Under the pieces are notes generated by a model, which was not told the origin of the DNA, did not search any database, and worked only from the letters and a program-made list of their open reading frames with translations. From Oceanispirochaeta crateris (GTDB lineage Bacteria; Spirochaetota; Spirochaetia; DSM-2461), in assembly GCF_008329965.1 (NCBI RefSeq), contig NZ_CP036150.1, positions 1,922,001 through 1,986,000 on the forward strand: a DNA stretch of 64,000 nucleotides, read 5' to 3'. The translations under genes and the position numbers were made by a program. This document shows positions 1 through 64,000 of the stretch, piece after piece; within the stretch, counting starts at the first letter, position 1; each line of letters starts with the position of its first letter.

Positions 1-904
1 TCAGATTATCCGCAGGACCTCCTGGATTGGTATCATAGGCAATGGATTTCTGGCACTGCTTAAGATTATCCTCGGTTTATTCTCCGGTTCCATCGCCGTA
101 GTTGCAGACGGAATTGATTCATCCGCGGATATTGTGACCTCTTTGATTACACTGTTCACAGCCAATATCATCAATGAACCTCCCGACAAGGAGCATCCCT
201 GGGGACATGCCAGAGCCGAAACAATTGCAACGAAGGCACTTTCCTTTTTCATATTCTTTGCTGGAGCCCAGCTGTTTATTTCAACTATCCAGAATCTGCT
301 GACAAATGAGCTTAGACAGCTTCCAGGAAAATGGGCTCTTGTGGCAGCAGGCATATCCATTATAGGGAAAATCCTTCTGGCTCTGAACAAATACAATGCA
401 GGAAAAATTACAAAAAGCTCTATGCTCATTGCGGATGCAAAGAATATGCAGAATGATATCATTCTTTCCCTGACAGTTCTCATAGGCCTGGGGTGTACCT
501 ATTATTTTAACCTGCCCCTCATAGACATGCTCACAGGGCTCTTCATCAGCCTCTGGATCATGAAAACAGCCTATTCCCTTTTTATGGAAACCAGCATTGA
601 GCTCATGGATAGTGTCTCGGATGACACTCTATACTCTACGGTATTCAAGGCTGCAACAGAAACACCGGGAGTTATAAATCCTCATAGAGCCAGAATCCGA
701 AAGCTCAATAATCTTTATGACATAGACTTGGATATTGAAGTTTGCGGTACCATATCTGTCAGAGAAGCACACGGGATTGCCGTCAAGGTAGAAGAAAATA
801 TAAAAAAGGCCCTCCCTGAGATTTTTGACATCATGGTTCATGTAGAACCAGAGGGTAACATTGAGTCCGGCGAACAATTTGGCCTGACCCCCGAGGATTT
901 CTAG
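1..904 (+). CDS. Cation diffusion facilitator (CDF) family metal transporter, 5' partial
   Basis: The gene enters from the left edge (reading frame starts at base 2) and ends at a TAG at 902-904. It is a CDF-type divalent metal/proton antiporter: hydrophobic segments, the ADGID...D stretch of TM2 near the visible start, a HPWGH loop motif, and a C-terminal cytoplasmic domain ending ...DIMVHVEPEG, the usual CDF tail. The TM2 metal site reads D-x3-D, but the TM5 site reads N-x3-D (ADAKNMQND) where zinc and iron members have H-x3-D, so the metal preference may differ from ZitB/FieF. The first TM segment and the start codon lie outside the window. pgeF starts 4 bases after the stop, suggesting co-transcription. 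Confidence 0.9.
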   Translation, partial: QIIRRTSWIGIIGNGFLALLKIILGLFSGSIAVVADGIDSSADIVTSLITLFTANIINEPPDKEHPWGHARAETIATKALSFFIFFAGAQLFISTIQNLLTNELRQLPGKWALVAAGISIIGKILLALNKYNAGKITKSSMLIADAKNMQNDIILSLTVLIGLGCTYYFNLPLIDMLTGLFISLWIMKTAYSLFMETSIELMDSVSDDTLYSTVFKAATETPGVINPHRARIRKLNNLYDIDLDIEVCGTISVREAHGIAVKVEENIKKALPEIFDIMVHVEPEGNIESGEQFGLTPEDF

Positions 905-908
905 TCCA

Positions 909-1682
909 TTGATCCTTCACAAAAAAGCAGGATTTACCCTGCATACCTGGCAGACCCTGGATCATTTGGGTGTGCAAGCCGGAACTGTGTCCGGTATGAA
1001 TACGGCTCTCCATGCCCCGGAAGGCGTGAATCGAAAGAAAATTCTCAAAAACAGAGCCCTCCTGGCAGAAGAACTCGGCAGAACTGCTGATCAATGGATT
1101 TATGCCGATCAGGTTCACGGGAACAGATCTTTTGTAGCAGGACCCGATCACAGGGGCCTCGGAGCTCTGGACAGAACCACGGCGATTCCCGCTACAGATG
1201 CCATCATACTCGGGCATCCGGGGCTTCAGGCCATGATCTTTACGGCGGACTGCCTACCGCTGATTCTCTTTGATACAGAAAAAAAATATGCGGCTCTGAT
1301 ACACGCCGGCTGGAGAGGGATTGCAGGAGGAATAGTCCCTCAGGTACTGGAACGGATGTGCAGTGAACTGTACAGTCATGTTGAGAATATACGAGCAGTA
1401 GCAGGACCTGCCATTGACAGCTGCTGCTATCAAATCGACAGCCCCGTCTATGATGCTCTGACAGGGTCTTATCCGGAAACTCTCAATGCTTTTAAAAAAG
1501 ACGGCAAAAATCACTGGCGGCTGAGCCTTGAAAAAGCCGTATTTCATCAATTGATAGCAAAGGGGATAAAAGAAACACAAATGGAGGGCAGCAATCTTTG
1601 CAGCTGTTGCCAGACTGATCTGTATTCCTGGCGCCGAGAGGGGGCCGGATGCGGCCGGATGGCAAGCTATATCTGCACATAA
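909..1682 (+). CDS. pgeF: Polyphenol oxidase/laccase-domain purine nucleoside phosphorylase (YfiH/PgeF family)
   Basis: A 257-residue protein of the YfiH/LACC1 family, zinc-dependent enzymes that act on purine nucleosides and are also implicated in proofreading of peptidoglycan precursors. The three hallmark zinc-ligand motifs are visible: QVHG (His), FTADCLP (Cys) and HAGWRG (His). Length matches the family (about 240-260). The start is a TTG at 909, preceded by GAGGA about 11 bases upstream inside the end of the CDF gene; no better start lies between the genes. A symmetrical terminator follows immediately. Confidence 0.92.
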   Translation: MILHKKAGFTLHTWQTLDHLGVQAGTVSGMNTALHAPEGVNRKKILKNRALLAEELGRTADQWIYADQVHGNRSFVAGPDHRGLGALDRTTAIPATDAIILGHPGLQAMIFTADCLPLILFDTEKKYAALIHAGWRGIAGGIVPQVLERMCSELYSHVENIRAVAGPAIDSCCYQIDSPVYDALTGSYPETLNAFKKDGKNHWRLSLEKAVFHQLIAKGIKETQMEGSNLCSCCQTDLYSWRREGAGCGRMASYICT

Positions 1683-1711
1683 AAAAAGGACTGCCGGGCA
1701 GTCCTTTTTTA
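1681..1711. terminator. Bidirectional rho-independent terminator between pgeF and the DEAD-box helicase
   Basis: Perfect stem GGACTGC/GCAGTCC with a CGG loop, flanked by seven A on the left and six T on the right, so it works in both directions. It lies between two convergent genes (stops at 1682 and 1729). Confidence 0.9.
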
Positions 1712-1728
1712 TGTTCGAAAGAAACCGT

Positions 1729-3567
1729 TTATTTTTTTCCAAACAGTCTGGAAAGAAGTCCTTTCTTTTGAACTGGAGCCTTTTCTTTCACCTGATTTAC
1801 AGGGCGGGCACTCTTTGGGTTCTGAGATGTTTTAGAGGAACTGTTCTTATTCGTTGCCCCTTTGTTTGCATGGCTATTATTGACTGGTCCCTTATTTCCG
1901 GAACGCTGAGCAACCGGGCGGCCGGATCTCTTCCTGTTGCCGCCGTTTCCGGACTTTGATCCGCCTTTGAAAGATTTGATAGTCCCTTTATCTGCCTGAA
2001 AATCCTCACCGTATTTGGCTTTGTAATAGGCTAGTCTATCTTCAATGCTGTTCTTACTGCTGACCCGTTCCATGGGAAGACTGGCGGGAGCCTTGTTCTC
2101 TCCACGGTTGCGGGATCGATTATCCGTAGGCTTTTGTCCCTTGTATGAGTTTTTACGTTTCCTGTTTCGGCTTATGCTCTGTTTTTCACTGCCATTGTGG
2201 GTATTGCTCTTTTTGATTTCTTCATCAACGGAATCCATGGTTCCCGACACGGCCAAAACAGCAGACTGAACACGGGCGGCTCTGGCATCCAGAGGACGTT
2301 TGTTTCCTCCGCTGTATTTCCGGCTGACACCACCACCGTTTCTAGGACGGCCTCGTCCATCACGGCGTCCTTGATGATCTCCGGAAGCTCCCGCCCTTTT
2401 ATCAAAGTGAAAACGCATTCCTTCACTCTTGTCTTCAACCATCAGATCTTCATCGGCCCAGGATACGGGTATTTTCTGTCCCGTAAGTTTTTCAATGGCA
2501 GGTAGTCCGTATACGAACTTTTCACAGGCCAGAGTGATGGCTTTACCAGTCTTTCCTGCACGGGCAGTTCTACCAATTCGATGGACATAACTCTCTGCGT
2601 CTGTAGGCACATCATAATTGACTACCAGAGAAAGATCGTTGATATGGAGTCCTCTGGCAGCGACATCTGTCGCCACAAGAAAGGGTGTTTTTCCCTCTTT
2701 GGCTTCTTCAACAATTTTGAGTCTCTTTTTCTGGGGAAGATCGCCCATAAGGCACTTCGCATGATATCCGTTATGCTCCAGCCGTTTAGCGACCTCATAG
2801 GTTGTATGTTTCGTATTGGCAAAGATAATAGCTGTATCGGGTTTATCCCGCTTCATTACGCCCAGAAGAAGCTTCATTTTTTCTTCAGCACTGACATGGT
2901 AGAGTTCCTGAGTGATGGCCTCTACGGCAAGCTGCTCGGGTTCAATCACAATTTCACCGGGATTGTTCATATACTCCCAGGCAAGATTCCCCACCTTGGC
3001 ATTCAAGGTAGCACTAAAAAGCATGGTCCGCCTCATGTCCGCAGCGGGCATTTTACTCAAAATCTTCCTGAGGTCGGGTAGGAATCCCATATCAAAAAGT
3101 CTATCAGCCTCATCAATGACAAGAATTCCCATCTCTGAAAATCGAATTTTCCCTGATTTACTAAAGTCGATCAGCCTTCCAGGGGTGCCAATAAGGATAT
3201 CGCATCCATCGGCCAGGGATTGTTCCTGTTCGTTGTATCCCACACCTCCGTAAAAACTTCCAATTCTAAAATCAAGGTGCTGCCCCAGAACCTTAGCTTC
3301 TTCTTCGATTTGAACGACCAGTTCTCTTGTGGGGCAAATGATGAGGGCTTTCTGCCCCTTAAAGTGTTTATCTTCGCCTAATAATTGAAAAATTGAAATT
3401 AGAAACGCTGCGGTCTTTCCTGTCCCGGTCTGAGACTGGGCAAATACATCTTTGTTTTCTAAAATAGTCTGGAACGTCTGTTCCTGTACTGGCATGCACT
3501 CTTTAAAGCCTGCCGATTCTATACCCTTCTGGATATTCTCATTAAAATTAAATTCGGTAAATTTCAT
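1729..3567 (-). CDS. DEAD-box ATP-dependent RNA helicase with long basic C-terminal tail (RhlB/RhlE-like)
   Basis: A 612-residue RNA helicase. Visible motifs in order: a Q-motif near residue 25, Walker A AQSQTGTGKT (about 43-52), PTRELV, TPGR, DEAD (152-155) followed by RLFDMGF, SAT (about 185), then in the second RecA domain ARGLHI and HRIGRTAR. After about residue 390 the protein becomes a low-complexity tail rich in Arg, Lys, Gly, Asn and Ser, typical of RNA-binding extensions of degradosome or cold-shock helicases. DEADRLFDMGF resembles RhlB more than DeaD, but I cannot settle the subfamily. The gene is monocistronic: it ends at the shared terminator, and about 278 bases separate its start from the next, divergent gene. 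Confidence 0.95.
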   Translation of the reverse strand: MKFTEFNFNENIQKGIESAGFKECMPVQEQTFQTILENKDVFAQSQTGTGKTAAFLISIFQLLGEDKHFKGQKALIICPTRELVVQIEEEAKVLGQHLDFRIGSFYGGVGYNEQEQSLADGCDILIGTPGRLIDFSKSGKIRFSEMGILVIDEADRLFDMGFLPDLRKILSKMPAADMRRTMLFSATLNAKVGNLAWEYMNNPGEIVIEPEQLAVEAITQELYHVSAEEKMKLLLGVMKRDKPDTAIIFANTKHTTYEVAKRLEHNGYHAKCLMGDLPQKKRLKIVEEAKEGKTPFLVATDVAARGLHINDLSLVVNYDVPTDAESYVHRIGRTARAGKTGKAITLACEKFVYGLPAIEKLTGQKIPVSWADEDLMVEDKSEGMRFHFDKRAGASGDHQGRRDGRGRPRNGGGVSRKYSGGNKRPLDARAARVQSAVLAVSGTMDSVDEEIKKSNTHNGSEKQSISRNRKRKNSYKGQKPTDNRSRNRGENKAPASLPMERVSSKNSIEDRLAYYKAKYGEDFQADKGTIKSFKGGSKSGNGGNRKRSGRPVAQRSGNKGPVNNSHANKGATNKNSSSKTSQNPKSARPVNQVKEKAPVQKKGLLSRLFGKK

Positions 3568-3737
3568 CTAAATTGTATCTCACACATTTGTAGCATATTT
3601 TTTAGTCCGGTCGGAATTATTCATATCATTGCTTAGTTGTCTGCCTGAAAATCATTTATTCTTCAAAATCAGAAACCATTGATTCAGTAAATTCATACGG
3701 GTACTGAGAACTCCACACCGGGAGACTCCTGTTAAAT

Positions 3738-3767
3738 GTAACCTATTTTCATTACTTTTCAGGTTAC
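3738..3767. repeat. Inverted repeat in the divergent intergenic region
   Basis: GTAACCT (3738-3744) and AGGTTAC (3761-3767) form a perfect 7-bp inverted repeat with a 16-base spacer, about 80 bases upstream of the 7TM/SpoIIE-like gene. It could be an operator or a leader hairpin. Nothing else was recognised in 3568-3845, which is AT-rich and presumably holds the two divergent promoters. Confidence 0.35.
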
Positions 3768-3845
3768 GATCCCAATAAGTATATATTTTTTACATATAAT
3801 TGTCGATATAGTAGACATCCCCTGAAGGTCATAATCTAAAAGAGA

Positions 3846-5474
3846 ATGAAAAAAAAAATAAAACTGCTTCTGTCCACTCTGATAATCCCTCTTTTCTCAG
3901 CCTGTCGCGTCCAGACTCCCGTTGAATATGAGGGTTTCATAAGTTCAACTCCATTGCCACAGTTACTCAATCTGAGACTGTCAGATATTCTCATGGATAA
4001 TAGGTTTCTCTATCTGGTTTCACCAATCAGCGGGACCTTACTATTTTGTCTGGGAATCATTCTGCTGTTTCTTCGTAAAAAGGATAAATCATCCCTCTAC
4101 CTAGCTTTATCGTCCCTCATAGCAGCCCTTGTGTACACCCTGCCCTTCTGGGTAGACATGGTGAACCTTCCTCGCGAATTTTGGTCAGCTCAAATGATTA
4201 GGACCGTGTTCCTCCTTCTCTTTTACAAAACCTATAGATCCTGGTGCCGTAAGGCCCTGTATCACAGAACGAAGGTATGGTCTTTCCTGCTGTCATCCAT
4301 GCTTCTCTCAATAGCCCTCATAGGAACTCTCTTATCGGGCCACTTCCCGCAGATTCTGAACCTTCAATGGCCCGTTCCGATACTCGCTTCAGTACTGATC
4401 CTGGATTCAGTTATAAACAGCATCTTATCATTTCAAAGGAAGGATGACCGTTCAGGAATTGCAGGAGTGCTGACTCTGGTTCCTCTCATTGGACTCTCCC
4501 TCTGGTTATACTATACAAGACGGTATACAGGTTTGTTCCCATTCCTGAACAACCTCTACTTTGCCCTCCCTTCTCTTTTGATTTTGTGGCAGTTTGCATT
4601 GACTGTCAGCCTCATCCAGAGACGGTACAACAAGGAAGAGCAACGAAATAACATACTCAGAAAAATGGTAGAAGACGAGGAGATTCAAAAAGACAAGCTA
4701 GAAGAGATGATTGAAAATCTCGAAACCCGATATGAGGAAGAAACAAGGATTCCAGACTATAGTCTGGAATGCTCGCGGAGACTCCTGGAACAGAAGGGAG
4801 ACCCGGCTTTGAGTCTTCCCGAATCATGGTCGGGAGCCCATCGCCTGATTGCGGATAGTCACCAATGGCCCATGCTGGGAGTTTGGAACAGTGGAAAAGC
4901 CCTCCTTTTTGCCGAGAACTTGGGAAAAGAATCTCTCGTGCCCTTACTATACCTTCAGGAAATCTTTAAGAACATGAAGATTGAAAAGCCGGCACAGATG
5001 ATGAAGTTACTGAATGACAGGATGTGCTCTCTCCATCAGAATATGGAAACAGGCCTCTCTGCGGTATACCTCTATTATTTAGATGATGAGCTGATCTGTG
5101 GTACTGCCGGCAGAGTCAGGATTTATATGCAGAAGAATGACGGTAAAATTGTTCCTGTCCAGACTCAGAACAAACCGGTAACCTTTAAAGAAGGATTAGG
5201 AGTAAGAGCCCAAACGAGAGAAGACGGAAAACCATACCGAATCCCTCTTGAGAAAGGGGATAGAATCATTTTGGTATCCTCCAGTCTTACAGACAGGGAA
5301 CTGGGAGTTTCGGGAGAGCTTTACGGACAGAAATCACTGTACAGGGTGCTCAGGAGCCATGAATCAGCCAGTCCTGAAAATACAGTGCTGGCCATCCTAA
5401 AGGATTTTGATGATTTTGATCTGGGAAATACTCTGGATAGGCAGATTTATGCGGCGGTTTTCCAGAAAACCTGA
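3846..5474 (+). CDS. Membrane protein with N-terminal lipobox, seven TM segments, coiled coil and degenerate SpoIIE/PP2C-like domain
   Basis: A 542-residue protein. It begins with a basic n-region, a hydrophobic stretch and LFSAC, a possible lipobox with Cys at about residue 20. About seven hydrophobic segments follow up to residue 265, then a charged coiled coil (about 265-300). The C-terminal 220 residues have the layout of a SpoIIE/PP2C serine phosphatase: a GTAGRVRIY strand pair and a GDRIILVSSSLTDREL stretch matching the family's GD-LLLYTDGLTE. Metal-binding acidic residues appear missing: the expected GDxYD region is replaced by MLGVWNSGKA, DxSGKG by ENLGKES, and DG by SS. It is probably a non-catalytic or altered member. 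The start region has nine A in a row, a possible slippage site. It converges on dxs 7 bases away. Confidence 0.75.
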   Translation: MKKKIKLLLSTLIIPLFSACRVQTPVEYEGFISSTPLPQLLNLRLSDILMDNRFLYLVSPISGTLLFCLGIILLFLRKKDKSSLYLALSSLIAALVYTLPFWVDMVNLPREFWSAQMIRTVFLLLFYKTYRSWCRKALYHRTKVWSFLLSSMLLSIALIGTLLSGHFPQILNLQWPVPILASVLILDSVINSILSFQRKDDRSGIAGVLTLVPLIGLSLWLYYTRRYTGLFPFLNNLYFALPSLLILWQFALTVSLIQRRYNKEEQRNNILRKMVEDEEIQKDKLEEMIENLETRYEEETRIPDYSLECSRRLLEQKGDPALSLPESWSGAHRLIADSHQWPMLGVWNSGKALLFAENLGKESLVPLLYLQEIFKNMKIEKPAQMMKLLNDRMCSLHQNMETGLSAVYLYYLDDELICGTAGRVRIYMQKNDGKIVPVQTQNKPVTFKEGLGVRAQTREDGKPYRIPLEKGDRIILVSSSLTDRELGVSGELYGQKSLYRVLRSHESASPENTVLAILKDFDDFDLGNTLDRQIYAAVFQKT

Positions 5475-5481
5475 ATTTGAA

Positions 5482-7434
5482 TCAGATATTATGGGGACTC
5501 CATTTATCATTCTTGACCATATCCACTACCTTACTGAAACGTAGTTCTGATTGAATCTGTTCCACCCTGGCAACAATGGATTCATGGTCAAGCTTACATT
5601 GTTTGATCAATTGATCCCGTGTAGCCTGAGCCAGGAATTCCGATGGAACACCAATATGGTCGTAGAGAATATCCGAATGCTTTTCTGAAAGAATCATGGC
5701 AATTTCTTCACCCATTCCGCCAGAGCCAATTCCTTCTTCAACGAAAAGAATCTGTTCATAATTTTGCAACAGCCCCAGGAGGGCCGGTTTATTCAGAGGT
5801 CGGATAAACCTCATTTGATACACATCACACTTCAGTCCCTTTTCATCCAGAATATCCGAAGCGCTTACAACCTCTTTCAGGAGTCCTCCTAAGGAGATGA
5901 GCAGGATTGTAGAATGTTCTCTTTTTTTGACAAGGACACCCTTCCCTTCTTCCAATGGCGTATCCTGAACTTCTCCACAGGAGTAAGTAGCTCCCTTAGG
6001 ATAACGGATCAGTACGGGTTGATTTGCCCCTAAAGCCCATTCAAGGGACATTTCAATCTCTCTCGCACTCTGAGGAGCCAGGAAGGCTAAACCGGGAATA
6101 TTCCGGAACATGACCATATCAAAGATCCCCTGATGCGTTTCGCCATCATCACCCACAAGACCGGAGCGGTCCATGCAGATAACAACGGGCAGACCTGGCA
6201 GAGCGATATCATGGATGAGTTGATCCACGGCTCTCTGCATAAATGTGGAATAGATCGCCACAACAGGCTGCATTCCGGAGGCTGCCAGGCCAGCGGCAAA
6301 AGTCAGTGCATGCTGTTCAGCTATGCCCACATCAAAAAAACGCTGCGGAAATTCTTCTTTGAAGGGAAGTAAACCAGTACCTGATGACATGGCTGCCGTA
6401 ATAGCCGCAACCTTATCATTCTTCTTAGCCTCAGTGAGGATAGCACAGCCAAAGGCTGCTGTGGTGGTGACCGTTTTCGGATCTGCCTTAAGAGAAGGAT
6501 CGACCTTCCCCGTTTCTATGGCAAAGGGACCGACACCGTGGAAAGAAGAGGGATCACCTTCGGCATGTGCATAGCCTTTGCCTTTGGTTGTGAGGACATG
6601 AAGGAGTACAGGCCCCTCAATTTCACGGACATGTTCAAGAACATCTGTCAGTTTCTCAATACTATGACCTTTCACGGGACCAACATATTTAAAACCCAGG
6701 TCAGTGAAGAGATTTTCCTTATAGACAATCCCCTTCACTCCCCGCTTCAATCGGTAAACCCATCTAAGAAGTGATTTTCCTACGAAGGGAATATGAGAAA
6801 TGGTAAAGTCAACAACAGTCCTGAAGCGTTTATAACTGACGGTCAATGCCAACTGAGAGAGGTAGGAAGACAAAGCCCCCACATTCCGGCTAATAGACAT
6901 GGTGTTGTCGTTTAGTATGACAATAAGATCCTGTTGAAGATGACCGGCAAAATTCAGGGCTTCAAGGGCTTGTCCCCCTGTCAGAGCACCGTCTCCGATG
7001 ACACAGAGAACCTTGTTGGTTCTTTTTTGAATATGATCACCTGCCAGAACACCCATTCCTGCAGAGATCGATGTTGAGGCGTGTCCGGTATTAAAAATAT
7101 CATGTGGATTTTCATCCCGCTTGGGAAAGCCGCTGAGACCTCCCTGCTGCCGTATTGTATGAAACAAATCGGCCCGTCCGGTGAGAAGTTTATGGGTGTA
7201 GCACTGATGGCCTACATCCCATATGAATTTATCACGAGGCGAGGAGAAGACTTTATGCATGGCAAGGGTCAGCTCAACCACACCCAGATTGGATGCCAGA
7301 TGACCACCATTCTGACTGACTGTATTGATAATACAGTCCCGGATCTCTTGAGCCAGGTCATCAAGCTGTTTTGAAGTCAGGGATCTTAACTGTTCCGGAT
7401 GGTTAATGCCGGCTAGAATTGGATATTCTTTCAC
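5482..7434 (-). CDS. dxs: 1-deoxy-D-xylulose-5-phosphate synthase
   Basis: DXS condenses pyruvate and glyceraldehyde 3-phosphate using thiamine diphosphate, the first step of the MEP isoprenoid pathway. The 650-residue length is typical. Visible are SNLGVVELTLAMH, WDVGHQCYTHKLLTGR, the ThDP motif GDGALTGGQALEALN, the central pyrimidine-binding domain with FFDVGIAEQHALTFAAG and DRSGLVGDDGETHQG, and the transketolase C-domain. The start is GTG at 7434, set by GAGGTGA a few bases upstream; an overlapping ATG there is out of frame. The COX24-like small gene lies just upstream on the same strand, but its terminator intervenes. DXS feeds the DMAPP used by MiaA, encoded close by on the same strand. 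Confidence 0.97.
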   Translation of the reverse strand: MKEYPILAGINHPEQLRSLTSKQLDDLAQEIRDCIINTVSQNGGHLASNLGVVELTLAMHKVFSSPRDKFIWDVGHQCYTHKLLTGRADLFHTIRQQGGLSGFPKRDENPHDIFNTGHASTSISAGMGVLAGDHIQKRTNKVLCVIGDGALTGGQALEALNFAGHLQQDLIVILNDNTMSISRNVGALSSYLSQLALTVSYKRFRTVVDFTISHIPFVGKSLLRWVYRLKRGVKGIVYKENLFTDLGFKYVGPVKGHSIEKLTDVLEHVREIEGPVLLHVLTTKGKGYAHAEGDPSSFHGVGPFAIETGKVDPSLKADPKTVTTTAAFGCAILTEAKKNDKVAAITAAMSSGTGLLPFKEEFPQRFFDVGIAEQHALTFAAGLAASGMQPVVAIYSTFMQRAVDQLIHDIALPGLPVVICMDRSGLVGDDGETHQGIFDMVMFRNIPGLAFLAPQSAREIEMSLEWALGANQPVLIRYPKGATYSCGEVQDTPLEEGKGVLVKKREHSTILLISLGGLLKEVVSASDILDEKGLKCDVYQMRFIRPLNKPALLGLLQNYEQILFVEEGIGSGGMGEEIAMILSEKHSDILYDHIGVPSEFLAQATRDQLIKQCKLDHESIVARVEQIQSELRFSKVVDMVKNDKWSPHNI

Positions 7435-7471
7435 ACATCACCTCAGGCTGAAATAAGCACCAAAGGGGCGC

Positions 7472-7502
7472 CAAAATAAAAGGCGGTATTAAAAATACCG
7501 CC
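7472..7502 (-). terminator. Rho-independent terminator of the small ribosomal protein gene
   Basis: On the minus strand GGCGGTATT-TTT-AATACCGCC (7482-7502) is a perfect 9-bp stem followed by TTTTATTTT. It lies just after the small gene's stop and before dxs. Confidence 0.85.
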
Positions 7503-7523
7503 CTGTCTCACAAGAAATTCAAA

Positions 7524-7613
7524 CTATTTATGTTTATGTCTGTTCTTTCTCAGTTTCTTTTTTCTTTTGTGAGTTGCGATTTTCTTTCTTTTACGTTTTC
7601 TACCACAGGGCAT
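7524..7613 (-). CDS. 29-residue basic protein, AURKAIP1/COX24-domain (bacterial mS38-like) ribosomal protein
   Basis: A 29-codon ORF encodes a protein beginning MPCGRKRKR and ending KNRHKHK, almost all Lys/Arg/His. This matches the small AURKAIP1/COX24-domain proteins known from Bacteroidetes and spirochaetes, counterparts of mitochondrial ribosomal protein mS38. The start is supported by a perfect AAGGAG 10 bases upstream, and the gene has its own terminator. A good promoter (TTGACC-17-CATAAT, 7708-7736) places transcription start near 7701, leaving a leader of almost 90 bases. The gene is too short for most gene finders. Confidence 0.88.
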   Translation of the reverse strand: MPCGRKRKRKKIATHKRKKKLRKNRHKHK

Positions 7614-7707
7614 TGTTCGTAATCTCCTTACTACTTATGGTTCATCCTGTCGGTTCATGCCCTACAGGTAATCTAAATTCTCATCTCCGGCTGTACAGAG
7701 CTTAAAT

Positions 7708-7736
7708 ATTATGCCGTTTTCATCCATGGAGGTCAA
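7708..7736 (-). promoter_or_regulatory. Predicted sigma-70 promoter for the small ribosomal protein gene
   Basis: Minus strand -35 TTGACC (7731-7736), 17-base spacer, -10 CATAAT (7708-7713). The -35 box overlaps the miaA stop codon. The leader to the ATG is about 88 bases. Confidence 0.65.
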
Positions 7737-8680
7737 GTCCCGGACCTATGAAAAGCATCAATCCTCTCCCGGATTTCCTGACTCCTGTCGGGGTTAAACC
7801 ACGAGACTCCCGGAAGAGAACGGAAAAATGTCATCTGCCTTTTGGCATATCGCCTGGAATTCTGCTGGATTCGGTCTTTTACATCCGATAAAGTAAGACA
7901 GCCTTCCCTCAGAAAAGGAAAAAACTCACTATATCCGATGCCCTTCATTCCAGGGTCATCTTCCCTGGCTCCCTGGCTGATCAGAAATTGGATTTCATCA
8001 TAGAGCCCTCTTTCAAACATGAGGTTCACCCGTTCATTAATCCTTTCATACAACTCTTTCCTTGGACGCTCCAGTCCTAAGAGCAGACAGGAAAGATCAT
8101 TTCTGGGCTGACGGCTTATCTGAAAGGATGAAAGAGGCTTCCCGGTCCCTTCAAAGACTTCCAGAGCCCGGACGATACGGGATCGATCCATCGGCATCAG
8201 CCTGGCGGCTGTCTCTGGATCGACCCTGGTCAGCCTTTCATGGAGGACTCGGGGCCCTTTTTCATCTAGTTCTGCATTCAAAGCATTCCTGATTTCTCCT
8301 GAAACAGGAGGGATTCTAGGAAGTCCAAAGAGAAAATTTCTAAAATAAAATGCTGTCCCCCCAGAGATAACCGGGAGTTTTCCCCTCTTATGGATACTCA
8401 GAACCCGCTCTTCTGCGAGACGGACAAAATCACCTGTATTGAACTGTTCTGTATAGTCTAGTATATCGATGAGATGGTGAGGCATCCGTTGTAAATAGGA
8501 AGGATCTGGTTTGGCACTTCCAATATTCAGCAGACGGTAGACTTGCATAGAGTCTGCACTTATGATCTCACCGCTGTCACTAAAGAGCTCTTCCAGAAGA
8601 TCTGTCTTTCCTACTGCAGTCGGTCCAAAGAGACAGACAACAGGAGGAAGAGGAGAATTACTTCTGGTATTCGTACTCAA
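7733..8680 (-). CDS. miaA: tRNA dimethylallyltransferase
   Basis: MiaA transfers the dimethylallyl group of DMAPP to A37 of tRNAs reading codons that start with U. Visible are the P-loop GPTAVGKT, SADSMQVYR, the IDI-D region, GGTAFYFRNFLFG and SRIVRALEV, with a C-terminal domain of normal length. The frame stays open up to an ATG at 8749, but that would overlap rpoZ by about 90 bases. I chose the TTG at 8680, which leaves 18 residues before the P-loop as in E. coli MiaA, but no strong ribosome binding site marks either start. It overlaps the end of rpoZ by about 20 bases, so the two are co-transcribed. Confidence 0.93.
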   Translation of the reverse strand: MSTNTRSNSPLPPVVCLFGPTAVGKTDLLEELFSDSGEIISADSMQVYRLLNIGSAKPDPSYLQRMPHHLIDILDYTEQFNTGDFVRLAEERVLSIHKRGKLPVISGGTAFYFRNFLFGLPRIPPVSGEIRNALNAELDEKGPRVLHERLTRVDPETAARLMPMDRSRIVRALEVFEGTGKPLSSFQISRQPRNDLSCLLLGLERPRKELYERINERVNLMFERGLYDEIQFLISQGAREDDPGMKGIGYSEFFPFLREGCLTLSDVKDRIQQNSRRYAKRQMTFFRSLPGVSWFNPDRSQEIRERIDAFHRSGT

Positions 8681-8867
8681 CTTTTTTAGAGATGATTTCT
8701 TCCAGGGCGGTAGAGACGATTTTGCCTCTATTCTTATCAAGATCATCACTACCAGCTACACTGATCTGTTCAGCTCTATGAATAGCGGCATTGGTTAATT
8801 CATACATATTGCCTTCATGATTTACAAGGTCTCCCAGAGGGATAATTAACTCGCGATTAATGGGCAT
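8658..8867 (-). CDS. rpoZ: DNA-directed RNA polymerase omega subunit
   Basis: A 69-residue protein with the omega signature: NMYELTNAAIHRAEQIS, the helix that clamps the beta-prime C-terminus, and IVSTALEEIISKKVEYEY at the end. Omega stabilises and helps assemble RNA polymerase. Length and layout match spirochaete RpoZ. AGGAC lies about 6 bases upstream of the ATG at 8867. It is the first gene of an rpoZ-miaA operon. Confidence 0.93.
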   Translation of the reverse strand: MPINRELIIPLGDLVNHEGNMYELTNAAIHRAEQISVAGSDDLDKNRGKIVSTALEEIISKKVEYEYQK

Positions 8868-8990
8868 GGACAGTCCTTATCATCAGATTTGAGATATTCA
8901 GCAGAAGTATACTGATGCCGAGTCTCTTTGTAAAGACAGACAATGGGCAGAACTGATATATTAATGATGAACACTGAAACGGAGGGACCA

Positions 8991-10709
8991 TTGCTGCGGC
9001 ATTTCCGATTTTTCTACAAACTCTTCATTGCCTTCTTCTTGACAGGAGTCATCCCTGTGGCCCTCCTCAGCTCTTCCTTTGCCCTTTTTTCTGGTGGCAT
9101 TGTAACAGGATCTTACAAACAGCAGGGCCTCATTGCCATCAAAGGGATGTCGGAAGATCTGAATACGCTTTTGGAACGGTATCGCCACACAGTCTATTCC
9201 CTCAGCAGTGATGATGAAATTATTGCAGCTATCCTCAAGGACGCTGATCCTGAACGGTCAGAACTTCTGGCTCTCTATCAGAAAATCTATAGGGCTCTTA
9301 GCGGCCACATTGATCATGCCTCCCTGCATGTTATCAGCCGCACAGGATTTCCCTCTTTTTCTACACAGCAGATACCTAAATCCTATCTCAATATGGACGA
9401 TGAGGCGGCAGGTGGTTTATTTGCCCTGGCCCGCAAGCATCCCGAGAAAAGCTGGGCAGTTTCTAACCATTTCATAAATGAAAGAGGGAATATAGTGATG
9501 ATGAGTCTATGCCGGGCCGTACGGGATTTTGACGGAACCATCATCGCGTATGTTGTCCTGGATATCAATAAACCCTATATCGCCCAAATAAGTGAAGAAA
9601 AGAACCAGGATGTGTTTTCCCAAATTCTGATTGTAAATACTAGTCAGAATCTCGTCAGCGACCTAAGACACAGCGAGAATGACGGCAATTTCAGTCGTCT
9701 GCCTTTCCTTTCTGATATTCCAGACAAACTTTCCGGCTCTTTTACAAAAGAGGATCTTTTAATCATCTACACCCCCTTGGCAGTGGAACCCTTTGTCCTA
9801 GTCGGAGCCCTGCCCCTCAACATAGTCCTATCCAATCTCAGTTATCTTATTCGGGCAACTCTGTGGCTGCTCCTTTTGTGTATAATTCTGGCGGTTTTAC
9901 TGGCTCTCCTCGTCTCTCGTTCCATCTCTAGACCGGTTCACAGCCTCACACTGGCCATGGGTCAGGTAGAAGAAGGAGATTTGTCCGTACGAGTTTCAGA
10001 GAACAGAGAGGATGAGATAGGACTCCTGCTCAAACGTTTTAATATCATGACCGGTCAAATAGAAACCCTCGTTAAGGAAACCAGAGAGGAACAGGAAAAA
10101 CTGAGGGTAGCTGAACGAAAAGCTTTGCAGGCTCAAATTAATCCTCACTTCCTCTACAACACCCTGAATACCATCAAATCCATTGCAAAATTGGAAGGTA
10201 TAGATCAAATTACAACGATTGTAACACAGATGGGAAAGCTCCTGCGCCATACTATTGATAATGAAAAGGAAATTGTGACTCTTGCTGAAAGCTTGGTTCT
10301 GGTGGAAAGTTATCTTTCTATTCAAAAAATACGGTTCGGGACAAGGCTCAGTTACAGCATTAGAATTCCTGAGGAATATTCAGATCAACCCATTCCCAAA
10401 CTTATGCTTCAACCACTGGTTGAAAATGCTGTAATCCATGGATTGGAACAGAAAATGGGTCCGGGGATAATTACCCTCCGTGGTTGGAACCAAGAGAAGG
10501 ATCTCATCCTCGAAGTTCAGGATAACGGGAAGGGGATTCCTCCGGGACAAGAGCAAATTGGAAGCAGCAACTCTCATGGGGTGGGTCTCTCCAATGTTCA
10601 CAGACGTCTCCAATTGCTCTATGGTGCACCCTATGGATTGACCATTGAGAGCCAAGCGGATAAAGGAACCACCATTCGTATCAGAGTTCCTTTAAAAGAG
10701 GAAGAATAA
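8991..10709 (+). CDS. YesM-type sensor histidine kinase (dCache-like sensor, HAMP, LytS/YesM kinase)
   Basis: Membrane kinase: TM1 near the N-terminus, a large extracytoplasmic sensor region of about 260 residues, TM2 (LLLLCIILAVLLALL), HAMP, then the His_kinase module with the phospho-acceptor in QAQINPHFLYNTLNTI, and an HATPase with LVENAVIHGLE, DNGKGIP and GVGLSNV. The open frame begins at ATG 8943, but that start and the neighbouring ATGs lack a ribosome binding site. TTG at 8991 has GGAGG 5 bases upstream and puts TM1 near the start, so I prefer it. The stop abuts the ATG of the response regulator. YesM/YesN pairs usually sense sugars or oligosaccharides and activate ABC importers; a sugar ABC operon lies immediately beyond. 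Confidence 0.92.
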   Translation: MLRHFRFFYKLFIAFFLTGVIPVALLSSSFALFSGGIVTGSYKQQGLIAIKGMSEDLNTLLERYRHTVYSLSSDDEIIAAILKDADPERSELLALYQKIYRALSGHIDHASLHVISRTGFPSFSTQQIPKSYLNMDDEAAGGLFALARKHPEKSWAVSNHFINERGNIVMMSLCRAVRDFDGTIIAYVVLDINKPYIAQISEEKNQDVFSQILIVNTSQNLVSDLRHSENDGNFSRLPFLSDIPDKLSGSFTKEDLLIIYTPLAVEPFVLVGALPLNIVLSNLSYLIRATLWLLLLCIILAVLLALLVSRSISRPVHSLTLAMGQVEEGDLSVRVSENREDEIGLLLKRFNIMTGQIETLVKETREEQEKLRVAERKALQAQINPHFLYNTLNTIKSIAKLEGIDQITTIVTQMGKLLRHTIDNEKEIVTLAESLVLVESYLSIQKIRFGTRLSYSIRIPEEYSDQPIPKLMLQPLVENAVIHGLEQKMGPGIITLRGWNQEKDLILEVQDNGKGIPPGQEQIGSSNSHGVGLSNVHRRLQLLYGAPYGLTIESQADKGTTIRIRVPLKEEE

Positions 10710-11519
10710 ATGATTAATATCATCCTTGTTGAAGATGAAGAATACCTCTTAAAAGAACTAGCCCTGACCACTCCCTGGCAGGAATTGGGATGCACACTCC
10801 TAGGAGAAGCTCGCAATGGCCTGGAAGGCTTATCTATGATAGAAAAGATCAGGCCACACCTTGTTATTACAGATATAAGGATGCCTGGAATGGACGGACT
10901 CACCATGCTCAGAGAAGCAGAACGGATTCTGGGGAACAAGGCCCCATGGGCGATCATCCTCACGGGTCATTCTGATTTTGAATATGCCAGACAGGCAGTA
11001 CGCCTGGGTGTAAAGGATTACCTTCTTAAGCCCATTGATGATGAAGAATTCCATAGTCTTTTGTCCACCATTGCAAAGAAGATTGAGACAAGTCTGCAAA
11101 AACAGAAAAGAAGAAAAAAGCTGGAGATGATGAAAGAGAGCCGCCTTGCCCTCTTCCAAGAGTATGGCAGCCCAGTAAACGGAGATGGAAAAGATGAGTA
11201 TATTCGTCAATCTGTTGCGTATATCAGAAAAAACTACCACCGGGATATTTCTCTTATGGATACAGCGGAAAACCTGGGAATAACCCGGGGGTATCTTTCC
11301 CGTTTGTTCAAAGAGAAAACAGGATACACCTTCCTGGAGTACCTGACATTCTACAGATTAAGAAAAGCATTAAAACTCCTGCAAAAGAGCTCTCTCAAAA
11401 TCAGCGAGATAGCCCATCAAACGGGATTTCCCGATGATGGATATTTTATCCAGCTCTTCCGCCGTCAGATAGGAGTAACCCCTGGCCAATATAGAAGTGG
11501 GAAATTTAAGGAGCCTTAA
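10710..11519 (+). CDS. YesN-type response regulator (REC plus AraC DNA-binding domain)
   Basis: A 269-residue regulator. The N-terminal receiver has the acidic pocket (VEDEE), the phospho-acceptor Asp in VITDIRMPGMDG and the Lys in DYLLKP. The C-terminal 100 residues are an AraC/XylS double helix-turn-helix (LGITRGYLSRLFKEKTG, and ISEIAHQTGFPDDGYFIQLF ending in TPGQYR). It is translated directly from the kinase stop (TAA then ATG, no gap). It probably activates the sugar ABC operon at 11.5-15.3 kb, whose last gene converges on it 5 bases away. That target is inferred from position only. Confidence 0.94.
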   Translation: MINIILVEDEEYLLKELALTTPWQELGCTLLGEARNGLEGLSMIEKIRPHLVITDIRMPGMDGLTMLREAERILGNKAPWAIILTGHSDFEYARQAVRLGVKDYLLKPIDDEEFHSLLSTIAKKIETSLQKQKRRKKLEMMKESRLALFQEYGSPVNGDGKDEYIRQSVAYIRKNYHRDISLMDTAENLGITRGYLSRLFKEKTGYTFLEYLTFYRLRKALKLLQKSSLKISEIAHQTGFPDDGYFIQLFRRQIGVTPGQYRSGKFKEP

Positions 11520-11524
11520 AACAC

Positions 11525-12115
11525 TTAAGAGTACTCAATTCCTGCCCTGGCAAGATCCTTTTCAAACACATCTGCCTCTGTGAAAAGAAAGGAATGAATC
11601 CCTAAAGTTCGGGCTGCTTCAATATTTTCAGGCAAATCGTCTGCAAAAACCACCTCTTCGGGATTCACCTTCTCCCTGTCAAGAATCCATTGATAGAAGG
11701 CGGGCTTCGGCTTGGCAACTCCCATTAAATGAGAGGCATAAACGGTATCAAAGACCTGATAATCCCCTTTTTTCAAATGATACTCATAATGTTCACTTAT
11801 AGTATTTGTACCACAGACAACGGGACAGAACCTTTTTATACGGCGAATCAATTTTTCAGTATTACCATCTAGAAACGGCTCATATAGATCAATCATCAAA
11901 TTCATTTTTTCAGGGGGTATGATCCCGCTCTTATGAGTGAATCTCTTCCAGAAATCAAAACTTGAGAGTTTCCCTTCCATTAAGGGTATTAAATCATCGG
12001 AGATATTTGAAACAAGAGATTCCAGTTCCAACCCCATCAAAGAGGCAATGCTAGGAAGGATATCAAACCGACGGACGAGGACTCCCCCCATATCAAAAAT
12101 AAAGAGTTTGGTCAT
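11525..12115 (-). CDS. HAD-superfamily hydrolase (YihX/HAD-IA-like phosphatase)
   Basis: A 196-residue HAD phosphatase: motif I FDMGGVLV (nucleophile Asp8, with Gly where the second Asp is usual, as in YihX-type enzymes), motif II CGTNT, motif III Lys in GVAKPKPAF, motif IV FADDLPENIEAA. E. coli YihX dephosphorylates glucose 1-phosphate; here a sugar phosphate is a reasonable guess because the gene is last in a sugar ABC transporter operon, 6 bases after the permease stop. The exact substrate is unknown. Confidence 0.88.
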   Translation of the reverse strand: MTKLFIFDMGGVLVRRFDILPSIASLMGLELESLVSNISDDLIPLMEGKLSSFDFWKRFTHKSGIIPPEKMNLMIDLYEPFLDGNTEKLIRRIKRFCPVVCGTNTISEHYEYHLKKGDYQVFDTVYASHLMGVAKPKPAFYQWILDREKVNPEEVVFADDLPENIEAARTLGIHSFLFTEADVFEKDLARAGIEYS

Positions 12116-12121
12116 GCTTCA

Positions 12122-12991
12122 CTATCCTTTCCTGGACGAAAAGACTGAGGCACCGGAAACAAAGTAATTGCTCATTGTAAAAAATAGAACCAACATGGGG
12201 ATGCTAGCTAAAACCGCCACAGCCATCATAGCCCCCTCATCGGTATACTTTTCGGCGGCAAATTTGACAATATACAAAGGGAGAGTCTTCATTTTTTCAC
12301 TCTGTGCTATCAATAGAGGCCATAACAGATTATCCCACTGACTTCTGAAGGTTAGTATGGATAAAGTGGCTATGGCCGGAGCGCAGTTGGGAAGAACAAC
12401 ATGCCAAAAAATCCTAATTTCTCCCGCTCCGTCAATTCGGGTGGCATCAAGAAATTCATCGGGAAAAGGAAGCAGATACTGCCGCATCATGAAAACTCCA
12501 AAAGCATTGACCAAAAAGGGCAGTGTCAGCCCTCCATAGGAGTTTTGAAGATGAAGTTTTGTGGTCACCAGATAAAGGGGAATCATGATGGCTTCAAAAG
12601 GAATCATCATGGTTGCCATGATGGCCAAAAAGACAAAATTCCGACCTTTAAATTTAAATTTAGCCAGTCCATACCCTGTGAGACTAGCAAGAAGGACCGT
12701 AGAAAAGGTGACGATCCCGGATACGAGGATCGAATTTATATAATTGCGGATAAAGATGAAGCTTCCGTCATTTCCGGCGATCGCTTTGATAAAATTCTGA
12801 ACCTCAAACCCCTGGGGAATCCAACGATAAGGCATTTTTAAAATATCCTTCCGAGGCATCATTGAGGCTGTGAACATAAAGAGAATCGGAATAAGGGTGA
12901 AGATCAACGCTCCCAGCAGGAGCAAATGGATAAGAATGCTGATAGGAGAGAGGGTTGATTTTCCGGGACTGTCTAATCTTGTTCGTATCAT
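12122..12991 (-). CDS. Carbohydrate ABC transporter permease, MalG/UgpE family
   Basis: A 289-residue inner-membrane permease with about six TM segments. The EAA loop is visible as DATRIDGAGEIRIFWHVVLPNCAPAIATL, and it ends in the family-typical ...VSGASVFSSRKG. It pairs with the MalF-type permease 34 bases upstream. No ATP-binding gene is present in the operon, as is common where a shared MsmK/UgpC-type ATPase is encoded elsewhere. Confidence 0.94.
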   Translation of the reverse strand: MIRTRLDSPGKSTLSPISILIHLLLLGALIFTLIPILFMFTASMMPRKDILKMPYRWIPQGFEVQNFIKAIAGNDGSFIFIRNYINSILVSGIVTFSTVLLASLTGYGLAKFKFKGRNFVFLAIMATMMIPFEAIMIPLYLVTTKLHLQNSYGGLTLPFLVNAFGVFMMRQYLLPFPDEFLDATRIDGAGEIRIFWHVVLPNCAPAIATLSILTFRSQWDNLLWPLLIAQSEKMKTLPLYIVKFAAEKYTDEGAMMAVAVLASIPMLVLFFTMSNYFVSGASVFSSRKG

Positions 12992-13025
12992 AGCTATTTT
13001 CCTTTTACTCTGGATGCTGGAGAGC

Positions 13026-13934
13026 CTAATAGCTCACGCTGTCTGCCTTGGATGCCTTGAATTGGAACCAGGTAAAGAAGAGCATGATCAAAAAGAGGAT
13101 GATGCTCATAGCACTGGACCTACCGATTTGATGATCTCTGATTCCGGTGTTATAAATATTCAGCGTAATCACGTTGATGGGGGCCTGAGGAGATCCGGAC
13201 TGTACAAAAAGGTATTGTGTGCTGAATGTTTTTAAACACTGGAGCATGGACATGACAGAAACCAAAACCACTGTGGGCTGGAGAAGTGGGAAGGTGATCC
13301 TCCAGAAGCTCTGCCAGTTATCAGCTCCATCGATCCGGGCGGCTTCATATAGAGATCCAGGAATGGCCGACAGTCCCGCAATGAAAATGACCACAAAATA
13401 ACCGATATATTTCCAGAAATAGACCAATATGGTGGAGAATTGAACCATAAATGAATTGGCAAGCCACTGATGGTCTATTCCGGGGGTATTCATAAAAAAA
13501 TTGAGCCACTGATTCCCCAACCCCCTGGGATTGAAAATGGACAGCCAGATTACAGCGGCCACTACCGAAGAGAGCACCGCCGGAGCGTAATAGGCCAGCT
13601 GAAGATATTTCTGACTCTTCTTATTGACCAGAAGGATCATAACAGCCAGGAGCAAACTGAACACTACCAGGGGAATAAAGGTCCCGAGGGTAAAGACAAA
13701 GGTTGCCCTGATGGAGTTCCAAAAATCGGGAGACTTTAAGAGATAAATATAGTTTTTCAAGCCTGTGAAGGTGGGCGGCTTCAGAGACAGGATGTTTTTC
13801 CTAAAAAAGCTAGTATAGGCAGCATTCAATATGGGGTAAAAGCTGAATAATGAAAAAAACAGCAATGAGGGAGTTATGAATATCCATCCCCAGCGTGCGA
13901 GCTTCTTGTCTATTCCGATATAGGCCTTCTTCAT
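13026..13934 (-). CDS. Carbohydrate ABC transporter permease, MalF/UgpA family
   Basis: A 302-residue permease with about six TM segments, starting with a short cytoplasmic N-terminus before WIFITPSLLFFSLFSFYPI. The EAA loop reads YEAARIDGADNWQSFWRITFPLL. It lies between the binding-protein gene and the second permease. A stem-loop in the gap before it (13953-13997) probably lowers its expression relative to the binding protein. Confidence 0.94.
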   Translation of the reverse strand: MKKAYIGIDKKLARWGWIFITPSLLFFSLFSFYPILNAAYTSFFRKNILSLKPPTFTGLKNYIYLLKSPDFWNSIRATFVFTLGTFIPLVVFSLLLAVMILLVNKKSQKYLQLAYYAPAVLSSVVAAVIWLSIFNPRGLGNQWLNFFMNTPGIDHQWLANSFMVQFSTILVYFWKYIGYFVVIFIAGLSAIPGSLYEAARIDGADNWQSFWRITFPLLQPTVVLVSVMSMLQCLKTFSTQYLFVQSGSPQAPINVITLNIYNTGIRDHQIGRSSAMSIILFLIMLFFTWFQFKASKADSVSY

Positions 13935-13952
13935 TCCGATTCCTTTTAAATA

Positions 13953-13997
13953 AGAGCTGGCCTGAACACAATTTTAAAATCGCTTCAAACCAGCTCT
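13953..13997 (-). terminator. Intercistronic stem-loop between binding-protein and permease genes
   Basis: AGAGCTGG and CCAGCTCT form a perfect 8-bp stem with a 29-base loop, followed on the minus strand by TTATTTAAAAG. It resembles partial terminators or mRNA-stabilising stems found after sugar-binding-protein genes. Confidence 0.6.
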
Positions 13998-14028
13998 ATG
14001 ATCAATATAAATAACTTACAAGATAAAA

Positions 14029-15321
14029 TTATTCCTGATCCAAAACTTCCTGAGCTTTCACTTTTAGGGAAGCCAGGGCTTTTTCAGGAGCTATACCGCT
14101 GAGCATAACACCTTCCACAGCCTCTTTGATCAGTTCCTGAATTTTGGCACTGTTTTCGGCATAATACACAATATTTCCCTTGGCCATATCTGCAGCAAAA
14201 ACATCGGCATAGGGAATATTGGCATAGGTTTCGGAGGCCATCAACTGTTTAGTAGGCTGAACCAAACCGACCTCTGTTAGATATTCTTCCGAATGTGACA
14301 GCATATAAGCGATGAATTCCCAGGCAATTTTCTGTTCTCTTTCAGATTTTTGACCATTTACCATATAAAAGTGACCATAATAGGCGGATGCGACTTCTTT
14401 TACAGCGTCTTTAAACTGAGGATAGGGAATGACCATCCAGTCACCGCTGTCATAAAACTCGGGGTTATCCGCCCGGATACGTCCAGCCTGATAAAGACCG
14501 CTCATGGCCATACCCATATCATTGTTGTCAGCGTTAAAGAGTTTTCGGGCATTCTGGTAGGTAGGTGAACCAAGATTAAGACCATTGGGTCCCCAATCTG
14601 CCATAAACTGAAGGAATTTCAACCAGGCTTGATCACCGACTATCGCTGTTTTGCCATCATCACTTACAAGTTGTCCACCCAGCTGCTCAACCATGGGAAC
14701 CATAGAAACCAGATAGTAGGGATACCTGAAGTCGAACCCCCGGCGTGTGATAATCTCACCTTCCCTTAGAACCATTCTCTGAGAAACCGCAACCATGTCT
14801 TCCCAGGTCTTGGGTATATCTTTTTCAGGGTCCAGTCCGGCATCACGGAATATTCTTTTGTTTAGATAGGGTGCCCAGTTTGTCAGCTCCAGAGGGAGTC
14901 CGTAAACCTGACCATCTTCACTGACCGCATTTAAAACGCCATCTACATAGGATTCTGTTAAAGCCTCGGTGGATTGAAAACCGACTGCCTCGGGATTAAC
15001 CGGTGCGACTCGGCCGTTGGCAATATAGGCGTAGCCGTCTTCTATCTGTGTATTGAAAATGTGGGGACCTTCGTTTGCAGCAAAGGCGGTTAAGAGCAGC
15101 TCGGGCATTTTAGAGCTAGAGTTGGTCACACGATTGATGGTGACATCAGGATGACTTGCCTCGAATTCGCTGATATAGCGGTCTTCAAGAGCCGTTCTGT
15201 TGGGGTCCTCATGGGTCCAGAACGTAATGGTAACGGGCCCGGTCTCTTCCTGAACTCCTGTGGCAAACACAGGAAGTCCAAGAGCCAGGAGAGATAGTAA
15301 AACTATCAAGGTCTTTTTCAT
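14029..15321 (-). CDS. Extracellular sugar-binding protein of an ABC transporter (family 1)
   Basis: About 430 residues. The signal peptide reads KKTLIVLLSLLALGLPVFA with a likely signal peptidase I site and no lipobox Cys. The mature part begins VTITFWTHEDPNRTALEDRY and is a type-1 extracellular solute-binding protein. Aromatic residues in the sugar-cleft regions (YGLPLELTNWAPYLNK) suit a carbohydrate ligand that I cannot name. AAGGAGG lies 9 bases from the ATG at 15321; a GTG one codon earlier (15324) is also possible. First gene of the operon binding protein-permease-permease-HAD. A small inverted repeat ATGGAT-CATCT-ATCCAT (15338-15354) sits just upstream of the ribosome binding site. Confidence 0.94.
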   Translation of the reverse strand: MKKTLIVLLSLLALGLPVFATGVQEETGPVTITFWTHEDPNRTALEDRYISEFEASHPDVTINRVTNSSSKMPELLLTAFAANEGPHIFNTQIEDGYAYIANGRVAPVNPEAVGFQSTEALTESYVDGVLNAVSEDGQVYGLPLELTNWAPYLNKRIFRDAGLDPEKDIPKTWEDMVAVSQRMVLREGEIITRRGFDFRYPYYLVSMVPMVEQLGGQLVSDDGKTAIVGDQAWLKFLQFMADWGPNGLNLGSPTYQNARKLFNADNNDMGMAMSGLYQAGRIRADNPEFYDSGDWMVIPYPQFKDAVKEVASAYYGHFYMVNGQKSEREQKIAWEFIAYMLSHSEEYLTEVGLVQPTKQLMASETYANIPYADVFAADMAKGNIVYYAENSAKIQELIKEAVEGVMLSGIAPEKALASLKVKAQEVLDQE

Positions 15322-15417
15322 CACATTAATCCTCCTTATGGATCATCTATCCATGATAAATCAGGATATAAAAGTGGACAATGTGATATTATTGGACTAA
15401 ATGTTGTAAATCATACA

Positions 15418-15448
15418 TTTACAGCCCTCCGGTAAAGAAGAGCTGTAA
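15418..15448 (-). terminator. Weak stem-loop after the SulP gene
   Basis: TTTACAGC (15418-15425) and GCTGTAAA (15441-15448) form an 8-bp stem with a 15-base loop, just after the SulP stop on the minus strand. No proper T-run follows, so termination is uncertain. Confidence 0.35.
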
Positions 15449-15463
15449 ACGCAGTGTGTAGGA

Positions 15464-17032
15464 TTAACCTAGTTTGTCGCTGGCAATATGCCAGTGCTTC
15501 AGATCTTCATATACCAGAACATCGACCAGATCGGCAGCCGTTTCCAGCAACTGGGCACATTCAGGGCTAAGATCAATGAGGTGTAGAGTCTTTCCTAGCC
15601 TTGTATATCGCTCGGAGAGAGTATTGATGGCCTCTATTCCTGACTGATCATGCACCCTGGCATCATGAAAATCAATGATCACATCTGCAGGGTCTTCTGA
15701 TGGATTAAAGAGATCGGCAAAGTTCCTGGCCGAACCAAAAAAGAGTTGTCCTCTCAGATGGTATATTTTAGATCCTTTTTGATCTGTTTCGGAGTGAATC
15801 TCGATCTGGCTCCCTTTTTTCCAGGCAAATACCAGGGCCGAGACAATCACTCCCACAAGAACGGCAGTGGCCAGGTCTTCCAAGACTGTTATGACAGATA
15901 CCAGAACAATGATGAATGTGTCAGATTTGGGAATCTTATTGATAAGCCTCAGGCTGGACCATTCAAAGGTACTGATAACAACCATGAACATGACACCCAC
16001 AAGAGCTGCCACAGGAATAATTTGAATAAAATCAGAACCAATCATGACAAAAGCCATGAGGGCCAGCGCCGCAGTGATTCCAGACAAGCGTCCCCGTCCA
16101 CCGGATTTTATATTAATCATGCTTTGTCCGATCATAGCACAACCACCCATGGCTCCAAAAAACCCGCAAATCAAATTGGCAGCTCCCTGTCCCAGACATT
16201 CCCGATTTCCATGCCCCCGGGTCTCGGTGATCTCATCTACCAGAGTCAGAGTCAATAAGGACTCAATCAACCCCACAGCCGCGGCTAAAATGGAATAAGG
16301 AAGGATAATCAGAAGAGTATCCAAATCAAAAGGAACATGAGGTATGTGAAAAGATGGGAGTCCCCCTTTTAATGAACTGATATCAGGATCAAGCATCGTA
16401 ACAAAATCCATGACAGTGCGGACATGAAAAATATCATAGGTTGATAACGCCATGCCCAAAAGAGTCACCGTAATGATGGCAAACAGTGAAGCAGGGATGG
16501 CCTTCGTCAGGAGAGGCAGGAGAAAACTGAGAACCATTGTCAGCAGCACCAGGGTCAGCATAATCCATAAATCGGCTCCCTGCAGCCACTGAGCCTGGTC
16601 ACCCGTTCCGGTTTTGAATTGAGCGAGTTGGGCCAGAAATATGACGATGGCCAATCCATTAACAAAGCCCAGCATCACAGGATGGGGGATGAGTCGGACG
16701 TATTTTCCCAATTTTAAAAGTCCGGCAGCCAATTGCAAAATCCCCATAAGGGCCACTGCTGCAAAAAGATATTCCACACCATGGCTCACGACGAGAGACG
16801 CAAGGACGACAGCGACTGCACCGGTCGCACCGGAGATCATCCCCGGTCGTCCTCCCAGAACAGAACTAACCAAACCGACAATGAAGGCGGCATAGAGGCC
16901 GATCATGGGTGAAATATGACAGACAAAAGCAAAGGCGATGGCCTCGGGAACCAGCGCCAGAGCAACCGTCAGACCGGAAAGGGTATCATTTTTGATACCT
17001 GTGAGATTGAGATTCGTAAGTGTAAAATGCAA
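15464..17032 (-). CDS. SulP-family anion transporter with C-terminal STAS domain
   Basis: A 522-residue transporter. The N-terminus carries the SulP signature (LSGLTVALALVPEAIAFAF...GLYAAF). About 10-12 TM segments run to residue 400, followed by a STAS domain (about 410-510: VIIDFHDARVHDQSGIEAINTL). SulP proteins move sulfate, bicarbonate or other anions; this short SulP-STAS architecture is often annotated as sulfate permease, but some relatives are bicarbonate carriers, and the sequence alone does not decide. It stands alone, with 317 bases upstream. Confidence 0.93.
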   Translation of the reverse strand: MHFTLTNLNLTGIKNDTLSGLTVALALVPEAIAFAFVCHISPMIGLYAAFIVGLVSSVLGGRPGMISGATGAVAVVLASLVVSHGVEYLFAAVALMGILQLAAGLLKLGKYVRLIPHPVMLGFVNGLAIVIFLAQLAQFKTGTGDQAQWLQGADLWIMLTLVLLTMVLSFLLPLLTKAIPASLFAIITVTLLGMALSTYDIFHVRTVMDFVTMLDPDISSLKGGLPSFHIPHVPFDLDTLLIILPYSILAAAVGLIESLLTLTLVDEITETRGHGNRECLGQGAANLICGFFGAMGGCAMIGQSMINIKSGGRGRLSGITAALALMAFVMIGSDFIQIIPVAALVGVMFMVVISTFEWSSLRLINKIPKSDTFIIVLVSVITVLEDLATAVLVGVIVSALVFAWKKGSQIEIHSETDQKGSKIYHLRGQLFFGSARNFADLFNPSEDPADVIIDFHDARVHDQSGIEAINTLSERYTRLGKTLHLIDLSPECAQLLETAADLVDVLVYEDLKHWHIASDKLG

Positions 17033-17297
17033 TAGAGAGACTCCTGATTAGATATGAAACCCTTCTGAAAACAGATTTGATCAAAAGGAATGCTTTGAAT
17101 TGAAAGGGTTTCCAAACGACTGATAGCTGAACCCTGTACAAAATTTCCTTGCATATTACTCGCGAAGTCCAAAAAAGACTAGTCTATTCTCTAATTTTTT
17201 ATGTATATCCCATGGAGTTCTGCCTAAAAATTCGATCTGCCATAATCCTGAAACAATGGATTTCACTTACAGAAAGGTGTTTCTAAGAAAGTTACCT

Positions 17298-17325
17298 TTG
17301 ACTCTATTGTAAATCATGTTAAAAT
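17298..17325 (+). promoter_or_regulatory. Predicted sigma-70 promoter for the unknown membrane protein
   Basis: TTGACT (17298-17303), 16-base spacer, TAAAAT (17320-17325), 24 bases before the ATG at 17350. The rest of the gap 17033-17349 shows nothing recognisable beyond the presumed SulP promoter. Confidence 0.6.
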
Positions 17326-17349
17326 GTTCAGCTTAATTAAGGATTAATA

Positions 17350-18846
17350 ATGAAAGATTATAATTGCTCTCTTAGAATTCACAGCAGACGTCACCTAGAA
17401 CTCAAATCGGACTACCCCTTGATGAGAAACGCCAAACGGACAGATTATGAAATGAATTTTTATTTTTTCTTTCCGAATCAGCTGAATATCACAGAAAAAA
17501 GGATTGGTGTAGAACGGTTCATTAATAATATAAAAATTTATACCCGTTTCTCAACTCCAGGTTTGTCCTTGAAACTAATCGTTGATAAAGAATGTGAGCT
17601 CAGTCCCCTTTACAGGATTCGGCACTTTATGGAGATGGCAGAAATAGAACAAAGCCGCAAAGACGGTCTCATCCTTTATGAACTACAGGTTCTGACAAAC
17701 ATTTACCGTGCAGAAGTCGATAATACTGTGTTCCTCTTGGCAAGTGAGATACAGAAGCAAACAAGGGATAGTATGTGCAGCCGGAAAATGGGATTATTTC
17801 TGGATGAAATGCAGACATTCTTGAAAGATTTCCGGAAACTTCATGCTCTTTTCATCAATCCCAGGATCAATGATATTCAAAGAGAAGCTCTCGCCTGGGC
17901 TGATGAATCTATCAGTATCATAACAGAACGAGCTTTGAACAGACTTTTTACCTCGACCCAGGAGATGGAGTCTTCTGAAACCCATCTGAAAGCCTACGAA
18001 AAAATAACCAAAAGCGAGACGGAATACCGGCGTTCTATGGGATATCAATATCTCATTATTGAGGATGATTCCCGTTCGGGGGAAAGGATGGCCTACCGGG
18101 AAAGTATGCTTAAAAAATGGTCTCAATCGGCTATGTATATGACAAATGAAGATAGCAGAACACCTCATCGTGTAGGTCATATTTTGGCTGGAATTGCCGC
18201 GGGAATAGCCATGATATTTGCCGTTTTTATGACGATCTTCGCAGGTAAGCTTTTTACGCCCAATAGTACACCATGGATTCTCATCATAGTCATGGCCTAT
18301 ATATTCAAAGACAGAATCAAGGAAGTGTTGAGAGAGATATTAAAAAACGTCCTTCCACAGCTGACTTCTGACCAGCGCACCATACTGTTTGAACCCTCAC
18401 TCAAAAAACGGGTGGGCATCAGTAGAGGTACGGCTAGATTTAACAAGATTTCTGAGATTCCCGATAATATCAGAGAGATTCGCTTTCACAAACCAAATCC
18501 ATTCCATTCTATTTTACCTGAACAGGATGTGATTCTCTACAAGCGTCACATCAGTTTAAACTCAAAAAAACTGATCACCAACCATTCCCGTCTCAATAGT
18601 GTGACTGAAATCATACGACTGAATATAGATGACTGGCTTAAAGAGATGGATGACCCAAAAGATTTTTTCTATAAATTGGAAAATATGAAAAAAATTAAAA
18701 TTAAGGGAAATCGTGTCTACAGAATCCATCTTGTCATGAATCTTAAAAATCATGACCATCCGGAAATTGAAGAGTTGAGCCATTACTGCCTTGTTATTAA
18801 TAAAACAGGCATCATACGTCTTGAAGATTTGAATGAGGTATCATGA
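17350..18846 (+). CDS. Conserved hypothetical membrane protein, two central TM segments
   Basis: 498 residues; family not recognised. The N-terminal 270 residues are soluble and partly helical. Two TM segments follow at about 280-320 (IAAGIAMIFAVFMTIFAG and WILIIVMAYIF), then about 175 cytoplasmic residues with many charged positions and a final beta-rich section. There is no signal peptide, so both large domains probably face the cytoplasm. AAGGAT lies 7 bases before the ATG and a good promoter precedes it. Its stop overlaps the stop of the convergent HD-GYP gene (shared TCATGA). No function is proposed. Confidence 0.8.
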   Translation: MKDYNCSLRIHSRRHLELKSDYPLMRNAKRTDYEMNFYFFFPNQLNITEKRIGVERFINNIKIYTRFSTPGLSLKLIVDKECELSPLYRIRHFMEMAEIEQSRKDGLILYELQVLTNIYRAEVDNTVFLLASEIQKQTRDSMCSRKMGLFLDEMQTFLKDFRKLHALFINPRINDIQREALAWADESISIITERALNRLFTSTQEMESSETHLKAYEKITKSETEYRRSMGYQYLIIEDDSRSGERMAYRESMLKKWSQSAMYMTNEDSRTPHRVGHILAGIAAGIAMIFAVFMTIFAGKLFTPNSTPWILIIVMAYIFKDRIKEVLREILKNVLPQLTSDQRTILFEPSLKKRVGISRGTARFNKISEIPDNIREIRFHKPNPFHSILPEQDVILYKRHISLNSKKLITNHSRLNSVTEIIRLNIDDWLKEMDDPKDFFYKLENMKKIKIKGNRVYRIHLVMNLKNHDHPEIEELSHYCLVINKTGIIRLEDLNEVS

Positions 18847-19926
18847 CCGGGAGAGTTCTGTATCATCTGTAATCAAATAAACATTTTTGCTGATAAACAG
18901 ATCTACAATTTCCGAATCGAACTGAGTTCCCCTCCCCCTTTTCAACTCTTCTAGGGCGAATTCCTCTGCTAAGGCCGACCTATAGGGTCTATTAGATGTC
19001 ATGGCATCATATGCATCTGTGATCTGAACAATTCTGGTGATGACCTCAGTCTCCTGCCCCTTGATCTTATCGGGATATCCCGTTCCGTCATACCACTCGT
19101 GATGATGCCTGACAATTCCAAGACAAGGAGTAAAAAAATCAACCAGCTTCAGTATATTTTCTCCGATGATAGGATGTTCTTCAAAAACTGAAATCTCATG
19201 AGCATCCAAGGCCATTTGTTTATGCAGCAGAGATTCTGGAATGCCAATTTTACCTATATCATGCAGGAGAGCCCCATATTCTAATATTTCAATGGTTTCG
19301 GAATCCAAGCCCAAATGCAGAGCCGTCTCTCTTGAAAACATCCTGACCCGATTACAATGCCCCCGTGTATAAGGGTCTTTGGCTTCAATGGTCTCTGCCA
19401 AAACACGCACTGTTGCCAGGTTTGTGTCTTTCAGTCTTTGATAGGCTTTGAACAATTCCTGGGTTCTATCCTTAACCCTTTGCTCCAGAGTCTCCTGATA
19501 CTTCAGACTCTCTCTAGTTAATCTTTCATTTTCAAAAAGCACAGCCCGGTAATCCAGAGCTTTATGAATGTTGGCCAGAAGATCCTGCCGCCTCATTGGT
19601 TTTGTCATATAATCATAGGCTCCCAGCCGCATGGCAGAGAGACCTGTATCAAGATCGGTATGGGCAGTGAGCATGATAACAGGAACAAGAGGCAGTCGAT
19701 CTTTGAGTATGGGCAGAAGTTCTAGACCGCTGATTCCGGGCATCCTGATATCTGTAAAGATACAGTCTGGTTTGAAGGCTCCCTGATTCAGGATCTCAAG
19801 GGCATCTTCACCCGAAATGGCAAGACCAACTGAGAACCCGGAGTTTTCCAGCTGAATCTGGAGCACCTTCCTGATGGCCGAGTCATCATCAATTATAAAA
19901 ACTCTATTAAACATGACTTTGTGCAT
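18841..19926 (-). CDS. Response regulator with HD-GYP c-di-GMP phosphodiesterase domain
   Basis: 361 residues: an N-terminal receiver (phospho-acceptor Asp in CIFTDIRMPG, Lys in DYMTKP), a coiled-coil linker (about 130-165), and a C-terminal HD-GYP domain with HDIGK, HHHEWYDGTGYP and the ITDAYDAMTSNRPYR segment. All HD-GYP metal motifs look intact, so it should hydrolyse c-di-GMP under phosphorylation control. AAAGGA lies upstream of the ATG at 19926. No kinase is adjacent on the same strand; the large kinase at 20575 is divergent and lacks a receiver of its own, making it a possible partner. Confidence 0.93.
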   Translation of the reverse strand: MHKVMFNRVFIIDDDSAIRKVLQIQLENSGFSVGLAISGEDALEILNQGAFKPDCIFTDIRMPGISGLELLPILKDRLPLVPVIMLTAHTDLDTGLSAMRLGAYDYMTKPMRRQDLLANIHKALDYRAVLFENERLTRESLKYQETLEQRVKDRTQELFKAYQRLKDTNLATVRVLAETIEAKDPYTRGHCNRVRMFSRETALHLGLDSETIEILEYGALLHDIGKIGIPESLLHKQMALDAHEISVFEEHPIIGENILKLVDFFTPCLGIVRHHHEWYDGTGYPDKIKGQETEVITRIVQITDAYDAMTSNRPYRSALAEEFALEELKRGRGTQFDSEIVDLFISKNVYLITDDTELSRS

Positions 19927-19944
19927 TGTGTATCCTTTCTATTT

Positions 19945-20505
19945 TTAAATGGATGTTCTCCCTGGAACAAGAAAAGGAACGCTCTTTTTATACTGATTGT
20001 AGTTGGCAAATATTCTAGGAAAAAGAAATTTATCTTCTATTAAAATCAGCAGAAAATTCAAGAGGATCAGATAGGTAGAAAGTAAAATAAATTCTTTACC
20101 CCAGGCCAGGAAAGACAAAGAAATCAAGATTAAGGCAAAGGGATAAAACGCTGGGTGTCTCACAAGAGAATAGCTTCCGGTACTGACAACCAGCCTCTCC
20201 CTTGTCTTTGTAATTTGCGGAGTGAAAGAAATTTCAATAAACAGAACATAAACAAGAGCCCCCAGGCTGAAAAGTACAAAGAAGCATTTTACAACAAGAA
20301 AGAAAACTGAAAGTGTGGGGACCCAGTACTGGATTGTCATAGTCATGATAACAACAAAGATGCCTCCATACCCGGCAATTGAAAAAGGAAGGATAATGAA
20401 ATGCTTTTGTGATATTTGAAAATAATCGGCAATTAGAAGACACAGAAATGCCAATGTTGAAAATAAAATGTATAACATAATATTCGTATAATGATATAAT
20501 TCCAC
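19945..20505 (-). CDS. Isoprenylcysteine carboxyl methyltransferase/PEMT-like membrane protein
   Basis: A 186-residue integral membrane protein with about five TM segments. The C-terminal half has the ICMT/PEMT pattern: LVVSTGSYSLVRHPAFYPF, then IEDKFLFPRIFANYNQYKKSVPFLVPG, corresponding to the SAM-binding RHP and E-x-Y-x-Y-x3-P features. Substrate unknown. The start is GTG at 20505 with a weak ribosome binding site; an ATG at 20481 is the alternative. It ends 18 bases before the HD-GYP gene, so co-transcription is likely. Confidence 0.75.
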   Translation of the reverse strand: MELYHYTNIMLYILFSTLAFLCLLIADYFQISQKHFIILPFSIAGYGGIFVVIMTMTIQYWVPTLSVFFLVVKCFFVLFSLGALVYVLFIEISFTPQITKTRERLVVSTGSYSLVRHPAFYPFALILISLSFLAWGKEFILLSTYLILLNFLLILIEDKFLFPRIFANYNQYKKSVPFLVPGRTSI

Positions 20506-20574
20506 TCAATTAGTCCACAACAGAAAAGATTACTGTCAACAAATTGTGCATATAGATGAAAGGAACCCAAAAAA

Positions 20575-23500
20575 ATGATATTGAATATCTCCACCCTGAT
20601 TCCTGCAATGAGCTGTATTCTTTATATAGTCTTTACAGCATTTGGTCTTTATCAGGCTAGGAAAGATCAATTCCTGCACTCCTTCAATCTCTATATGCTG
20701 ATGATGACAGTATGGAGCTTCAGTTCCTTTATGATGCACGCCAATACGGGGATATACACCCCTTTGGTATGGAATAAAATCATGATGATTGGGATGCTGG
20801 GTGTTCCCATCACCATATTTCACGCCCTCCTTGATTTGACAAAATCCGGCAAGAAAAAGATTCATATATCTCTTTATCTGGGGTATGCAATCTATCTTAT
20901 CCTGCTCTACTTAAATATCACAGGAAGAATTGTTGAGAGGGCTTGGTTTGAAGGAAGCAGTTTCAATTACAAACTGGCAGACGGAGCCATTCTGGCCTAC
21001 TCTCTTAGTTATCTATTTCTTATTTTTGCTCTGATTCATCTCACTAAAGAAATACGAAAGGCAGAAAGCAAATCCCTCCAACTCAAACTGATGTATCCCA
21101 TCTTCGGGGTCATCATTCTACTGGTAAGTGTTCTTGTCAACCTATATGAGCCTATTGGAAAGTATCCCATTGATATTCTGGGAACAACGGTCAATGCCAT
21201 TCTTATTTTTTATTCCATCTACAACTACAAACTCATGAATTACTCATATTATGTTTTAAACGGCATTCTCTATTTCATCTTAGCCATGGCCAGCAGCGCC
21301 ATTTTCTATACAGTATTGTGGATTCTAACAATTTCACAGGAAATCTTCAAAATTCAATCGACTCTATCCATCTCTGTCATTCTGGGTGTATTGGCAGCTC
21401 TTATTTTTCAACCTGTTCGAAAAGGCTCTCTCTCCATCATCGAAAAACTCTACTTTGGGGATCGGTTTAGATCTTTTCAAGACTTAAAAAGCTTTTCAGA
21501 CAGCCTAAACTCAATCGTCGACTTAAATACCCTGGGAGAGCTGACAACGAAGAAAATCAGTGACTCCTACCAGTTGAACTGGTCGGCCATGCTCGTATTG
21601 GATTACAGCTCCAGAAACTTTCAGATATTCGGCTGGCAAGGCCTGGGTATCACCCTAAAGCAGAGCATACCTTTCAAACCTGAAGGAAAGCTTCCCATGG
21701 AAGAACTCATGTCAGAGAGAAGTCATAGTCTGATCGAACAGAAAATCTATCCTCCCTTGAGTTTCAAGATTTTCGACAAGTCCCTAACCCTCACCCCCAG
21801 CCTCATACTCCCACTCAAATTCAATACGAGAACCAACGGCTATTTACTCCTGGGAGAAAGTGAAGAGAGAGGGTTCTACAATCAAATGGAACTGGAGACC
21901 TTAGAAATCCTAAGCGGTCACTGCTCAGTATCCCTGGAGAATGCCATCACCTTTGAAAGGCTTAAAAATCAACAGCTCAGACTGCAGGACCTGAACCGAG
22001 AACTCACAGTAAGCCGGAATAAACTGGAAGCCTTCTTCGATGGAATCACCACACCCATTTCCATTCAGGATATAAATTACAACATTGTCATGGTGAATTT
22101 TGCAGCCACCAAATACTTCCAGACCAGTTATGACGAGCTGGTGGGAAAGAAATGCTATAGAGTTTTCTTTCAAAGAGAAAAGCCCTGTGAAAAATGTATG
22201 GCCCAGGACTGCCTTCACACCCAGCTGCCCTTTGCGGTCGAACAAAGGCGCGAACAGAACAATCAGATTTTTGATGTGCATTTTTATCCCATTGCTGTTC
22301 CGTCCGGAGAAGACAAACTGTTCCTCGAGTTCTTTTTAGATATAACCCAGCAGAAAAAGCTGCAGGCGGAGCTCATCCAATCTGAAAAACTGGCGGGAAT
22401 AGGAACTCTAGCCTCGGGCATCGCCCATGAAATAAACAATCCCCTGGGCGGAATATTAGGAACTGCCGAAATCATGAAGGAACTGCTGAAACCTGACACA
22501 CAGCTTTATGAATACACATCAGATATCATTCAGTATTCCGAAACAGCTGCATCGGTGATTAAAGACTTAACAAGCTATTCCAGAAAAGAGAAAGGAGAAA
22601 TTGGGCCAGTTGATATCAATATGATCCTAGACAGTGCGCTGCGTCTAGCTCAAAGGGGGATGGACTTTTCCAGGGTCATCATTGAGAAGGATATGGAAGA
22701 ACTCCCTGAAATTGAAGTAAACCAAAACGGTTTGCAACAGGTTTTTATGAACCTTATAGTCAATGCTGTTCAGTCCATGCCATCCGGTGGGACCCTCAGC
22801 ATCACAAGTAAAAAAACGTCCTACAGTGCCATGATCAGCATCAAAGATACGGGTATAGGAATAGAGAAAGAACATATGGATGATATTTTCGACCCCTTTT
22901 ATACAACAAAGGAACCGGGTAGAGGAACCGGACTGGGCTTGAGCATCACTCATCAGATCGTCACAGAAATGGGAGGAAGGATTCATATAAACAGCGAATA
23001 CAAACATGGAACTGAAATCCTGGTTTCTCTTCCCATGGAATCCAGTGATAAATCAAAGATTCGTTTTGTCAATGTGAAAGACCCCTCAGAGCGTGAAGAT
23101 GTCTTTTTTATTCAACGTAAGATTCTAGTTGGCGAAATGGGCTACAGAGAAGAAACGATCAGAAGAGAAATTGATGAGAAAGCCTACCATATTCTGGCCT
23201 ATAAGGGACTACAGCCTGTGGGAACTGTTTCCTGTATAACGACGCAAATGATAGATCACCTGCCCATAGAAGATCATTTTGAAATTAACCATTTGGTAGA
23301 AGGTAAAAGATGCGCCGAAATCGACAGACTAGCCGTTTTGAAAGAAGAGAGAGGCAGTATTATTCCCATGGGCCTCATGACTCTGGCCTACCTTTATGCC
23401 AGAATTGAAAAAACAGAGAGTCTCTTTCTGGATGTCTTTGCGGATGATCAGAAACAGGTTGGAATGTATTACAAATTAGGGTTCCAGAGAATCGGGCAAT

Positions 23501-23718
23501 ATTCGGACCCTTCTCCCGTGGAAGTCATGATCCTGGATCATAAAACTGAGTATGAGAGAAAGAAGCAGAGGATGGAACAATTTGTTAAACCATTGATGTC
23601 CAGGCTCGTTAAACTCCTTGATTTTGATAAAACAGCAGAAGAGAAGTTCTTGATAGCCGTAGATGAGCTTGTGACAACAGCTGGGGAAGAGGGAGGGCTG
23701 AAGAGCCCTCCGAAATGA
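20575..23718 (+). CDS. 7TM-GAF-PAS sensor histidine kinase fused to a GNAT/FeeM-like acyltransferase domain
   Basis: 1047 residues. Seven TM helices (about 1-240, histidine-kinase N-terminal 7TM type), a GAF-like domain (about 300-460), a PAS domain (about 475-590, with Cys residues in REKPCEKCMAQDC), HisKA with phospho-acceptor His618 (SGIAHEINNPLGG), and an HATPase (VNAVQSMPSGG, DTGIGI, DPFYTTKEPGRGTGLGL). From about 827 to the end is a GNAT-fold module resembling N-acyl amino acid synthase FeeM/LuxI-like domains: VGTVSCIT, EIDRLAVLKEERGS, and a distal YYKLGFQRIG. Such a domain on a kinase is unusual. AAAGGAAC lies 9 bases before the ATG. The stop is 2 bases from the convergent VIT1 gene. 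Confidence 0.88.
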   Translation: MILNISTLIPAMSCILYIVFTAFGLYQARKDQFLHSFNLYMLMMTVWSFSSFMMHANTGIYTPLVWNKIMMIGMLGVPITIFHALLDLTKSGKKKIHISLYLGYAIYLILLYLNITGRIVERAWFEGSSFNYKLADGAILAYSLSYLFLIFALIHLTKEIRKAESKSLQLKLMYPIFGVIILLVSVLVNLYEPIGKYPIDILGTTVNAILIFYSIYNYKLMNYSYYVLNGILYFILAMASSAIFYTVLWILTISQEIFKIQSTLSISVILGVLAALIFQPVRKGSLSIIEKLYFGDRFRSFQDLKSFSDSLNSIVDLNTLGELTTKKISDSYQLNWSAMLVLDYSSRNFQIFGWQGLGITLKQSIPFKPEGKLPMEELMSERSHSLIEQKIYPPLSFKIFDKSLTLTPSLILPLKFNTRTNGYLLLGESEERGFYNQMELETLEILSGHCSVSLENAITFERLKNQQLRLQDLNRELTVSRNKLEAFFDGITTPISIQDINYNIVMVNFAATKYFQTSYDELVGKKCYRVFFQREKPCEKCMAQDCLHTQLPFAVEQRREQNNQIFDVHFYPIAVPSGEDKLFLEFFLDITQQKKLQAELIQSEKLAGIGTLASGIAHEINNPLGGILGTAEIMKELLKPDTQLYEYTSDIIQYSETAASVIKDLTSYSRKEKGEIGPVDINMILDSALRLAQRGMDFSRVIIEKDMEELPEIEVNQNGLQQVFMNLIVNAVQSMPSGGTLSITSKKTSYSAMISIKDTGIGIEKEHMDDIFDPFYTTKEPGRGTGLGLSITHQIVTEMGGRIHINSEYKHGTEILVSLPMESSDKSKIRFVNVKDPSEREDVFFIQRKILVGEMGYREETIRREIDEKAYHILAYKGLQPVGTVSCITTQMIDHLPIEDHFEINHLVEGKRCAEIDRLAVLKEERGSIIPMGLMTLAYLYARIEKTESLFLDVFADDQKQVGMYYKLGFQRIGQYSDPSPVEVMILDHKTEYERKKQRMEQFVKPLMSRLVKLLDFDKTAEEKFLIAVDELVTTAGEEGGLKSPPK

Positions 23719-23719
23719 A

Positions 23720-24583
23720 TTAAATATCAACCCCTATGAATTTCTTAATCAGGACTCCAATGACAAATGAAAGGCCGGCGACTCCGAGAGAAATTGCGGC
23801 CATCTCAAGAAACCGGATCTTAAAATTATATCCCTTGGCTACGGCAATATAGAAGTTAAATCCTAATATGATTAAAACGGCGATGCACAAGGTGACCCCC
23901 AGGGCAACAAATGGGTTAGAGACAATGGAGAATGGCAGTATCAAAAAGATGACCGTAAAAACATAGGCCAGCCCCGTATAGAGTGATGATTTAACGGCAT
24001 CATCACCTCCCTCATGTCGGGTTGCCAGATATTCACTGGCGGCCATTGAAAAGGAAGCACTGATACCGGTAATCAGACCGGTAAGACCAATCAGTTTTGT
24101 ATCCTGAAAGGCAATGGTAAAACCGGCCAAGGCACCAGTAAGCTCAACCAAAGCATCATTGAGACCTAAAACAACTGCACCAACATATTTAAGGCGTTCT
24201 TCATCCAGCATCTCGATGAGTTCCGTCTCATGACGTTCCTCATCCTCTATAATTTCATCCATGTATTTCAATGAACGATCCAGCTCCGAATAACTCTTAA
24301 TTCCCTTGCTCTCAACACTCTCAAGCAACTTGATACCGAAGGTCAGGCCAAAGATCTGGATAAACCAAAAGTGGATAGTAACCCGAAATGAACGGGCCTT
24401 GATGTCTCGACCGGTTAACTCTTTCAGCCTGGTATAGTGCTTATATTCATCCTTGGCGATGAGCTCCATAGTTTTTTTATTCTTCTCATCCTTAATCAGA
24501 ACGGCTACTTTTTTATACAGAGCACAAGCATCAATTTCGTTCTGCTGTTCATTCAAAAGCTTATTAATAGTTGTTTTAGTCAT
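23720..24583 (-). CDS. Ferritin-like/VIT1 (CCC1) fusion membrane protein, MbfA-type
   Basis: 287 residues. The N-terminal 130 are a rubrerythrin/ferritin-like four-helix domain with metal-ligand pairs E..., KDEYKH and DEERHE. The C-terminal half has five TM segments of the VIT1/CCC1 iron-manganese exporter family (LGLNDALVELTGALAGFT, SMAASEYLATR). The same architecture in MbfA exports iron and protects from peroxide. It sits beside an OhrR-like regulator and a flavoprotein disulfide reductase, consistent with oxidative or metal stress. GGGGAGA precedes the ATG at 24583. Confidence 0.9.
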   Translation of the reverse strand: MTKTTINKLLNEQQNEIDACALYKKVAVLIKDEKNKKTMELIAKDEYKHYTRLKELTGRDIKARSFRVTIHFWFIQIFGLTFGIKLLESVESKGIKSYSELDRSLKYMDEIIEDEERHETELIEMLDEERLKYVGAVVLGLNDALVELTGALAGFTIAFQDTKLIGLTGLITGISASFSMAASEYLATRHEGGDDAVKSSLYTGLAYVFTVIFLILPFSIVSNPFVALGVTLCIAVLIILGFNFYIAVAKGYNFKIRFLEMAAISLGVAGLSFVIGVLIKKFIGVDI

Positions 24584-24620
24584 GAAGGTCTCCCCATACC
24601 ACCAGATGATCTTCTCTTTT

Positions 24621-25085
24621 TCAATGTTCCTGATGATATAGTTCTATTAAATGATTATATCGTTCTCTATTCAAGCCCATATCAGAGTATCCAACCCGAG
24701 ATGCAGAACGAAAATGAACAAGTTTCTCCTTTTCATCAAAATAGAATTCCAAATCATCATGGTATTTCATTTTTTCAGTGGTAGAGACGGCATGAATGTA
24801 GTCATTTGACTCGGTTTTAATTTCTATGCCGCCATGGGCGTGAAGCACGCTTTTAATCCCTGCCCTCGTTTCTTCCACTCCTCCAATAAATGGAAAAGCT
24901 GAGACTCTACGGTCGGCGTCAGCGCTCTGGGTAGACACAGCATTGGGAGACTTTGGAAGAGCAGCCAATTGTCCATCCTTGACTCCCAGATTTGCCGGAA
25001 CACTCCGATTCTTAACAACCATAATCACTGCCATCAACAGCAGCAGTAAAACTATCAAAGCGGCTATAGTAAGAAATATTTTCAT
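24621..25085 (-). CDS. DUF1499 membrane-anchored protein
   Basis: 154 residues: one N-terminal TM helix (about 3-24), then a DUF1499 domain with LPKSPNAVSTQ, the central DYIHAVSTTEKMKYHDDLEFYFDEKEK and the C-terminal RSASRVGYSDMGLNRERYNHL signature. The function of DUF1499 is unknown. Its ATG overlaps the stop of the MarR gene by 4 bases, so it is translationally coupled to the stress regulator. Confidence 0.85.
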   Translation of the reverse strand: MKIFLTIAALIVLLLLLMAVIMVVKNRSVPANLGVKDGQLAALPKSPNAVSTQSADADRRVSAFPFIGGVEETRAGIKSVLHAHGGIEIKTESNDYIHAVSTTEKMKYHDDLEFYFDEKEKLVHFRSASRVGYSDMGLNRERYNHLIELYHQEH

Positions 25086-25546
25086 CTCAATTCCTTTTCC
25101 TTCTGTTTTGTTTCTGCATTTTTGAGAAGATCGACCAACTCATCCAGGAGAAAGGCGTATCGCTCATACTGCTCCTGATCCATATTGATGAAGTGATTCA
25201 GCGATTCGGGGATACTCTGAGCCCGGGATTTCAGTTCTTTTCCGGTTTCTGTAATTTTCACCCAGATTTTTCTCTTGTCTTCTCGGTTTTGTTCTCTCTG
25301 GACATAGCCCAGTTGTTCCAGATTCTTCACAATGGGAGTGAGTGTACCAGTCTTAAGATCCAACCGCCGTCCAAGATCTTTAAAATCAATAACATTATCC
25401 TCCCATAAAACTAGCATAGTGATGTACTGGGGATAGGTGATATTCAAGGTGTCAAGAATCGGCTGATAGAGTCTTATAATACTTCTAGAGGCCCTATAAA
25501 GCCTGAAACAGATCTGTCTGTCCAGTCTCAATTCACTCTCATTCAT
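25082..25546 (-). CDS. OhrR-like MarR-family transcriptional regulator
   Basis: 154 residues. The N-terminus LDRQICFRLYRASRSIIRLYQPIL and NITYPQYITMLVLWE closely match the organic-hydroperoxide sensor OhrR, including the reactive Cys in QICF. The winged helix is present (LGRRLDLKTGTLTPIVKNLEQLGYV...DKRK). It probably represses its own operon and is released on Cys oxidation. It overlaps the flavoprotein gene by 8 bases and the DUF1499 gene by 4. No ohr peroxidase gene is adjacent, so the regulon differs from the classical ohrR-ohr pair. Confidence 0.88.
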   Translation of the reverse strand: MNESELRLDRQICFRLYRASRSIIRLYQPILDTLNITYPQYITMLVLWEDNVIDFKDLGRRLDLKTGTLTPIVKNLEQLGYVQREQNREDKRKIWVKITETGKELKSRAQSIPESLNHFINMDQEQYERYAFLLDELVDLLKNAETKQKEKELR

Positions 25547-26942
25547 TTGGATTCTTCTTCCTGAAAATTTTGACCAGAGGATGATTCAGCAGATTATCCA
25601 CCATGACCCTTTTGCCAATTTTTGTGAAAACCTCACTGTATGTAGGATAGGGATGGATGACCGAAGCCATCCGTGAAAAATTTAGATTCTGCGATCGAAG
25701 CAGCTGTGCTTCTCCAATCATCTCTCCCGCACGATGGGCCATAACAGAGAGACCTAACACCCGTCCTCTGCGGTCTAGAATCACCTTCATCTTCTCTCTG
25801 GTTTCTCCACCGGTCATGGCCCTATCAAGCTGATTAAAATCGTACTCATAAACCCGGATATTATCAGATCTGGACTCTCTGGCTTCTGCTTCTGTCATTC
25901 CGGCCCTGGCAATCTCTGGGGATGTGAATGTGACCCAGGCAATATTGTTGTATTTGATTTTCCTCTTCAATGGCAGGATTGCATTCTGTGTTGCCAGTAT
26001 TCCCTGAACATTAGCCATATGGGAAAACTGATAAGGGCCAACCACGTCGCCGATGGCATAAATATGAGACTGCGACGTTTGTAGCTTAGCGTTAATCTGT
26101 ATGCCTTTTTTCCCGTATTGAATACCCGCATTCACGAGTCCAAGCCCTTCGGTATTTGCCTTCCTGCCAATAGCAATCAGCAATGTGTCGGCCTCGACCA
26201 GAGATTCACGACCCTCTTTTTCATAGGCAAGAACAACCTTCTCTCCCCGGGTTGTAACCCTGGTGGCCCTGGCTCCCAGATGTAACGAAACTCCTTCTTC
26301 CGTCAACAATTCAGCTATGGCCTTGGAAAACTCAGCTTCCTCCCGGAAGATCAGAGTCTCCATCATCTCCACAACATGAACCTTGCTTCCCAATCGGGAA
26401 ACCGCCTGGGCCAATTCTATGCCAATGGGACCTCCTCCCAGAATGATGAGATTCTCAGGAAGTCTTTCCAATTCAAAAATACTTTCATTTGTGAGATAAG
26501 GAACTGAATCCAGCCCTTCAATGGGAGGCACAAATGGAGATGAACCTGTGGAAATGATTATTTTTTTCCCCCTGATTTCTCTCTCCCCCACCATGATAGT
26601 GTGTGAATCTTTGAAGCTGGCTTCTCCTTGCAGATATTCAATTCCTAATTTAGACAGGGCTTCGGGATTTTCATGGGAATAGATGGTCTCCCTGACATTG
26701 TGGACATGATCCATAGCCTCTTTGCTATCGTAGGCAAAATCCTTTATGAAACTTCTGGCGTTGTGAATCTTTGCGGCCTCATGAATGAGGGCTTTGCTGG
26801 GAACACATCCCGACCAGGTGCATTCTCCTCCGGGTTTATTCTTATCTATGAGCAGGACTTTCTTCCCGAATCCTACGGCTGTTACAGCCGAAGTGATCCC
26901 ACCAGACCCCGCTCCAATAACGACGATATCATATAGTTCCAT
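25539..26942 (-). CDS. FAD-dependent pyridine nucleotide-disulfide oxidoreductase, MerA-like
   Basis: 467 residues from the ATG at 26942, supported by GGTAGGT about 6 bases upstream; the longer frame begins in poor context. FAD motif VIGAGSGGITSA, redox-active pair GGECTWSGCVPSKAL, NAD motif ILGGGPIGIELAQ, second FAD motif YAIGDVVG and a dimerisation domain. The C-terminal motif reads HPYPTYSE: the catalytic His of lipoamide dehydrogenase (HxHPT) is Tyr, as in mercuric reductases, but the C-terminal vicinal Cys pair and N-terminal MerP-like domain of MerA are missing. Substrate unknown. First gene of the OhrR-DUF1499 operon. Confidence 0.9.
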   Translation of the reverse strand: MELYDIVVIGAGSGGITSAVTAVGFGKKVLLIDKNKPGGECTWSGCVPSKALIHEAAKIHNARSFIKDFAYDSKEAMDHVHNVRETIYSHENPEALSKLGIEYLQGEASFKDSHTIMVGEREIRGKKIIISTGSSPFVPPIEGLDSVPYLTNESIFELERLPENLIILGGGPIGIELAQAVSRLGSKVHVVEMMETLIFREEAEFSKAIAELLTEEGVSLHLGARATRVTTRGEKVVLAYEKEGRESLVEADTLLIAIGRKANTEGLGLVNAGIQYGKKGIQINAKLQTSQSHIYAIGDVVGPYQFSHMANVQGILATQNAILPLKRKIKYNNIAWVTFTSPEIARAGMTEAEARESRSDNIRVYEYDFNQLDRAMTGGETREKMKVILDRRGRVLGLSVMAHRAGEMIGEAQLLRSQNLNFSRMASVIHPYPTYSEVFTKIGKRVMVDNLLNHPLVKIFRKKNPNE

Positions 26943-26985
26943 TAACGACCTACCTTTTGATCCCACCTTTAATCTTGTGCGATCA

Positions 26986-27027
26986 ATCTAATTAGATCAT
27001 TATGGTTCCTCAGAGCCGGATTGTCAA
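26986..27027 (-). promoter_or_regulatory. Promoter and operator of the flavoprotein-ohrR-like operon
   Basis: Minus strand TTGACA (27022-27027), 17-base spacer, CATAAT (26999-27004): a near-consensus promoter starting 4 bases after the recQ stop. The perfect 12-bp palindrome ATCTAATTAGAT (26986-26997) covers the expected +1, a good position for a MarR/OhrR operator. Confidence 0.75.
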
Positions 27028-27030
27028 GAG

Positions 27031-28482
27031 TCAGCAGTTATCACAGTTCCGGCAACGGCCCTGGCTCACGACTCCAAAGTATTCTTCTATAAATATGAAC
27101 CGGCAGGAATCAGTTCTGAAATAGTTGACGATGCCGATCAACTTCTGACGCTGATGATTGATCTGCTCTTCATGACATTGTTCATCCACCAGGACGTTGG
27201 GAAGGTCTAAATGGAGCTTTAAATTTTTGTTCTGAATAGATCCCGAAATGACAGCAAATCGTTCCAACATTCCCAGTGCTGTTTCAAGGCGAAAATCATA
27301 CCGGTTCTTATAGACAAGCTGTTCCCTCAAATACTCCATGCCGAAGATATTCACTTTATCAAGATCTTTTAACAGGAACTGATACAATTTTTTATAAAAG
27401 GCGGGTTCAGGATTTGACCATTTTATAAAATCCATATGGATCATAAGATCATCCTGATTATAGAGCATGGAACACAGAGAGTCTTTTCCATCCCTACCGG
27501 CACGACCAATCTCCTGGTAGTAGGATTCTATGCTGCCTGGGATTTCCGCATGTATGATAAAACGAATGTCCTTCTTATCAATGCCCATGCCAAAGGCATT
27601 TGTCGCCAGAACAAGCTCGGGTCCGGCCATAAAGGAATTCTGAACTTTCTTACGCTCCGACTGTTCCAGTTTCCCATGATAAACCAGATGTGAAATACCC
27701 ATTCTATCCAAAAGCGCGGAAAACATTTCAAGGGTCTTAATCAACGAGAAATAGATGATTCCACTCCCGGGATTTTTGGCTATGATTCTGATCATCCTCT
27801 CCAGCTTCATCTCATCATCCATGACCTCTTCAGCTTCCAGATGAAGATTGGGACGCTGTATACCCTGATGAAATTTCTGAACTGAAGATTCATCTAGATC
27901 GAGTGAGCGGATGATATCCTGCTGCACCTGAACAGTAGCCGTTGCGGTCAGAGCTATAGTCAAGGGCTGTCCCAAAGTTCGCCGAAACTCTCCGATACGG
28001 CTGTAATCGGGTCTAAAATCATGTCCCCAAGATGAAATACAGTGTGCCTCATCCACCGCAAGAAGTGAGATATCCGCTCTTTTCAGCCTGTCCATGAAAT
28101 CAGAGTTTTTTAGACGTTCCGGGGTCAAATATAAGAGCTTTGACTCACCGTATACAAAATCTTCCAGACGTTTCTCTCTATCACTTTTAGACACTGTGGA
28201 ATTGATATAGGAAGCCCGGATTCCCCTCTTCCTGAGAACATCAACCTGATCTTTCATAAGGGAGATAAGAGGGCTAATAACAAGGGTCTTTCCAGGAAGA
28301 CCGAGGGCGGGAAGCTGATAACAGAGTGATTTCCCAGCCCCAGTGGGCATTATGACAAGACAATGACCGTCTTTTACAGTAAGCAGCCGATTGATGATCT
28401 TTTCCTGATCTCCCTGGAATTCTGTATAGTTAAAGGTTTTTTTCAAAATTTCCAGAGGATTTATCTGAGTATTTAAAGACAT
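27031..28482 (-). CDS. recQ: ATP-dependent DNA helicase, RecQ family
   Basis: 483 residues. Helicase motifs: MPTGAGKSLCYQLPAL, SPLISLMKDQV, DEAHCISSWGHDFRP, ALTATA, YHGKL, ATNAFGMGIDKKDIRFIIH and EIGRAGRDG. A four-Cys zinc site ends the protein (CRFIFIEEYF...CRNCDNC). It stops after the zinc domain, so it lacks the winged-helix and HRDC domains of full-length RecQ, as do several short bacterial RecQ proteins. Role: unwinding DNA during recombination and fork repair. Confidence 0.94.
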   Translation of the reverse strand: MSLNTQINPLEILKKTFNYTEFQGDQEKIINRLLTVKDGHCLVIMPTGAGKSLCYQLPALGLPGKTLVISPLISLMKDQVDVLRKRGIRASYINSTVSKSDREKRLEDFVYGESKLLYLTPERLKNSDFMDRLKRADISLLAVDEAHCISSWGHDFRPDYSRIGEFRRTLGQPLTIALTATATVQVQQDIIRSLDLDESSVQKFHQGIQRPNLHLEAEEVMDDEMKLERMIRIIAKNPGSGIIYFSLIKTLEMFSALLDRMGISHLVYHGKLEQSERKKVQNSFMAGPELVLATNAFGMGIDKKDIRFIIHAEIPGSIESYYQEIGRAGRDGKDSLCSMLYNQDDLMIHMDFIKWSNPEPAFYKKLYQFLLKDLDKVNIFGMEYLREQLVYKNRYDFRLETALGMLERFAVISGSIQNKNLKLHLDLPNVLVDEQCHEEQINHQRQKLIGIVNYFRTDSCRFIFIEEYFGVVSQGRCRNCDNC

Positions 28483-28591
28483 TTATTTAATTCCTGTGTT
28501 GGCACTTATTGTTTTTTGACTCGGAGAAACATATCTTATTTTCAAATCAGTCACAATACAGGTAACTGCCCCTACAGGCTTTAATCTTATT

Positions 28592-29641
28592 TTATTCAGT
28601 CGAACCATCAACGGATTCAACAGTATCCTCAAATGTTTCTATGTACTGAACGATTCCTTCCATGGCTTCTGGATTTGATTCCATGAATTTGACAGACTGT
28701 TCAAGGACCTTCTCCTGATCATCTTCTGACAGGCTCAACCAGAGATCAATATAGCTTGTTGCAATGAAGAATACACCCGAGAGGGGATTTAAACTGTCAG
28801 ATTGGGAACTGGTGATTCGGAGCATGACAGTTTCGCATGATTTCAAGATTGGTCCAGACTCTGCAGGAAGAACGGGCAGCAAGCTGGCATGAAATGAAGG
28901 CATATACCCGCCCAGATTGGTGCAGAGTTTTTTTAAAGTGTTCTGCTCCTCTTCCGGCAGTATAAAATGCAACCTGATTTTTTCGGGATGAAGACTCAAT
29001 TCGCTCCAAAGAGCCCCGGGAATCCATTCATCGGCGACATCATTCAAATTGATCAGAGCAGTGGCATTCTTAAGATCAACCCGCGATGTTCCCGGTAGAA
29101 AGGAGAGGCTGTTGGTCAGAGAATCCTTCAGGAATTGAAGTTTCATCAATGCAGCCACAGGTATTCCCAGTTTGCCTATTTTGATTTTCTTTAATTGAAC
29201 ACTTAAGAGTGAGGGCTCTGTATTTATCACTTCAAAAAAGACTTCTCCCGCAAAAGGAGTCAGTTTGAGTTCGTCTTTTTTCTTATTCCACGGCAGAACA
29301 GAAGTCACAGCAAAAAGCAGGCTCAAGTGGTCTTCATCAACAACGAGATCAATGCCTGCAAAGTGAATGTCTTGTGCCTCCTCCATAAAGGCGGAGACCC
29401 CCTTGTTCATGAGGACTTCAAGATCAGATTCTTCTAAAAGAATATAATCATCCGGAGGAATGGGACTTAATGAACTTTCATACTGTTGATGAAATGACGC
29501 ATCCAGCCGTTTCATCTGGGATGACGAGGGCAAAAGAAGCCAGACAAAGAGAAGCGGCAGCCCTACAACAAGAAATATGATAATACCGATGATAATAAGG
29601 GCGTTTCTAGAAGCATGTGATTTGTTTTGTTGGTTATTCAT
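28592..29641 (-). CDS. Membrane-anchored hypothetical protein
   Basis: 349 residues; not recognised. One N-terminal TM helix (about 13-37), with the rest presumably extracytoplasmic. The middle shows alternating hydrophobic strands (VDLKNATALINLNDVADEW) reminiscent of lipid-binding BPI/YpmS-like folds, but I cannot make a firm assignment. The C-terminal 60 residues are acidic and helical. The ribosome binding site is poor. It is monocistronic between recQ and a divergent signalling gene. Confidence 0.7.
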   Translation of the reverse strand: MNNQQNKSHASRNALIIIGIIIFLVVGLPLLFVWLLLPSSSQMKRLDASFHQQYESSLSPIPPDDYILLEESDLEVLMNKGVSAFMEEAQDIHFAGIDLVVDEDHLSLLFAVTSVLPWNKKKDELKLTPFAGEVFFEVINTEPSLLSVQLKKIKIGKLGIPVAALMKLQFLKDSLTNSLSFLPGTSRVDLKNATALINLNDVADEWIPGALWSELSLHPEKIRLHFILPEEEQNTLKKLCTNLGGYMPSFHASLLPVLPAESGPILKSCETVMLRITSSQSDSLNPLSGVFFIATSYIDLWLSLSEDDQEKVLEQSVKFMESNPEAMEGIVQYIETFEDTVESVDGSTE

Positions 29642-29669
29642 GAATGGAATTGTACACTAAAATTCCTTA

Positions 29670-29691
29670 ATAGAGAACAATTATTCTCTAT
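29670..29691. repeat. Perfect 8-bp inverted repeat upstream of the membrane-anchored hypothetical gene
   Basis: ATAGAGAA-CAATTA-TTCTCTAT, perfect arms with a 6-base centre, 29 bases upstream of the minus-strand gene. Its spacing suits a dimeric repressor operator in the divergent promoter region 29642-29831. Confidence 0.4.
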
Positions 29692-29831
29692 ATAGCAAAT
29701 GCTTTCTCCATAGCCTGCCCCCTGAAAGGCCCCTTAAAAGACAGGAATACATTACAACCTTCTTTATTTTTACGGTCAAAAGAATTATAATGGTACAAAC
29801 GCTTAGTTTAGAAAGCATGAATGGGACATAA

Positions 29832-30869
29832 ATGGCCAAGAAGTTAGCCTTTACAAAACCAGTTCTACTAAAGCAGTCTGGTATTTTCACCTCACTTTTA
29901 ACCCATGAATTGAGAATCATTGCCAAAAACAGCGAATACAGGAATTACAGGGATGGAGAGCCGGTTTTTTTGACAGGTGAATCAGGAAACGCCCTCTATA
30001 TTGTTGAATCCGGAGAAGTTGTCATACAAAAACAGGACGAATACGGACCTGTTATTGATTTTGCCAGATTCATTGAAGGAAACTGCTTTGGTGAACTGGA
30101 TATGTTTACAGAAACAAAAAGAGAGGCTTCCGCTTATGCTTCAAGAGACACCCGGCTACTTGTCTTTCCCAAAGCAGGGACTCAATTTTCTGATCTTCTA
30201 AAGGAGCATCCCGAAATATCCGCACGGATACTTCATAAGATCCTCGTCAATATTGCCGTAAGAATCCGGGGAGCCAACTCGCTGATCAAAGAGAACTCAC
30301 CTCTCATGCAGGAGCTGAAAAAGCAGGTCTATAGAGACAAACTAACGGGAATTAATAACCACACATATTTAATGGAAAGGATAAGAAAACTCATCGGTGA
30401 CCGAAAAGGCTTTGCTCTCATCATTGTAAAACCTGATAATTTCAAGGAATTAAATGATAATTTCGGCCATGAAGCGGGTGATTCGGCCATAAAGGTCATG
30501 GCCAGAGGGCTGCGCGATTTCATTGGGGATGACAGCAGGACAGTTCGTTTCAAAGGCAATGCCATGGCGGTTCTCTGCGTCGGGTACAACAGGGAAGAAG
30601 CCTATAAAGTGGCTTTGGAAATTCGATTTTTTTTCAATCGTCTTGATGTGAAAGATGCTACGGGCGGGAAAGAGTTCACTCTGACCGCCAGCGTTGGTAT
30701 ATCACTTTATCCAGAACATGAAATTGAACCCGAAGCCCTTGTATTCACCACCCATGAACTGCCTCTATTAGGGCGTAGACGGGGGGGAATCTCATATTAT
30801 TCCCCGAAGACAATCAGGAATGCCAATGAAAGAAACCTCTGCCTTTCATTCCCACCAGGCGACGATTAA
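29832..30869 (+). CDS. cNMP-binding domain protein with degenerate GGDEF domain
   Basis: 345 residues. The N-terminal cyclic-nucleotide-binding (CRP-like beta-roll) domain covers about 10-140 (GEPVFLTGESGNALYIVESGEVVIQK, GNCFGELDMFTETKREASAYA). A GGDEF-fold domain (about 165-325) follows, beginning YRDKLTGINNHTYL with FGHEAGDSAIKVMA, but the catalytic GGDEF is replaced by FKGNAM and no RxxD inhibitory site is visible. It should not make c-di-GMP and probably acts as a nucleotide sensor or partner. The next gene is a paralogue starting inside its 3' end. Confidence 0.88.
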   Translation: MAKKLAFTKPVLLKQSGIFTSLLTHELRIIAKNSEYRNYRDGEPVFLTGESGNALYIVESGEVVIQKQDEYGPVIDFARFIEGNCFGELDMFTETKREASAYASRDTRLLVFPKAGTQFSDLLKEHPEISARILHKILVNIAVRIRGANSLIKENSPLMQELKKQVYRDKLTGINNHTYLMERIRKLIGDRKGFALIIVKPDNFKELNDNFGHEAGDSAIKVMARGLRDFIGDDSRTVRFKGNAMAVLCVGYNREEAYKVALEIRFFFNRLDVKDATGGKEFTLTASVGISLYPEHEIEPEALVFTTHELPLLGRRRGGISYYSPKTIRNANERNLCLSFPPGDD

Positions 30870-33015
30870 ACTGTTGCAATCCATTAAGATTCTCTCGAAA
30901 CTTTCTCCAAAGGATCTTCAAAACCTTTACTCCCATATGAACGAGGAGACCTTCCTAGAGGGGCAGCCTCTGTTTAATGAAGGAGATAAGGGAGAAGTCA
31001 TGTACATTGTACTCGCCGGTTCGGTGTCGATTTTGGTCAATACACCCAGTGGAGATCCCATAGAAATAGCGGAAATCAAGGAAGGGAACTTTCTGGGTGA
31101 AATGTCCATATTCGATAGCTCCGAAAGATCAGCCACCTGCACACCAAAGAGTGATACACGGGTTCTCAGCCTGAAATCTACAGATTTTTATGATTTCATC
31201 AAAACCAATCCGAAGGCAGGAATCTCCATCATGCATCGGATGCTTCATACGGTCACCCTCCGGTTAAAGCATACAGGAGCCTTTATTTCCGATATGGTCA
31301 CCTGGGGTGAGCAGGCTCGTGTGAGAGCCATTACAGATGATTTTACAGGTCTTTATAACAGACGCTTTCTGGATGAGGCCATAGAGGAAAGGCTGAACGA
31401 AGCCGGTGCATCGGGACAGCCCCTCTGTTTGGTTATGATAGATCTTGATCATTTTGGCACACTTAACAATCTTTATGGGCAGGAAACAGGAGATGAAGTC
31501 CTTCTGGAAGTCATAACCATCTTTAGGAAACTTTTCAGAAAAGAAGATATTCTCTCTCGGTACGGCGGGGATGAGTTTACATTTCTACTCCCGGGAACAA
31601 AGGGAGAAGAAGCACTGAAAATTTGTAAGGCTCTCAACGAGGAACTCAGAACAATAGAAACCCTCAGAGAGAAAGAAGGAAACCTTAAAACAGTCACGGC
31701 TAGCATAGGAATTGCCTGTTATCCAGACCATGGGCAGAACGCCGAGGACTTAAAGGAACATGCTGACAAGGCTCTATACAGGGCAAAAGAAGCAGGTAGG
31801 GATACAGTAAGGCTCTGGAATGATAAGGAGAGAAAGGTTTTGGCAAAAACAAAAATTACCAGAATCAAAGAGAGAAATCAGATCGTCAATAATATCTTAG
31901 ACGCGATTGTCCAAAGAGATTCATTTCTAATAATGGGTCATCAAACCCCGGATGAAGACTGTATTTCATCTATGATAGCCATGGGTCTTTTAATCAACAA
32001 ATTTGCAAAACCTGTCTATCTGCTGATACCCGGAAAAATCAATGAGAATTTTCAGTACCTGCTCAATATTTGTCGCTACAATGCCATTCAGATCCTTCCA
32101 AACACTGAGGCTCTGAAGGTCAACGTATCCACGGTCATACTCATGGATACTCCCAAACCTGATATGAGAGAGCTCTTCCCTGGTATGGAAGAGCTATACA
32201 GCGATACCAATATACTAAAAATTGAAATAGACCATCATTTAGAAGCCGACAGTGCTTATAGTGGTGACAAGGGGTACTGCTTTGTGGATGAAGCCTCATC
32301 GGCTAGTGAACTTGTCGGCATGATAGCCTTTAAACTGAGCAACCGGGAAGACATCTTCAACGACTTTAATATTCAGGAACTCTTTTCGCGAAACTTTGTT
32401 CTTGCCGTATTGACTGGTATCATTGGCGATTCAAAGATGGGAAAATACCTGAAAACAAGACGGGAAAAGTGGTTCTACAAACTCTTTAGTACCATGTTCA
32501 GTGAGATATTAGGTTCAATTACCCACAAAAACTCTAGCAATTTTTCCTCCATGGACGAAGTGTTTAACGGTTTACAGCAGCTCTCCAAACAGGAAGATGA
32601 ATGTTTTAATCTGATGATGAAACAGAAGGTTGAAATCTCACCCAAAATTGGGTCAGTAATCATAACAGAAGATGCCATAAAAAAAATGAGGGATAAGTAC
32701 GACCACGAAACCATTGTTACTGTGGCGAGGTACACTGCCGATTCTCTTGCAGAAACCAGTCGACTGCTGAGCCTGGTTGTCTATTATGACGATAAGAAAG
32801 ATTCCGACCTTATACAATTTCGAATCAGACGCAGTAAATCCTACAAGGATCTGGATTTGAGAAAGATTCTTGAAGAGAAGGAAATCAAAAATGGAGGCGG
32901 CCATCCTGGAGCCATTGGCTTCCGATTTCCAGCCTCCGAGGTCTCAGATTTAACTCAGTACGTCAAATCCCTGATTACCCTAATAGAAGAATTGATGGAA
33001 AATGCCGCCCCCTGA
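30826..33015 (+). CDS. cNMP-binding, GGDEF diguanylate cyclase and DHH-DHHA1 phosphoesterase fusion protein
   Basis: About 729 residues. Order: cNMP-binding domain (about 15-145), GGDEF (about 165-335) with an intact RYGGDEF and an RKED inhibitory (RxxD) site 5 residues before it, then a DHH phosphoesterase (about 365-730) with GHQTPDEDCISS, LMDTPKP, EIDHH and TGIIGDSK, ending in DHHA1 with NGGGHPGAIGFRF. All residues expected for catalysis in both enzyme domains are visible. GdpP has a degenerate GGDEF plus DHH; here the GGDEF looks active. I chose ATG 30826 because AGGA lies 6 bases before it; ATG 30820 touches that AGGA. Overlaps the preceding paralogue by 44 bases. Confidence 0.9.
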   Translation: MKETSAFHSHQATIKLLQSIKILSKLSPKDLQNLYSHMNEETFLEGQPLFNEGDKGEVMYIVLAGSVSILVNTPSGDPIEIAEIKEGNFLGEMSIFDSSERSATCTPKSDTRVLSLKSTDFYDFIKTNPKAGISIMHRMLHTVTLRLKHTGAFISDMVTWGEQARVRAITDDFTGLYNRRFLDEAIEERLNEAGASGQPLCLVMIDLDHFGTLNNLYGQETGDEVLLEVITIFRKLFRKEDILSRYGGDEFTFLLPGTKGEEALKICKALNEELRTIETLREKEGNLKTVTASIGIACYPDHGQNAEDLKEHADKALYRAKEAGRDTVRLWNDKERKVLAKTKITRIKERNQIVNNILDAIVQRDSFLIMGHQTPDEDCISSMIAMGLLINKFAKPVYLLIPGKINENFQYLLNICRYNAIQILPNTEALKVNVSTVILMDTPKPDMRELFPGMEELYSDTNILKIEIDHHLEADSAYSGDKGYCFVDEASSASELVGMIAFKLSNREDIFNDFNIQELFSRNFVLAVLTGIIGDSKMGKYLKTRREKWFYKLFSTMFSEILGSITHKNSSNFSSMDEVFNGLQQLSKQEDECFNLMMKQKVEISPKIGSVIITEDAIKKMRDKYDHETIVTVARYTADSLAETSRLLSLVVYYDDKKDSDLIQFRIRRSKSYKDLDLRKILEEKEIKNGGGHPGAIGFRFPASEVSDLTQYVKSLITLIEELMENAAP

Positions 33016-33047
33016 GACCCGCAAATAAAAATAATTACAAATAAAAT

Positions 33048-33076
33048 TTGCAATTATAAGTTTAGAGGTATTATAT
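33048..33076 (+). promoter_or_regulatory. Predicted promoter of a small transcript
   Basis: TTGCAA (33048-33053), 17-base spacer, TTATAT (33071-33076), in the gap after the DHH gene. Transcription would start near 33083, directly before the hairpin TGTTC-ATAA-GAACA (33085-33098). Confidence 0.55.
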
Positions 33077-33126
33077 TATTAATATGTTCATAAGAACAAA
33101 ATCTTCATTCAAGGAGTTTTAAAATT

Positions 33127-33171
33127 ATGACAAATGAGGGTGAACCACCTTACATGAAAATTGATTTATAG
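33127..33171 (+). CDS. 14-residue small ORF with strong ribosome binding site
   Basis: ATG to TAG encodes MTNEGEPPYMKIDL, preceded by a perfect AAGGAG 10 bases upstream. It contains a Pro-Pro pair, which can slow ribosomes. It lies inside the putative small transcript. Coding status rests only on the ribosome binding site and position. Confidence 0.35.
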   Translation: MTNEGEPPYMKIDL

Positions 33172-33223
33172 TATGAATAGGACTTCTATCCAATGGATAG
33201 AAAGTAGCATTTATTGAAATATA

Positions 33224-33259
33224 AAGCACAGATGAGACATCATCTGTGCTTTTTTTTTT
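33224..33259 (+). terminator. Strong rho-independent terminator
   Basis: 12-bp perfect stem AAGCACAGATGA/TCATCTGTGCTT with a GACA loop (33224-33251) and a T-run through 33259. It terminates the small transcript and any read-through from the DHH gene; it may also serve the convergent minus-strand gene. Confidence 0.92.
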
Positions 33260-33286
33260 GATTCATCCCTCCAACGTCCATTGGTT

Positions 33287-33847
33287 TTAAGACAGATGAT
33301 CTATATACCTCTGGCTCAGAGTATTCACAGGACAAATGACACACCAGGTTGCCGGCTTAAAAAGGACAGCCAGGATTGTTCCCAGAATGACAGAGGATAG
33401 CATAAGTGAATAGAAACGGTAAGACAGATGAAGGAAAACAGGATTGACTGTCTGAAAACTAAAGAGCTGAGGCATTTCCAATGGAATTTGAAAAAATATA
33501 AAGAGTCGAACCCTGTCGATGGGGCTCATTTGTCCTTGACTAACAAAGACAGTAGATAGACCTATAAGCATCAGATTGAAACAAAAATAAGTAAATAAGA
33601 TATTTTTCATCTTAAAACTAACGAGCCAACGGGGAACTTTCAACCCGACATTCATAAATTTGAACAAAGAAAAATAATCTCTCCTGGGACAAATGCCCCG
33701 GCACCAGAGGTTCTTCTTATTCCTCACAAGCAGAACAAAAGGAGTCCCCATACACAGAAGGGCCAACCCGGCAAAATGAATATTCACAAAGCCTGCTAAA
33801 AAATAGAACACAGTGAAGGAAGAAAATAGAAACTTATCCCTGGCCAT
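33287..33847 (-). CDS. Membrane 4Fe-4S-type protein, NapH/NosR-like C-terminal module
   Basis: 186 residues with four to five TM segments and two short Cys motifs, LWCRGICPRRD (about 47-57) and TWCVICPVNTLS (about 167-178). These resemble the paired CxxxCP motifs of the 4Fe-4S_5 domain in NapH/NosR/RdxA electron-transfer proteins, but each has only two Cys and the ferredoxin part is absent, so it may hold one cluster or a redox-active site. It stands alone and its role is unknown. Confidence 0.72.
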   Translation of the reverse strand: MARDKFLFSSFTVFYFLAGFVNIHFAGLALLCMGTPFVLLVRNKKNLWCRGICPRRDYFSLFKFMNVGLKVPRWLVSFKMKNILFTYFCFNLMLIGLSTVFVSQGQMSPIDRVRLFIFFQIPLEMPQLFSFQTVNPVFLHLSYRFYSLMLSSVILGTILAVLFKPATWCVICPVNTLSQRYIDHLS

Positions 33848-34043
33848 TGAATCCTCTTTTTATATATTTGTTTTTCAATATATATGAATCAATATTTTTT
33901 GGCAAGTCAACACAGGAGAGCTGTTCCCATACTCCAGGGTTGAAACAACAATTAGGAAATACATTCTAAAATAGAGATTAATTACTGTTTTGATATTATA
34001 TTATGCACATAGTAATTTAATAAGAACGATTAGGAGATTTAAG

Positions 34044-35015
34044 ATGAAGAATTTTTTTATTATTTTTTTCACTGTCATGATGACAATATCTTTGAGCGCA
34101 TATGACCTGGCTGATGTAGAAGACAGTTTTAAGAGCTTTGCAGATGAAACAGTCCAAGCTCTTCCCCTGGCAGCCAACATGGGTCTGAACTGGAATGATG
34201 CCTACTCCGGTAGTTTTCCACACTTCGGCGTCGGTCTTACTGCAGGGGCTGTGTTTCTGCCCTCTGAAGCCTTTGAACAATTTTCTTCACTAACAGGGGA
34301 ATCGGGGCTTGAAGATTTCTCAAGCTTGGGTGTACCCCTACCCATGTACTCCCTGGACGCGCGATTGGGCATTCCCCTCCTCCCCATGGACATTGGTGTT
34401 AAATTCGGGGCTCTCAACCCGGAGACCATTCCTTTAGATTCAATATCCGTAGGATTTCAAATGGTTGGAATAGATGCAAGATGGGCGGTAATGGAAGGCA
34501 AAGGCCCCCTACCGGAAATATCCCTAGGAGTGGGATATACCTGGTTAAGCGGAGACATCATTTCTCCCATAGACTCTCAAACAGTCGATATTTCAGGAAC
34601 CGGAATAGGAGCATCAAATCTGGTTCTCAGTGACTCTGACATGTACTACAAATGGAGTTCCAATATACTGGATTTCAAGGCACAGGTCAGCAAAAAACTC
34701 CTGATCATGAACCTCTCCGCCGGTGCAGGATACTCCTATGGAATATCTGAGGCAGGAGGAGGAATATCTGCCGCCACAGTAACAGTGGATGGTCATGAAA
34801 TCACTCAAAGTGAAATAAGCCAGCTGGAGGATGCAACAGGGGTATCCATCGATGATGGCGGCCTGAACGTCATATCTAAAATCAACGGTGGATCTTTCAG
34901 GGTCTTCGGGGGTGTGGGTTTTAACCTATTTGTCCTGAAACTGGATGTGGGCTTACTTTACGGAGTGACCTCTCAGACTATGGGCATGACTACAAATGTG
35001 AGAATTCAATACTGA
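34044..35015 (+). CDS. Exported outer-membrane beta-barrel-like protein
   Basis: 323 residues from ATG 34044, chosen because TAGGAGA lies 7 bases upstream and it begins directly with a signal peptide (KNFFIIFFTVMMTISLSA, cleavage before YD); the open frame reaches back to 33990 without a binding site. The mature protein is rich in Gly, Ser and amphipathic strands with alternating aromatics, and ends VRIQY, an aromatic C-terminus typical of outer-membrane barrels. It resembles the DUF6588-type family, but I am not certain. Monocistronic, with its own terminator. Confidence 0.75.
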   Translation: MKNFFIIFFTVMMTISLSAYDLADVEDSFKSFADETVQALPLAANMGLNWNDAYSGSFPHFGVGLTAGAVFLPSEAFEQFSSLTGESGLEDFSSLGVPLPMYSLDARLGIPLLPMDIGVKFGALNPETIPLDSISVGFQMVGIDARWAVMEGKGPLPEISLGVGYTWLSGDIISPIDSQTVDISGTGIGASNLVLSDSDMYYKWSSNILDFKAQVSKKLLIMNLSAGAGYSYGISEAGGGISAATVTVDGHEITQSEISQLEDATGVSIDDGGLNVISKINGGSFRVFGGVGFNLFVLKLDVGLLYGVTSQTMGMTTNVRIQY

Positions 35016-35036
35016 GTTGTTTCAGCTTATTTAAAT

Positions 35037-35082
35037 AAAACCCCCATGATCGGGAGGAACATCCTGATCATGGGGGTTTTTT
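35037..35082 (+). terminator. Rho-independent terminator of the barrel-like protein gene
   Basis: Stem AAAACCCCCATGATC/GATCATGGGGGTTTT with an internal AGGA/TCCT pairing, ending in a T-run. The A-run on the left could make it bidirectional. Confidence 0.92.
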
Positions 35083-35150
35083 AATTTATAAATGATTTTT
35101 ATGTCTCCGGTAAATCCCGACTCTCTGCGGTGCAGGATCAACCTTGAAGT

Positions 35151-35687
35151 CTATTCCAAATGTTTCTCGGTTATCTCTTCACCCAAAAAGCGTTCAACAT
35201 CCTGAGAAGATGCTGAAAGAGGCCCGCTGACCAAAACAGGAGGTGATTTTAATTTTTCACCATTGAGCATGGTGACTAGACGCTGTAGAGAAGAAAGAAT
35301 CATATTCTTTTCCCAATCTGCCAATTTTTCAAACTCTTCTGTGAATTCTTCCTGAAACAAGGATGGATTTGTATCCAAGATTTTCTGGGACTTCTCGGTC
35401 AGCAAAATATTCACTTTCCTTTTATCCTGAGAACTCCTTTGTCTGTGGGCAAAGCCCTGCTGTTCAAGACGGTCAAGAATGCTGGTGACCGTAGCCTGAG
35501 AGAGACTGACCTCTCTGGCTATGGTAGATATGGGCCTGTCTGCTCCCTTATAGATCTCTTTCAAAACAATCAGCTGAGGACCGGTGATGCCATAGCGTTT
35601 TGTCAATTTTTTTGACTGCAGGTCAATGACCCGAATAATTTGTCTCAGTGTAGAAACAACAGTATCTGCATTATTCAGCTGATCCAT
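35151..35687 (-). CDS. MarR-family regulator, probable regulator of betaine uptake
   Basis: 178 residues. Winged helix with ISTIAREVSLSQATVTSILDRLEQQGF and the wing SSQDKRKVNILLTEKG-like stretch. It is divergent from the betaine importer across 273 AT-rich bases. MarR proteins controlling compatible solutes are known (EctR1, CosR, GbsR), so an osmotic-response role is likely from context. The C-terminal 35 residues extend beyond the core MarR fold. Confidence 0.85.
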   Translation of the reverse strand: MDQLNNADTVVSTLRQIIRVIDLQSKKLTKRYGITGPQLIVLKEIYKGADRPISTIAREVSLSQATVTSILDRLEQQGFAHRQRSSQDKRKVNILLTEKSQKILDTNPSLFQEEFTEEFEKLADWEKNMILSSLQRLVTMLNGEKLKSPPVLVSGPLSASSQDVERFLGEEITEKHLE

Positions 35688-35960
35688 TTTCTCCCCTCAT
35701 TCCTGTGTTAGGCATCACAATATCACTCAAAATGATACCCTGTAAAGTATCCACATAGTTATTCCACTAATGTTTTGAATCATAAACAATATTTGTATTA
35801 ATTTGCCTTAATATTCCCTTAAGTTACTGTTTTCAACTCTTAAATTGACATAAAAATGAATTAATTACTTACTAAGCACTATTATTTTCTAATATACGTT
35901 TGACTAAAATAAATATATCACTTAGAGTACTAATGAAATTACAACTACAAAGAGGTTACT

Positions 35961-36905
35961 ATGAAAAAGAGTATTTTAATAATTCAGGTGTTACTCCTGA
36001 TGTTTTCGTTCTCCCTGACTGCTGAAGGTCAGAAGGACAACGATACCACAACCATCGTATTTGGAGATGTATCCTGGGACAGTGTCCAGGTTCATAACAG
36101 AATTGTAGCATTCATCATCGAAAACGGATACACAGGCTATAAAGCAGATTTTATTCCTGGAGATACCATGCCTGTCATCAACGGAGTTATCCGAGGTGAC
36201 ATTGATGTAGATATGGAATCCTGGCATAACAATGTTTATGAGATCTATGAAAAGGGAATCAATTCCGGTGACATGGTGGATCTTGGTAAAAATATGCCCG
36301 ATGCACCTCAGGGCTGGTGGGTTCCCCGCTACCTTGTTGAAGGTCCAGATGCACAGGCACCTAACCTAAAATCAATTGACGACCTTCCCCAGTATGCTGA
36401 TCTTTTTACAGATCCCGAAGATTCTTCCAAAGGAATCATCTACGGTGGTGTTGCAGGATGGGGTCAGTTAGCCATTTCTGAAGACTTCTATGAAGAACAT
36501 AACCTGTCTGAAACATTTAACCTGGGAGTTGCCGGATCCGGAACAGCCCTTGCAGGTACCATGGTTGGGGCTTATGCCAAAAAAGAACCCTGGGTTGGAT
36601 ACTACTGGGCACCAACAGCCGTCCTTGGAAAACTGGATATGATCCGTCTTCCTGGAACTGAATACCCTGCAGCAGCAGTCAATATCCTCGTGAACAAATC
36701 CATGCTTGAAAAAGCACCTGATGTTGTAGAGATGTTGAAAAAATATTCTACCACTGTTGATCAGAACAACCAGTTCCTGGCGAAAATGGATGCAGAAGGT
36801 TGGGACACACAACAGACTGCCGAATGGTTCTTGAAGAACAACGAAGAAGTTTGGACCAAGTGGGTCTCTTCTGAAGTTGCCGAAAAAGTAAAAGCGGCTC
36901 TTTAA
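35961..36905 (+). CDS. proX: Glycine betaine/proline-betaine ABC transporter substrate-binding protein
   Basis: 314 residues. Signal peptide KKSILIIQVLLLMFSFSLTA, with no lipobox Cys. The mature domain is OpuAC-type: IVFGDVSWDSVQVHNRIVAFI, DVDMESWHNN and KKEPWVGYYWAPT contain the Trp/Tyr residues that form the aromatic box for quaternary ammonium ligands. AAGAGG precedes the ATG. First gene of a three-gene operon; the ATPase follows 9 bases later. Betaine uptake supports growth in salt. Confidence 0.94.
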   Translation: MKKSILIIQVLLLMFSFSLTAEGQKDNDTTTIVFGDVSWDSVQVHNRIVAFIIENGYTGYKADFIPGDTMPVINGVIRGDIDVDMESWHNNVYEIYEKGINSGDMVDLGKNMPDAPQGWWVPRYLVEGPDAQAPNLKSIDDLPQYADLFTDPEDSSKGIIYGGVAGWGQLAISEDFYEEHNLSETFNLGVAGSGTALAGTMVGAYAKKEPWVGYYWAPTAVLGKLDMIRLPGTEYPAAAVNILVNKSMLEKAPDVVEMLKKYSTTVDQNNQFLAKMDAEGWDTQQTAEWFLKNNEEVWTKWVSSEVAEKVKAAL

Positions 36906-36914
36906 GGAAAATCA

Positions 36915-38177
36915 ATGACAGATACGACTCTTGAGGCTGAACATTCAAATGTTCAACCCGGGGGGAGTGATTCCCCTCAAATCATCATCAAGGATTTATG
37001 GAAGATCTACGGCAGAGACCCTAAAAGGATTCTGAAGAAAGACATTCGCAATAAATCAAAAGAAGAAATACAGAAAAAAACCGGTTGTATTGTCGGTATG
37101 CGCAATATCAACCTGAATATCGAAAAAGGTCAGTTTTACATTCTGATGGGCTTATCCGGAAGCGGTAAATCAACCCTTGTCAGAAATCTCATCCGCCTCG
37201 TAAATCCCACTAGTGGCTCTATCACAATCAATGGTAAAAATGTGACGAAAATGAATCTGGAACAACTCCTCCAGTTCAGACGAAATACCTTTGGAATGGT
37301 CTTTCAGCATTACGGCCTCCTGCCGCATCTGACTGTCCTGGACAATGCAGCCTATGGCCTGAAGGTCAAAGGCATGTCAAAAGGCGAGCGTTACGCCAAA
37401 GCCATGAGAACTCTTGAGACAGTTGGACTCAAAGGCTGGGAAGATTACTATCCAGGCTCCTTGAGCGGAGGAATGCAGCAGCGCGTAGGCCTTGCCAGAG
37501 CTCTTGCCAACGAGCCGGACATTCTCCTTATGGATGAACCTTTTAGCGGCCTCGACCCACTCATCCGCAGACAGATGCAGGATGAACTGGTAGAACTCCA
37601 GGAAACTCTGAAAAAGACGATTATCTTTGTGACTCACGACCTTCACGAAGCCCTCAAGCTGGGTGATAAAATTGCCATTATGAGAAATGGCGAGGTCGTT
37701 CAAGAAGGAACACCCGAAGATATTGTGACACACCCTGCCAATGATTATGTTCAGGAATTTGTACGGGACGCTTCACCTGCCAAGGTTTTAACCGCCGGAA
37801 GCATCATGGAAGAACCCAAGATCATCCTTTATGACTGGGAAGGTGCCAAAACAGCACAGACTCTCCTGCTCTCCAACAACCGTCGTTCGGCCTTTGTTGT
37901 AAATAAGGCCAGAAAATTCTTGGGGATAACAACAGAAGTAAAACTAAACGATTTACTTGAAAACAAAGATTATAAGGGCGGGATACCCGATTCCATTATT
38001 CGGAAGGTACCCACCGTGACAGAAGATACAATTTTGGAAGACATGTTTTCCATAGTCAATGAAAACCCCTACCCCATTCCTGTCGTGGATGAACTGGGGA
38101 GATTCAAGGGAAAAGTGACAACTGACCAGATCTTCGAATCTATCACTCCCTACAATGAAGGAGACAGCAATGATTGA
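36915..38177 (+). CDS. proV: Glycine betaine ABC transporter ATP-binding protein with CBS domains
   Basis: 420 residues. Walker A GLSGSGKST, Q-loop FQHYGLLPHLTV, signature LSGGMQQRVGLARALA, Walker B ILLMDEPFSGLDP and the H-loop VTHDLHEA. The N-terminal KDLWKIYGRDP... extension and the C-terminal tandem CBS region (about 285-415) match ProV/OpuAA, where CBS domains sense ionic strength. Its stop overlaps the permease start by 8 bases. Confidence 0.95.
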   Translation: MTDTTLEAEHSNVQPGGSDSPQIIIKDLWKIYGRDPKRILKKDIRNKSKEEIQKKTGCIVGMRNINLNIEKGQFYILMGLSGSGKSTLVRNLIRLVNPTSGSITINGKNVTKMNLEQLLQFRRNTFGMVFQHYGLLPHLTVLDNAAYGLKVKGMSKGERYAKAMRTLETVGLKGWEDYYPGSLSGGMQQRVGLARALANEPDILLMDEPFSGLDPLIRRQMQDELVELQETLKKTIIFVTHDLHEALKLGDKIAIMRNGEVVQEGTPEDIVTHPANDYVQEFVRDASPAKVLTAGSIMEEPKIILYDWEGAKTAQTLLLSNNRRSAFVVNKARKFLGITTEVKLNDLLENKDYKGGIPDSIIRKVPTVTEDTILEDMFSIVNENPYPIPVVDELGRFKGKVTTDQIFESITPYNEGDSND

Positions 38178-39015
38178 ATTCCCTGATATTGTAGGAATCC
38201 CCCTGGCTAAATGGATAGACCAAGGCATGACCTGGCTGTTAGAAAACCTGAGTGGTTTTTTTGATGCCATTGGATTTATCATACTTCAGGTTGTAGCAGG
38301 AATTGAACGTCTTTTCCTCTTTATCCCCTGGTTTATCATTATCCTTCTTGTAGGACTGGCTGGATGGAAACTTGTGGGTAAATTGAAAACTGGGATTGTT
38401 TTCATGATCCTAATGTTTATGATCGGTACTTTCGGATACTGGGAACTGGCTATGAGAACACTCAGCCTTGTTATAGCATCGGTCTTTTTCTCACTCCTTA
38501 TTGGAATCCCTCTGGGAATTCATATGGCTCGGAGCGATAGAGGAGAATCCATCCTGAAACCACTTCTGGACGGAATGCAGACCATGCCCAGTTTTGTCTA
38601 CCTTATTCCAGCCCTCATGTTCTTTGGAATGGGAAAAGTTCCAGCCATGTTTGCCACCATTATTTATGCGGTGCCTCCGGTCATCCGATTGACCAATGTC
38701 GGTATCAGAACCGTAGATAAAGAAGCCGTGGAAGCCTCAAAAGCCTTTGGAGCGACCCCGATGCAGGTTTTATTTGATGTGCAGCTCCCGCTGGCCAAAC
38801 CATCTATCATGGTTGGAATCAACCAGACGACAATGATGGCCCTGGCCATGGTTGTTATTGGTTCCATGATCGGAGCCAAGGGTCTGGGGATGGAAGTCCT
38901 TTTGGCCATCAACCGGATTGAAGTCGGTAGAGGTTTTGAAGCCGGAATCTCCATTGTATTTCTGGCGATCATCATCGACAGAATTACCCATTCCTTTTCT
39001 GAATCTAAGAAATAA
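38170..39015 (+). CDS. proW: Glycine betaine ABC transporter permease
   Basis: 281 residues from ATG 38170 (AAGGAG 8 bases upstream, overlapping the proV stop); the frame opens 15 bases earlier in poorer context. TM segments from about residue 40. The EAA-type loop reads EASKAFGATPMQVLFDVQLPLAKPSIMVGINQT, characteristic of ProW/OpuAB. The long N-terminal amphipathic stretch before the first TM (EFPDIVGIPLAKWIDQGMTW) is usual for this family. Confidence 0.95.
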   Translation: MIEFPDIVGIPLAKWIDQGMTWLLENLSGFFDAIGFIILQVVAGIERLFLFIPWFIIILLVGLAGWKLVGKLKTGIVFMILMFMIGTFGYWELAMRTLSLVIASVFFSLLIGIPLGIHMARSDRGESILKPLLDGMQTMPSFVYLIPALMFFGMGKVPAMFATIIYAVPPVIRLTNVGIRTVDKEAVEASKAFGATPMQVLFDVQLPLAKPSIMVGINQTTMMALAMVVIGSMIGAKGLGMEVLLAINRIEVGRGFEAGISIVFLAIIIDRITHSFSESKK

Positions 39016-39021
39016 ACAAAC

Positions 39022-39057
39022 GGCAGATATATGTAAATCATATATCTGCCTTTTTAT
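39022..39057 (+). terminator. Rho-independent terminator of the betaine operon
   Basis: 12-bp perfect stem GGCAGATATATG/CATATATCTGCC (39022-39050) followed by TTTTTATTT, 7 bases after the proW stop. Confidence 0.93.
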
Positions 39058-39201
39058 TTCCAACAGCATATATGCCCCCACTTCCCGACTGTTAGCTTTA
39101 GAGCCTCCATACATTACATATTTACTACTATTTTTGCTTTTTCTAGATTATAATCTTTTTAATGCCTCTGACGGTGAATACTTAAAGCCTAACTATCCTG
39201 A

Positions 39202-39231
39202 TAACTTCGGTACAGTTAGCTTCGGTATAGT
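39202..39231 (+). repeat. Two 15-base tandem repeats with CUUCGG cores in the FecR-protein leader
   Basis: Copy 1 TAACTTCGGTACAGT (39202-39216) and copy 2 TAGCTTCGGTATAGT (39217-39231) differ at two positions and end just before AAGGAGA. C(UUCG)G is a very stable RNA tetraloop sequence, although the flanking arms here pair only weakly. A -10-like TATAAT lies further upstream near 39148. Confidence 0.55.
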
Positions 39232-39244
39232 AAGGAGATAATTT

Positions 39245-39907
39245 ATGAAATGGTACCCAAGACTCTTATTGATAGTGTTATTTATATCCAGCCCTTTGAA
39301 TATCAGCGCAGAGAATCTTCTGGAATATCTGGAAGGTGATGTTGTCATTCTCAGAGACAACGATCGCCTGGAGGGAGATTTTGGCATGGAACTGGAACAG
39401 GGTGATATCGTTCTGACTCAGAATGACTCTCTTGCCATTCTGGACCTGGAAGGCGGAAGGATTCTTAAAATGAAGGAAAACAGCAGTCTGAAACTGGAAA
39501 ACTTGAGCCACAATACAAGGCTGGAACTGAAGAAAGGCGGTGTTTTCTCAAGAGTGGACCATATTGTCAATGGGAGATTTGAAATTAGAACCGAATCAGT
39601 CGTGGCAGGAGTTAGAGGCACTGAATTTTTTGTAGCCTTTGGAAAGACAGAGAATGAGGCTTCCGATATCTGGCTCTGTGTGAATGACGGAACTGTTGAG
39701 GTTGCCATAGCCGGAAGTAAGGATTCAGTCCTGGTGAATGAAGGCGAAGGGATTAATATTCTTGGTGGAAAGGAGCTTACTCCTCCCGAAGCCTATGAGT
39801 GGACAAAAGACCTGAACTGGAACACAGACCCTGAGGCAGGGAATGTCAGAGACGAATTGGATCTTCTGGACGCTTATTCGGACTCCCGGAACCGGAATTT
39901 TTTCTAG
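39245..39907 (+). CDS. Exported FecR-domain protein
   Basis: 220 residues. Signal peptide WYPRLLLIVLFISSPLNISA, then a FecR-type beta domain: EGDVVILRDND, MELEQGDIVLTQNDSLAILDLEGG, and VVAGVRGTEFFVAFG, the usual FecR core motif. There is no TM helix after the signal, so it is periplasmic rather than an anti-sigma factor; such secreted FecR proteins are common in spirochaetes. AAGGAGA lies 7 bases before the ATG. Converges with the adenine deaminase gene. Confidence 0.88.
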   Translation: MKWYPRLLLIVLFISSPLNISAENLLEYLEGDVVILRDNDRLEGDFGMELEQGDIVLTQNDSLAILDLEGGRILKMKENSSLKLENLSHNTRLELKKGGVFSRVDHIVNGRFEIRTESVVAGVRGTEFFVAFGKTENEASDIWLCVNDGTVEVAIAGSKDSVLVNEGEGINILGGKELTPPEAYEWTKDLNWNTDPEAGNVRDELDLLDAYSDSRNRNFF

Positions 39908-39913
39908 AGGCAA

Positions 39914-41677
39914 TTACTCCGTCTTCAACACCACAGGAACAAGGCTGTGATTTAAAACATCGACTAATCCCAGATCTGTCAAACCTAACTGAGGGACCGT
40001 GGGAAGGGAGATGAAAGACAGCGACATGAAGGGAGCTGACATGGGGCAACCCAATCCTCGGACAGCTTCATTGACTCTGTTCATCTGTTCCATAACCTCC
40101 CCGGCAGAATCGGGACTCATAAGTCCTCCAATAGGCAGAGCTATAGAATCCAGAATCTCTCCATTCCAGGCTGCGGCAAACCCGCCCTGTGTCCTCTCAA
40201 GCTCCCGGGCGGCCAGAAGCATATCCTCGAGATTTGTTCCCACAACAACAATATTATGATGGTCGTGGGAAACCGACGAAGCCAGGGCTCCTTTCTCCAG
40301 CTGAAAGCCTCGAACAAAGCCCTTACCGATCTGTCCATTCTTCCCATAACGCTCAACCACAGCGAGCATGAGAATATCCTGTAAAACATCAGGGCAGACA
40401 CTCCCCCCGTCAATCTTGAGCCAGTGACGGCTCTGTGTATTGATGATTTGATCGGGAATCATATCGATGACCCGGACAAGGGCCTTATGTCCCTCGGCCT
40501 TCAGGGCAAAATCATCGGCAGTTAAATCACTCTGGAGAGTCACTGTATGATTCAGGTATGCAGGATAGAGGCCCTTCTGCTCTTCTAGGATGTTTCCTTT
40601 TTCGGCAACAAGACGGCCTCCCTTAAAAACGGCTTGAGGTTTCATCGTTTTCATATCCGGAACTAGCAGAATATCCGCAAATCGTCCCGGGGTAAGAGAA
40701 CCCAGTTCATGATCCAGGCGGAAATGTCGTGCGGCGTTGATGGTTGCTATTTTAACGGCTTTGATGGGATTCATTCCCAGATCGATGGAACGTTGAACAT
40801 TATAGCTAATATGCCCCTCACGGACGATATCATTCACATGCTTGTCATCCGTACAAAAGAGCAGGTCCTCCGTTGGAAGATCATGATCCAAAACGCCTGT
40901 GATAAGGGCGTCCAGATTCCTCTCACTGCTTCCCTCCCTAATCAAGGCCCGGATTCCCAGAGACAGACGATCTTTCAGCTCTTGAAACTCCACAGACTCA
41001 TGGTCATCGGAAAGACCTGCCGCCGCATAGGTATTCAGATCGTCCCATTCCAAACCGATGGCATGGCCATTACAGATCCGGCCCTGCTCTCTGGCACTCA
41101 GAATTTTCCTGAGGTAATCATCCATAACATTTAGAACCTTGGGAGGGTCCAATTCTCCCAGGCTGACCGCATTGGATTCCTTTAAGAGATGTGAAACTTC
41201 TTCAACTCCCAGAACTCCGCCAGTGGTCTCGAGTCCGGGTGCAGTGGGCACCCTTGAGGGAACCTCCATAAAGAGACGGAAAGGAAGCTCTTCTTTCTCC
41301 CTGAGAAGGTCATTAAGCCCCCTAATCCCGGCAACATTGGCAATCTCCATGGCGTCTACAAACAAGGTCGTAGTACCCCAGGGCACAATGACTGTTGCAA
41401 GAGCTTCCGGTGTCAGCAGGGTGGTTTCAATATGAATATGGCTATCCATAAAACCGGGAATAGCCGTCATGCCTTGTCCATCATATCTCTGTTTTGCCTT
41501 GACCTCCCATCCTGGAGAAAGAGCCACAATCCTGCCATTTTTGATTACAAGTGAGCCTTCCTTGATCTCTTCAGTGAAGACATTCAGGATACGGATATTA
41601 TGAATATAGAGATCGGCCTCTTCTTTTCCCGATGATGCCCATAATTCTTGCTTTAAATGCTCCAGTCTTGTATTCAT
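39914..41677 (-). CDS. ade: Adenine deaminase
   Basis: 587 residues. Converts adenine to hypoxanthine plus ammonia in purine salvage. Motifs: metal site GFMDSHIHIE, the central CNGHAIGLEWDDLNTYAAAGLSDDHE, FCTDDKH, and the C-terminal Ade domain with VSHDHHNIVVVGTN and LPIGGLMSP. Length matches the family (about 570-600). AAGGGAG precedes the ATG at 41677. It follows the thiamine operon on the same strand after a 67-base gap without a clear terminator, so read-through transcription is possible. Confidence 0.95.
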   Translation of the reverse strand: MNTRLEHLKQELWASSGKEEADLYIHNIRILNVFTEEIKEGSLVIKNGRIVALSPGWEVKAKQRYDGQGMTAIPGFMDSHIHIETTLLTPEALATVIVPWGTTTLFVDAMEIANVAGIRGLNDLLREKEELPFRLFMEVPSRVPTAPGLETTGGVLGVEEVSHLLKESNAVSLGELDPPKVLNVMDDYLRKILSAREQGRICNGHAIGLEWDDLNTYAAAGLSDDHESVEFQELKDRLSLGIRALIREGSSERNLDALITGVLDHDLPTEDLLFCTDDKHVNDIVREGHISYNVQRSIDLGMNPIKAVKIATINAARHFRLDHELGSLTPGRFADILLVPDMKTMKPQAVFKGGRLVAEKGNILEEQKGLYPAYLNHTVTLQSDLTADDFALKAEGHKALVRVIDMIPDQIINTQSRHWLKIDGGSVCPDVLQDILMLAVVERYGKNGQIGKGFVRGFQLEKGALASSVSHDHHNIVVVGTNLEDMLLAARELERTQGGFAAAWNGEILDSIALPIGGLMSPDSAGEVMEQMNRVNEAVRGLGCPMSAPFMSLSFISLPTVPQLGLTDLGLVDVLNHSLVPVVLKTE

Positions 41678-41744
41678 AACACTCTTTTCTCCCTTAGGTC
41701 AGCACAATTTTCTATCTTGTTAAGCCAGAGAAATCATATCATAT

Positions 41745-42293
41745 TCAGTGAAGATCCTCATAGGACCTCAAGTAAAGAGATTCCGCCAGATGCTCGGCTC
41801 CCTTGAGAAGACGGACCATCAGAGGGATAAGAAAAATATGAAAATAGAAGACTCTTCTCATCCCATGGGGTATTTCGATCCCTCTGAGACGCTGTGCATC
41901 CTGAATTTCATCGATAACTGGTTTTATAAATAAAGTATAATTGAGAGCGCCATAGAGAATAAAGGCAATTTTTTTAGGAAAGCCCGTCTCCACGAGAAGG
42001 TCATAAAGAGACAGATCCTTGTAGAATGAGAGGTAAACTTGAAGGCTGAGACTGATGGAAGCGAGGAGTATTACAGTATGGATACCATCCTTAAAATGCC
42101 CGAATAAGAAGTATAAAATCAAAAGGAAAAGGGATGTGGGAACTAAAAAACGAAGGTATGATACCAGAGCCTTCCTGTTCCTCACAATCAGACCAGCGAT
42201 AATAAAGGGAATGAGCAGGAACCCACTTTTGGGGATGATAAGCTGAAGCCCCATAAGAACTATGGATAGAAGAAATAAGAGTTTAAATTTCAA
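41745..42293 (-). CDS. ecfT: ECF transporter transmembrane T component (EcfT)
   Basis: 182 residues with about five TM segments. The two coupling motifs of EcfT proteins are visible as AQRLRGIE and AESLYLRSY (AxxARG-like). Shorter than general EcfT (about 260), as expected for a dedicated group-I system. It overlaps the ATPase gene by 11 bases and completes a ThiW-EcfAA-EcfT importer. Confidence 0.88.
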   Translation of the reverse strand: MKFKLLFLLSIVLMGLQLIIPKSGFLLIPFIIAGLIVRNRKALVSYLRFLVPTSLFLLILYFLFGHFKDGIHTVILLASISLSLQVYLSFYKDLSLYDLLVETGFPKKIAFILYGALNYTLFIKPVIDEIQDAQRLRGIEIPHGMRRVFYFHIFLIPLMVRLLKGAEHLAESLYLRSYEDLH

Positions 42294-43611
42294 CAGAAGC
42301 TCCCTTAAGGCAGTAATCGGCGACGGAATGGGAAGAGTCCTTTAAAAATTCAACAAAGTCCCCGTTGTGACTGGTAAAGAGTATCCCCGTCCCTCTGTCC
42401 AGAAGCTTCTCAAAAACCTTCACTAATATTTTCACACCCTGTTCATCCAGATGTGCATCCGCTTCATCCAGAATCAGAACCTCCGGTTTTAACAATAGGG
42501 CAGCCACAAGCTGACATTTTTTCTTTTCTCCATGACTCAATGAAAATGGACTCTGATGCAGGGTATGCCCCAGTTCAAATATGTCACACAGAAACTGCAA
42601 ATACTCATCATCTTTTATCTTCAGAATTGAAGCAGAATAGGAAAGCTCTTCTTCTACGGTATTGCAGAAAAACTGGCTGTCTGGAGACTGAAGGACCACA
42701 GAAATCCTCTTGCAGAACTCCCGCCTCTTCAAGGACCGAAGATCTATGGTTCCAAGACGGAGATCTCCCCGGCTGGGTTGCAGGCAGGTGATGGCCCGGA
42801 TCAACGTGCTTTTTCCAGAACCAACGGGCCCTCTCAGATGAATGAGCCCCCCGGGGGGTAGAAATAAATCTTCAAAACAGAACCTGGGTCCCTGGGGGAG
42901 ATCCACAACCAAGCTCTGTATGGAGAGGAGGGAAGAGACTTCACTGGAAGGACCATTGTGTCCTTCGGGCATGGGAGGGAACTTGATCCCCTTGTTTCGT
43001 TTTTTTTCAGGATTCAGCACAAAGGAACGGACATATCCTGCCAGGGATGCAGGGAGGCTGTGTTCCACCATAAGGATGGTTTTTCCAAGTCTGTGTTTTT
43101 CAAGAAGAAGATCAGCCAATAACTCTCCCTTATCTGCGGATAAGGGAGCAAAGGATTCATCCAGAAGGATCAGATCAGGATCTGAGCTGAGGTAGGCACA
43201 GATCAGGACAAGCTGCTGCTCCCCTCCTGAGAGGCTCTGCGGGTTGCGGTCTTTCAGATGCTCAATCTCAAAATACTTCAATAAAGATTCAGCTCTTTCG
43301 CTCGAGGCGGAAGGAGAAAAACAAACCTCCTCCCATACGGTTCTGCAAAAGAGTCGGGCCGCTGCCCAGGGACCTGTAAGACAGAGATTCTTTCCACCTC
43401 CTTTAAGAGGTTCATTTTGATACAGAAGGGTTCCTTCAACGATACCCGGATATACTGATGGAACAAGCCCGGCTATGATCCGGAGTAAACTGGTTTTCCC
43501 CGCACCATTAGGTCCTCCCAGATAGAGGAAATCTCCCCGCTTGACTGTAAGATTCAGCCCAGTAAAGATTTCCCTCCTATTCTTAAATGACAGGTTCTGT
43601 ATGGATAACAT
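42283..43611 (-). CDS. Fused ECF transporter ATPase (two ABC domains)
   Basis: About 442 residues from ATG 43611 (GGAAAA 8 bases upstream; the frame opens at 43638). Two ABC domains in tandem: first GGPNGAGKTSL, LSGGEQQLVL, DLILLDESFAPL; second GPVGSGKSTL, LSHGEKKKCQL, EVLILDEADAHLD. This is the EcfA-EcfA' fusion found in YkoD-type systems. The second signature is LSHGE rather than LSGGE, a common variation. It powers uptake with ThiW as the substrate-binding S component. It overlaps the thiW stop by about 30 bases. Confidence 0.92.
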   Translation of the reverse strand: MLSIQNLSFKNRREIFTGLNLTVKRGDFLYLGGPNGAGKTSLLRIIAGLVPSVYPGIVEGTLLYQNEPLKGGGKNLCLTGPWAAARLFCRTVWEEVCFSPSASSERAESLLKYFEIEHLKDRNPQSLSGGEQQLVLICAYLSSDPDLILLDESFAPLSADKGELLADLLLEKHRLGKTILMVEHSLPASLAGYVRSFVLNPEKKRNKGIKFPPMPEGHNGPSSEVSSLLSIQSLVVDLPQGPRFCFEDLFLPPGGLIHLRGPVGSGKSTLIRAITCLQPSRGDLRLGTIDLRSLKRREFCKRISVVLQSPDSQFFCNTVEEELSYSASILKIKDDEYLQFLCDIFELGHTLHQSPFSLSHGEKKKCQLVAALLLKPEVLILDEADAHLDEQGVKILVKVFEKLLDRGTGILFTSHNGDFVEFLKDSSHSVADYCLKGASVEI

Positions 43612-44089
43612 GCGCTTTTTCCAATCTGAGAAGAACAATAAAAGCCAATAAACTACCGGAGATAGAACTGAGCAGGAAGCCAGGGAGCAGAGCCATAAAC
43701 CCGATTTCCTTCCCCATGATTCCAGGGGCTATGAGGAAGCTGCTTAAAAGTGGAGCAATCAGTCCTGTCCCAATGATTTCTCCTAGGACCGCTGCAGAGA
43801 TTTTTCTGGTCATTCGAAAGGCCAAACCAGACAAGAAGGCACCGATCATACTGCCCGGAAAAGCCAAAAGGGTTCCCAGACCCAGGGCATTGCGGATGAG
43901 AGAGACTCCTGCGGCAGCGGCCACATTCATTCGTGTCGTAACCAAAACAGCCAGAAAAACATTTACAAAATGCTGGGTCGGATTGATTTTGGCTATACCG
44001 ATGGGAAGACTTGTGAAAGGAGACAGGGCAATAGCCAGTGCCATAAAGACGATCACATGAGCGATTTGCTTAATATTTTTTTTGCTCAT
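43583..44089 (-). CDS. thiW: ECF transporter S component ThiW (thiazole precursor uptake)
   Basis: 168 residues with five to six TM segments. The ThiW signature INPTQHFVNVFLAVLV and the GxLLAFPGSMIGAFLSG segment are visible. ThiW is predicted from TPP-riboswitch regulons to import hydroxyethylthiazole; its place beside thiM, the kinase for that compound, fits. It overlaps thiE by 4 bases. Confidence 0.92.
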   Translation of the reverse strand: MSKKNIKQIAHVIVFMALAIALSPFTSLPIGIAKINPTQHFVNVFLAVLVTTRMNVAAAAGVSLIRNALGLGTLLAFPGSMIGAFLSGLAFRMTRKISAAVLGEIIGTGLIAPLLSSFLIAPGIMGKEIGFMALLPGFLLSSISGSLLAFIVLLRLEKAHVIHTEPVI

Positions 44090-44679
44090 CCTTCCTCCAG
44101 TTTTTTCAGGTACTCCTGAATCCGTAACTCCGGCTCATCCCTGCCCATGATATCGGAAATAACGCAGATGTAGGATGCTCCGGCCTGCATGACCTCATCC
44201 AGATTTTCGAGTGTAATACCACCGATGGCACTGACCGGAACAGAAACACTGCGGCAGATCTCTTTAAGAAGGGGAACTCCCATATGGGGTGCCTCCGGTT
44301 TTGTCAATGAACCGAAAACGGCTCCAGCCCCAATGGAATGAGCGCCCGCTTGTTCGGCTTCTATCGCCTCCTGGACAGTATCAACAGAAACACCAATCAT
44401 GAGTTTTTGTGCATATTGTTTACAAATACTCTTATAATCACCATCATCCTGTCCCAGATGAACCCCATGGGCCGCCGATTCCAGAGCCGCCTCCAGACTG
44501 TCATTCACAATAATTTGGACATGAGGATAACTATGGGAGTGGGTCATGATTTTTTTCACTGTGGAAACCAGGCTGTCATGATCCTGACCTTTATTTCGAT
44601 ATTGAATGACCGAGACACCTGCGGCCATCAGCATTTGAGCTTCTTCCAGATTTGATGCAAAACCGTATAATTCAGCCAT
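44086..44679 (-). CDS. thiE: Thiamine phosphate synthase
   Basis: 197 residues, (beta/alpha)8 barrel. Joins HMP pyrophosphate and thiazole phosphate to thiamine monophosphate. Motifs: IQYRNK, IIVNDSLEAA, GVHLGQDDGD, GAGAVFGSLTK and the phosphate loop AIGGITLENLDEVMQAGAS. It overlaps the symporter gene by 8 bases. Confidence 0.95.
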   Translation of the reverse strand: MAELYGFASNLEEAQMLMAAGVSVIQYRNKGQDHDSLVSTVKKIMTHSHSYPHVQIIVNDSLEAALESAAHGVHLGQDDGDYKSICKQYAQKLMIGVSVDTVQEAIEAEQAGAHSIGAGAVFGSLTKPEAPHMGVPLLKEICRSVSVPVSAIGGITLENLDEVMQAGASYICVISDIMGRDEPELRIQEYLKKLEEG

Positions 44680-46066
44680 TTTTATTTTTCCTTAATCCTG
44701 CAAAAACAGAGATGATGGCGGCACTTGAAAGAGCCAGAAGAAATGAAATAAACATATCCGCTGGCAAACCGGACCAGGAACTGAAATCGGGTCCAGGGAA
44801 AAATGGGGCTCCCAGAATGATAGCCGTAAAACCGGCCAGCATGGACTGTCCTCCACTTATATTCTTATTGAAAAGGCCGTATAAAAGCGGAAAGGCAAAG
44901 GCGGAGCAGATCAAGTCGGCCAGCAGGAATAAGTAGAGAACCGACCCTCCCCGGCTACCGAAAAAGACAGCGATGCTGCCAATAAGAACTGTCAAAAATT
45001 GGGCTCTGAGCAACTGATGAGGACTTTCTTTTTCAATCCCCTTCCAGGAAACAATGGTACTGACAATACCATTTAAGAGGGTATCGATGCTGCTGAGAAC
45101 AAGCAGAAAGGCCAAAAGTACTAAGATGACCGTAAAAAGAGGAGAAAGCAGGGAGAGCAGGCTGAACACGGCCAAAGAGGGTTCTGCAGGATTCAATGTC
45201 CCAGCGCTACGGGCAAAGATTCCAAAAAATCCTGCTAGAAGAACGAGGGGGATGATGATAATTCCACCCAGCAAAAAGGCATTTTTCTGAGATTGGTTCT
45301 CTTTTACCGTATAGATCCTCTGCCAGAATCCCTGATGAAAGAGATTGCTGCAGGTGACTCCTAGAAACAGAACAATTCCGAATTTCCATCCGGGGATAAA
45401 GGTAAAGGAGAGAAGCTCCGGCGCAGCCGCATGAATCTGATCTCCCAGAGACCCGTTCTTCATAGAAAGTTCGTATACTACAGCTGTAGCAAGAGCTAAA
45501 AGAAGTGGCACCAGCACATAAAGCTGGATTTTGTCTGTTTTTATAGAAGCACCCAACCCACCTCTAAACACATAGGCAAAGACCAGAAGCATAATGAGAC
45601 TGCAGCTGATCAAAAGAGGAATACGAAAGGCGAATTCCATGACCTGTCCGATGGCTGTCAGTTCGGCACTTAAAAAAGTCCCCATGTAGAACAGCATGAT
45701 AATGCTGGCCATAAAGGCTGTTTTTCTTCCATACCGAGAGGCAATATAGTCACTAAATCCATACCCCCGGGGGAGGAGATTAAGCAGGACCGGACCGAAA
45801 AAAGCCAGTAAGAAAAGCGGCATGGCCTGCCCGAAGGCATACCCGATCAGTCCACTGATTCCCGCCCAGGTTCCGGTCTCCGCCGGACTGAACAGAATCC
45901 ATCCACCCAGCACCGAAGCTGCCAGACTAAAACCCGCCACAAGGGAGCTGCTCTTACCTCTATGGGTAATATAGTCATCCAGAGTCTCCGGTTTCCCCTT
46001 AAAACCCATGATCACAAATAAAGAACTCAGGAGGGCCATCCCCCCCAGGCTTGCTGTTAAAATCAT
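44672..46066 (-). CDS. Sodium:solute symporter, candidate thiamine-precursor (HMP) transporter
   Basis: 464 residues with about 13 TM segments and the SSS-family layout (FSLAASVLGGWILFSPAETGTWAGISGLIGYAFGQA, and SSIDTLLNGIVSTIVSW in TM8). It lies between thiD and thiE in a TPP-riboswitch operon. An SSS protein (ThiV) has been predicted as a hydroxymethylpyrimidine transporter in other thiamine regulons, so HMP is a reasonable but unproven substrate; together with ThiW this would supply both thiamine halves. Confidence 0.87.
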   Translation of the reverse strand: MILTASLGGMALLSSLFVIMGFKGKPETLDDYITHRGKSSSLVAGFSLAASVLGGWILFSPAETGTWAGISGLIGYAFGQAMPLFLLAFFGPVLLNLLPRGYGFSDYIASRYGRKTAFMASIIMLFYMGTFLSAELTAIGQVMEFAFRIPLLISCSLIMLLVFAYVFRGGLGASIKTDKIQLYVLVPLLLALATAVVYELSMKNGSLGDQIHAAAPELLSFTFIPGWKFGIVLFLGVTCSNLFHQGFWQRIYTVKENQSQKNAFLLGGIIIIPLVLLAGFFGIFARSAGTLNPAEPSLAVFSLLSLLSPLFTVILVLLAFLLVLSSIDTLLNGIVSTIVSWKGIEKESPHQLLRAQFLTVLIGSIAVFFGSRGGSVLYLFLLADLICSAFAFPLLYGLFNKNISGGQSMLAGFTAIILGAPFFPGPDFSSWSGLPADMFISFLLALSSAAIISVFAGLRKNKNG

Positions 46067-46069
46067 TGT

Positions 46070-46897
46070 CTATCTCCTTATACTTTTTTTAAGATTCCAC
46101 ATGTGATTGACCGGCCCGCGTCCCTGCCCCCAGGACTGATTTTTGCCATGTTCCAACGCGGCACTGATATACTTTTTAGACAGAGAAACGGCTTCATCCA
46201 GGGAGTATCCCAGTGCAAGATGAGATGCGACAGCAGAGCTCAGAGTACAGCCAGTGCCATGGGTATTCCTTGTCTCGACTCTCTCCGATTCAAACCACAG
46301 CAAACGATCTGATCCGGGAACAGCCAAGACATCCGAAGAGGTCCCGCAACCCTGAAGATCCCCACCCTTCACGAGAAAGGGAGAGCCCCATTTGTGGGCC
46401 ATTGCCAGGGCGGATTCTCCCATTGTCTCTTTCGAGCTGTTCTTCTTTCCGCTGATAAGATCGATTTCATGAATATTGGGGGTGATCAGGGAAGCCAGAG
46501 GAAAAAGGAGTGTTTGCAACGATTGTAGAGAATCGGGTTCCAAAAGAACATCACCGCTTGTTGCAACCATTACGGGATCCAAGACAATCCTGACATTTCT
46601 GTCTTTTAAAAAGTGATAAAGCCCCTCGATAAGAGCTTGATCGTGGAGCATGCCGATCTTGACCGTTACAGGAGGAATATCCTCAAAAACAGCATTCAAC
46701 TGCGCCAGAACTACCTCGGTCGACACTGGATACACTCCCTGAACACCCTGAGTATTCTGTGCGGTCAAAGCCGTAATAACTGTCATGCCGTAACAGCCAA
46801 GGGAAGTCATCGTTTTTAGATCTGCCTGAACTCCTGCCCCACCGGAGGAGTCGCTTCCCGCAATAGTCAGAACAGCGGGATGGAGAAAATGAGTCAA
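46070..46897 (-). CDS. thiD: Hydroxymethylpyrimidine/phosphomethylpyrimidine kinase
   Basis: 275 residues, ribokinase fold. Phosphorylates HMP twice to HMP-PP. Motifs: TIAGSDSSGGAGVQADLKT, VKIGMLHD, VLDPVMVATSGD and NTHGTGCTLSSAVASHLALG. It overlaps thiM by 4 bases. Confidence 0.96.
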   Translation of the reverse strand: MTHFLHPAVLTIAGSDSSGGAGVQADLKTMTSLGCYGMTVITALTAQNTQGVQGVYPVSTEVVLAQLNAVFEDIPPVTVKIGMLHDQALIEGLYHFLKDRNVRIVLDPVMVATSGDVLLEPDSLQSLQTLLFPLASLITPNIHEIDLISGKKNSSKETMGESALAMAHKWGSPFLVKGGDLQGCGTSSDVLAVPGSDRLLWFESERVETRNTHGTGCTLSSAVASHLALGYSLDEAVSLSKKYISAALEHGKNQSWGQGRGPVNHMWNLKKSIRR

Positions 46898-47709
46898 AAT
46901 AGAACCTCCTGATCATTTGATTCTTCTGTGATGTTATATATTTGATCGATGAATTTTAATTTGAAATCCGCCGGCCCATTAATCTCTGTGATGCGACTGG
47001 AGCATTCGGACATGAAAGAACAAACTCCGGCGGCGGCATCTGCCGAAAAGTCATGAGTATGGAACTCAGAACAGCAGGATAGAAAGGCCGCCATCAGGGC
47101 CGAACTGACACATCCGAATCCGCTGATCCGGGACATGAGGGCATGCCCTCCCCGGAGGATAGAACTGGACTGTCCTAGGATGTAATTTTCTGGACCGCTG
47201 ATACACAGGGCGGATGCAAATGAGCGAAGTCCCCGGGTTATACCGGCAACGTCTTCTGCGTTATGGATGCTGTCGATGCTACCGCCATGGCTTTTTCCGT
47301 CGGCTAAACAGTATATCTCCGAAGCGTTGCCCCTGATGATTCTGGGGACAAGATTATCAGGATCTTCTTCTTTGAGAATTGATAAAAGTTGGAAGGCAAT
47401 ATCCTGCCTTAACGGGGAGCTTCCCACACCGGGAAAGTCCAGGACCAGGGGGATTTTATTCCTTAAAGCACTCCTCAAAGAAAGGTTGTAACTCTCCTGG
47501 ATATGCCTGTGAGGCGTCCCGGTATTGATGCACAACCCGTCAGACTGGATGGTCACGCCAGCGGTTTCCCGGGCATCAAAGGCCATAATCGGTTTACAGC
47601 CCAGTGCCAGCAGAGCATCAGCAACGAAAAGGTTGGTCACATTATTCATCAAAACATGAATAATTGGTCTAGACTGGTTAATCGCTTTTAAAAAGGTTTT
47701 ATACACCAT
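46894..47709 (-). CDS. thiM: Hydroxyethylthiazole kinase
   Basis: 271 residues. Phosphorylates hydroxyethylthiazole for thiamine salvage. Motifs: HVLMNNVTNLFVADALLALGCKPIMA, VLDFPGVGSSPLR and IIRGNASEI. The catalytic region corresponding to GTGC in typical ThiM is GFGCVSSALMAAF here, a Thr-to-Phe change at a conserved position. Start ATG 47709; a GTG one codon later has better spacing from GGAG. First gene after the TPP riboswitch. No thiC, thiG or thiH is present, so the operon is salvage-only. Confidence 0.92.
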   Translation of the reverse strand: MVYKTFLKAINQSRPIIHVLMNNVTNLFVADALLALGCKPIMAFDARETAGVTIQSDGLCINTGTPHRHIQESYNLSLRSALRNKIPLVLDFPGVGSSPLRQDIAFQLLSILKEEDPDNLVPRIIRGNASEIYCLADGKSHGGSIDSIHNAEDVAGITRGLRSFASALCISGPENYILGQSSSILRGGHALMSRISGFGCVSSALMAAFLSCCSEFHTHDFSADAAAGVCSFMSECSSRITEINGPADFKLKFIDQIYNITEESNDQEVLF

Positions 47710-47802
47710 GGTCTCCAGTCATCAGGAGGAGTTTACCGGCGTATGTTCAGACACGTTCTTCCCGAAAGCGGGAAATCACAGACTTGAAAAGAAGGGTTCC
47801 GA

Positions 47803-47884
47803 CGCATACTTCCTTCGCTGTTATTACACAGATCAGGTTCAAAGGGTTTGATCTCAGCCTGTATTTTACAAGCACCCCTGATGA
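47803..47884 (-). promoter_or_regulatory. TPP riboswitch (thi-box)
   Basis: On the minus strand the thi-box elements appear in order: CAGGGGTGC, GCTGAGATCAAACCC, TTTGAACCTGATC, GTAATAACAGCGAAGGAA. This is the conserved core of the thiamine pyrophosphate aptamer. Downstream are a TTCCCG/CGGGAA hairpin (47759-47774) and CTCC/GGAG pairing around the thiM ribosome binding site, suggesting control at translation start rather than by a classic terminator. Confidence 0.96.
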
Positions 47885-47892
47885 ATGATTAA

Positions 47893-47922
47893 TTGATACC
47901 ACAGGAATCATTTTATTGTCAA
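47893..47922 (-). promoter_or_regulatory. Predicted promoter of the thiamine salvage operon
   Basis: Minus strand TTGACA (47917-47922), 18-base spacer, TATCAA (47893-47898). Transcription would start at about 47886, exactly at the riboswitch 5' end. Confidence 0.7.
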
Positions 47923-48362
47923 AGGGTGTCCATATGTTTTAATGGTTTAAAACATTTATTCATTATCACCAGTCCTTATTTCATCAAAATCAATCAATAA
48001 AAGGCTGCATTTAAATTCTATTATATTCTTACATATGAATATTTTATGTAGATTTAAAATATCTTGTTGATCCCAATTTCGAACAGGACGAAAATCTCTT
48101 TTTACACTTTACAAAATAATATTTTTATCAACAGAGCCATTTTAAATTTGAAGGATACTCCGGTAACTTTAAATAATATCCCCTTGCTAAACCCCGGAAA
48201 AGATTGAGACAAAACCTACCTAAACCCTTGAGATTCTCCCAAAGAATAGATTTTCACACCCCTTATGTACCCGTAAAAACAAGGGCATGGACTGGATGAA
48301 AACAGGCAAACCCTCCAACTGGTGATAAAGCATATAATTTGTTCATTTAAGGTCCCAATAAT
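47923..48362. other. AT-rich intergenic stretch without recognised gene
   Basis: About 440 bases between the divergent thiamine and GH88 promoters. Very AT-rich in the first half. I found no ORF with a ribosome binding site, no tRNA and no strong hairpin. Confidence 0.6.
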
Positions 48363-48401
48363 TTGACAATTTAATCTCCATTGCTTAGAGTTGCATGCAA
48401 C
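48363..48401 (+). promoter_or_regulatory. Promoter and palindromic operator of the GH88 operon
   Basis: TTGACA (48363-48368), 17-base spacer, TAGAGT (48386-48391). The perfect palindrome GTTGCATGCAAC (48390-48401) overlaps the end of the -10 box and +1, an ideal repressor position. It differs from the operators at 54650 and 54826, so a second regulator is implied. Confidence 0.7.
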
Positions 48402-48430
48402 AACACAAGAAAAAAATGGAGTAACGGATT

Positions 48431-49822
48431 ATGATTAAGATCACACAGGAGAAAGATCTAAAAGGATTCATTCTCCCCTTGAACAGATTCTTTGATCTGG
48501 CAGTTCAAAAGGTAGAACTGATCCAAAAAAATTGGGATGAAGATCAGGGAGCTCCCGTATTCACAATCAATGGAAAATACAGTTCCAGAGGCTGGACAGA
48601 ATGGACTCAGGGCTTCATGTATGGCAATGCCCTCCTCGCTTTTGAAGCGACAGGGAACCAGGAATGCCTCCATTGGGGACGGGAAAAAACAGTGGAGAAA
48701 ATGGCCCCTCACCTCTCCCATTTTGGAGTTCATGACCATGGGTTTAACAACATAAGCAGCTATGGCAACTTACTGCGTTTCATGAAAAATGGAGAGATTG
48801 AAGCCAATGAGTGGGAAAAGAATTATTACATACTGGCATTGAAACTGAGCGGAGCTGTTCAGGCAAAACGGTTTACATATTTACCGGGTCAGTTGGGCTA
48901 TGTGACCTCATTCAACGGGGCTCACAGCCTTTTTGCCGATACAATCCGCTCCATGCGCATACTGGCATTATCCCATCAGCTGGGTCATTTTTTATGGTCC
49001 GAACAGGATGAGAAAACGAGCCTCCTCAAGCTGCTTTTAAGTCATGCAGAAACAACAGCCCGGTACAATGTCTATTTTGGAGAAGGAAGAGATACCTGGG
49101 ATGAAAGAGGAAGAGTGGCTCATGAGAGTATCTTCAATGTGAATAGTGGCTCCTACCGTTGTCCTGCTTCCCAGCAGGGATACTCACCCTTTACGACATG
49201 GACCAGGGGACAGGCCTGGATTCTCACAGGGTTCGCTGAGCAGCTGGAGTTTATATCCACCCTGGATGAAAGTGAAATAAGCAATTTAAACCTGCCCTAT
49301 TACCCTGATAAAAAGACAGTTCTCCGACGATTTAAGGAAGTGGCCGAGGCCGTGGCTGATCATATCATAGAAAACAGTCCCACTGACGGAATCCCCTACT
49401 GGGATACAGGGGCGCCGCAGCTCCATAAAATAAAGAACTATAAAGAAAAACCAGCCGATCCTTACAATGGGTATGAACCTGTAGACTCATCGTCGGCGGC
49501 TATTTCGGTCCAGGGACTCTTTCGCTTAGCCTCCTATTTGAAAGAAACAGATCCAGAGAAATCACTTCGCTACAGCGGTGCTGCAACGACCATGATGAAA
49601 ACTCTATTGAGTGATGAATATCTCAGCCTGAAAAAAGATCATCAGGGACTCCTCTTGCACAGCATCTATCATCAACCCAACGGATGGGATCATGTGGCAC
49701 AAGGACAGGCTATCTCCAACGGAGAAAGCTGTATGTGGGGTGATTACCACCTCCTGGAAGCTGCAGTTTATCTCCAGAAAATGGCAATTGGAAAGGCCGT
49801 TCCTGAATTCTTTAATATTTAA
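48431..49822 (+). CDS. Glycoside hydrolase family 88-like (unsaturated glucuronyl hydrolase)
   Basis: 463 residues, (alpha/alpha)6 barrel. GH88 enzymes hydrate the double bond of unsaturated uronic acids left by polysaccharide lyases. The two catalytic Asp positions appear as HDHGF (Asp102) and LFADTIRSM (Asp170), and the TTWTRGQAWILTGFA motif is typical. There is no signal peptide, so it acts in the cytoplasm on imported oligosaccharides. No polysaccharide lyase is in the window. First gene of an operon with a TIM-barrel protein and a Gfo/Idh dehydrogenase. Confidence 0.9.
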   Translation: MIKITQEKDLKGFILPLNRFFDLAVQKVELIQKNWDEDQGAPVFTINGKYSSRGWTEWTQGFMYGNALLAFEATGNQECLHWGREKTVEKMAPHLSHFGVHDHGFNNISSYGNLLRFMKNGEIEANEWEKNYYILALKLSGAVQAKRFTYLPGQLGYVTSFNGAHSLFADTIRSMRILALSHQLGHFLWSEQDEKTSLLKLLLSHAETTARYNVYFGEGRDTWDERGRVAHESIFNVNSGSYRCPASQQGYSPFTTWTRGQAWILTGFAEQLEFISTLDESEISNLNLPYYPDKKTVLRRFKEVAEAVADHIIENSPTDGIPYWDTGAPQLHKIKNYKEKPADPYNGYEPVDSSSAAISVQGLFRLASYLKETDPEKSLRYSGAATTMMKTLLSDEYLSLKKDHQGLLLHSIYHQPNGWDHVAQGQAISNGESCMWGDYHLLEAAVYLQKMAIGKAVPEFFNI

Positions 49823-49835
49823 TTGAGGATAGACA

Positions 49836-50663
49836 ATGAATGATTTAACAGATTTAGAAAAATTATGCATTCACACGATAACAACCAAACCCTGGACCAT
49901 TGAGGAGTCAATTGAACACTATGCCAGGGCGGGAGTTCAGGGCATCACACTCTGGCGGGATGCCCTTGAAAATCGTAACAGACAGACCATTAGAAAAAGA
50001 ATACAAGATGCCGGACTGAACATAGTCAGCATGTGCCGCGGCGGATTCTTCCCTGGAGATACAGCAGAGAAAAGAGAGCTTGCCATTGAAGATAATCTGA
50101 GGCTCATAGATGAAGCGGCTGATGTGGGTGCACCTCATATCGTCCTTGTATGCGGATCAGAACCAAATATCTCCCTTGAAGAATCAAGGCAGCAAATCAT
50201 GGAGGGGATATCCCGCATCTATGGTCATGCCCGGGAGAAAGGGGTGAAGCTGGCGATTGAACCCCTGCACCCCATGTATGCCGACAGCAGATCGGCGGTG
50301 AACACTATGGAACAAGCCAATGATATGTGCGAAACCCTCTGCCTGAAGAATGTAGGAATTGCCGTGGATATATACCATCTCTGGTGGGACCCCCATCTTC
50401 AGGAAGAGATAAAGAGGGCCGGAAAATCGGACAATATAATGGCCTTTCATACCTGTGACTGGAAAAACCCTACAACTGACTTCCTATTGGACAGAGGGCT
50501 CATGGGAGAAGGAATTGCTCCCATCAGAGAAATACGGTCCTGGGTAGAAAATGGGGGATTCAAGGGATATGTAGAGGTAGAAATTTTTTCTGAACTCCAC
50601 TGGAAAAAAGATCAGAAAACTTTTTTAGAAGAAATCATACAAGCATACAAAGACTTTGCCTGA
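49836..50663 (+). CDS. Sugar phosphate isomerase/epimerase-like TIM-barrel protein
   Basis: 275 residues of the AP-endonuclease-2/xylose-isomerase-like barrel family. Metal ligands are suggested by VKLAIEPLHP, VGIAVDIYHLWWD and AFHTCDWKNP, with a final Glu in GYVEVEIFS. Members include inosose dehydratases, ketose 3-epimerases and 3-keto-glycoside-processing enzymes; its position between a GH88 and a Gfo/Idh dehydrogenase suits an oxidised sugar or uronate intermediate. Starts 14 bases after the GH88 stop. Confidence 0.87.
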   Translation: MNDLTDLEKLCIHTITTKPWTIEESIEHYARAGVQGITLWRDALENRNRQTIRKRIQDAGLNIVSMCRGGFFPGDTAEKRELAIEDNLRLIDEAADVGAPHIVLVCGSEPNISLEESRQQIMEGISRIYGHAREKGVKLAIEPLHPMYADSRSAVNTMEQANDMCETLCLKNVGIAVDIYHLWWDPHLQEEIKRAGKSDNIMAFHTCDWKNPTTDFLLDRGLMGEGIAPIREIRSWVENGGFKGYVEVEIFSELHWKKDQKTFLEEIIQAYKDFA

Positions 50664-50725
50664 ACCTTTGGCGAGAGAAGACTCTAGCCGAAGAAAGAAT
50701 GCAGAAAGACAGGAAGGAGAAGCAT

Positions 50726-51868
50726 ATGAACAAAATTGGTATTATTATGAACGGTGTAACAGGAAGGATGGGAACCAACCAGCATTTGATCAGATCTATA
50801 AAAGCCATCAGGGATGAAGGAGGGATTCTCTTAAAAGACGGGTCCACCCTGATCCCCGACCCCATCTTAATCGGCCGCAACGAAAACAAATTAAAGCGTC
50901 TTGCCGACGAGCATAATATCCCCCGTTACAGCACAGACCTTGATGCCGCCTTGGAGGACTCTTATAACCAGATTTATTTTGACAGTACCCTGACGGAACT
51001 AAGAGCCGGAGGAGTTCGCAAAGCCATAGCGGCAGGGAAAGCGATCTATTGCGAAAAACCCACCTCTGTATCCACAGTAGAAGCAATGGCTCTGTACAAC
51101 GAAGCCACAGAGGCAGGCTTAAAAAATGGTGTGGTCCAGGATAAACTCTGGCTACCCGGATTAATGAAGCTGCAATATCTGATCAATACGGGATTCTTCG
51201 GCAAGATCCACTCCGTCAAAGGCGATTTTGGCTATTGGGTGTTCGATGGCAAAGATCAGCCGGCTCAAAGACCAAGCTGGAACTACAGAAAGGAAGACGG
51301 TGGCGGAATGATGATCGATATGTTCTGCCACTGGCGTTATGTCATCGATAATCTGTTTGGAGAAATTGAGAGCCTTTCATCCACAGGGGCTATTCACATC
51401 CCCGAAAGAGTGGATGAACAGGGCAGGACCTACAAAACAACCGCCGACGATGCGGCTTATGCGACGTTCAAACTAAAAAACGGTACGATTTGCCAGTTTA
51501 ATTCCAGTTGGTGTACACGGGTTCGCAGGGATGATCTGCTGACCATTCAGGTCGATGGTTCCAGAGGATCTGCTGTGGCAGGACTGAGGGACTGTGTCGT
51601 ACAACATGATGCAGAGACTCCCAAACCCGTTTGGAATCCCGATATAGACAGTCCCGTCGATTTTCAAAAGGGATGGACAAAAATGCCCACCAGGGATTCC
51701 TATGAAAATGCCTTTAAAGTCCAGTGGGAAATGTTCTTAAGGCATGTAGTCGAAGACGAACCCTTTAAATGGAGCCTGAAAGAGGGAGCCAAGGGCGTCC
51801 AGCTTGCAGAATTGGGCATTCAATCCTGGGAAGAAAGAAGATGGGTGGATGTGCCCAGCTTAGCCTAA
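50726..51868 (+). CDS. Gfo/Idh/MocA-family NAD(P)-dependent dehydrogenase
   Basis: 380 residues from ATG 50726 (GGAAGGAG about 8 bases upstream; the frame opens at 50699). The N-terminal Rossmann domain is unusual: GIIMNGVTGRMGTNQH instead of the common GxGxxG, which is typical of a subgroup of this family. The catalytic Lys is in CEKPTS. The C-terminal domain has GGGMMIDMFCHWRYVID. Probably oxidises a sugar or uronate hydroxyl. The stop overlaps the convergent aldo/keto reductase by 9 bases. Confidence 0.9.
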   Translation: MNKIGIIMNGVTGRMGTNQHLIRSIKAIRDEGGILLKDGSTLIPDPILIGRNENKLKRLADEHNIPRYSTDLDAALEDSYNQIYFDSTLTELRAGGVRKAIAAGKAIYCEKPTSVSTVEAMALYNEATEAGLKNGVVQDKLWLPGLMKLQYLINTGFFGKIHSVKGDFGYWVFDGKDQPAQRPSWNYRKEDGGGMMIDMFCHWRYVIDNLFGEIESLSSTGAIHIPERVDEQGRTYKTTADDAAYATFKLKNGTICQFNSSWCTRVRRDDLLTIQVDGSRGSAVAGLRDCVVQHDAETPKPVWNPDIDSPVDFQKGWTKMPTRDSYENAFKVQWEMFLRHVVEDEPFKWSLKEGAKGVQLAELGIQSWEERRWVDVPSLA

Positions 51869-52813
51869 GGGAAATAATGCATCCATTTTTTTCATATCCC
51901 CCGGCTCAATTTTAACCCCGGAAGCCTTCACATTGCTCTCCAGCTGTTCCACAGAAGAGGCGCCAACGATCAGTGATGAAATCCCTGGATTCTGCAATAT
52001 CCACGCCAGAGAGAGCTGCCCTACTGTTAGGTCGTACTGACTGGCTATGGGAGCCAGGCGGTCAACCCGGGATAGGAGTTCTTTATCCGAAATAAGATTC
52101 TGCATCGTGCTGTTCAGGCTTTCATCAGCAGCACGGCTTCCGGGGGGAAGGGTTCCTCCCGAGTACTTTCCCGTTAGGATTCCCTGTGCCAGGGGTGAAA
52201 AATTGGCCGTACCCATGCCGTTTTCAAGGCAGGCAGGCAGAATTTCCTTCTCTATATTTCTTTTAACGAGACTGTAATTCGGCTGATTAATCGAAGGCCT
52301 GGACCAGCCCTTCTCAATGCAGAGCCGATTGGCTTCATTGATCTGCTCAGCTGTCCATTCGCTGGTTCCCCAATACAGAATTTTGCCCTGGCGTATTAAG
52401 TCATTAATGGCTTCGAGTGTCTCACTCAGGGGGGATTCAGGATCATAACGGTGACAATAAAAGATATCCAGATAAGAGAGCCTTAACCTTGCTAGGCTGG
52501 CATGAACAGAATCCGTTATATGCTTGCGACTCAACCCTCGGTCTGTGGGAGCGTCGCTCATGGGCCAATAGGCCTTGGATGCAACAATGTACCGGCTGCG
52601 ACTGTAATGATGCAGAATTTCTCCCAAAAGAACTTCTGCTTCACCTCTATTATAGGCATCGGCCGTATCAAAATAATTGATACCCAATTCAAAGGCACGA
52701 TTGATAATTGTTTTTCCATTCTCCAGTTCCACCTGATGGGCAAAGGTCAACCAGGAACCATAGGCTATTTCACTCACCTTGAGACCCGTGTTACCAATTC
52801 TTCTATATTCCAT
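51860..52813 (-). CDS. Aldo/keto reductase (Kv-beta-like family)
   Basis: 317 residues. NADPH-dependent carbonyl reductase with the catalytic tetrad visible: FDTADAYNRGEAE (Asp, Tyr), VASKAYW (Lys) and FYCHRYDP (His). The NADP-binding end includes IVGASSVEQLESN. AAGGAG precedes the ATG at 52813. Its promoter looks like a MerR-controlled one (19-base spacer). It may detoxify aldehydes or reduce a sugar; context gives both options. Confidence 0.93.
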   Translation of the reverse strand: MEYRRIGNTGLKVSEIAYGSWLTFAHQVELENGKTIINRAFELGINYFDTADAYNRGEAEVLLGEILHHYSRSRYIVASKAYWPMSDAPTDRGLSRKHITDSVHASLARLRLSYLDIFYCHRYDPESPLSETLEAINDLIRQGKILYWGTSEWTAEQINEANRLCIEKGWSRPSINQPNYSLVKRNIEKEILPACLENGMGTANFSPLAQGILTGKYSGGTLPPGSRAADESLNSTMQNLISDKELLSRVDRLAPIASQYDLTVGQLSLAWILQNPGISSLIVGASSVEQLESNVKASGVKIEPGDMKKMDALFPLG

Positions 52814-52843
52814 ATGAACTCCTTGATTGCATTCTTCTATTTA

Positions 52844-52874
52844 AGTTTAGGAGATGGTGTTAACTCCAGGTCAA
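52844..52874 (-). promoter_or_regulatory. MerR-type promoter with 19-base spacer for the aldo/keto reductase
   Basis: Minus strand TTGACC (52869-52874), 19-base spacer, TAAACT (52844-52849). The spacer holds CCTGGAGTTAAC followed by an imperfect mirror half ACCATC around the GTTAAC centre. Over-long 19-bp spacers with such a dyad are the hallmark of MerR-family activation (AdhR/NmlR type). Confidence 0.55.
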
Positions 52875-52962
52875 GAAGAATTTGTATTTATTAAACGGTT
52901 CTCATAATGCATAATGAAATAAGGTTCATAAAAATATTTGTTGAAATTAAAGGATGGTCACA

Positions 52963-53337
52963 ATGAAATTCTGCTGGACAACGATACAGGTTTCCAATAT
53001 GGAAAAATCTCTTGCATTTTACACAGAGGTCCTGGGTTTGAAGATCGTTAGAAAAATGAGCCCAAATCCGGATATGGAAATAGCTTTCTTAGCTGAGGGT
53101 GAAACCCAGGTAGAACTGATGTTCAACCGGAAAAATCAGGACATACATTTTGGCAAGGACATATCCATGGGATTCATAGTGGACTCCATCGACGGTTTTA
53201 TGGATGCCATGAAGGATAAGGGTATAGATCTTCTTGAGGGACCTTTCCAGCCAAATCCCTTTATCAAATTTATATACATTCAGGATCCCGATGGAATGAA
53301 GATTCAGTTAGTTGAGAATATTGAGCCTGCGAGTTAA
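52963..53337 (+). CDS. VOC-superfamily (glyoxalase-like) protein
   Basis: 124 residues from ATG 52963; AAAGGA lies 8 bases upstream, while the earlier in-frame ATG at 52954 overlaps it. Single vicinal-oxygen-chelate domain: TTIQVSNMEKSLAFYTEVLGLK, VELMF, and FIYIQDPDGMKIQLVENI. Probable metal-dependent lyase, isomerase or dioxygenase of unknown substrate. It is divergent from the aldo/keto reductase gene. Confidence 0.88.
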   Translation: MKFCWTTIQVSNMEKSLAFYTEVLGLKIVRKMSPNPDMEIAFLAEGETQVELMFNRKNQDIHFGKDISMGFIVDSIDGFMDAMKDKGIDLLEGPFQPNPFIKFIYIQDPDGMKIQLVENIEPAS

Positions 53338-53353
53338 TACCATTGGGATTCTT

Positions 53354-54631
53354 CTATAAAGCAGAGATTCGTTCAAGTCTTTTTACTGATAATACTGCCG
53401 CCCTGATGGTGTGATAGTTGACTTTCCAGGAATGGCTCATATGTTCCCACACAACTGTCCCTTCCCGGGTCAACAGAGGCCACCACTCACCCACTTCATG
53501 TTTTATCATGTGTTTCATGACAAATTTGTGGATATTTTCATAAGCTTCTAGGTATTTCTCATCACCATAAAGGAGATAGGCATCAAGCATCCCGGTTAAG
53601 AATTCAGCCTGTTGCCAAAACTCTTTAGCTTTATCATAAACCTCTTTACCATCATGAGACCCTTCCACATAGACTCCTCCAAATTCAAAATCAACTCCTG
53701 CTGATAACGCATGATTCAAAATTTTAGTAAAGAGTTCATCATATTTGTGAGGATTAATACCTAAGGCTTTCAAAGCATCTGCCATCAACCAAAAAAACTC
53801 AACGTTATGACCATAGGAAGTATTGTCCAGAGTATTGCTTTTTTCCTGCATCTCCCCTTCAAACCTGTCCCAACCCCAAATAATATCAAACTTGATCTGT
53901 GGTGCGACAGACCAATCCTGAAAGAATTGAGGAATTCCCGTACCATACTTTGGATGCATGATTCTGGCTACAATAAGATCAATGAGCTCCTGCAGCTTCC
54001 TCTTATGCACATCCTTTCCACTACAAAGATAAAGAGCCGTAAGAGCCTCCATCAAATGCATATGAACATCCAGAGTTTTTCTGTCCCCTCCCGCGCTGCC
54101 GGGTCCGCAGAGAGTCCAATCTCGTTCAAACATCTCCCAGTAACCACCATGACTAGTCTCAACGGCATAGATCTGTATCAGATCAAAACACTTTTGCGCA
54201 TAATCCAATCCTAGGGAGTCTCCCGATGCTAGAGTGTATGTAGCAAGGGCATAAATAGCAAAACTATGTCCATAGACGATTTTTTGATCAATCAAGATTT
54301 CATTATTTCTGTTAAAAAGCCAGTAGAATCCACCGAATTCACTGTCCCAATAGTGATCAACAGCAAAATGAACACCTTCCCTAGCTAGACTTAAAAACCG
54401 ACCTTCGGGATCAAAACCCTGTAGATGAACCAAAGAAAAAGCATAAATACTCCGCATATGAGCCAGTAGGGATTTCTCATCTGTACCTGCATCTTCTCCA
54501 TTTGTATCGAATTGGGTAAGAAATCCACCTTGGACTTCATCGAGGATACGACTTTGCCAGAAAGGGAGCAATTCCTTGATCAGATGGTGAGTCATCTCTT
54601 CTTTCCATTCTTTAATTTTTAATTGATCCAT
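53354..54631 (-). CDS. AGE-family epimerase (cellobiose 2-epimerase/N-acylglucosamine 2-epimerase-like)
   Basis: 425 residues, (alpha/alpha)6 barrel. Motifs of cellobiose 2-epimerases: DVHMHLMEALTALY, SYGHNVEFFWLM, KEFWQQAEFLTGML, EWWPLLTREG, and the C-terminal KVNYHTIRAA carrying a catalytic-type His. It interconverts a glucose and a mannose unit at the reducing end of a disaccharide, or a related sugar. Monocistronic, with a strong promoter and a LacI-type operator shared in design with the divergent kinase operon. Confidence 0.9.
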   Translation of the reverse strand: MDQLKIKEWKEEMTHHLIKELLPFWQSRILDEVQGGFLTQFDTNGEDAGTDEKSLLAHMRSIYAFSLVHLQGFDPEGRFLSLAREGVHFAVDHYWDSEFGGFYWLFNRNNEILIDQKIVYGHSFAIYALATYTLASGDSLGLDYAQKCFDLIQIYAVETSHGGYWEMFERDWTLCGPGSAGGDRKTLDVHMHLMEALTALYLCSGKDVHKRKLQELIDLIVARIMHPKYGTGIPQFFQDWSVAPQIKFDIIWGWDRFEGEMQEKSNTLDNTSYGHNVEFFWLMADALKALGINPHKYDELFTKILNHALSAGVDFEFGGVYVEGSHDGKEVYDKAKEFWQQAEFLTGMLDAYLLYGDEKYLEAYENIHKFVMKHMIKHEVGEWWPLLTREGTVVWEHMSHSWKVNYHTIRAAVLSVKRLERISAL

Positions 54632-54649
54632 GGCGTATCCCCTCTTTAA

Positions 54650-54692
54650 ATGTTATCGGTTTCATATTATGTCCTGTAATACAGCTTGTCAA
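54650..54692 (-). promoter_or_regulatory. Promoter and LacI-type operator of the epimerase gene
   Basis: Minus strand TTGACA (54687-54692), 17-base spacer, TAATAT (54664-54669). ATGAAACCGATAACAT (54650-54665) follows at +1 and resembles the LacI-family GntR operator ATGTTACCGATAACAT. It matches the site at 54826 at 12 of 16 positions. Confidence 0.7.
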
Positions 54693-54790
54693 TAAATTTA
54701 ATTTTATACTCTGTATATCCATGTTATTTCATTTTATATCATACATTTCTAAGAATATTAACTTCTTAAACAGCCCTACAATCATGGTGA

Positions 54791-54843
54791 TTGACAAGCC
54801 AGAATGATCGCATTATCATAAATTCAATGTATCCGGTTACATT
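54791..54843 (+). promoter_or_regulatory. Promoter and LacI-type operator of the kinase-phosphatase operon
   Basis: TTGACA (54791-54796), 17-base spacer, TATCAT (54814-54819), then AATGTATCCGGTTACATT (54826-54843), an 18-bp palindrome with one mismatched pair and a central CCGG, at +1. The lacI-type gene is the third gene of this operon, so autoregulation is likely. Confidence 0.75.
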
Positions 54844-54877
54844 ATTTATTCAAAAATAGAGAAGATTAGGATCAATC

Positions 54878-56791
54878 ATGAAGAACTTGAACAATATCGT
54901 AAAGGATTTCCCAGATATTTCCATCGCTGTCATCGGAGATATCTGTGTAGATATGTATTACTTCCTCAGTGATGAAAAGTGTGAAGTGTCACTCGAAACA
55001 GGACAGAGAACAAAGTCAGTTGAAGATTTTAAACATGAAGCAGGCGGTGCCGGCAATGTGGCCATAAACTTAAAGAGTCTAGGAGCTGGTTCTGTAGATA
55101 TTTATGGAGTTATCGGTTCTGATCCTTTTGGAGAAACTCTTAAATCCATTCTAACGGATTCAGATGTCTCCTGTACACATATTCAAACACAAAAAGAAAA
55201 CTGGCAAACCCATGTATATCATAAATTCTACAAGGACTCCGTAGAAGAATCACGTTGTGATATAGGAAACTTCAACAGAGTAAGTCCTGAGGTAGTATCC
55301 TTACTCTTAGAGGATATTGAATCAAACATCAAAAACTATGAAGTCATCATTATCAATGAGCAAGTATTACACGGCTACCATAATAGTCAGTTTCAAAAAG
55401 GCCTGGCCGATTTAATACTCAAATACAAAGATGACAGCCTTTGGATCAGTGACTGCCGCCACCTGAATCTGGTTTACAACCAGAGCATCCGTAAATTAAA
55501 CAAGAGTGAAGCCGAAGCAATTTTTAGTATGAAAGAACCTCAGAAATCACTTCCTGAAAAAAGAGAGTTAATCCAATGGCTCTCCTCCTACTGGGAAAAG
55601 CCCGTCATAATCACCTTGGGAGAAGACGGGGCCATTGGCATAGACTCTGAAGGGAAAATTGAAGAAACACCGGGCATCAGTCTGACAGGCCCCAAGGATA
55701 CTGTTGGCGCAGGTGACGCCTTTTTGGCGGCTTTAGCTCTCACAATGGCTTCAGGGCATACCCTAAAAGAGGCTTTATTCACTGGAAACTGTACTGCCAG
55801 TGTTTCTGTAACAAAACTTTTTGAAACAGGACATCCGAATAAAGACGAGCTGATAAGAATGGGAACATCCCCGGATTACCGTTACAATCCTGAAGTTGCA
55901 TCTGACAATAGAACGGCTAAATTCCTCAAAGACACTCCCATTGAGATCATCGGCCTCAAACCATCAGGGAATCCCGTGGCTGTTATCTTTGATCATGACG
56001 GAACAATATCCACCCTTCGCCAGGGCTGGGAACCCATCATGAAGGAAGTCGTACTCCAGTCCATATTGGGAGAATCACTAAAACTGGTCTCTCAAGAGGA
56101 AATAGAATGCATCTCTGCAACTGCAGATGAAATGATCGAAAAAACAACCGGTGTCCAAACAATCATTCAGATGCATCACTTGCAAAGCCTGGTAAAATCC
56201 CATTCTTATGTCCCGCGACATAAGGTATTGACCCCCCTGGAATATAAAAAAATATACAACGACAGGCTCATGAATATGGTTTCTGCCCGGATCAGCCTAT
56301 TCCGTAGAGGTATGCTGGATCTGAGAGACGTAACCATGAAAGGAGCCATACCCTTCCTACAAAGCCTTAAAGATGCGGGGATACCCCTCTACCTTGCTAG
56401 TGGAACAGACCAGGAAGACGTTCGTAAGGAAGCAAAGACACTAGGGTATGCCGAGTTGTTCACTGGAGGTATTTTCGGATCCGTCGGCAATATTGACCAG
56501 GATCCCAAGAAGTTGGTCATGGAAAGGATAAGCAGAGAACTTCCTGAAAACGTGAAGCCTCAAAATTGCTATGTTTTTGGAGACGGACCTGTGGAAATGC
56601 GAGAAGCTGCTAAACGCGACTTTACCGGAATAGGACTACTAAGTGATGAAAAACAGCGTTTTGGCGTGAATCCTGATAAAAGACAGCGTCTGATTCTGGG
56701 AGGAGCCAAGGCATTGATTCCTGATTTTTCCTGGAGATCATTTTTGACTGAATACTTAGAATGGAATCTTGATACAAAAAGGAAAAAATAA
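54878..56791 (+). CDS. PfkB-family sugar kinase fused to HAD-family phosphatase
   Basis: 637 residues. The kinase half (about 1-335) has VIGDICVDMYYF, EAGGAGNVAINLKSLGA and the catalytic KDTVGAGDAFLAALAL (Asp near 280); it resembles the kinase domain of HldE/RfaE more than fructokinases. The HAD half (about 365-637) has motif I VIFDHDGTI (nucleophile near 371), motif II YLASGTD, a Lys in DPKKLVM, and motif IV VFGDGPVEM. A sugar kinase and a sugar-phosphate phosphatase in one chain suggests a bisphosphate intermediate, as in HldE plus GmhB, but no nucleotidyltransferase domain is present. Followed after 2 bases by the deoxyhypusine-synthase-like gene. Confidence 0.88.
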   Translation: MKNLNNIVKDFPDISIAVIGDICVDMYYFLSDEKCEVSLETGQRTKSVEDFKHEAGGAGNVAINLKSLGAGSVDIYGVIGSDPFGETLKSILTDSDVSCTHIQTQKENWQTHVYHKFYKDSVEESRCDIGNFNRVSPEVVSLLLEDIESNIKNYEVIIINEQVLHGYHNSQFQKGLADLILKYKDDSLWISDCRHLNLVYNQSIRKLNKSEAEAIFSMKEPQKSLPEKRELIQWLSSYWEKPVIITLGEDGAIGIDSEGKIEETPGISLTGPKDTVGAGDAFLAALALTMASGHTLKEALFTGNCTASVSVTKLFETGHPNKDELIRMGTSPDYRYNPEVASDNRTAKFLKDTPIEIIGLKPSGNPVAVIFDHDGTISTLRQGWEPIMKEVVLQSILGESLKLVSQEEIECISATADEMIEKTTGVQTIIQMHHLQSLVKSHSYVPRHKVLTPLEYKKIYNDRLMNMVSARISLFRRGMLDLRDVTMKGAIPFLQSLKDAGIPLYLASGTDQEDVRKEAKTLGYAELFTGGIFGSVGNIDQDPKKLVMERISRELPENVKPQNCYVFGDGPVEMREAAKRDFTGIGLLSDEKQRFGVNPDKRQRLILGGAKALIPDFSWRSFLTEYLEWNLDTKRKK

Positions 56792-56793
56792 GT

Positions 56794-57894
56794 ATGAAAT
56801 GTTTCGACCGTGAAAAAATGGAGTACTACCCACTCAGAAGCAGAGACAGCAAGGTAAATATCTCAACGACAGCTCTGAAACCGGAGACATCTGCACCTCC
56901 AATCGGAAAATCTGAAAGCGAAAAGATAGACAGTATAGCCGGGGAGATCAGAGAATCCAGAAAAAACAAGAAACCTGTCATACTGGCATTTGGCGCTCAT
57001 GCCATAAAAAATGGATTATCCCTGATTCTTTCCGCTTTGATTGAAGAGGGGTGGGTGACTCATCTAGCCACAAACGGTGCCGGAGTCATCCATGACTGGG
57101 AGTTTGCATATCAGGGATTAAGCTCTGAAGATGTGCGCAGCAATGTCAAACAAGGAAAGTTCGGCACCTGGGAAGAGACAGGGCTGTACATCAACCTAGC
57201 CCTGGCTGCGGGAGCCTACAACGGCCTAGGTTACGGAGAATCCCTAGGGGCCATGATTAGCACTGGTGAACTTGTCATTCCCTCACAGAAAGATCTGATG
57301 TCTCTGATCCAGGGAGACAATCCAGCCACGGAGCTCTGGCAAAGGGCGGCAGCAGCCGACTTTCTTGAACTAATCCTTTCTGAAAAATTATCCCCAGGTC
57401 CCCTGAAAATCAACCACCCTTTTGCAGACTACAGCATCCAGGCCAGAGCTTTTACTGCGGGGATACCTTTCACAAGTCATCCCATGTTTGGTCATGACAT
57501 CATCTATACACACAGGGCCAACAGAGGTGCTGCCTTAGGTCGCTGTGCTCAAAAGGACTTCCTTGCTTTTACCGATTCAGTGTCCCGCCTTGAAGGCGGA
57601 GTATACCTCTCTGTAGGATCGGCGGTGATGTCCCCTATGATATTTGAAAAGGCACTCTCAATGGCGCGCAATGCCGCTCAAAAAGAGGGTCGTATAATCA
57701 AAAACTGCCCAATCCATGTGGTTGACCTTCAGAAACAAACCTGGGATTGGAGCCAGGGAGAACCACCGGCAGACAATCCTGCCTATTACCTCCGTTTTAT
57801 GAAAACCTTCAACCGTATGGGCTGTCCCGCCGATTACAGCTCTATGGACAACAGAACATTCCTCCATCATCTATATAAGAGACTGAGTCTATGA
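56794..57894 (+). CDS. Deoxyhypusine synthase-like NAD-fold protein of unknown function
   Basis: 366 residues. The central segment follows deoxyhypusine synthase: ILAFGAHAIKNGLSLILSALIEEGWVTHLATNGAGVIHDWEFA, then GKFGTWEETG, and a later GGVYLSVGSAVMSPMIFEKALSMARN. Deoxyhypusine synthase modifies eIF-5A in eukaryotes and archaea with spermidine; bacteria lack that substrate. The SWGKI-type catalytic Lys motif is not visible, so the reaction must differ. It resembles a family I recall as GSU2086-like, often near sugar kinases, without known function. It overlaps the lacI-type gene by 4 bases (ATGA) and follows the kinase-phosphatase fusion. Confidence 0.8.
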   Translation: MKCFDREKMEYYPLRSRDSKVNISTTALKPETSAPPIGKSESEKIDSIAGEIRESRKNKKPVILAFGAHAIKNGLSLILSALIEEGWVTHLATNGAGVIHDWEFAYQGLSSEDVRSNVKQGKFGTWEETGLYINLALAAGAYNGLGYGESLGAMISTGELVIPSQKDLMSLIQGDNPATELWQRAAAADFLELILSEKLSPGPLKINHPFADYSIQARAFTAGIPFTSHPMFGHDIIYTHRANRGAALGRCAQKDFLAFTDSVSRLEGGVYLSVGSAVMSPMIFEKALSMARNAAQKEGRIIKNCPIHVVDLQKQTWDWSQGEPPADNPAYYLRFMKTFNRMGCPADYSSMDNRTFLHHLYKRLSL

Positions 57895-58895
57895 AAAAAA
57901 AGACCGTAACTATATCGGACATAGCAACTGAAGCCGGTGTCTCTAAAGCCACCGTTTCCAGAGTCCTGTCCAACTCTCCTAAAGTAAAAAAGGAATCGAA
58001 AGAAAAAATTCTTAAAATCATGGAAAAGTATTCCTATGTGCCAAACAATATGGCCCAGAGTCTGGCCGGAACCCCGCGTATGACCATCGGAATCGTCATC
58101 GATGAACTAGCCAACTTCTTTTTTATCGAAGTAGCCGACGGCATCGATAAGGTCATCAGTCATTCAGGATACTCCATGCAAATTTCAAGCTCCAGATGGG
58201 ACGAAGAAAATGAATTGCGCCTTGTTCGCCAGCTCATCAGCAGCCGTGTTGACGGTATCATCCTGGCTCCTGTTTCTGAAACATCCCGCTCCATAGCACT
58301 TTTAAAATCCTCGGGGATACCCTTCCTTCTCATCAATGTGATCCCCAAGCAGGAAGACTTAGCCTTTGTCAGCTGCGATAATAGCGCAGGAGGAAGGTTG
58401 GCAGGACAATTTTTCAACAGGATGCACAGGCCTTGTCAAATCCTGATTACGGGATATCCCCACCAATCCATAAGCTACAGGATTCAGGGATTCAAAGAGA
58501 CTTTAGAGAAACCGGAAGAATTGATTCATTATGAAAATATAAACACCTATGAACAGGGGTATGAAATAGCTTCGGTTCTGTTGATTAAGAACCGGCTTGC
58601 CAGCATTAAGACTGCTCTTTTTGTGACGAATGATAACGTAGCCATCGGAATCATTACGCGTCTTCTGGAACTGGGTATTTCTATACCGGAGCAAGTTTCA
58701 GTTATCGGGTATGATGATATAAAACTGTCCACTTTCTGCAGAATACCTTTGACAACGGTTTCTCAAGGGATAAAAGACATAGGCAAGATTGCCGCCATGG
58801 AACTACTTGAAATGATCGAAGGAAGCGCGGAAGAACTCCCTCAGCACCTCATTGAACCGCAGATTGTCATGAGGCAATCTGCGGTTATTCTATAA
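57891..58895 (+). CDS. LacI-family transcriptional regulator
   Basis: 334 residues. N-terminal HTH VTISDIATEAGVSKATVSRVLSN and hinge helix NNMAQSLAG, then a periplasmic-binding-protein-like sensor domain (IGIVIDELANFFFIEVADGID, VISVIGYDD-type VSVIGYDDIKLS). As last gene of the kinase-phosphatase/DHS-like operon it probably represses that operon through the CCGG operator at 54826, and the epimerase gene through 54650. The ligand is presumably a sugar or sugar phosphate of this pathway. The 3' end of the gene doubles as one arm of a strong stem-loop. Confidence 0.95.
   Translation: MKKKTVTISDIATEAGVSKATVSRVLSNSPKVKKESKEKILKIMEKYSYVPNNMAQSLAGTPRMTIGIVIDELANFFFIEVADGIDKVISHSGYSMQISSSRWDEENELRLVRQLISSRVDGIILAPVSETSRSIALLKSSGIPFLLINVIPKQEDLAFVSCDNSAGGRLAGQFFNRMHRPCQILITGYPHQSISYRIQGFKETLEKPEELIHYENINTYEQGYEIASVLLIKNRLASIKTALFVTNDNVAIGIITRLLELGISIPEQVSVIGYDDIKLSTFCRIPLTTVSQGIKDIGKIAAMELLEMIEGSAEELPQHLIEPQIVMRQSAVIL
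58855..58886. terminator. 12-bp perfect inverted repeat at the 3' end of the lacI-type gene
   Basis: AACCGCAGATTG-TCATGAGG-CAATCTGCGGTT. The whole stem lies inside the coding sequence (last 13 codons), just before a convergent gene. No T-run follows on either strand, so it may act as a 3' mRNA barrier rather than a classic terminator. Confidence 0.55.
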
Positions 58896-58896
58896 T

Positions 58897-60036
58897 TCAA
58901 AGGGATCTAAGGGGTGTCCATTTTTCCATGTCTTCATTGTTTTTAATAATAGCCTCAATGAACGAGAGGCCAAGAACACCCTGAGAGGCATTTGGAAAAT
59001 CACGCCCGGGAAGGACAGACTCGCCTCTTATATAGCGAAAGCCACTATTATAGATGTTAGCAAATGCTGAAATAAGGCCTTCTGGATGACCAGCAGGTAA
59101 ACGCGCGGCCATTTTGGCATCTCCACATAAAGCCGGCGTACCCTTCTTATAAATCGTGCTGGTTCCATCTCCGTTCATTAACTCCAGAGTCTCTGGATAT
59201 TCCTGATCCCAGGACAAACCAGCCCTGCTTCCATAGACTCTGATCCTCAGGGCATTCCCCTCTCCCGAAGAGACCTGGGAAGCATGAAGGATACCTCGTG
59301 CTTGATCCTCAAAATGAATAAGAACTGTGCCCTGGTCATCTAGGGCGTTCCCTTGAATAGTACTCCCAAGATCCGCGCAGACCTCATGGGGAACAAGGCC
59401 CGTAATGGTCTGAATGAGATTTAGAGCATGGATACCCACATCCATCATTGTGCAGGAAGGACCTGAAATTTCCGGATTCAAATGCCAGGTATTAAAAAGC
59501 TCTGGATTTTCGACTAATGGAGATAACCATCCTTGAGTATACTCCACAACGATTCTGATAATTTTACCAAGTGCACCTGATTCTACCAGAAACCGAGCCT
59601 GTTTCGTCATAGCATAACCCGTATAACCATGGGTAAGAGCATAAAGGAGACCTGTCTCCTCTGTCTTTTTCTTAATTTTTGATGCTTGTTCCATTGAAAT
59701 TGCCATGGGTTTATCTGAAAAAACATGGATACCGGCCTCAAGGAAAGCCATTGTCAAATCATAATGGCTGCTATTAGGGGAGGCAATTATAACGAAGTCG
59801 ATGCGGTCTGAAGCAGGTCTGGACAATTCTCCACGAATCATATCTTTGTAATCTGAATAGACTCTTTCTGGATTTAGTCCAAGTTCCTTTCCCCTATCTT
59901 TACTCTTCTGAGGATTACTGGAGAAAACACCAGCCTTGATTTCAGACTCACCCATCAGACAAGCACCAGCTCTATGCACAAAACCGATGAAGGAGTCTTT
60001 TCCGGCACCAACTATTCCACCTTGTAATACTCTCAT
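58897..60036 (-). CDS. Gfo/Idh/MocA-family dehydrogenase (second copy)
   Basis: 379 residues. Rossmann motif GGIVGAGKDSFIGFVHRAG, catalytic Lys in FSDKPMAIS, and the C-terminal substrate domain with GPSCTMMDVGIHALNLIQ (metal/substrate His). Only distantly similar to the 50.7-kb paralogue. Its ATG overlaps the preceding TIM-barrel gene's stop by 4 bases, so the two enzymes act together, probably on an oxidised sugar or inositol-like compound. Confidence 0.92.
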   Translation of the reverse strand: MRVLQGGIVGAGKDSFIGFVHRAGACLMGESEIKAGVFSSNPQKSKDRGKELGLNPERVYSDYKDMIRGELSRPASDRIDFVIIASPNSSHYDLTMAFLEAGIHVFSDKPMAISMEQASKIKKKTEETGLLYALTHGYTGYAMTKQARFLVESGALGKIIRIVVEYTQGWLSPLVENPELFNTWHLNPEISGPSCTMMDVGIHALNLIQTITGLVPHEVCADLGSTIQGNALDDQGTVLIHFEDQARGILHASQVSSGEGNALRIRVYGSRAGLSWDQEYPETLELMNGDGTSTIYKKGTPALCGDAKMAARLPAGHPEGLISAFANIYNSGFRYIRGESVLPGRDFPNASQGVLGLSFIEAIIKNNEDMEKWTPLRSL

Positions 60037-61085
60037 TGAATCACTCCCAGTATTCGATTAATCGTCTCCCGATTGATAGATGTTCCTGCAAAATCATCAA
60101 AAGCTTTTCCAGCAGGATCAATAATCATAGACTGTATAAAGGGAGCTCCTTCGGCTGCCCCCTGAACCGAACTCTTAATACAGCACTCCCATTCAAGAAC
60201 AGCCCAGGAATCGTATCCTACTTCTGTCAACTTCGTAAAAACCTGCTTAAAATCAACCTGCCCATCCCCTAAACTCCGAAACCGTCCCGCTCTATTCTGC
60301 CAAGATGAATACCCTCCGTATACACCCTGGCGACCCGTTGGATGGAACTCAGCATCCTTCACATGGAATGCCTTGATCCTGTCTCCATATATATCAATAA
60401 ACTGAAGATAATCCAGACATTGGAGTATAAAATGGGATGGGTCATACAAGATATTGACACGAGGATGATTTCCAGTGGCTTCTAAAAAAGCTTCAAAACT
60501 TAAACCGTCATGCAAATCTTCACCGGGATGAATCTCAAATGCAATATCCACTCCGTATTCATCAGCTACATCCAAAATTGGCTTCCATAGCTTGGAAAGA
60601 GACCGAAAACCTTGCTCAACAAGGCCTTCAGGCCGTTGAGGCCACGGGTAGAAGAGAGGCCACATAAGAGCACCGCTAAAACTGGGCATCACCTTCAAAC
60701 CGAGATTTGCAGAGGCTTTCACCGCATTGATCATCTTTTGTACTGCCCAGCTCTGCCTCTCCTGAGGCTTACCCCTCAAAGATGGTTCGGTGAATCCATC
60801 AAAAAGTTCATCATATGCCGGATTGACTGCAACAAGCTGTCCAAAGATATGCGTTGCCAGTTCCGTAATTTCCAGTCCATGGCATTGCCCTTTCAAATCA
60901 TCACAATATGTCTTTGATTGAGAGGCAAGATCAATGTCTATCAGGTTCTTTTCATTTGCAGGAATCTGAACACCCTTGTAACCAAGAGATTGAGCCCACT
61001 CTGTAATATGGTTCAAATTATCAAAGGGGGGCTTATCTCCCACAAACTGTGCCAGAAAAATAGCCGGTCCTTTAATCATATTCAT
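60033..61085 (-). CDS. Sugar phosphate isomerase/epimerase-like TIM-barrel protein (second copy)
   Basis: 350 residues. Barrel motifs: GYKGVQIPAN, GVDIAFEIHPGEDLHDG, NILYDPSHFILQCLDY, IKAFHVKDAEFHPTG, and a final Glu in WAVLEWECC. The Glu/Asp/His set suits the divalent-metal site of the family. Longer than the 49.8-kb copy. GGAGGT precedes the ATG at 61085. Confidence 0.9.
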   Translation of the reverse strand: MNMIKGPAIFLAQFVGDKPPFDNLNHITEWAQSLGYKGVQIPANEKNLIDIDLASQSKTYCDDLKGQCHGLEITELATHIFGQLVAVNPAYDELFDGFTEPSLRGKPQERQSWAVQKMINAVKASANLGLKVMPSFSGALMWPLFYPWPQRPEGLVEQGFRSLSKLWKPILDVADEYGVDIAFEIHPGEDLHDGLSFEAFLEATGNHPRVNILYDPSHFILQCLDYLQFIDIYGDRIKAFHVKDAEFHPTGRQGVYGGYSSWQNRAGRFRSLGDGQVDFKQVFTKLTEVGYDSWAVLEWECCIKSSVQGAAEGAPFIQSMIIDPAGKAFDDFAGTSINRETINRILGVIQ

Positions 61086-61100
61086 TTAGACCTCCAACTT

Positions 61101-61129
61101 ATATTACTGATTGTTTCATGCATATTCAA
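61101..61129 (-). promoter_or_regulatory. Predicted promoter of the TIM-barrel/dehydrogenase pair
   Basis: Minus strand TTGAAT (61124-61129), 17-base spacer, TAATAT (61101-61106). It lies just downstream of the binding-protein terminator, so this gene pair has its own transcription start. Confidence 0.6.
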
Positions 61130-61161
61130 AAAATAGGCTGTCCATTTTTCAACAGACAGCC
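61127..61161 (-). terminator. Rho-independent terminator after the sugar-binding-protein gene
   Basis: Minus strand GGCTGTC (61155-61161) and GACAGCC (61137-61143) form a 7-bp stem followed by TATTTTTTG. Confidence 0.75.
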
Positions 61162-61189
61162 CGTTTTAAAAACAGATTCAAATTGATTC

Positions 61190-62233
61190 CTATTGGAAAT
61201 TCAATTCATCTTCAACATAGTATTGATCAGCATTTTCTTTGGTGACCAATTCTGCTGCCAAAATGATGCGTATAGGAAGTTTTTTCTGATAAAAACCCTC
61301 GAAAACCTGATCATTAAGTCCCAAGACAGCAAGACCAACGGCAGTTGCAATACAGTCTGGTGGATAAGTAACATTGGCTTTAACCAAGGGATTTGAATCA
61401 TCCATGATCATTTTCAGGATCTCCTTATCAGCTCCACCGCCAAGAAAGATCTTAATATCATCCCGGCCTGACTCTTTATATGCCTGAAGAGCCCCTTTCA
61501 TCATGTCATCATCGGCTGTATACACTGCATCAATCTCCGGATATTTCTGCAGATAATTCTCCATTACCGCAAGGGCTTTTTCTGGATTCCACATTCCGGG
61601 CTGGGAATCAAGAACTTCCAATCCATATTTGGCTGCTGTTTCTTTGATGGTATCAACTCGAATACTATTGATTACACTAGGTATACCCTCGATGATAACG
61701 ATCTTTCCTTTATTTCCAAGCTGCTCGGCGATCCATTTGGTACCTTCACGAGTATAGCCTTCATCATCATTCGAGATGTAAACGTCATAGACTGGTTTTG
61801 TGGCACCCCGGTCCAGTACAACAGTATAAATACCGGCGTTATATGCTTTTTCAATAACCGCTGTCAGAGATGAGTCAAAGGGAAAGCAGACAAGAGCGTC
61901 AATCTCTTTGATCATCAAGTCTTCAATATCAGAAGCCTGTTTTGTCACGCTATCGGCAGAGACAACAAGGAACTCCAGTTCTGGATGTTTTTCTTCCCAA
62001 TCTTTAACTGATTTCTGTACCCACCAGTTTACGCGGCCCATATAACCATGTGTTGCCGTAGGCAGTGAGACCCCAATCTTACCGCTATAGCTTTTTTCCA
62101 TAACCGGAGCAGCCTCAGCTGCAGGAGCCGGTGCTGCAGCAGCCATAGGGGCTTCCTCTTTAGCACAGCCGGTGATCATAAATGCCCCGGCAAACAGCAT
62201 GAGAACCATCGTTACAGACAAGATCCTTTTCAT
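61190..62233 (-). CDS. RbsB-type sugar-binding lipoprotein of an ABC transporter
   Basis: 347 residues from ATG 62233 (GGAGGA about 5 bases upstream; the frame opens at a TTG that is part of that site). Lipoprotein signal KRILSVTMVLMLFAGAFMITGC, then a low-complexity Ala/Pro/Glu linker, then a periplasmic-binding-protein type 1 domain (GKIGVSLPTATHGYMGRVNWWVQ, EKALAVMENYLQKYPEIDAVYTADDDM). Related proteins bind ribose, xylose, rhamnose or inositol; the ligand is unknown. Last gene of the importer operon; the permease lies two genes upstream. Confidence 0.94.
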   Translation of the reverse strand: MKRILSVTMVLMLFAGAFMITGCAKEEAPMAAAAPAPAAEAAPVMEKSYSGKIGVSLPTATHGYMGRVNWWVQKSVKDWEEKHPELEFLVVSADSVTKQASDIEDLMIKEIDALVCFPFDSSLTAVIEKAYNAGIYTVVLDRGATKPVYDVYISNDDEGYTREGTKWIAEQLGNKGKIVIIEGIPSVINSIRVDTIKETAAKYGLEVLDSQPGMWNPEKALAVMENYLQKYPEIDAVYTADDDMMKGALQAYKESGRDDIKIFLGGGADKEILKMIMDDSNPLVKANVTYPPDCIATAVGLAVLGLNDQVFEGFYQKKLPIRIILAAELVTKENADQYYVEDELNFQ

Positions 62234-62264
62234 ACTTTCCTCCAAATTTTTCTTATATCTCCAA

Positions 62265-62281
62265 CAGCTGTCACACAGCTG
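62265..62281 (-). repeat. Hairpin before the binding-protein ribosome binding site
   Basis: CAGCTGT-GTG-ACAGCTG on the minus strand, a perfect 7-bp stem with a 3-base loop, in the 66-base gap between the 2-hydroxyacid dehydrogenase and binding-protein genes. It may mark a processing site that raises binding-protein mRNA stability. Confidence 0.55.
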
Positions 62282-62299
62282 CCAAATCCTGAATAAGGG

Positions 62300-63319
62300 T
62301 TATCCTGCGGGCTTGCTGGCAAAACTCTTGACTGTTTCCCATTGTGCCCTCTGCATCCTCACTGGGGGTAATCCCCGAAGTATCAAGTCCATATCATCAA
62401 GAACCATCCTTCCGATAAGACTAAAAGCCTGAGGTATTCCTCCTGCTCTATGAGCAGACAGCAGAAGATGATCGTTGTTCCGGGCAGGATGGGACACAGC
62501 CAGAGGCTCTATTGGAAAAACATCCGTTGCAGCTGTAAAGGCACCCTGTGCTGTAAGTTCACATAGAGCTTCAAAATCAACCACAGCTGCACGGCTCATC
62601 AAAAGAAAAAAGGCATCCTTATGGATCATTTCCAGCTTTTTCCGGTTTAAGAAGCCTTGATTTTCCTTCGTTACTCCCGCAAAGACAAAGATAAAACGAG
62701 TCGTTTTCAAGACCTCATCCAGTGTAGCGGGAATACAGCCCGCCTCCTCTATGATGCTATCTGGAATCCAGGGATCAAAAATTTTTACGGAACAATGAAA
62801 AGGTTCCAGCAATTTCACCATAGCCCGGCCCAGATTTCCGAAGCCAATAAACCCGACCTCGGAGCCGGATAACAACAGCGAATCCCGGCATCCATCGGCC
62901 AAATAAACCTCCTGACCTTCCCGGAACCGCCGATCTTCCCGTGTGATCCCGCGGCATAAGTCAAGAGCCATCCCCAGAGACATCTCAGCAACCGCTTGTG
63001 AGTAGGCACCACCGCAGTTGAGTACGTGAATATTCTTTTTAAAGCAGTAGTCATAATCAATGTTCTGATAAAAATTCCCTTCCACATTGAAAATAGCTTT
63101 AAGATCTGGAGCCTTCTTCAAACGTTCTGCAGGCAGATCCATCTGGCCGATTAGCGCGACAGCCCCATCTAGATGTTCATCAAGACGTTGATAATCCACT
63201 GGACCGTCACCGAGGAACTCTAACTGAACCATCTTTTTGAGTTGTGCCATCAACTTCCCCGGAAAAATAAGATCTAACCTTTGAGGATGGGGAGCTGCCA
63301 CGACTTTCTTCTTATCCAT
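62300..63319 (-). CDS. D-isomer-specific 2-hydroxyacid dehydrogenase family protein
   Basis: 339 residues. NAD-binding motif VGFIGFGNLGRAMVKLL; active-site Arg in MSRAAVVDF, Glu in DVFPIEPL and His in LSAHRAGG. The substrate domain differs from lactate or phosphoglycerate dehydrogenases. It sits inside an importer operon between permease and binding-protein genes, suggesting it acts on the imported compound or a product, perhaps a sugar-derived 2-hydroxy acid. Confidence 0.92.
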   Translation of the reverse strand: MDKKKVVAAPHPQRLDLIFPGKLMAQLKKMVQLEFLGDGPVDYQRLDEHLDGAVALIGQMDLPAERLKKAPDLKAIFNVEGNFYQNIDYDYCFKKNIHVLNCGGAYSQAVAEMSLGMALDLCRGITREDRRFREGQEVYLADGCRDSLLLSGSEVGFIGFGNLGRAMVKLLEPFHCSVKIFDPWIPDSIIEEAGCIPATLDEVLKTTRFIFVFAGVTKENQGFLNRKKLEMIHKDAFFLLMSRAAVVDFEALCELTAQGAFTAATDVFPIEPLAVSHPARNNDHLLLSAHRAGGIPQAFSLIGRMVLDDMDLILRGLPPVRMQRAQWETVKSFASKPAG

Positions 63320-63346
63320 GATATTCCTCTGAAAACGAATATTTCA

Positions 63347-64000
63347 TTACTGCTTTTGCTTTTGGACGTAGACCGCAGCAATAATCACAATACCTTTCAC
63401 GGTTCCCTGCAAATAGGGAGAGACGCCAACCATGTTGAGCATGTTGTTGATGATCCCCAGAATCAGGGCACCAAAGATGGTACCCCAAATGGTTCCACGC
63501 CCTCCTGCCATAGCTGTTCCGCCGATGATAACCGCCGCAATAGCATCCAATTCAAAAGCCAATCCCATATTAGAAGTACTCACGGCATTAAACCTGGACC
63601 CCAACAGAATGGCCGATATACCAACCAGAACACCTATCAATGTGTAGGCTATGAATTTTGTTTTATCCACGTTGATGGCTGAAAATAGAGCCACCTTCTG
63701 ATTAGATCCCACTGCACAAAGATAACGGCCGTAACGGGTATTATTCAAAACAAGATTTAAAACGGCTGCCAACCCCAGCAGGAAAAAAACTGGAACAGGG
63801 ACGAACATGAATGTACCCATACCAAACTCTCCATAAAGGGAGTTATGTGATTGAATTTCTCCAGCATTTCCTATGTAGAGACTCATGGATCTAAAAATGG
63901 CCATTGAACCTAAGGTAGCAATAAAGGGAGCAATTTTCCCTCTTGTAATCATAAAACCGTTAAAGGCTCCAGCAGCTCCTCCCACAAGGATACCGGTGAT
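63347..64000 (-). CDS. RbsC-type sugar ABC transporter permease, 5' partial
   Basis: 218 visible residues; the start lies beyond the right edge (frame continues to base 64000). Segments GKIAPFIATLGSMAIFRSMSLYI, GRYLCAVGSNQKVALFSAINV and AAVIIGGTAMAGGRGTIWGTIFGALILGIINNMLNMVG are the signature of the RbsC/XylH/AraH permease family. The ATP-binding gene is expected just upstream, outside the window. The 2-hydroxyacid dehydrogenase follows 27 bases later. Confidence 0.94.
   Translation of the reverse strand: MTGILVGGAAGAFNGFMITRGKIAPFIATLGSMAIFRSMSLYIGNAGEIQSHNSLYGEFGMGTFMFVPVPVFFLLGLAAVLNLVLNNTRYGRYLCAVGSNQKVALFSAINVDKTKFIAYTLIGVLVGISAILLGSRFNAVSTSNMGLAFELDAIAAVIIGGTAMAGGRGTIWGTIFGALILGIINNMLNMVGVSPYLQGTVKGIVIIAAVYVQKQKQ

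Follow-up and report, generated by a model that had tools for sequence, protein, structure and literature searches.

The window (the whole 64 000-nucleotide stretch of DNA that was analysed) contains a gene for a 729-residue protein in which a cyclic-mononucleotide (cNMP)-binding domain, a GGDEF domain and a DHH-DHHA1 unit are joined in a single chain. We propose, with a probability of roughly 0.55, that the product is a diguanylate cyclase gated by a cyclic mononucleotide and combined with a metal-dependent dinucleotide phosphodiesterase, and that it is paired with a catalytically dead paralogue encoded just upstream. Its parts correspond to three spirochaete gene families, which often lie in one cluster: A (cNMP-binding with a variant GGDEF), B (cNMP-binding with an intact GGDEF) and C (DHH-DHHA1); the gene described here is a fusion of B and C. 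GGDEF and DHH-DHHA1 appear to have been joined a second time, in another phylum and with the GGDEF motif intact, and the join has been gained or lost several times. The natural fused and split versions make the question of what a GGDEF domain does for a DHH enzyme testable.

Gene layout and domain composition

The sequence-only reading had placed cNMP-binding, GGDEF and DHH-DHHA1 domains in one protein, and this was borne out by a single open reading frame, by Pfam and by the fold of the model. The frame on the plus strand runs from 30820 or 30826 to 33015 (731 or 729 residues, respectively), and the ATG at 30826 is the better start because it is preceded by AGGA at 30816–30819, 6 nt upstream. 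The features of the region, in window coordinates, are as follows.

29832..30869, plus strand: gene A, cNMP-binding and GGDEF domains (Pfam), with Lys at the metal Asp position and KGNAM in place of GGDEF
30826..33015, plus strand: fused gene B+C, cNMP-binding, GGDEF, DHH and DHHA1 domains, 729 residues (open reading frame, Pfam, ten relatives, no long hydrophobic stretch)
30946..31209, plus strand: cNMP-binding domain with the phosphate-binding cassette FLGEMSIFDSSERSAT (PF00027, E = 3.6e-19)
31327..31803, plus strand: GGDEF domain of the ordinary diguanylate-cyclase type (PF00990, E = 5.5e-46)
31537..31548, plus strand: RKED, the RxxD I-site, five residues upstream of GGDEF (read directly)
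31564..31578, plus strand: GGDEF active-site motif (read directly)
31924..32418, plus strand: DHH domain (PF01368, E = 2.9e-11)
31939–31959, plus strand: motif I of the DHH domain, H-PDED
32146–32148, plus strand: motif II Asp of the DHH domain
32230–32238, plus strand: the DHH motif itself
32428–32430, plus strand: motif IV Asp, just past the end of the Pfam DHH match
32731..32976, plus strand: DHHA1 domain (PF02272, E = 3.7e-5; fold of the model)
32893–32904, plus strand: GGGH of the DHHA1 domain
33223..33252, plus strand: likely terminator, a 13-bp stem with a T run after it (consensus scan, a lead only)

Within the 729-residue protein the Pfam matches span residues 43–130 (cNMP_binding), 170–328 (GGDEF), 369–533 (DHH) and 638–719 (DHHA1). 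The first three score above their cut-offs; DHHA1 falls slightly below (24.6 versus 25.9 bits), yet the DHH-DHHA1 fold is confirmed by the AlphaFold model and a fold search. No transmembrane helices were found in the 729-residue protein (the highest 19-residue mean hydropathy is 1.5, within the DHH core), which is predicted to be soluble.

Genes A and B+C overlap by 44 nt, and A had gone unmentioned in the sequence-only reading. A promoter scan returned no more sites than were found in shuffled sequences, and Rfam placed no c-di-GMP or c-di-AMP riboswitch ahead of the operon; its sole match in the window, a TPP riboswitch (RF00059) at 47792–47889 on the minus strand, lies upstream of a run of minus-strand genes (41745–47709) with the appearance of thiamine salvage and transport genes. 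A tiny open reading frame of 14 codons (MTNEGEPPYMKIDL; 33128–33172, plus strand) with a strong AAGGAG ahead of it lies between the fused gene and the terminator. Elsewhere in the window, 20575–23718 (plus strand) encodes a 1047-residue protein that, by eye, seems to join a membrane sensor and histidine kinase to a putative acetyltransferase-like region with an additional tail.

The predicted cyclase part and its upstream paralogue

The residue set of a diguanylate cyclase is complete in the fused protein: GG[DE]EF, the metal Asp, the guanine-site Asn and Asp and the triphosphate-site Lys and Arg, with positions numbered after PleD. Among 27 family B relatives, GGDEF, the metal Asp, the guanine-site Asn and both triphosphate-site residues are each invariant (27/27). 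The guanine-site Asp is replaced once, by Asn (26/27), and its retention argues against a promiscuous Hypr-type domain. GGDEF and RxxD had both been described as intact; both are present here, but only the former is constant across the family, the I-site being the most variable of the claimed features (R in 21/27, D in 26/27; altered or lost in six of the 27). The phosphate-binding cassette is similarly well kept (G 27/27, E 26/27, R-S-A 27/27) and carries the GE and R-S/T-A signature of CRP-like domains that bind cAMP or cGMP. Judged from these alignments, the motif conservation is far beyond chance. In a structural comparison, the GGDEF domain taken from the full-length model aligned with active diguanylate cyclases at a Z score of about 22; the arrangement of the domains in that model is unreliable (pTM 0.49). 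Unfused family B proteins, the stand-alone cNMP-GGDEF proteins of spirochaetes, have the same domains as the fused protein, an intact active site and about 40–45% identity to it; they differ in lacking the DHH part within the chain, although the DHH gene often comes directly after them.

Ten close relatives of the fused gene, all from spirochaete metagenome assemblies, were collected in one contig scan, and in every one the next gene upstream is a cNMP-GGDEF paralogue (cut short in L002 by the end of the contig). In family A the metal Asp is Lys in all 21 relatives; the GGDEF motif reads RGDEF in six and is degenerate (KGNAM, GNEL and similar) in the other fifteen, with Asn at the third position in 15/21. 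The guanine-site Asn and Asp are kept, and the cNMP Arg is missing from seven sequences. A KPDNFK motif is also conserved in the family. By these substitutions, family A is predicted to be a spirochaete pseudo-cyclase family in its own right, with a dead GGDEF domain. Since A and B share gene clusters, the decay of A serves as an internal control for B: A is degenerate whereas B is intact, which argues that the GGDEF residues of family B are held by selection.

The DHH-DHHA1 family and its distribution

Family C (∼390 residues) has the motif I–IV ligands, the GGGH motif and the fold of the DHH-DHHA1 superfamily (NrnA/TmPDE/DhhP type). The metal ligands are intact in all 59 relatives apart from one D-to-E change at motif IV (D in 58/59), and on the DHHA1 side GGGH, QFR and R are each present in 59/59, so the earlier statement that all of the DHH motifs are present extends to the family. 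Decay of either site in homologues, which would have counted against two working enzymes, was not seen. With both active sites retained throughout the phylum, it is plausible that the protein makes one dinucleotide and degrades another, as had been suggested.

The DHH part, modelled with AlphaFold2 (mean pLDDT 82), matches NrnA, TmPDE, GdpP, Rv2837c and Borrelia DhhP with Z scores of 19–22, values too close to assign C on structure to NrnA, TmPDE, GdpP or DhhP. The best PDB sequence match to the C profile is TmPDE (E = 1.4e-11), and the best solved relatives are TmPDE, whose structure includes pApA, and NrnA. While C shares its fold and metal ligands with these stand-alone phosphodiesterases, it differs from DhhP, TmPDE and NrnA in its own signatures, LTGIIGDxxMGxYLKS-R (motif IV) and NGGGHxGAIGFR. 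In a quick tree with long branches, C forms a separate clade on a long stem (length 5.5), apart from the DhhP orthologue and the NrnA-like paralogue of the same genome, and all C sequences are grouped together by a branch at 99, outside the DhhP orthologue group. The best full-length identity to DHH paralogues of its own genome is about 22%. C may be a previously undescribed DHH subfamily, and it is so strongly diverged that its sequence does not reveal what it cuts.

The distribution of C was surveyed in 393 Spirochaetota genomes, with a second search using a DHH-family profile. Strong matches were found in 59 genomes and distant ones in 7–8 more (66/393 positive overall); searches of plasmids gave no match. 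The search for homologues with this domain architecture, which the sequence-only reading had put forward as a check, divides the 59 distinct C sequences into 15 that are fused to B, 12 that come right after a separate B and 32 without an adjoining B, most relatives in these counts being from metagenome assemblies. On a quick tree with long branches, the fused state changes at least four times on well-supported branches; the tree does not separate fusion from fission. In two of the ten close relatives (L008 and L009) the cNMP-GGDEF and DHH parts are cleanly divided between two genes that lie in different frames. This repeated fusion or splitting is the main evidence that B and C act together, as they probably do.

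C also appears to have a job that needs no cyclase, since 32/59 sequences have no adjoining B and a 1.1-Mb genome (G056), which its size and group suggest to be Treponema-like, contains C without a B match. The only three DHH proteins of that genome are a RecJ-sized one, DhhP and C; its retention of C alongside DhhP argues that C does something beyond the role of DhhP.

The neighbours of stand-alone C were considered as a clue to the substrate and set aside, as they point to no nucleotide pathway: QueH occurs in Treponema-like and some other loci, and another group has a TPR-containing SpoIIE-type phosphatase. The queuosine gene queH directly follows C in L079, L082 and L085, where Pfam confirmed QueH, and probably in other Treponema-like loci; some loci show a 4-nt overlap of start and stop codons.

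In the genome itself (4.01 Mb, one contig), searches gave 10 DHH, 2 DAC, 41 GGDEF, 12 EAL and 8 class III nucleotide cyclase matches. A DhhP orthologue is encoded elsewhere (39% identity to its counterparts in two Treponema-like genomes; E = 7e-45 against Borrelia DhhP), as is an NrnA/TmPDE-like protein. A further DHH-DHHA1 protein (L094, 2317–3288, minus strand) is highly diverged and belongs to no clear subfamily. The second DAC (L100, 2000–3379; about 2.794–2.795 Mb) has a PTS EIIA-2 domain before a divergent DAC domain, and a GGDEF match at 482693–483080 of the contig contains three in-frame stops, possibly marking a decayed cyclase gene.

Proposed function and comparison with known systems

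In the proposed mechanism, the N-terminal CRP-like domain would bind cAMP or cGMP, and the signal would pass through the following helix to control dimerization of the GGDEF domain. The GGDEF domain, predicted to be competent, would then make c-di-GMP from GTP, and the C-terminal DHH-DHHA1 unit would act as an Mn2+-type phosphodiesterase cutting a dinucleotide, which may be linear (pGpG, pApA or short RNA) or c-di-AMP. Protein A, translated just before the fused protein, would probably regulate the cyclase by pairing with it. It is likely that both enzyme activities are present in the one protein. The fuller version, in which both enzymes are live and a single cNMP signal raises c-di-GMP and lowers another dinucleotide under the control of the dead paralogue, is more tentative, and we would place it somewhat short of even odds.

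A GGDEF domain with intact motifs need not be an active cyclase, since some such domains serve as receptors. An alternative along the lines of GdpP is therefore that the GGDEF domain senses GTP or c-di-GMP and controls the DHH part, its cyclase activity being negligible in the cell. The order GGDEF-DHH-DHHA1 is that of GdpP, C has repeatedly been fused to B, and the guanine-site Asn and Asp kept in the dead A would make nucleotide sensing at home in this operon. The upstream domains of GdpP dampen hydrolysis, and there is no settled view of what its degenerate GGDEF is for (PMC10243994). A pure sensor should nevertheless drift, as A has done, whereas the catalytic residues are conserved in both fused and unfused B, and we regard this alternative as improbable.

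Two other proposals concern what the DHH part cuts, and each can be combined with the reading of the protein as a gated cyclase and phosphodiesterase. The DHH part could be chiefly a housekeeping nanoRNase or a pGpG/pApA hydrolase, its fusion to a cyclase allowing local clearing of the linear dinucleotide left by c-di-GMP breakdown. None of 12 spirochaete genomes gave an Orn match, with control genomes positive, and the subfamily, which is kept in Treponema-like genomes including the one of 1.1 Mb, where it stands beside only the RecJ-sized protein and the DhhP orthologue, could fill part of this gap. TmPDE and NrnA as the nearest solved relatives point the same way, and an NrnA-like enzyme specific for pGpG has been reported in Vibrio cholerae (PMC12709177). 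Against this, the other NrnA/TmPDE/DhhP-type proteins of the genome could do the same, and most of the phylum genomes sampled lack C; we rate the proposal a little under an even chance. The DHH part might instead be a c-di-AMP phosphodiesterase, in which case cAMP or cGMP would prompt the protein both to make c-di-GMP and to degrade c-di-AMP; a link between c-di-GMP and c-di-AMP had been offered by the sequence-only reading. Motif II (DTPKP) and ASSxxELV do resemble the GdpP catalytic domain, and all C-bearing genomes tested but one have DAC. Co-occurrence was rejected as evidence, however, since DAC is equally present without C (35/36 spirochaetes tested, with and without C; 41/42 of a set of mostly C-bearing genomes); the one C-bearing genome without a DAC match, G122, is a draft whose close relatives have DAC. 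The existing DhhP orthologue also weighs against a c-di-AMP role, for which we find no specific support and which we consider doubtful. Given the DhhP orthologue and the lack of Orn, a linear dinucleotide (pGpG or pApA) is slightly, and weakly, favoured over c-di-AMP as the substrate of C.

GdpP is the textbook case of a GGDEF domain joined to DHH-DHHA1. GdpP (YybT) is a c-di-AMP phosphodiesterase with two N-terminal transmembrane helices followed by PAS, degenerate GGDEF, DHH and DHHA1 domains. The fused protein resembles it in having GGDEF followed by DHH-DHHA1 in a single chain with all of the DHH and DHHA1 motifs present, in the DTxKP and ASSxxELV motifs seen in the alignment and in the fold of the catalytic domain (Z about 19–20). 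It differs in having a cNMP domain in front, no transmembrane helices and no PAS match in Pfam; in a GGDEF that is intact (27/27) and of the ordinary type, the GdpP-specific family PF24898 (GGDEF_GdpP) matching only at E = 0.017 and 15.8 bits against a 30-bit cut-off; and in that B and C occur as separate adjoining genes in other spirochaetes. The comparison with GdpP made earlier therefore holds for domain order and the DTxKP-like motif and fails for the type of GGDEF and the separability of B and C, and identity with GdpP was rejected on these differences. Judging from its distribution, the GGDEF-DHH-DHHA1 order is most simply explained as a second, independent join within the spirochaetes.

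We found no description of a cNMP-GGDEF-DHH protein in open-access papers. A parallel to its N-terminal part is Bd1971 of Bdellovibrio, in which a cNMP domain is joined to EAL in a c-di-GMP phosphodiesterase that is switched on by cAMP or cGMP (PMC6717892). The two proteins have in common a CRP-like N-terminal domain placed to gate a c-di-GMP enzyme, the gating being only proposed here. They differ in their catalytic part, EAL in Bd1971 and GGDEF plus DHH in the spirochaete protein, and in that Bd1971 hydrolyses c-di-GMP whereas the spirochaete protein is predicted to make it. Bd1971 provides a precedent for gating by a cyclic mononucleotide.
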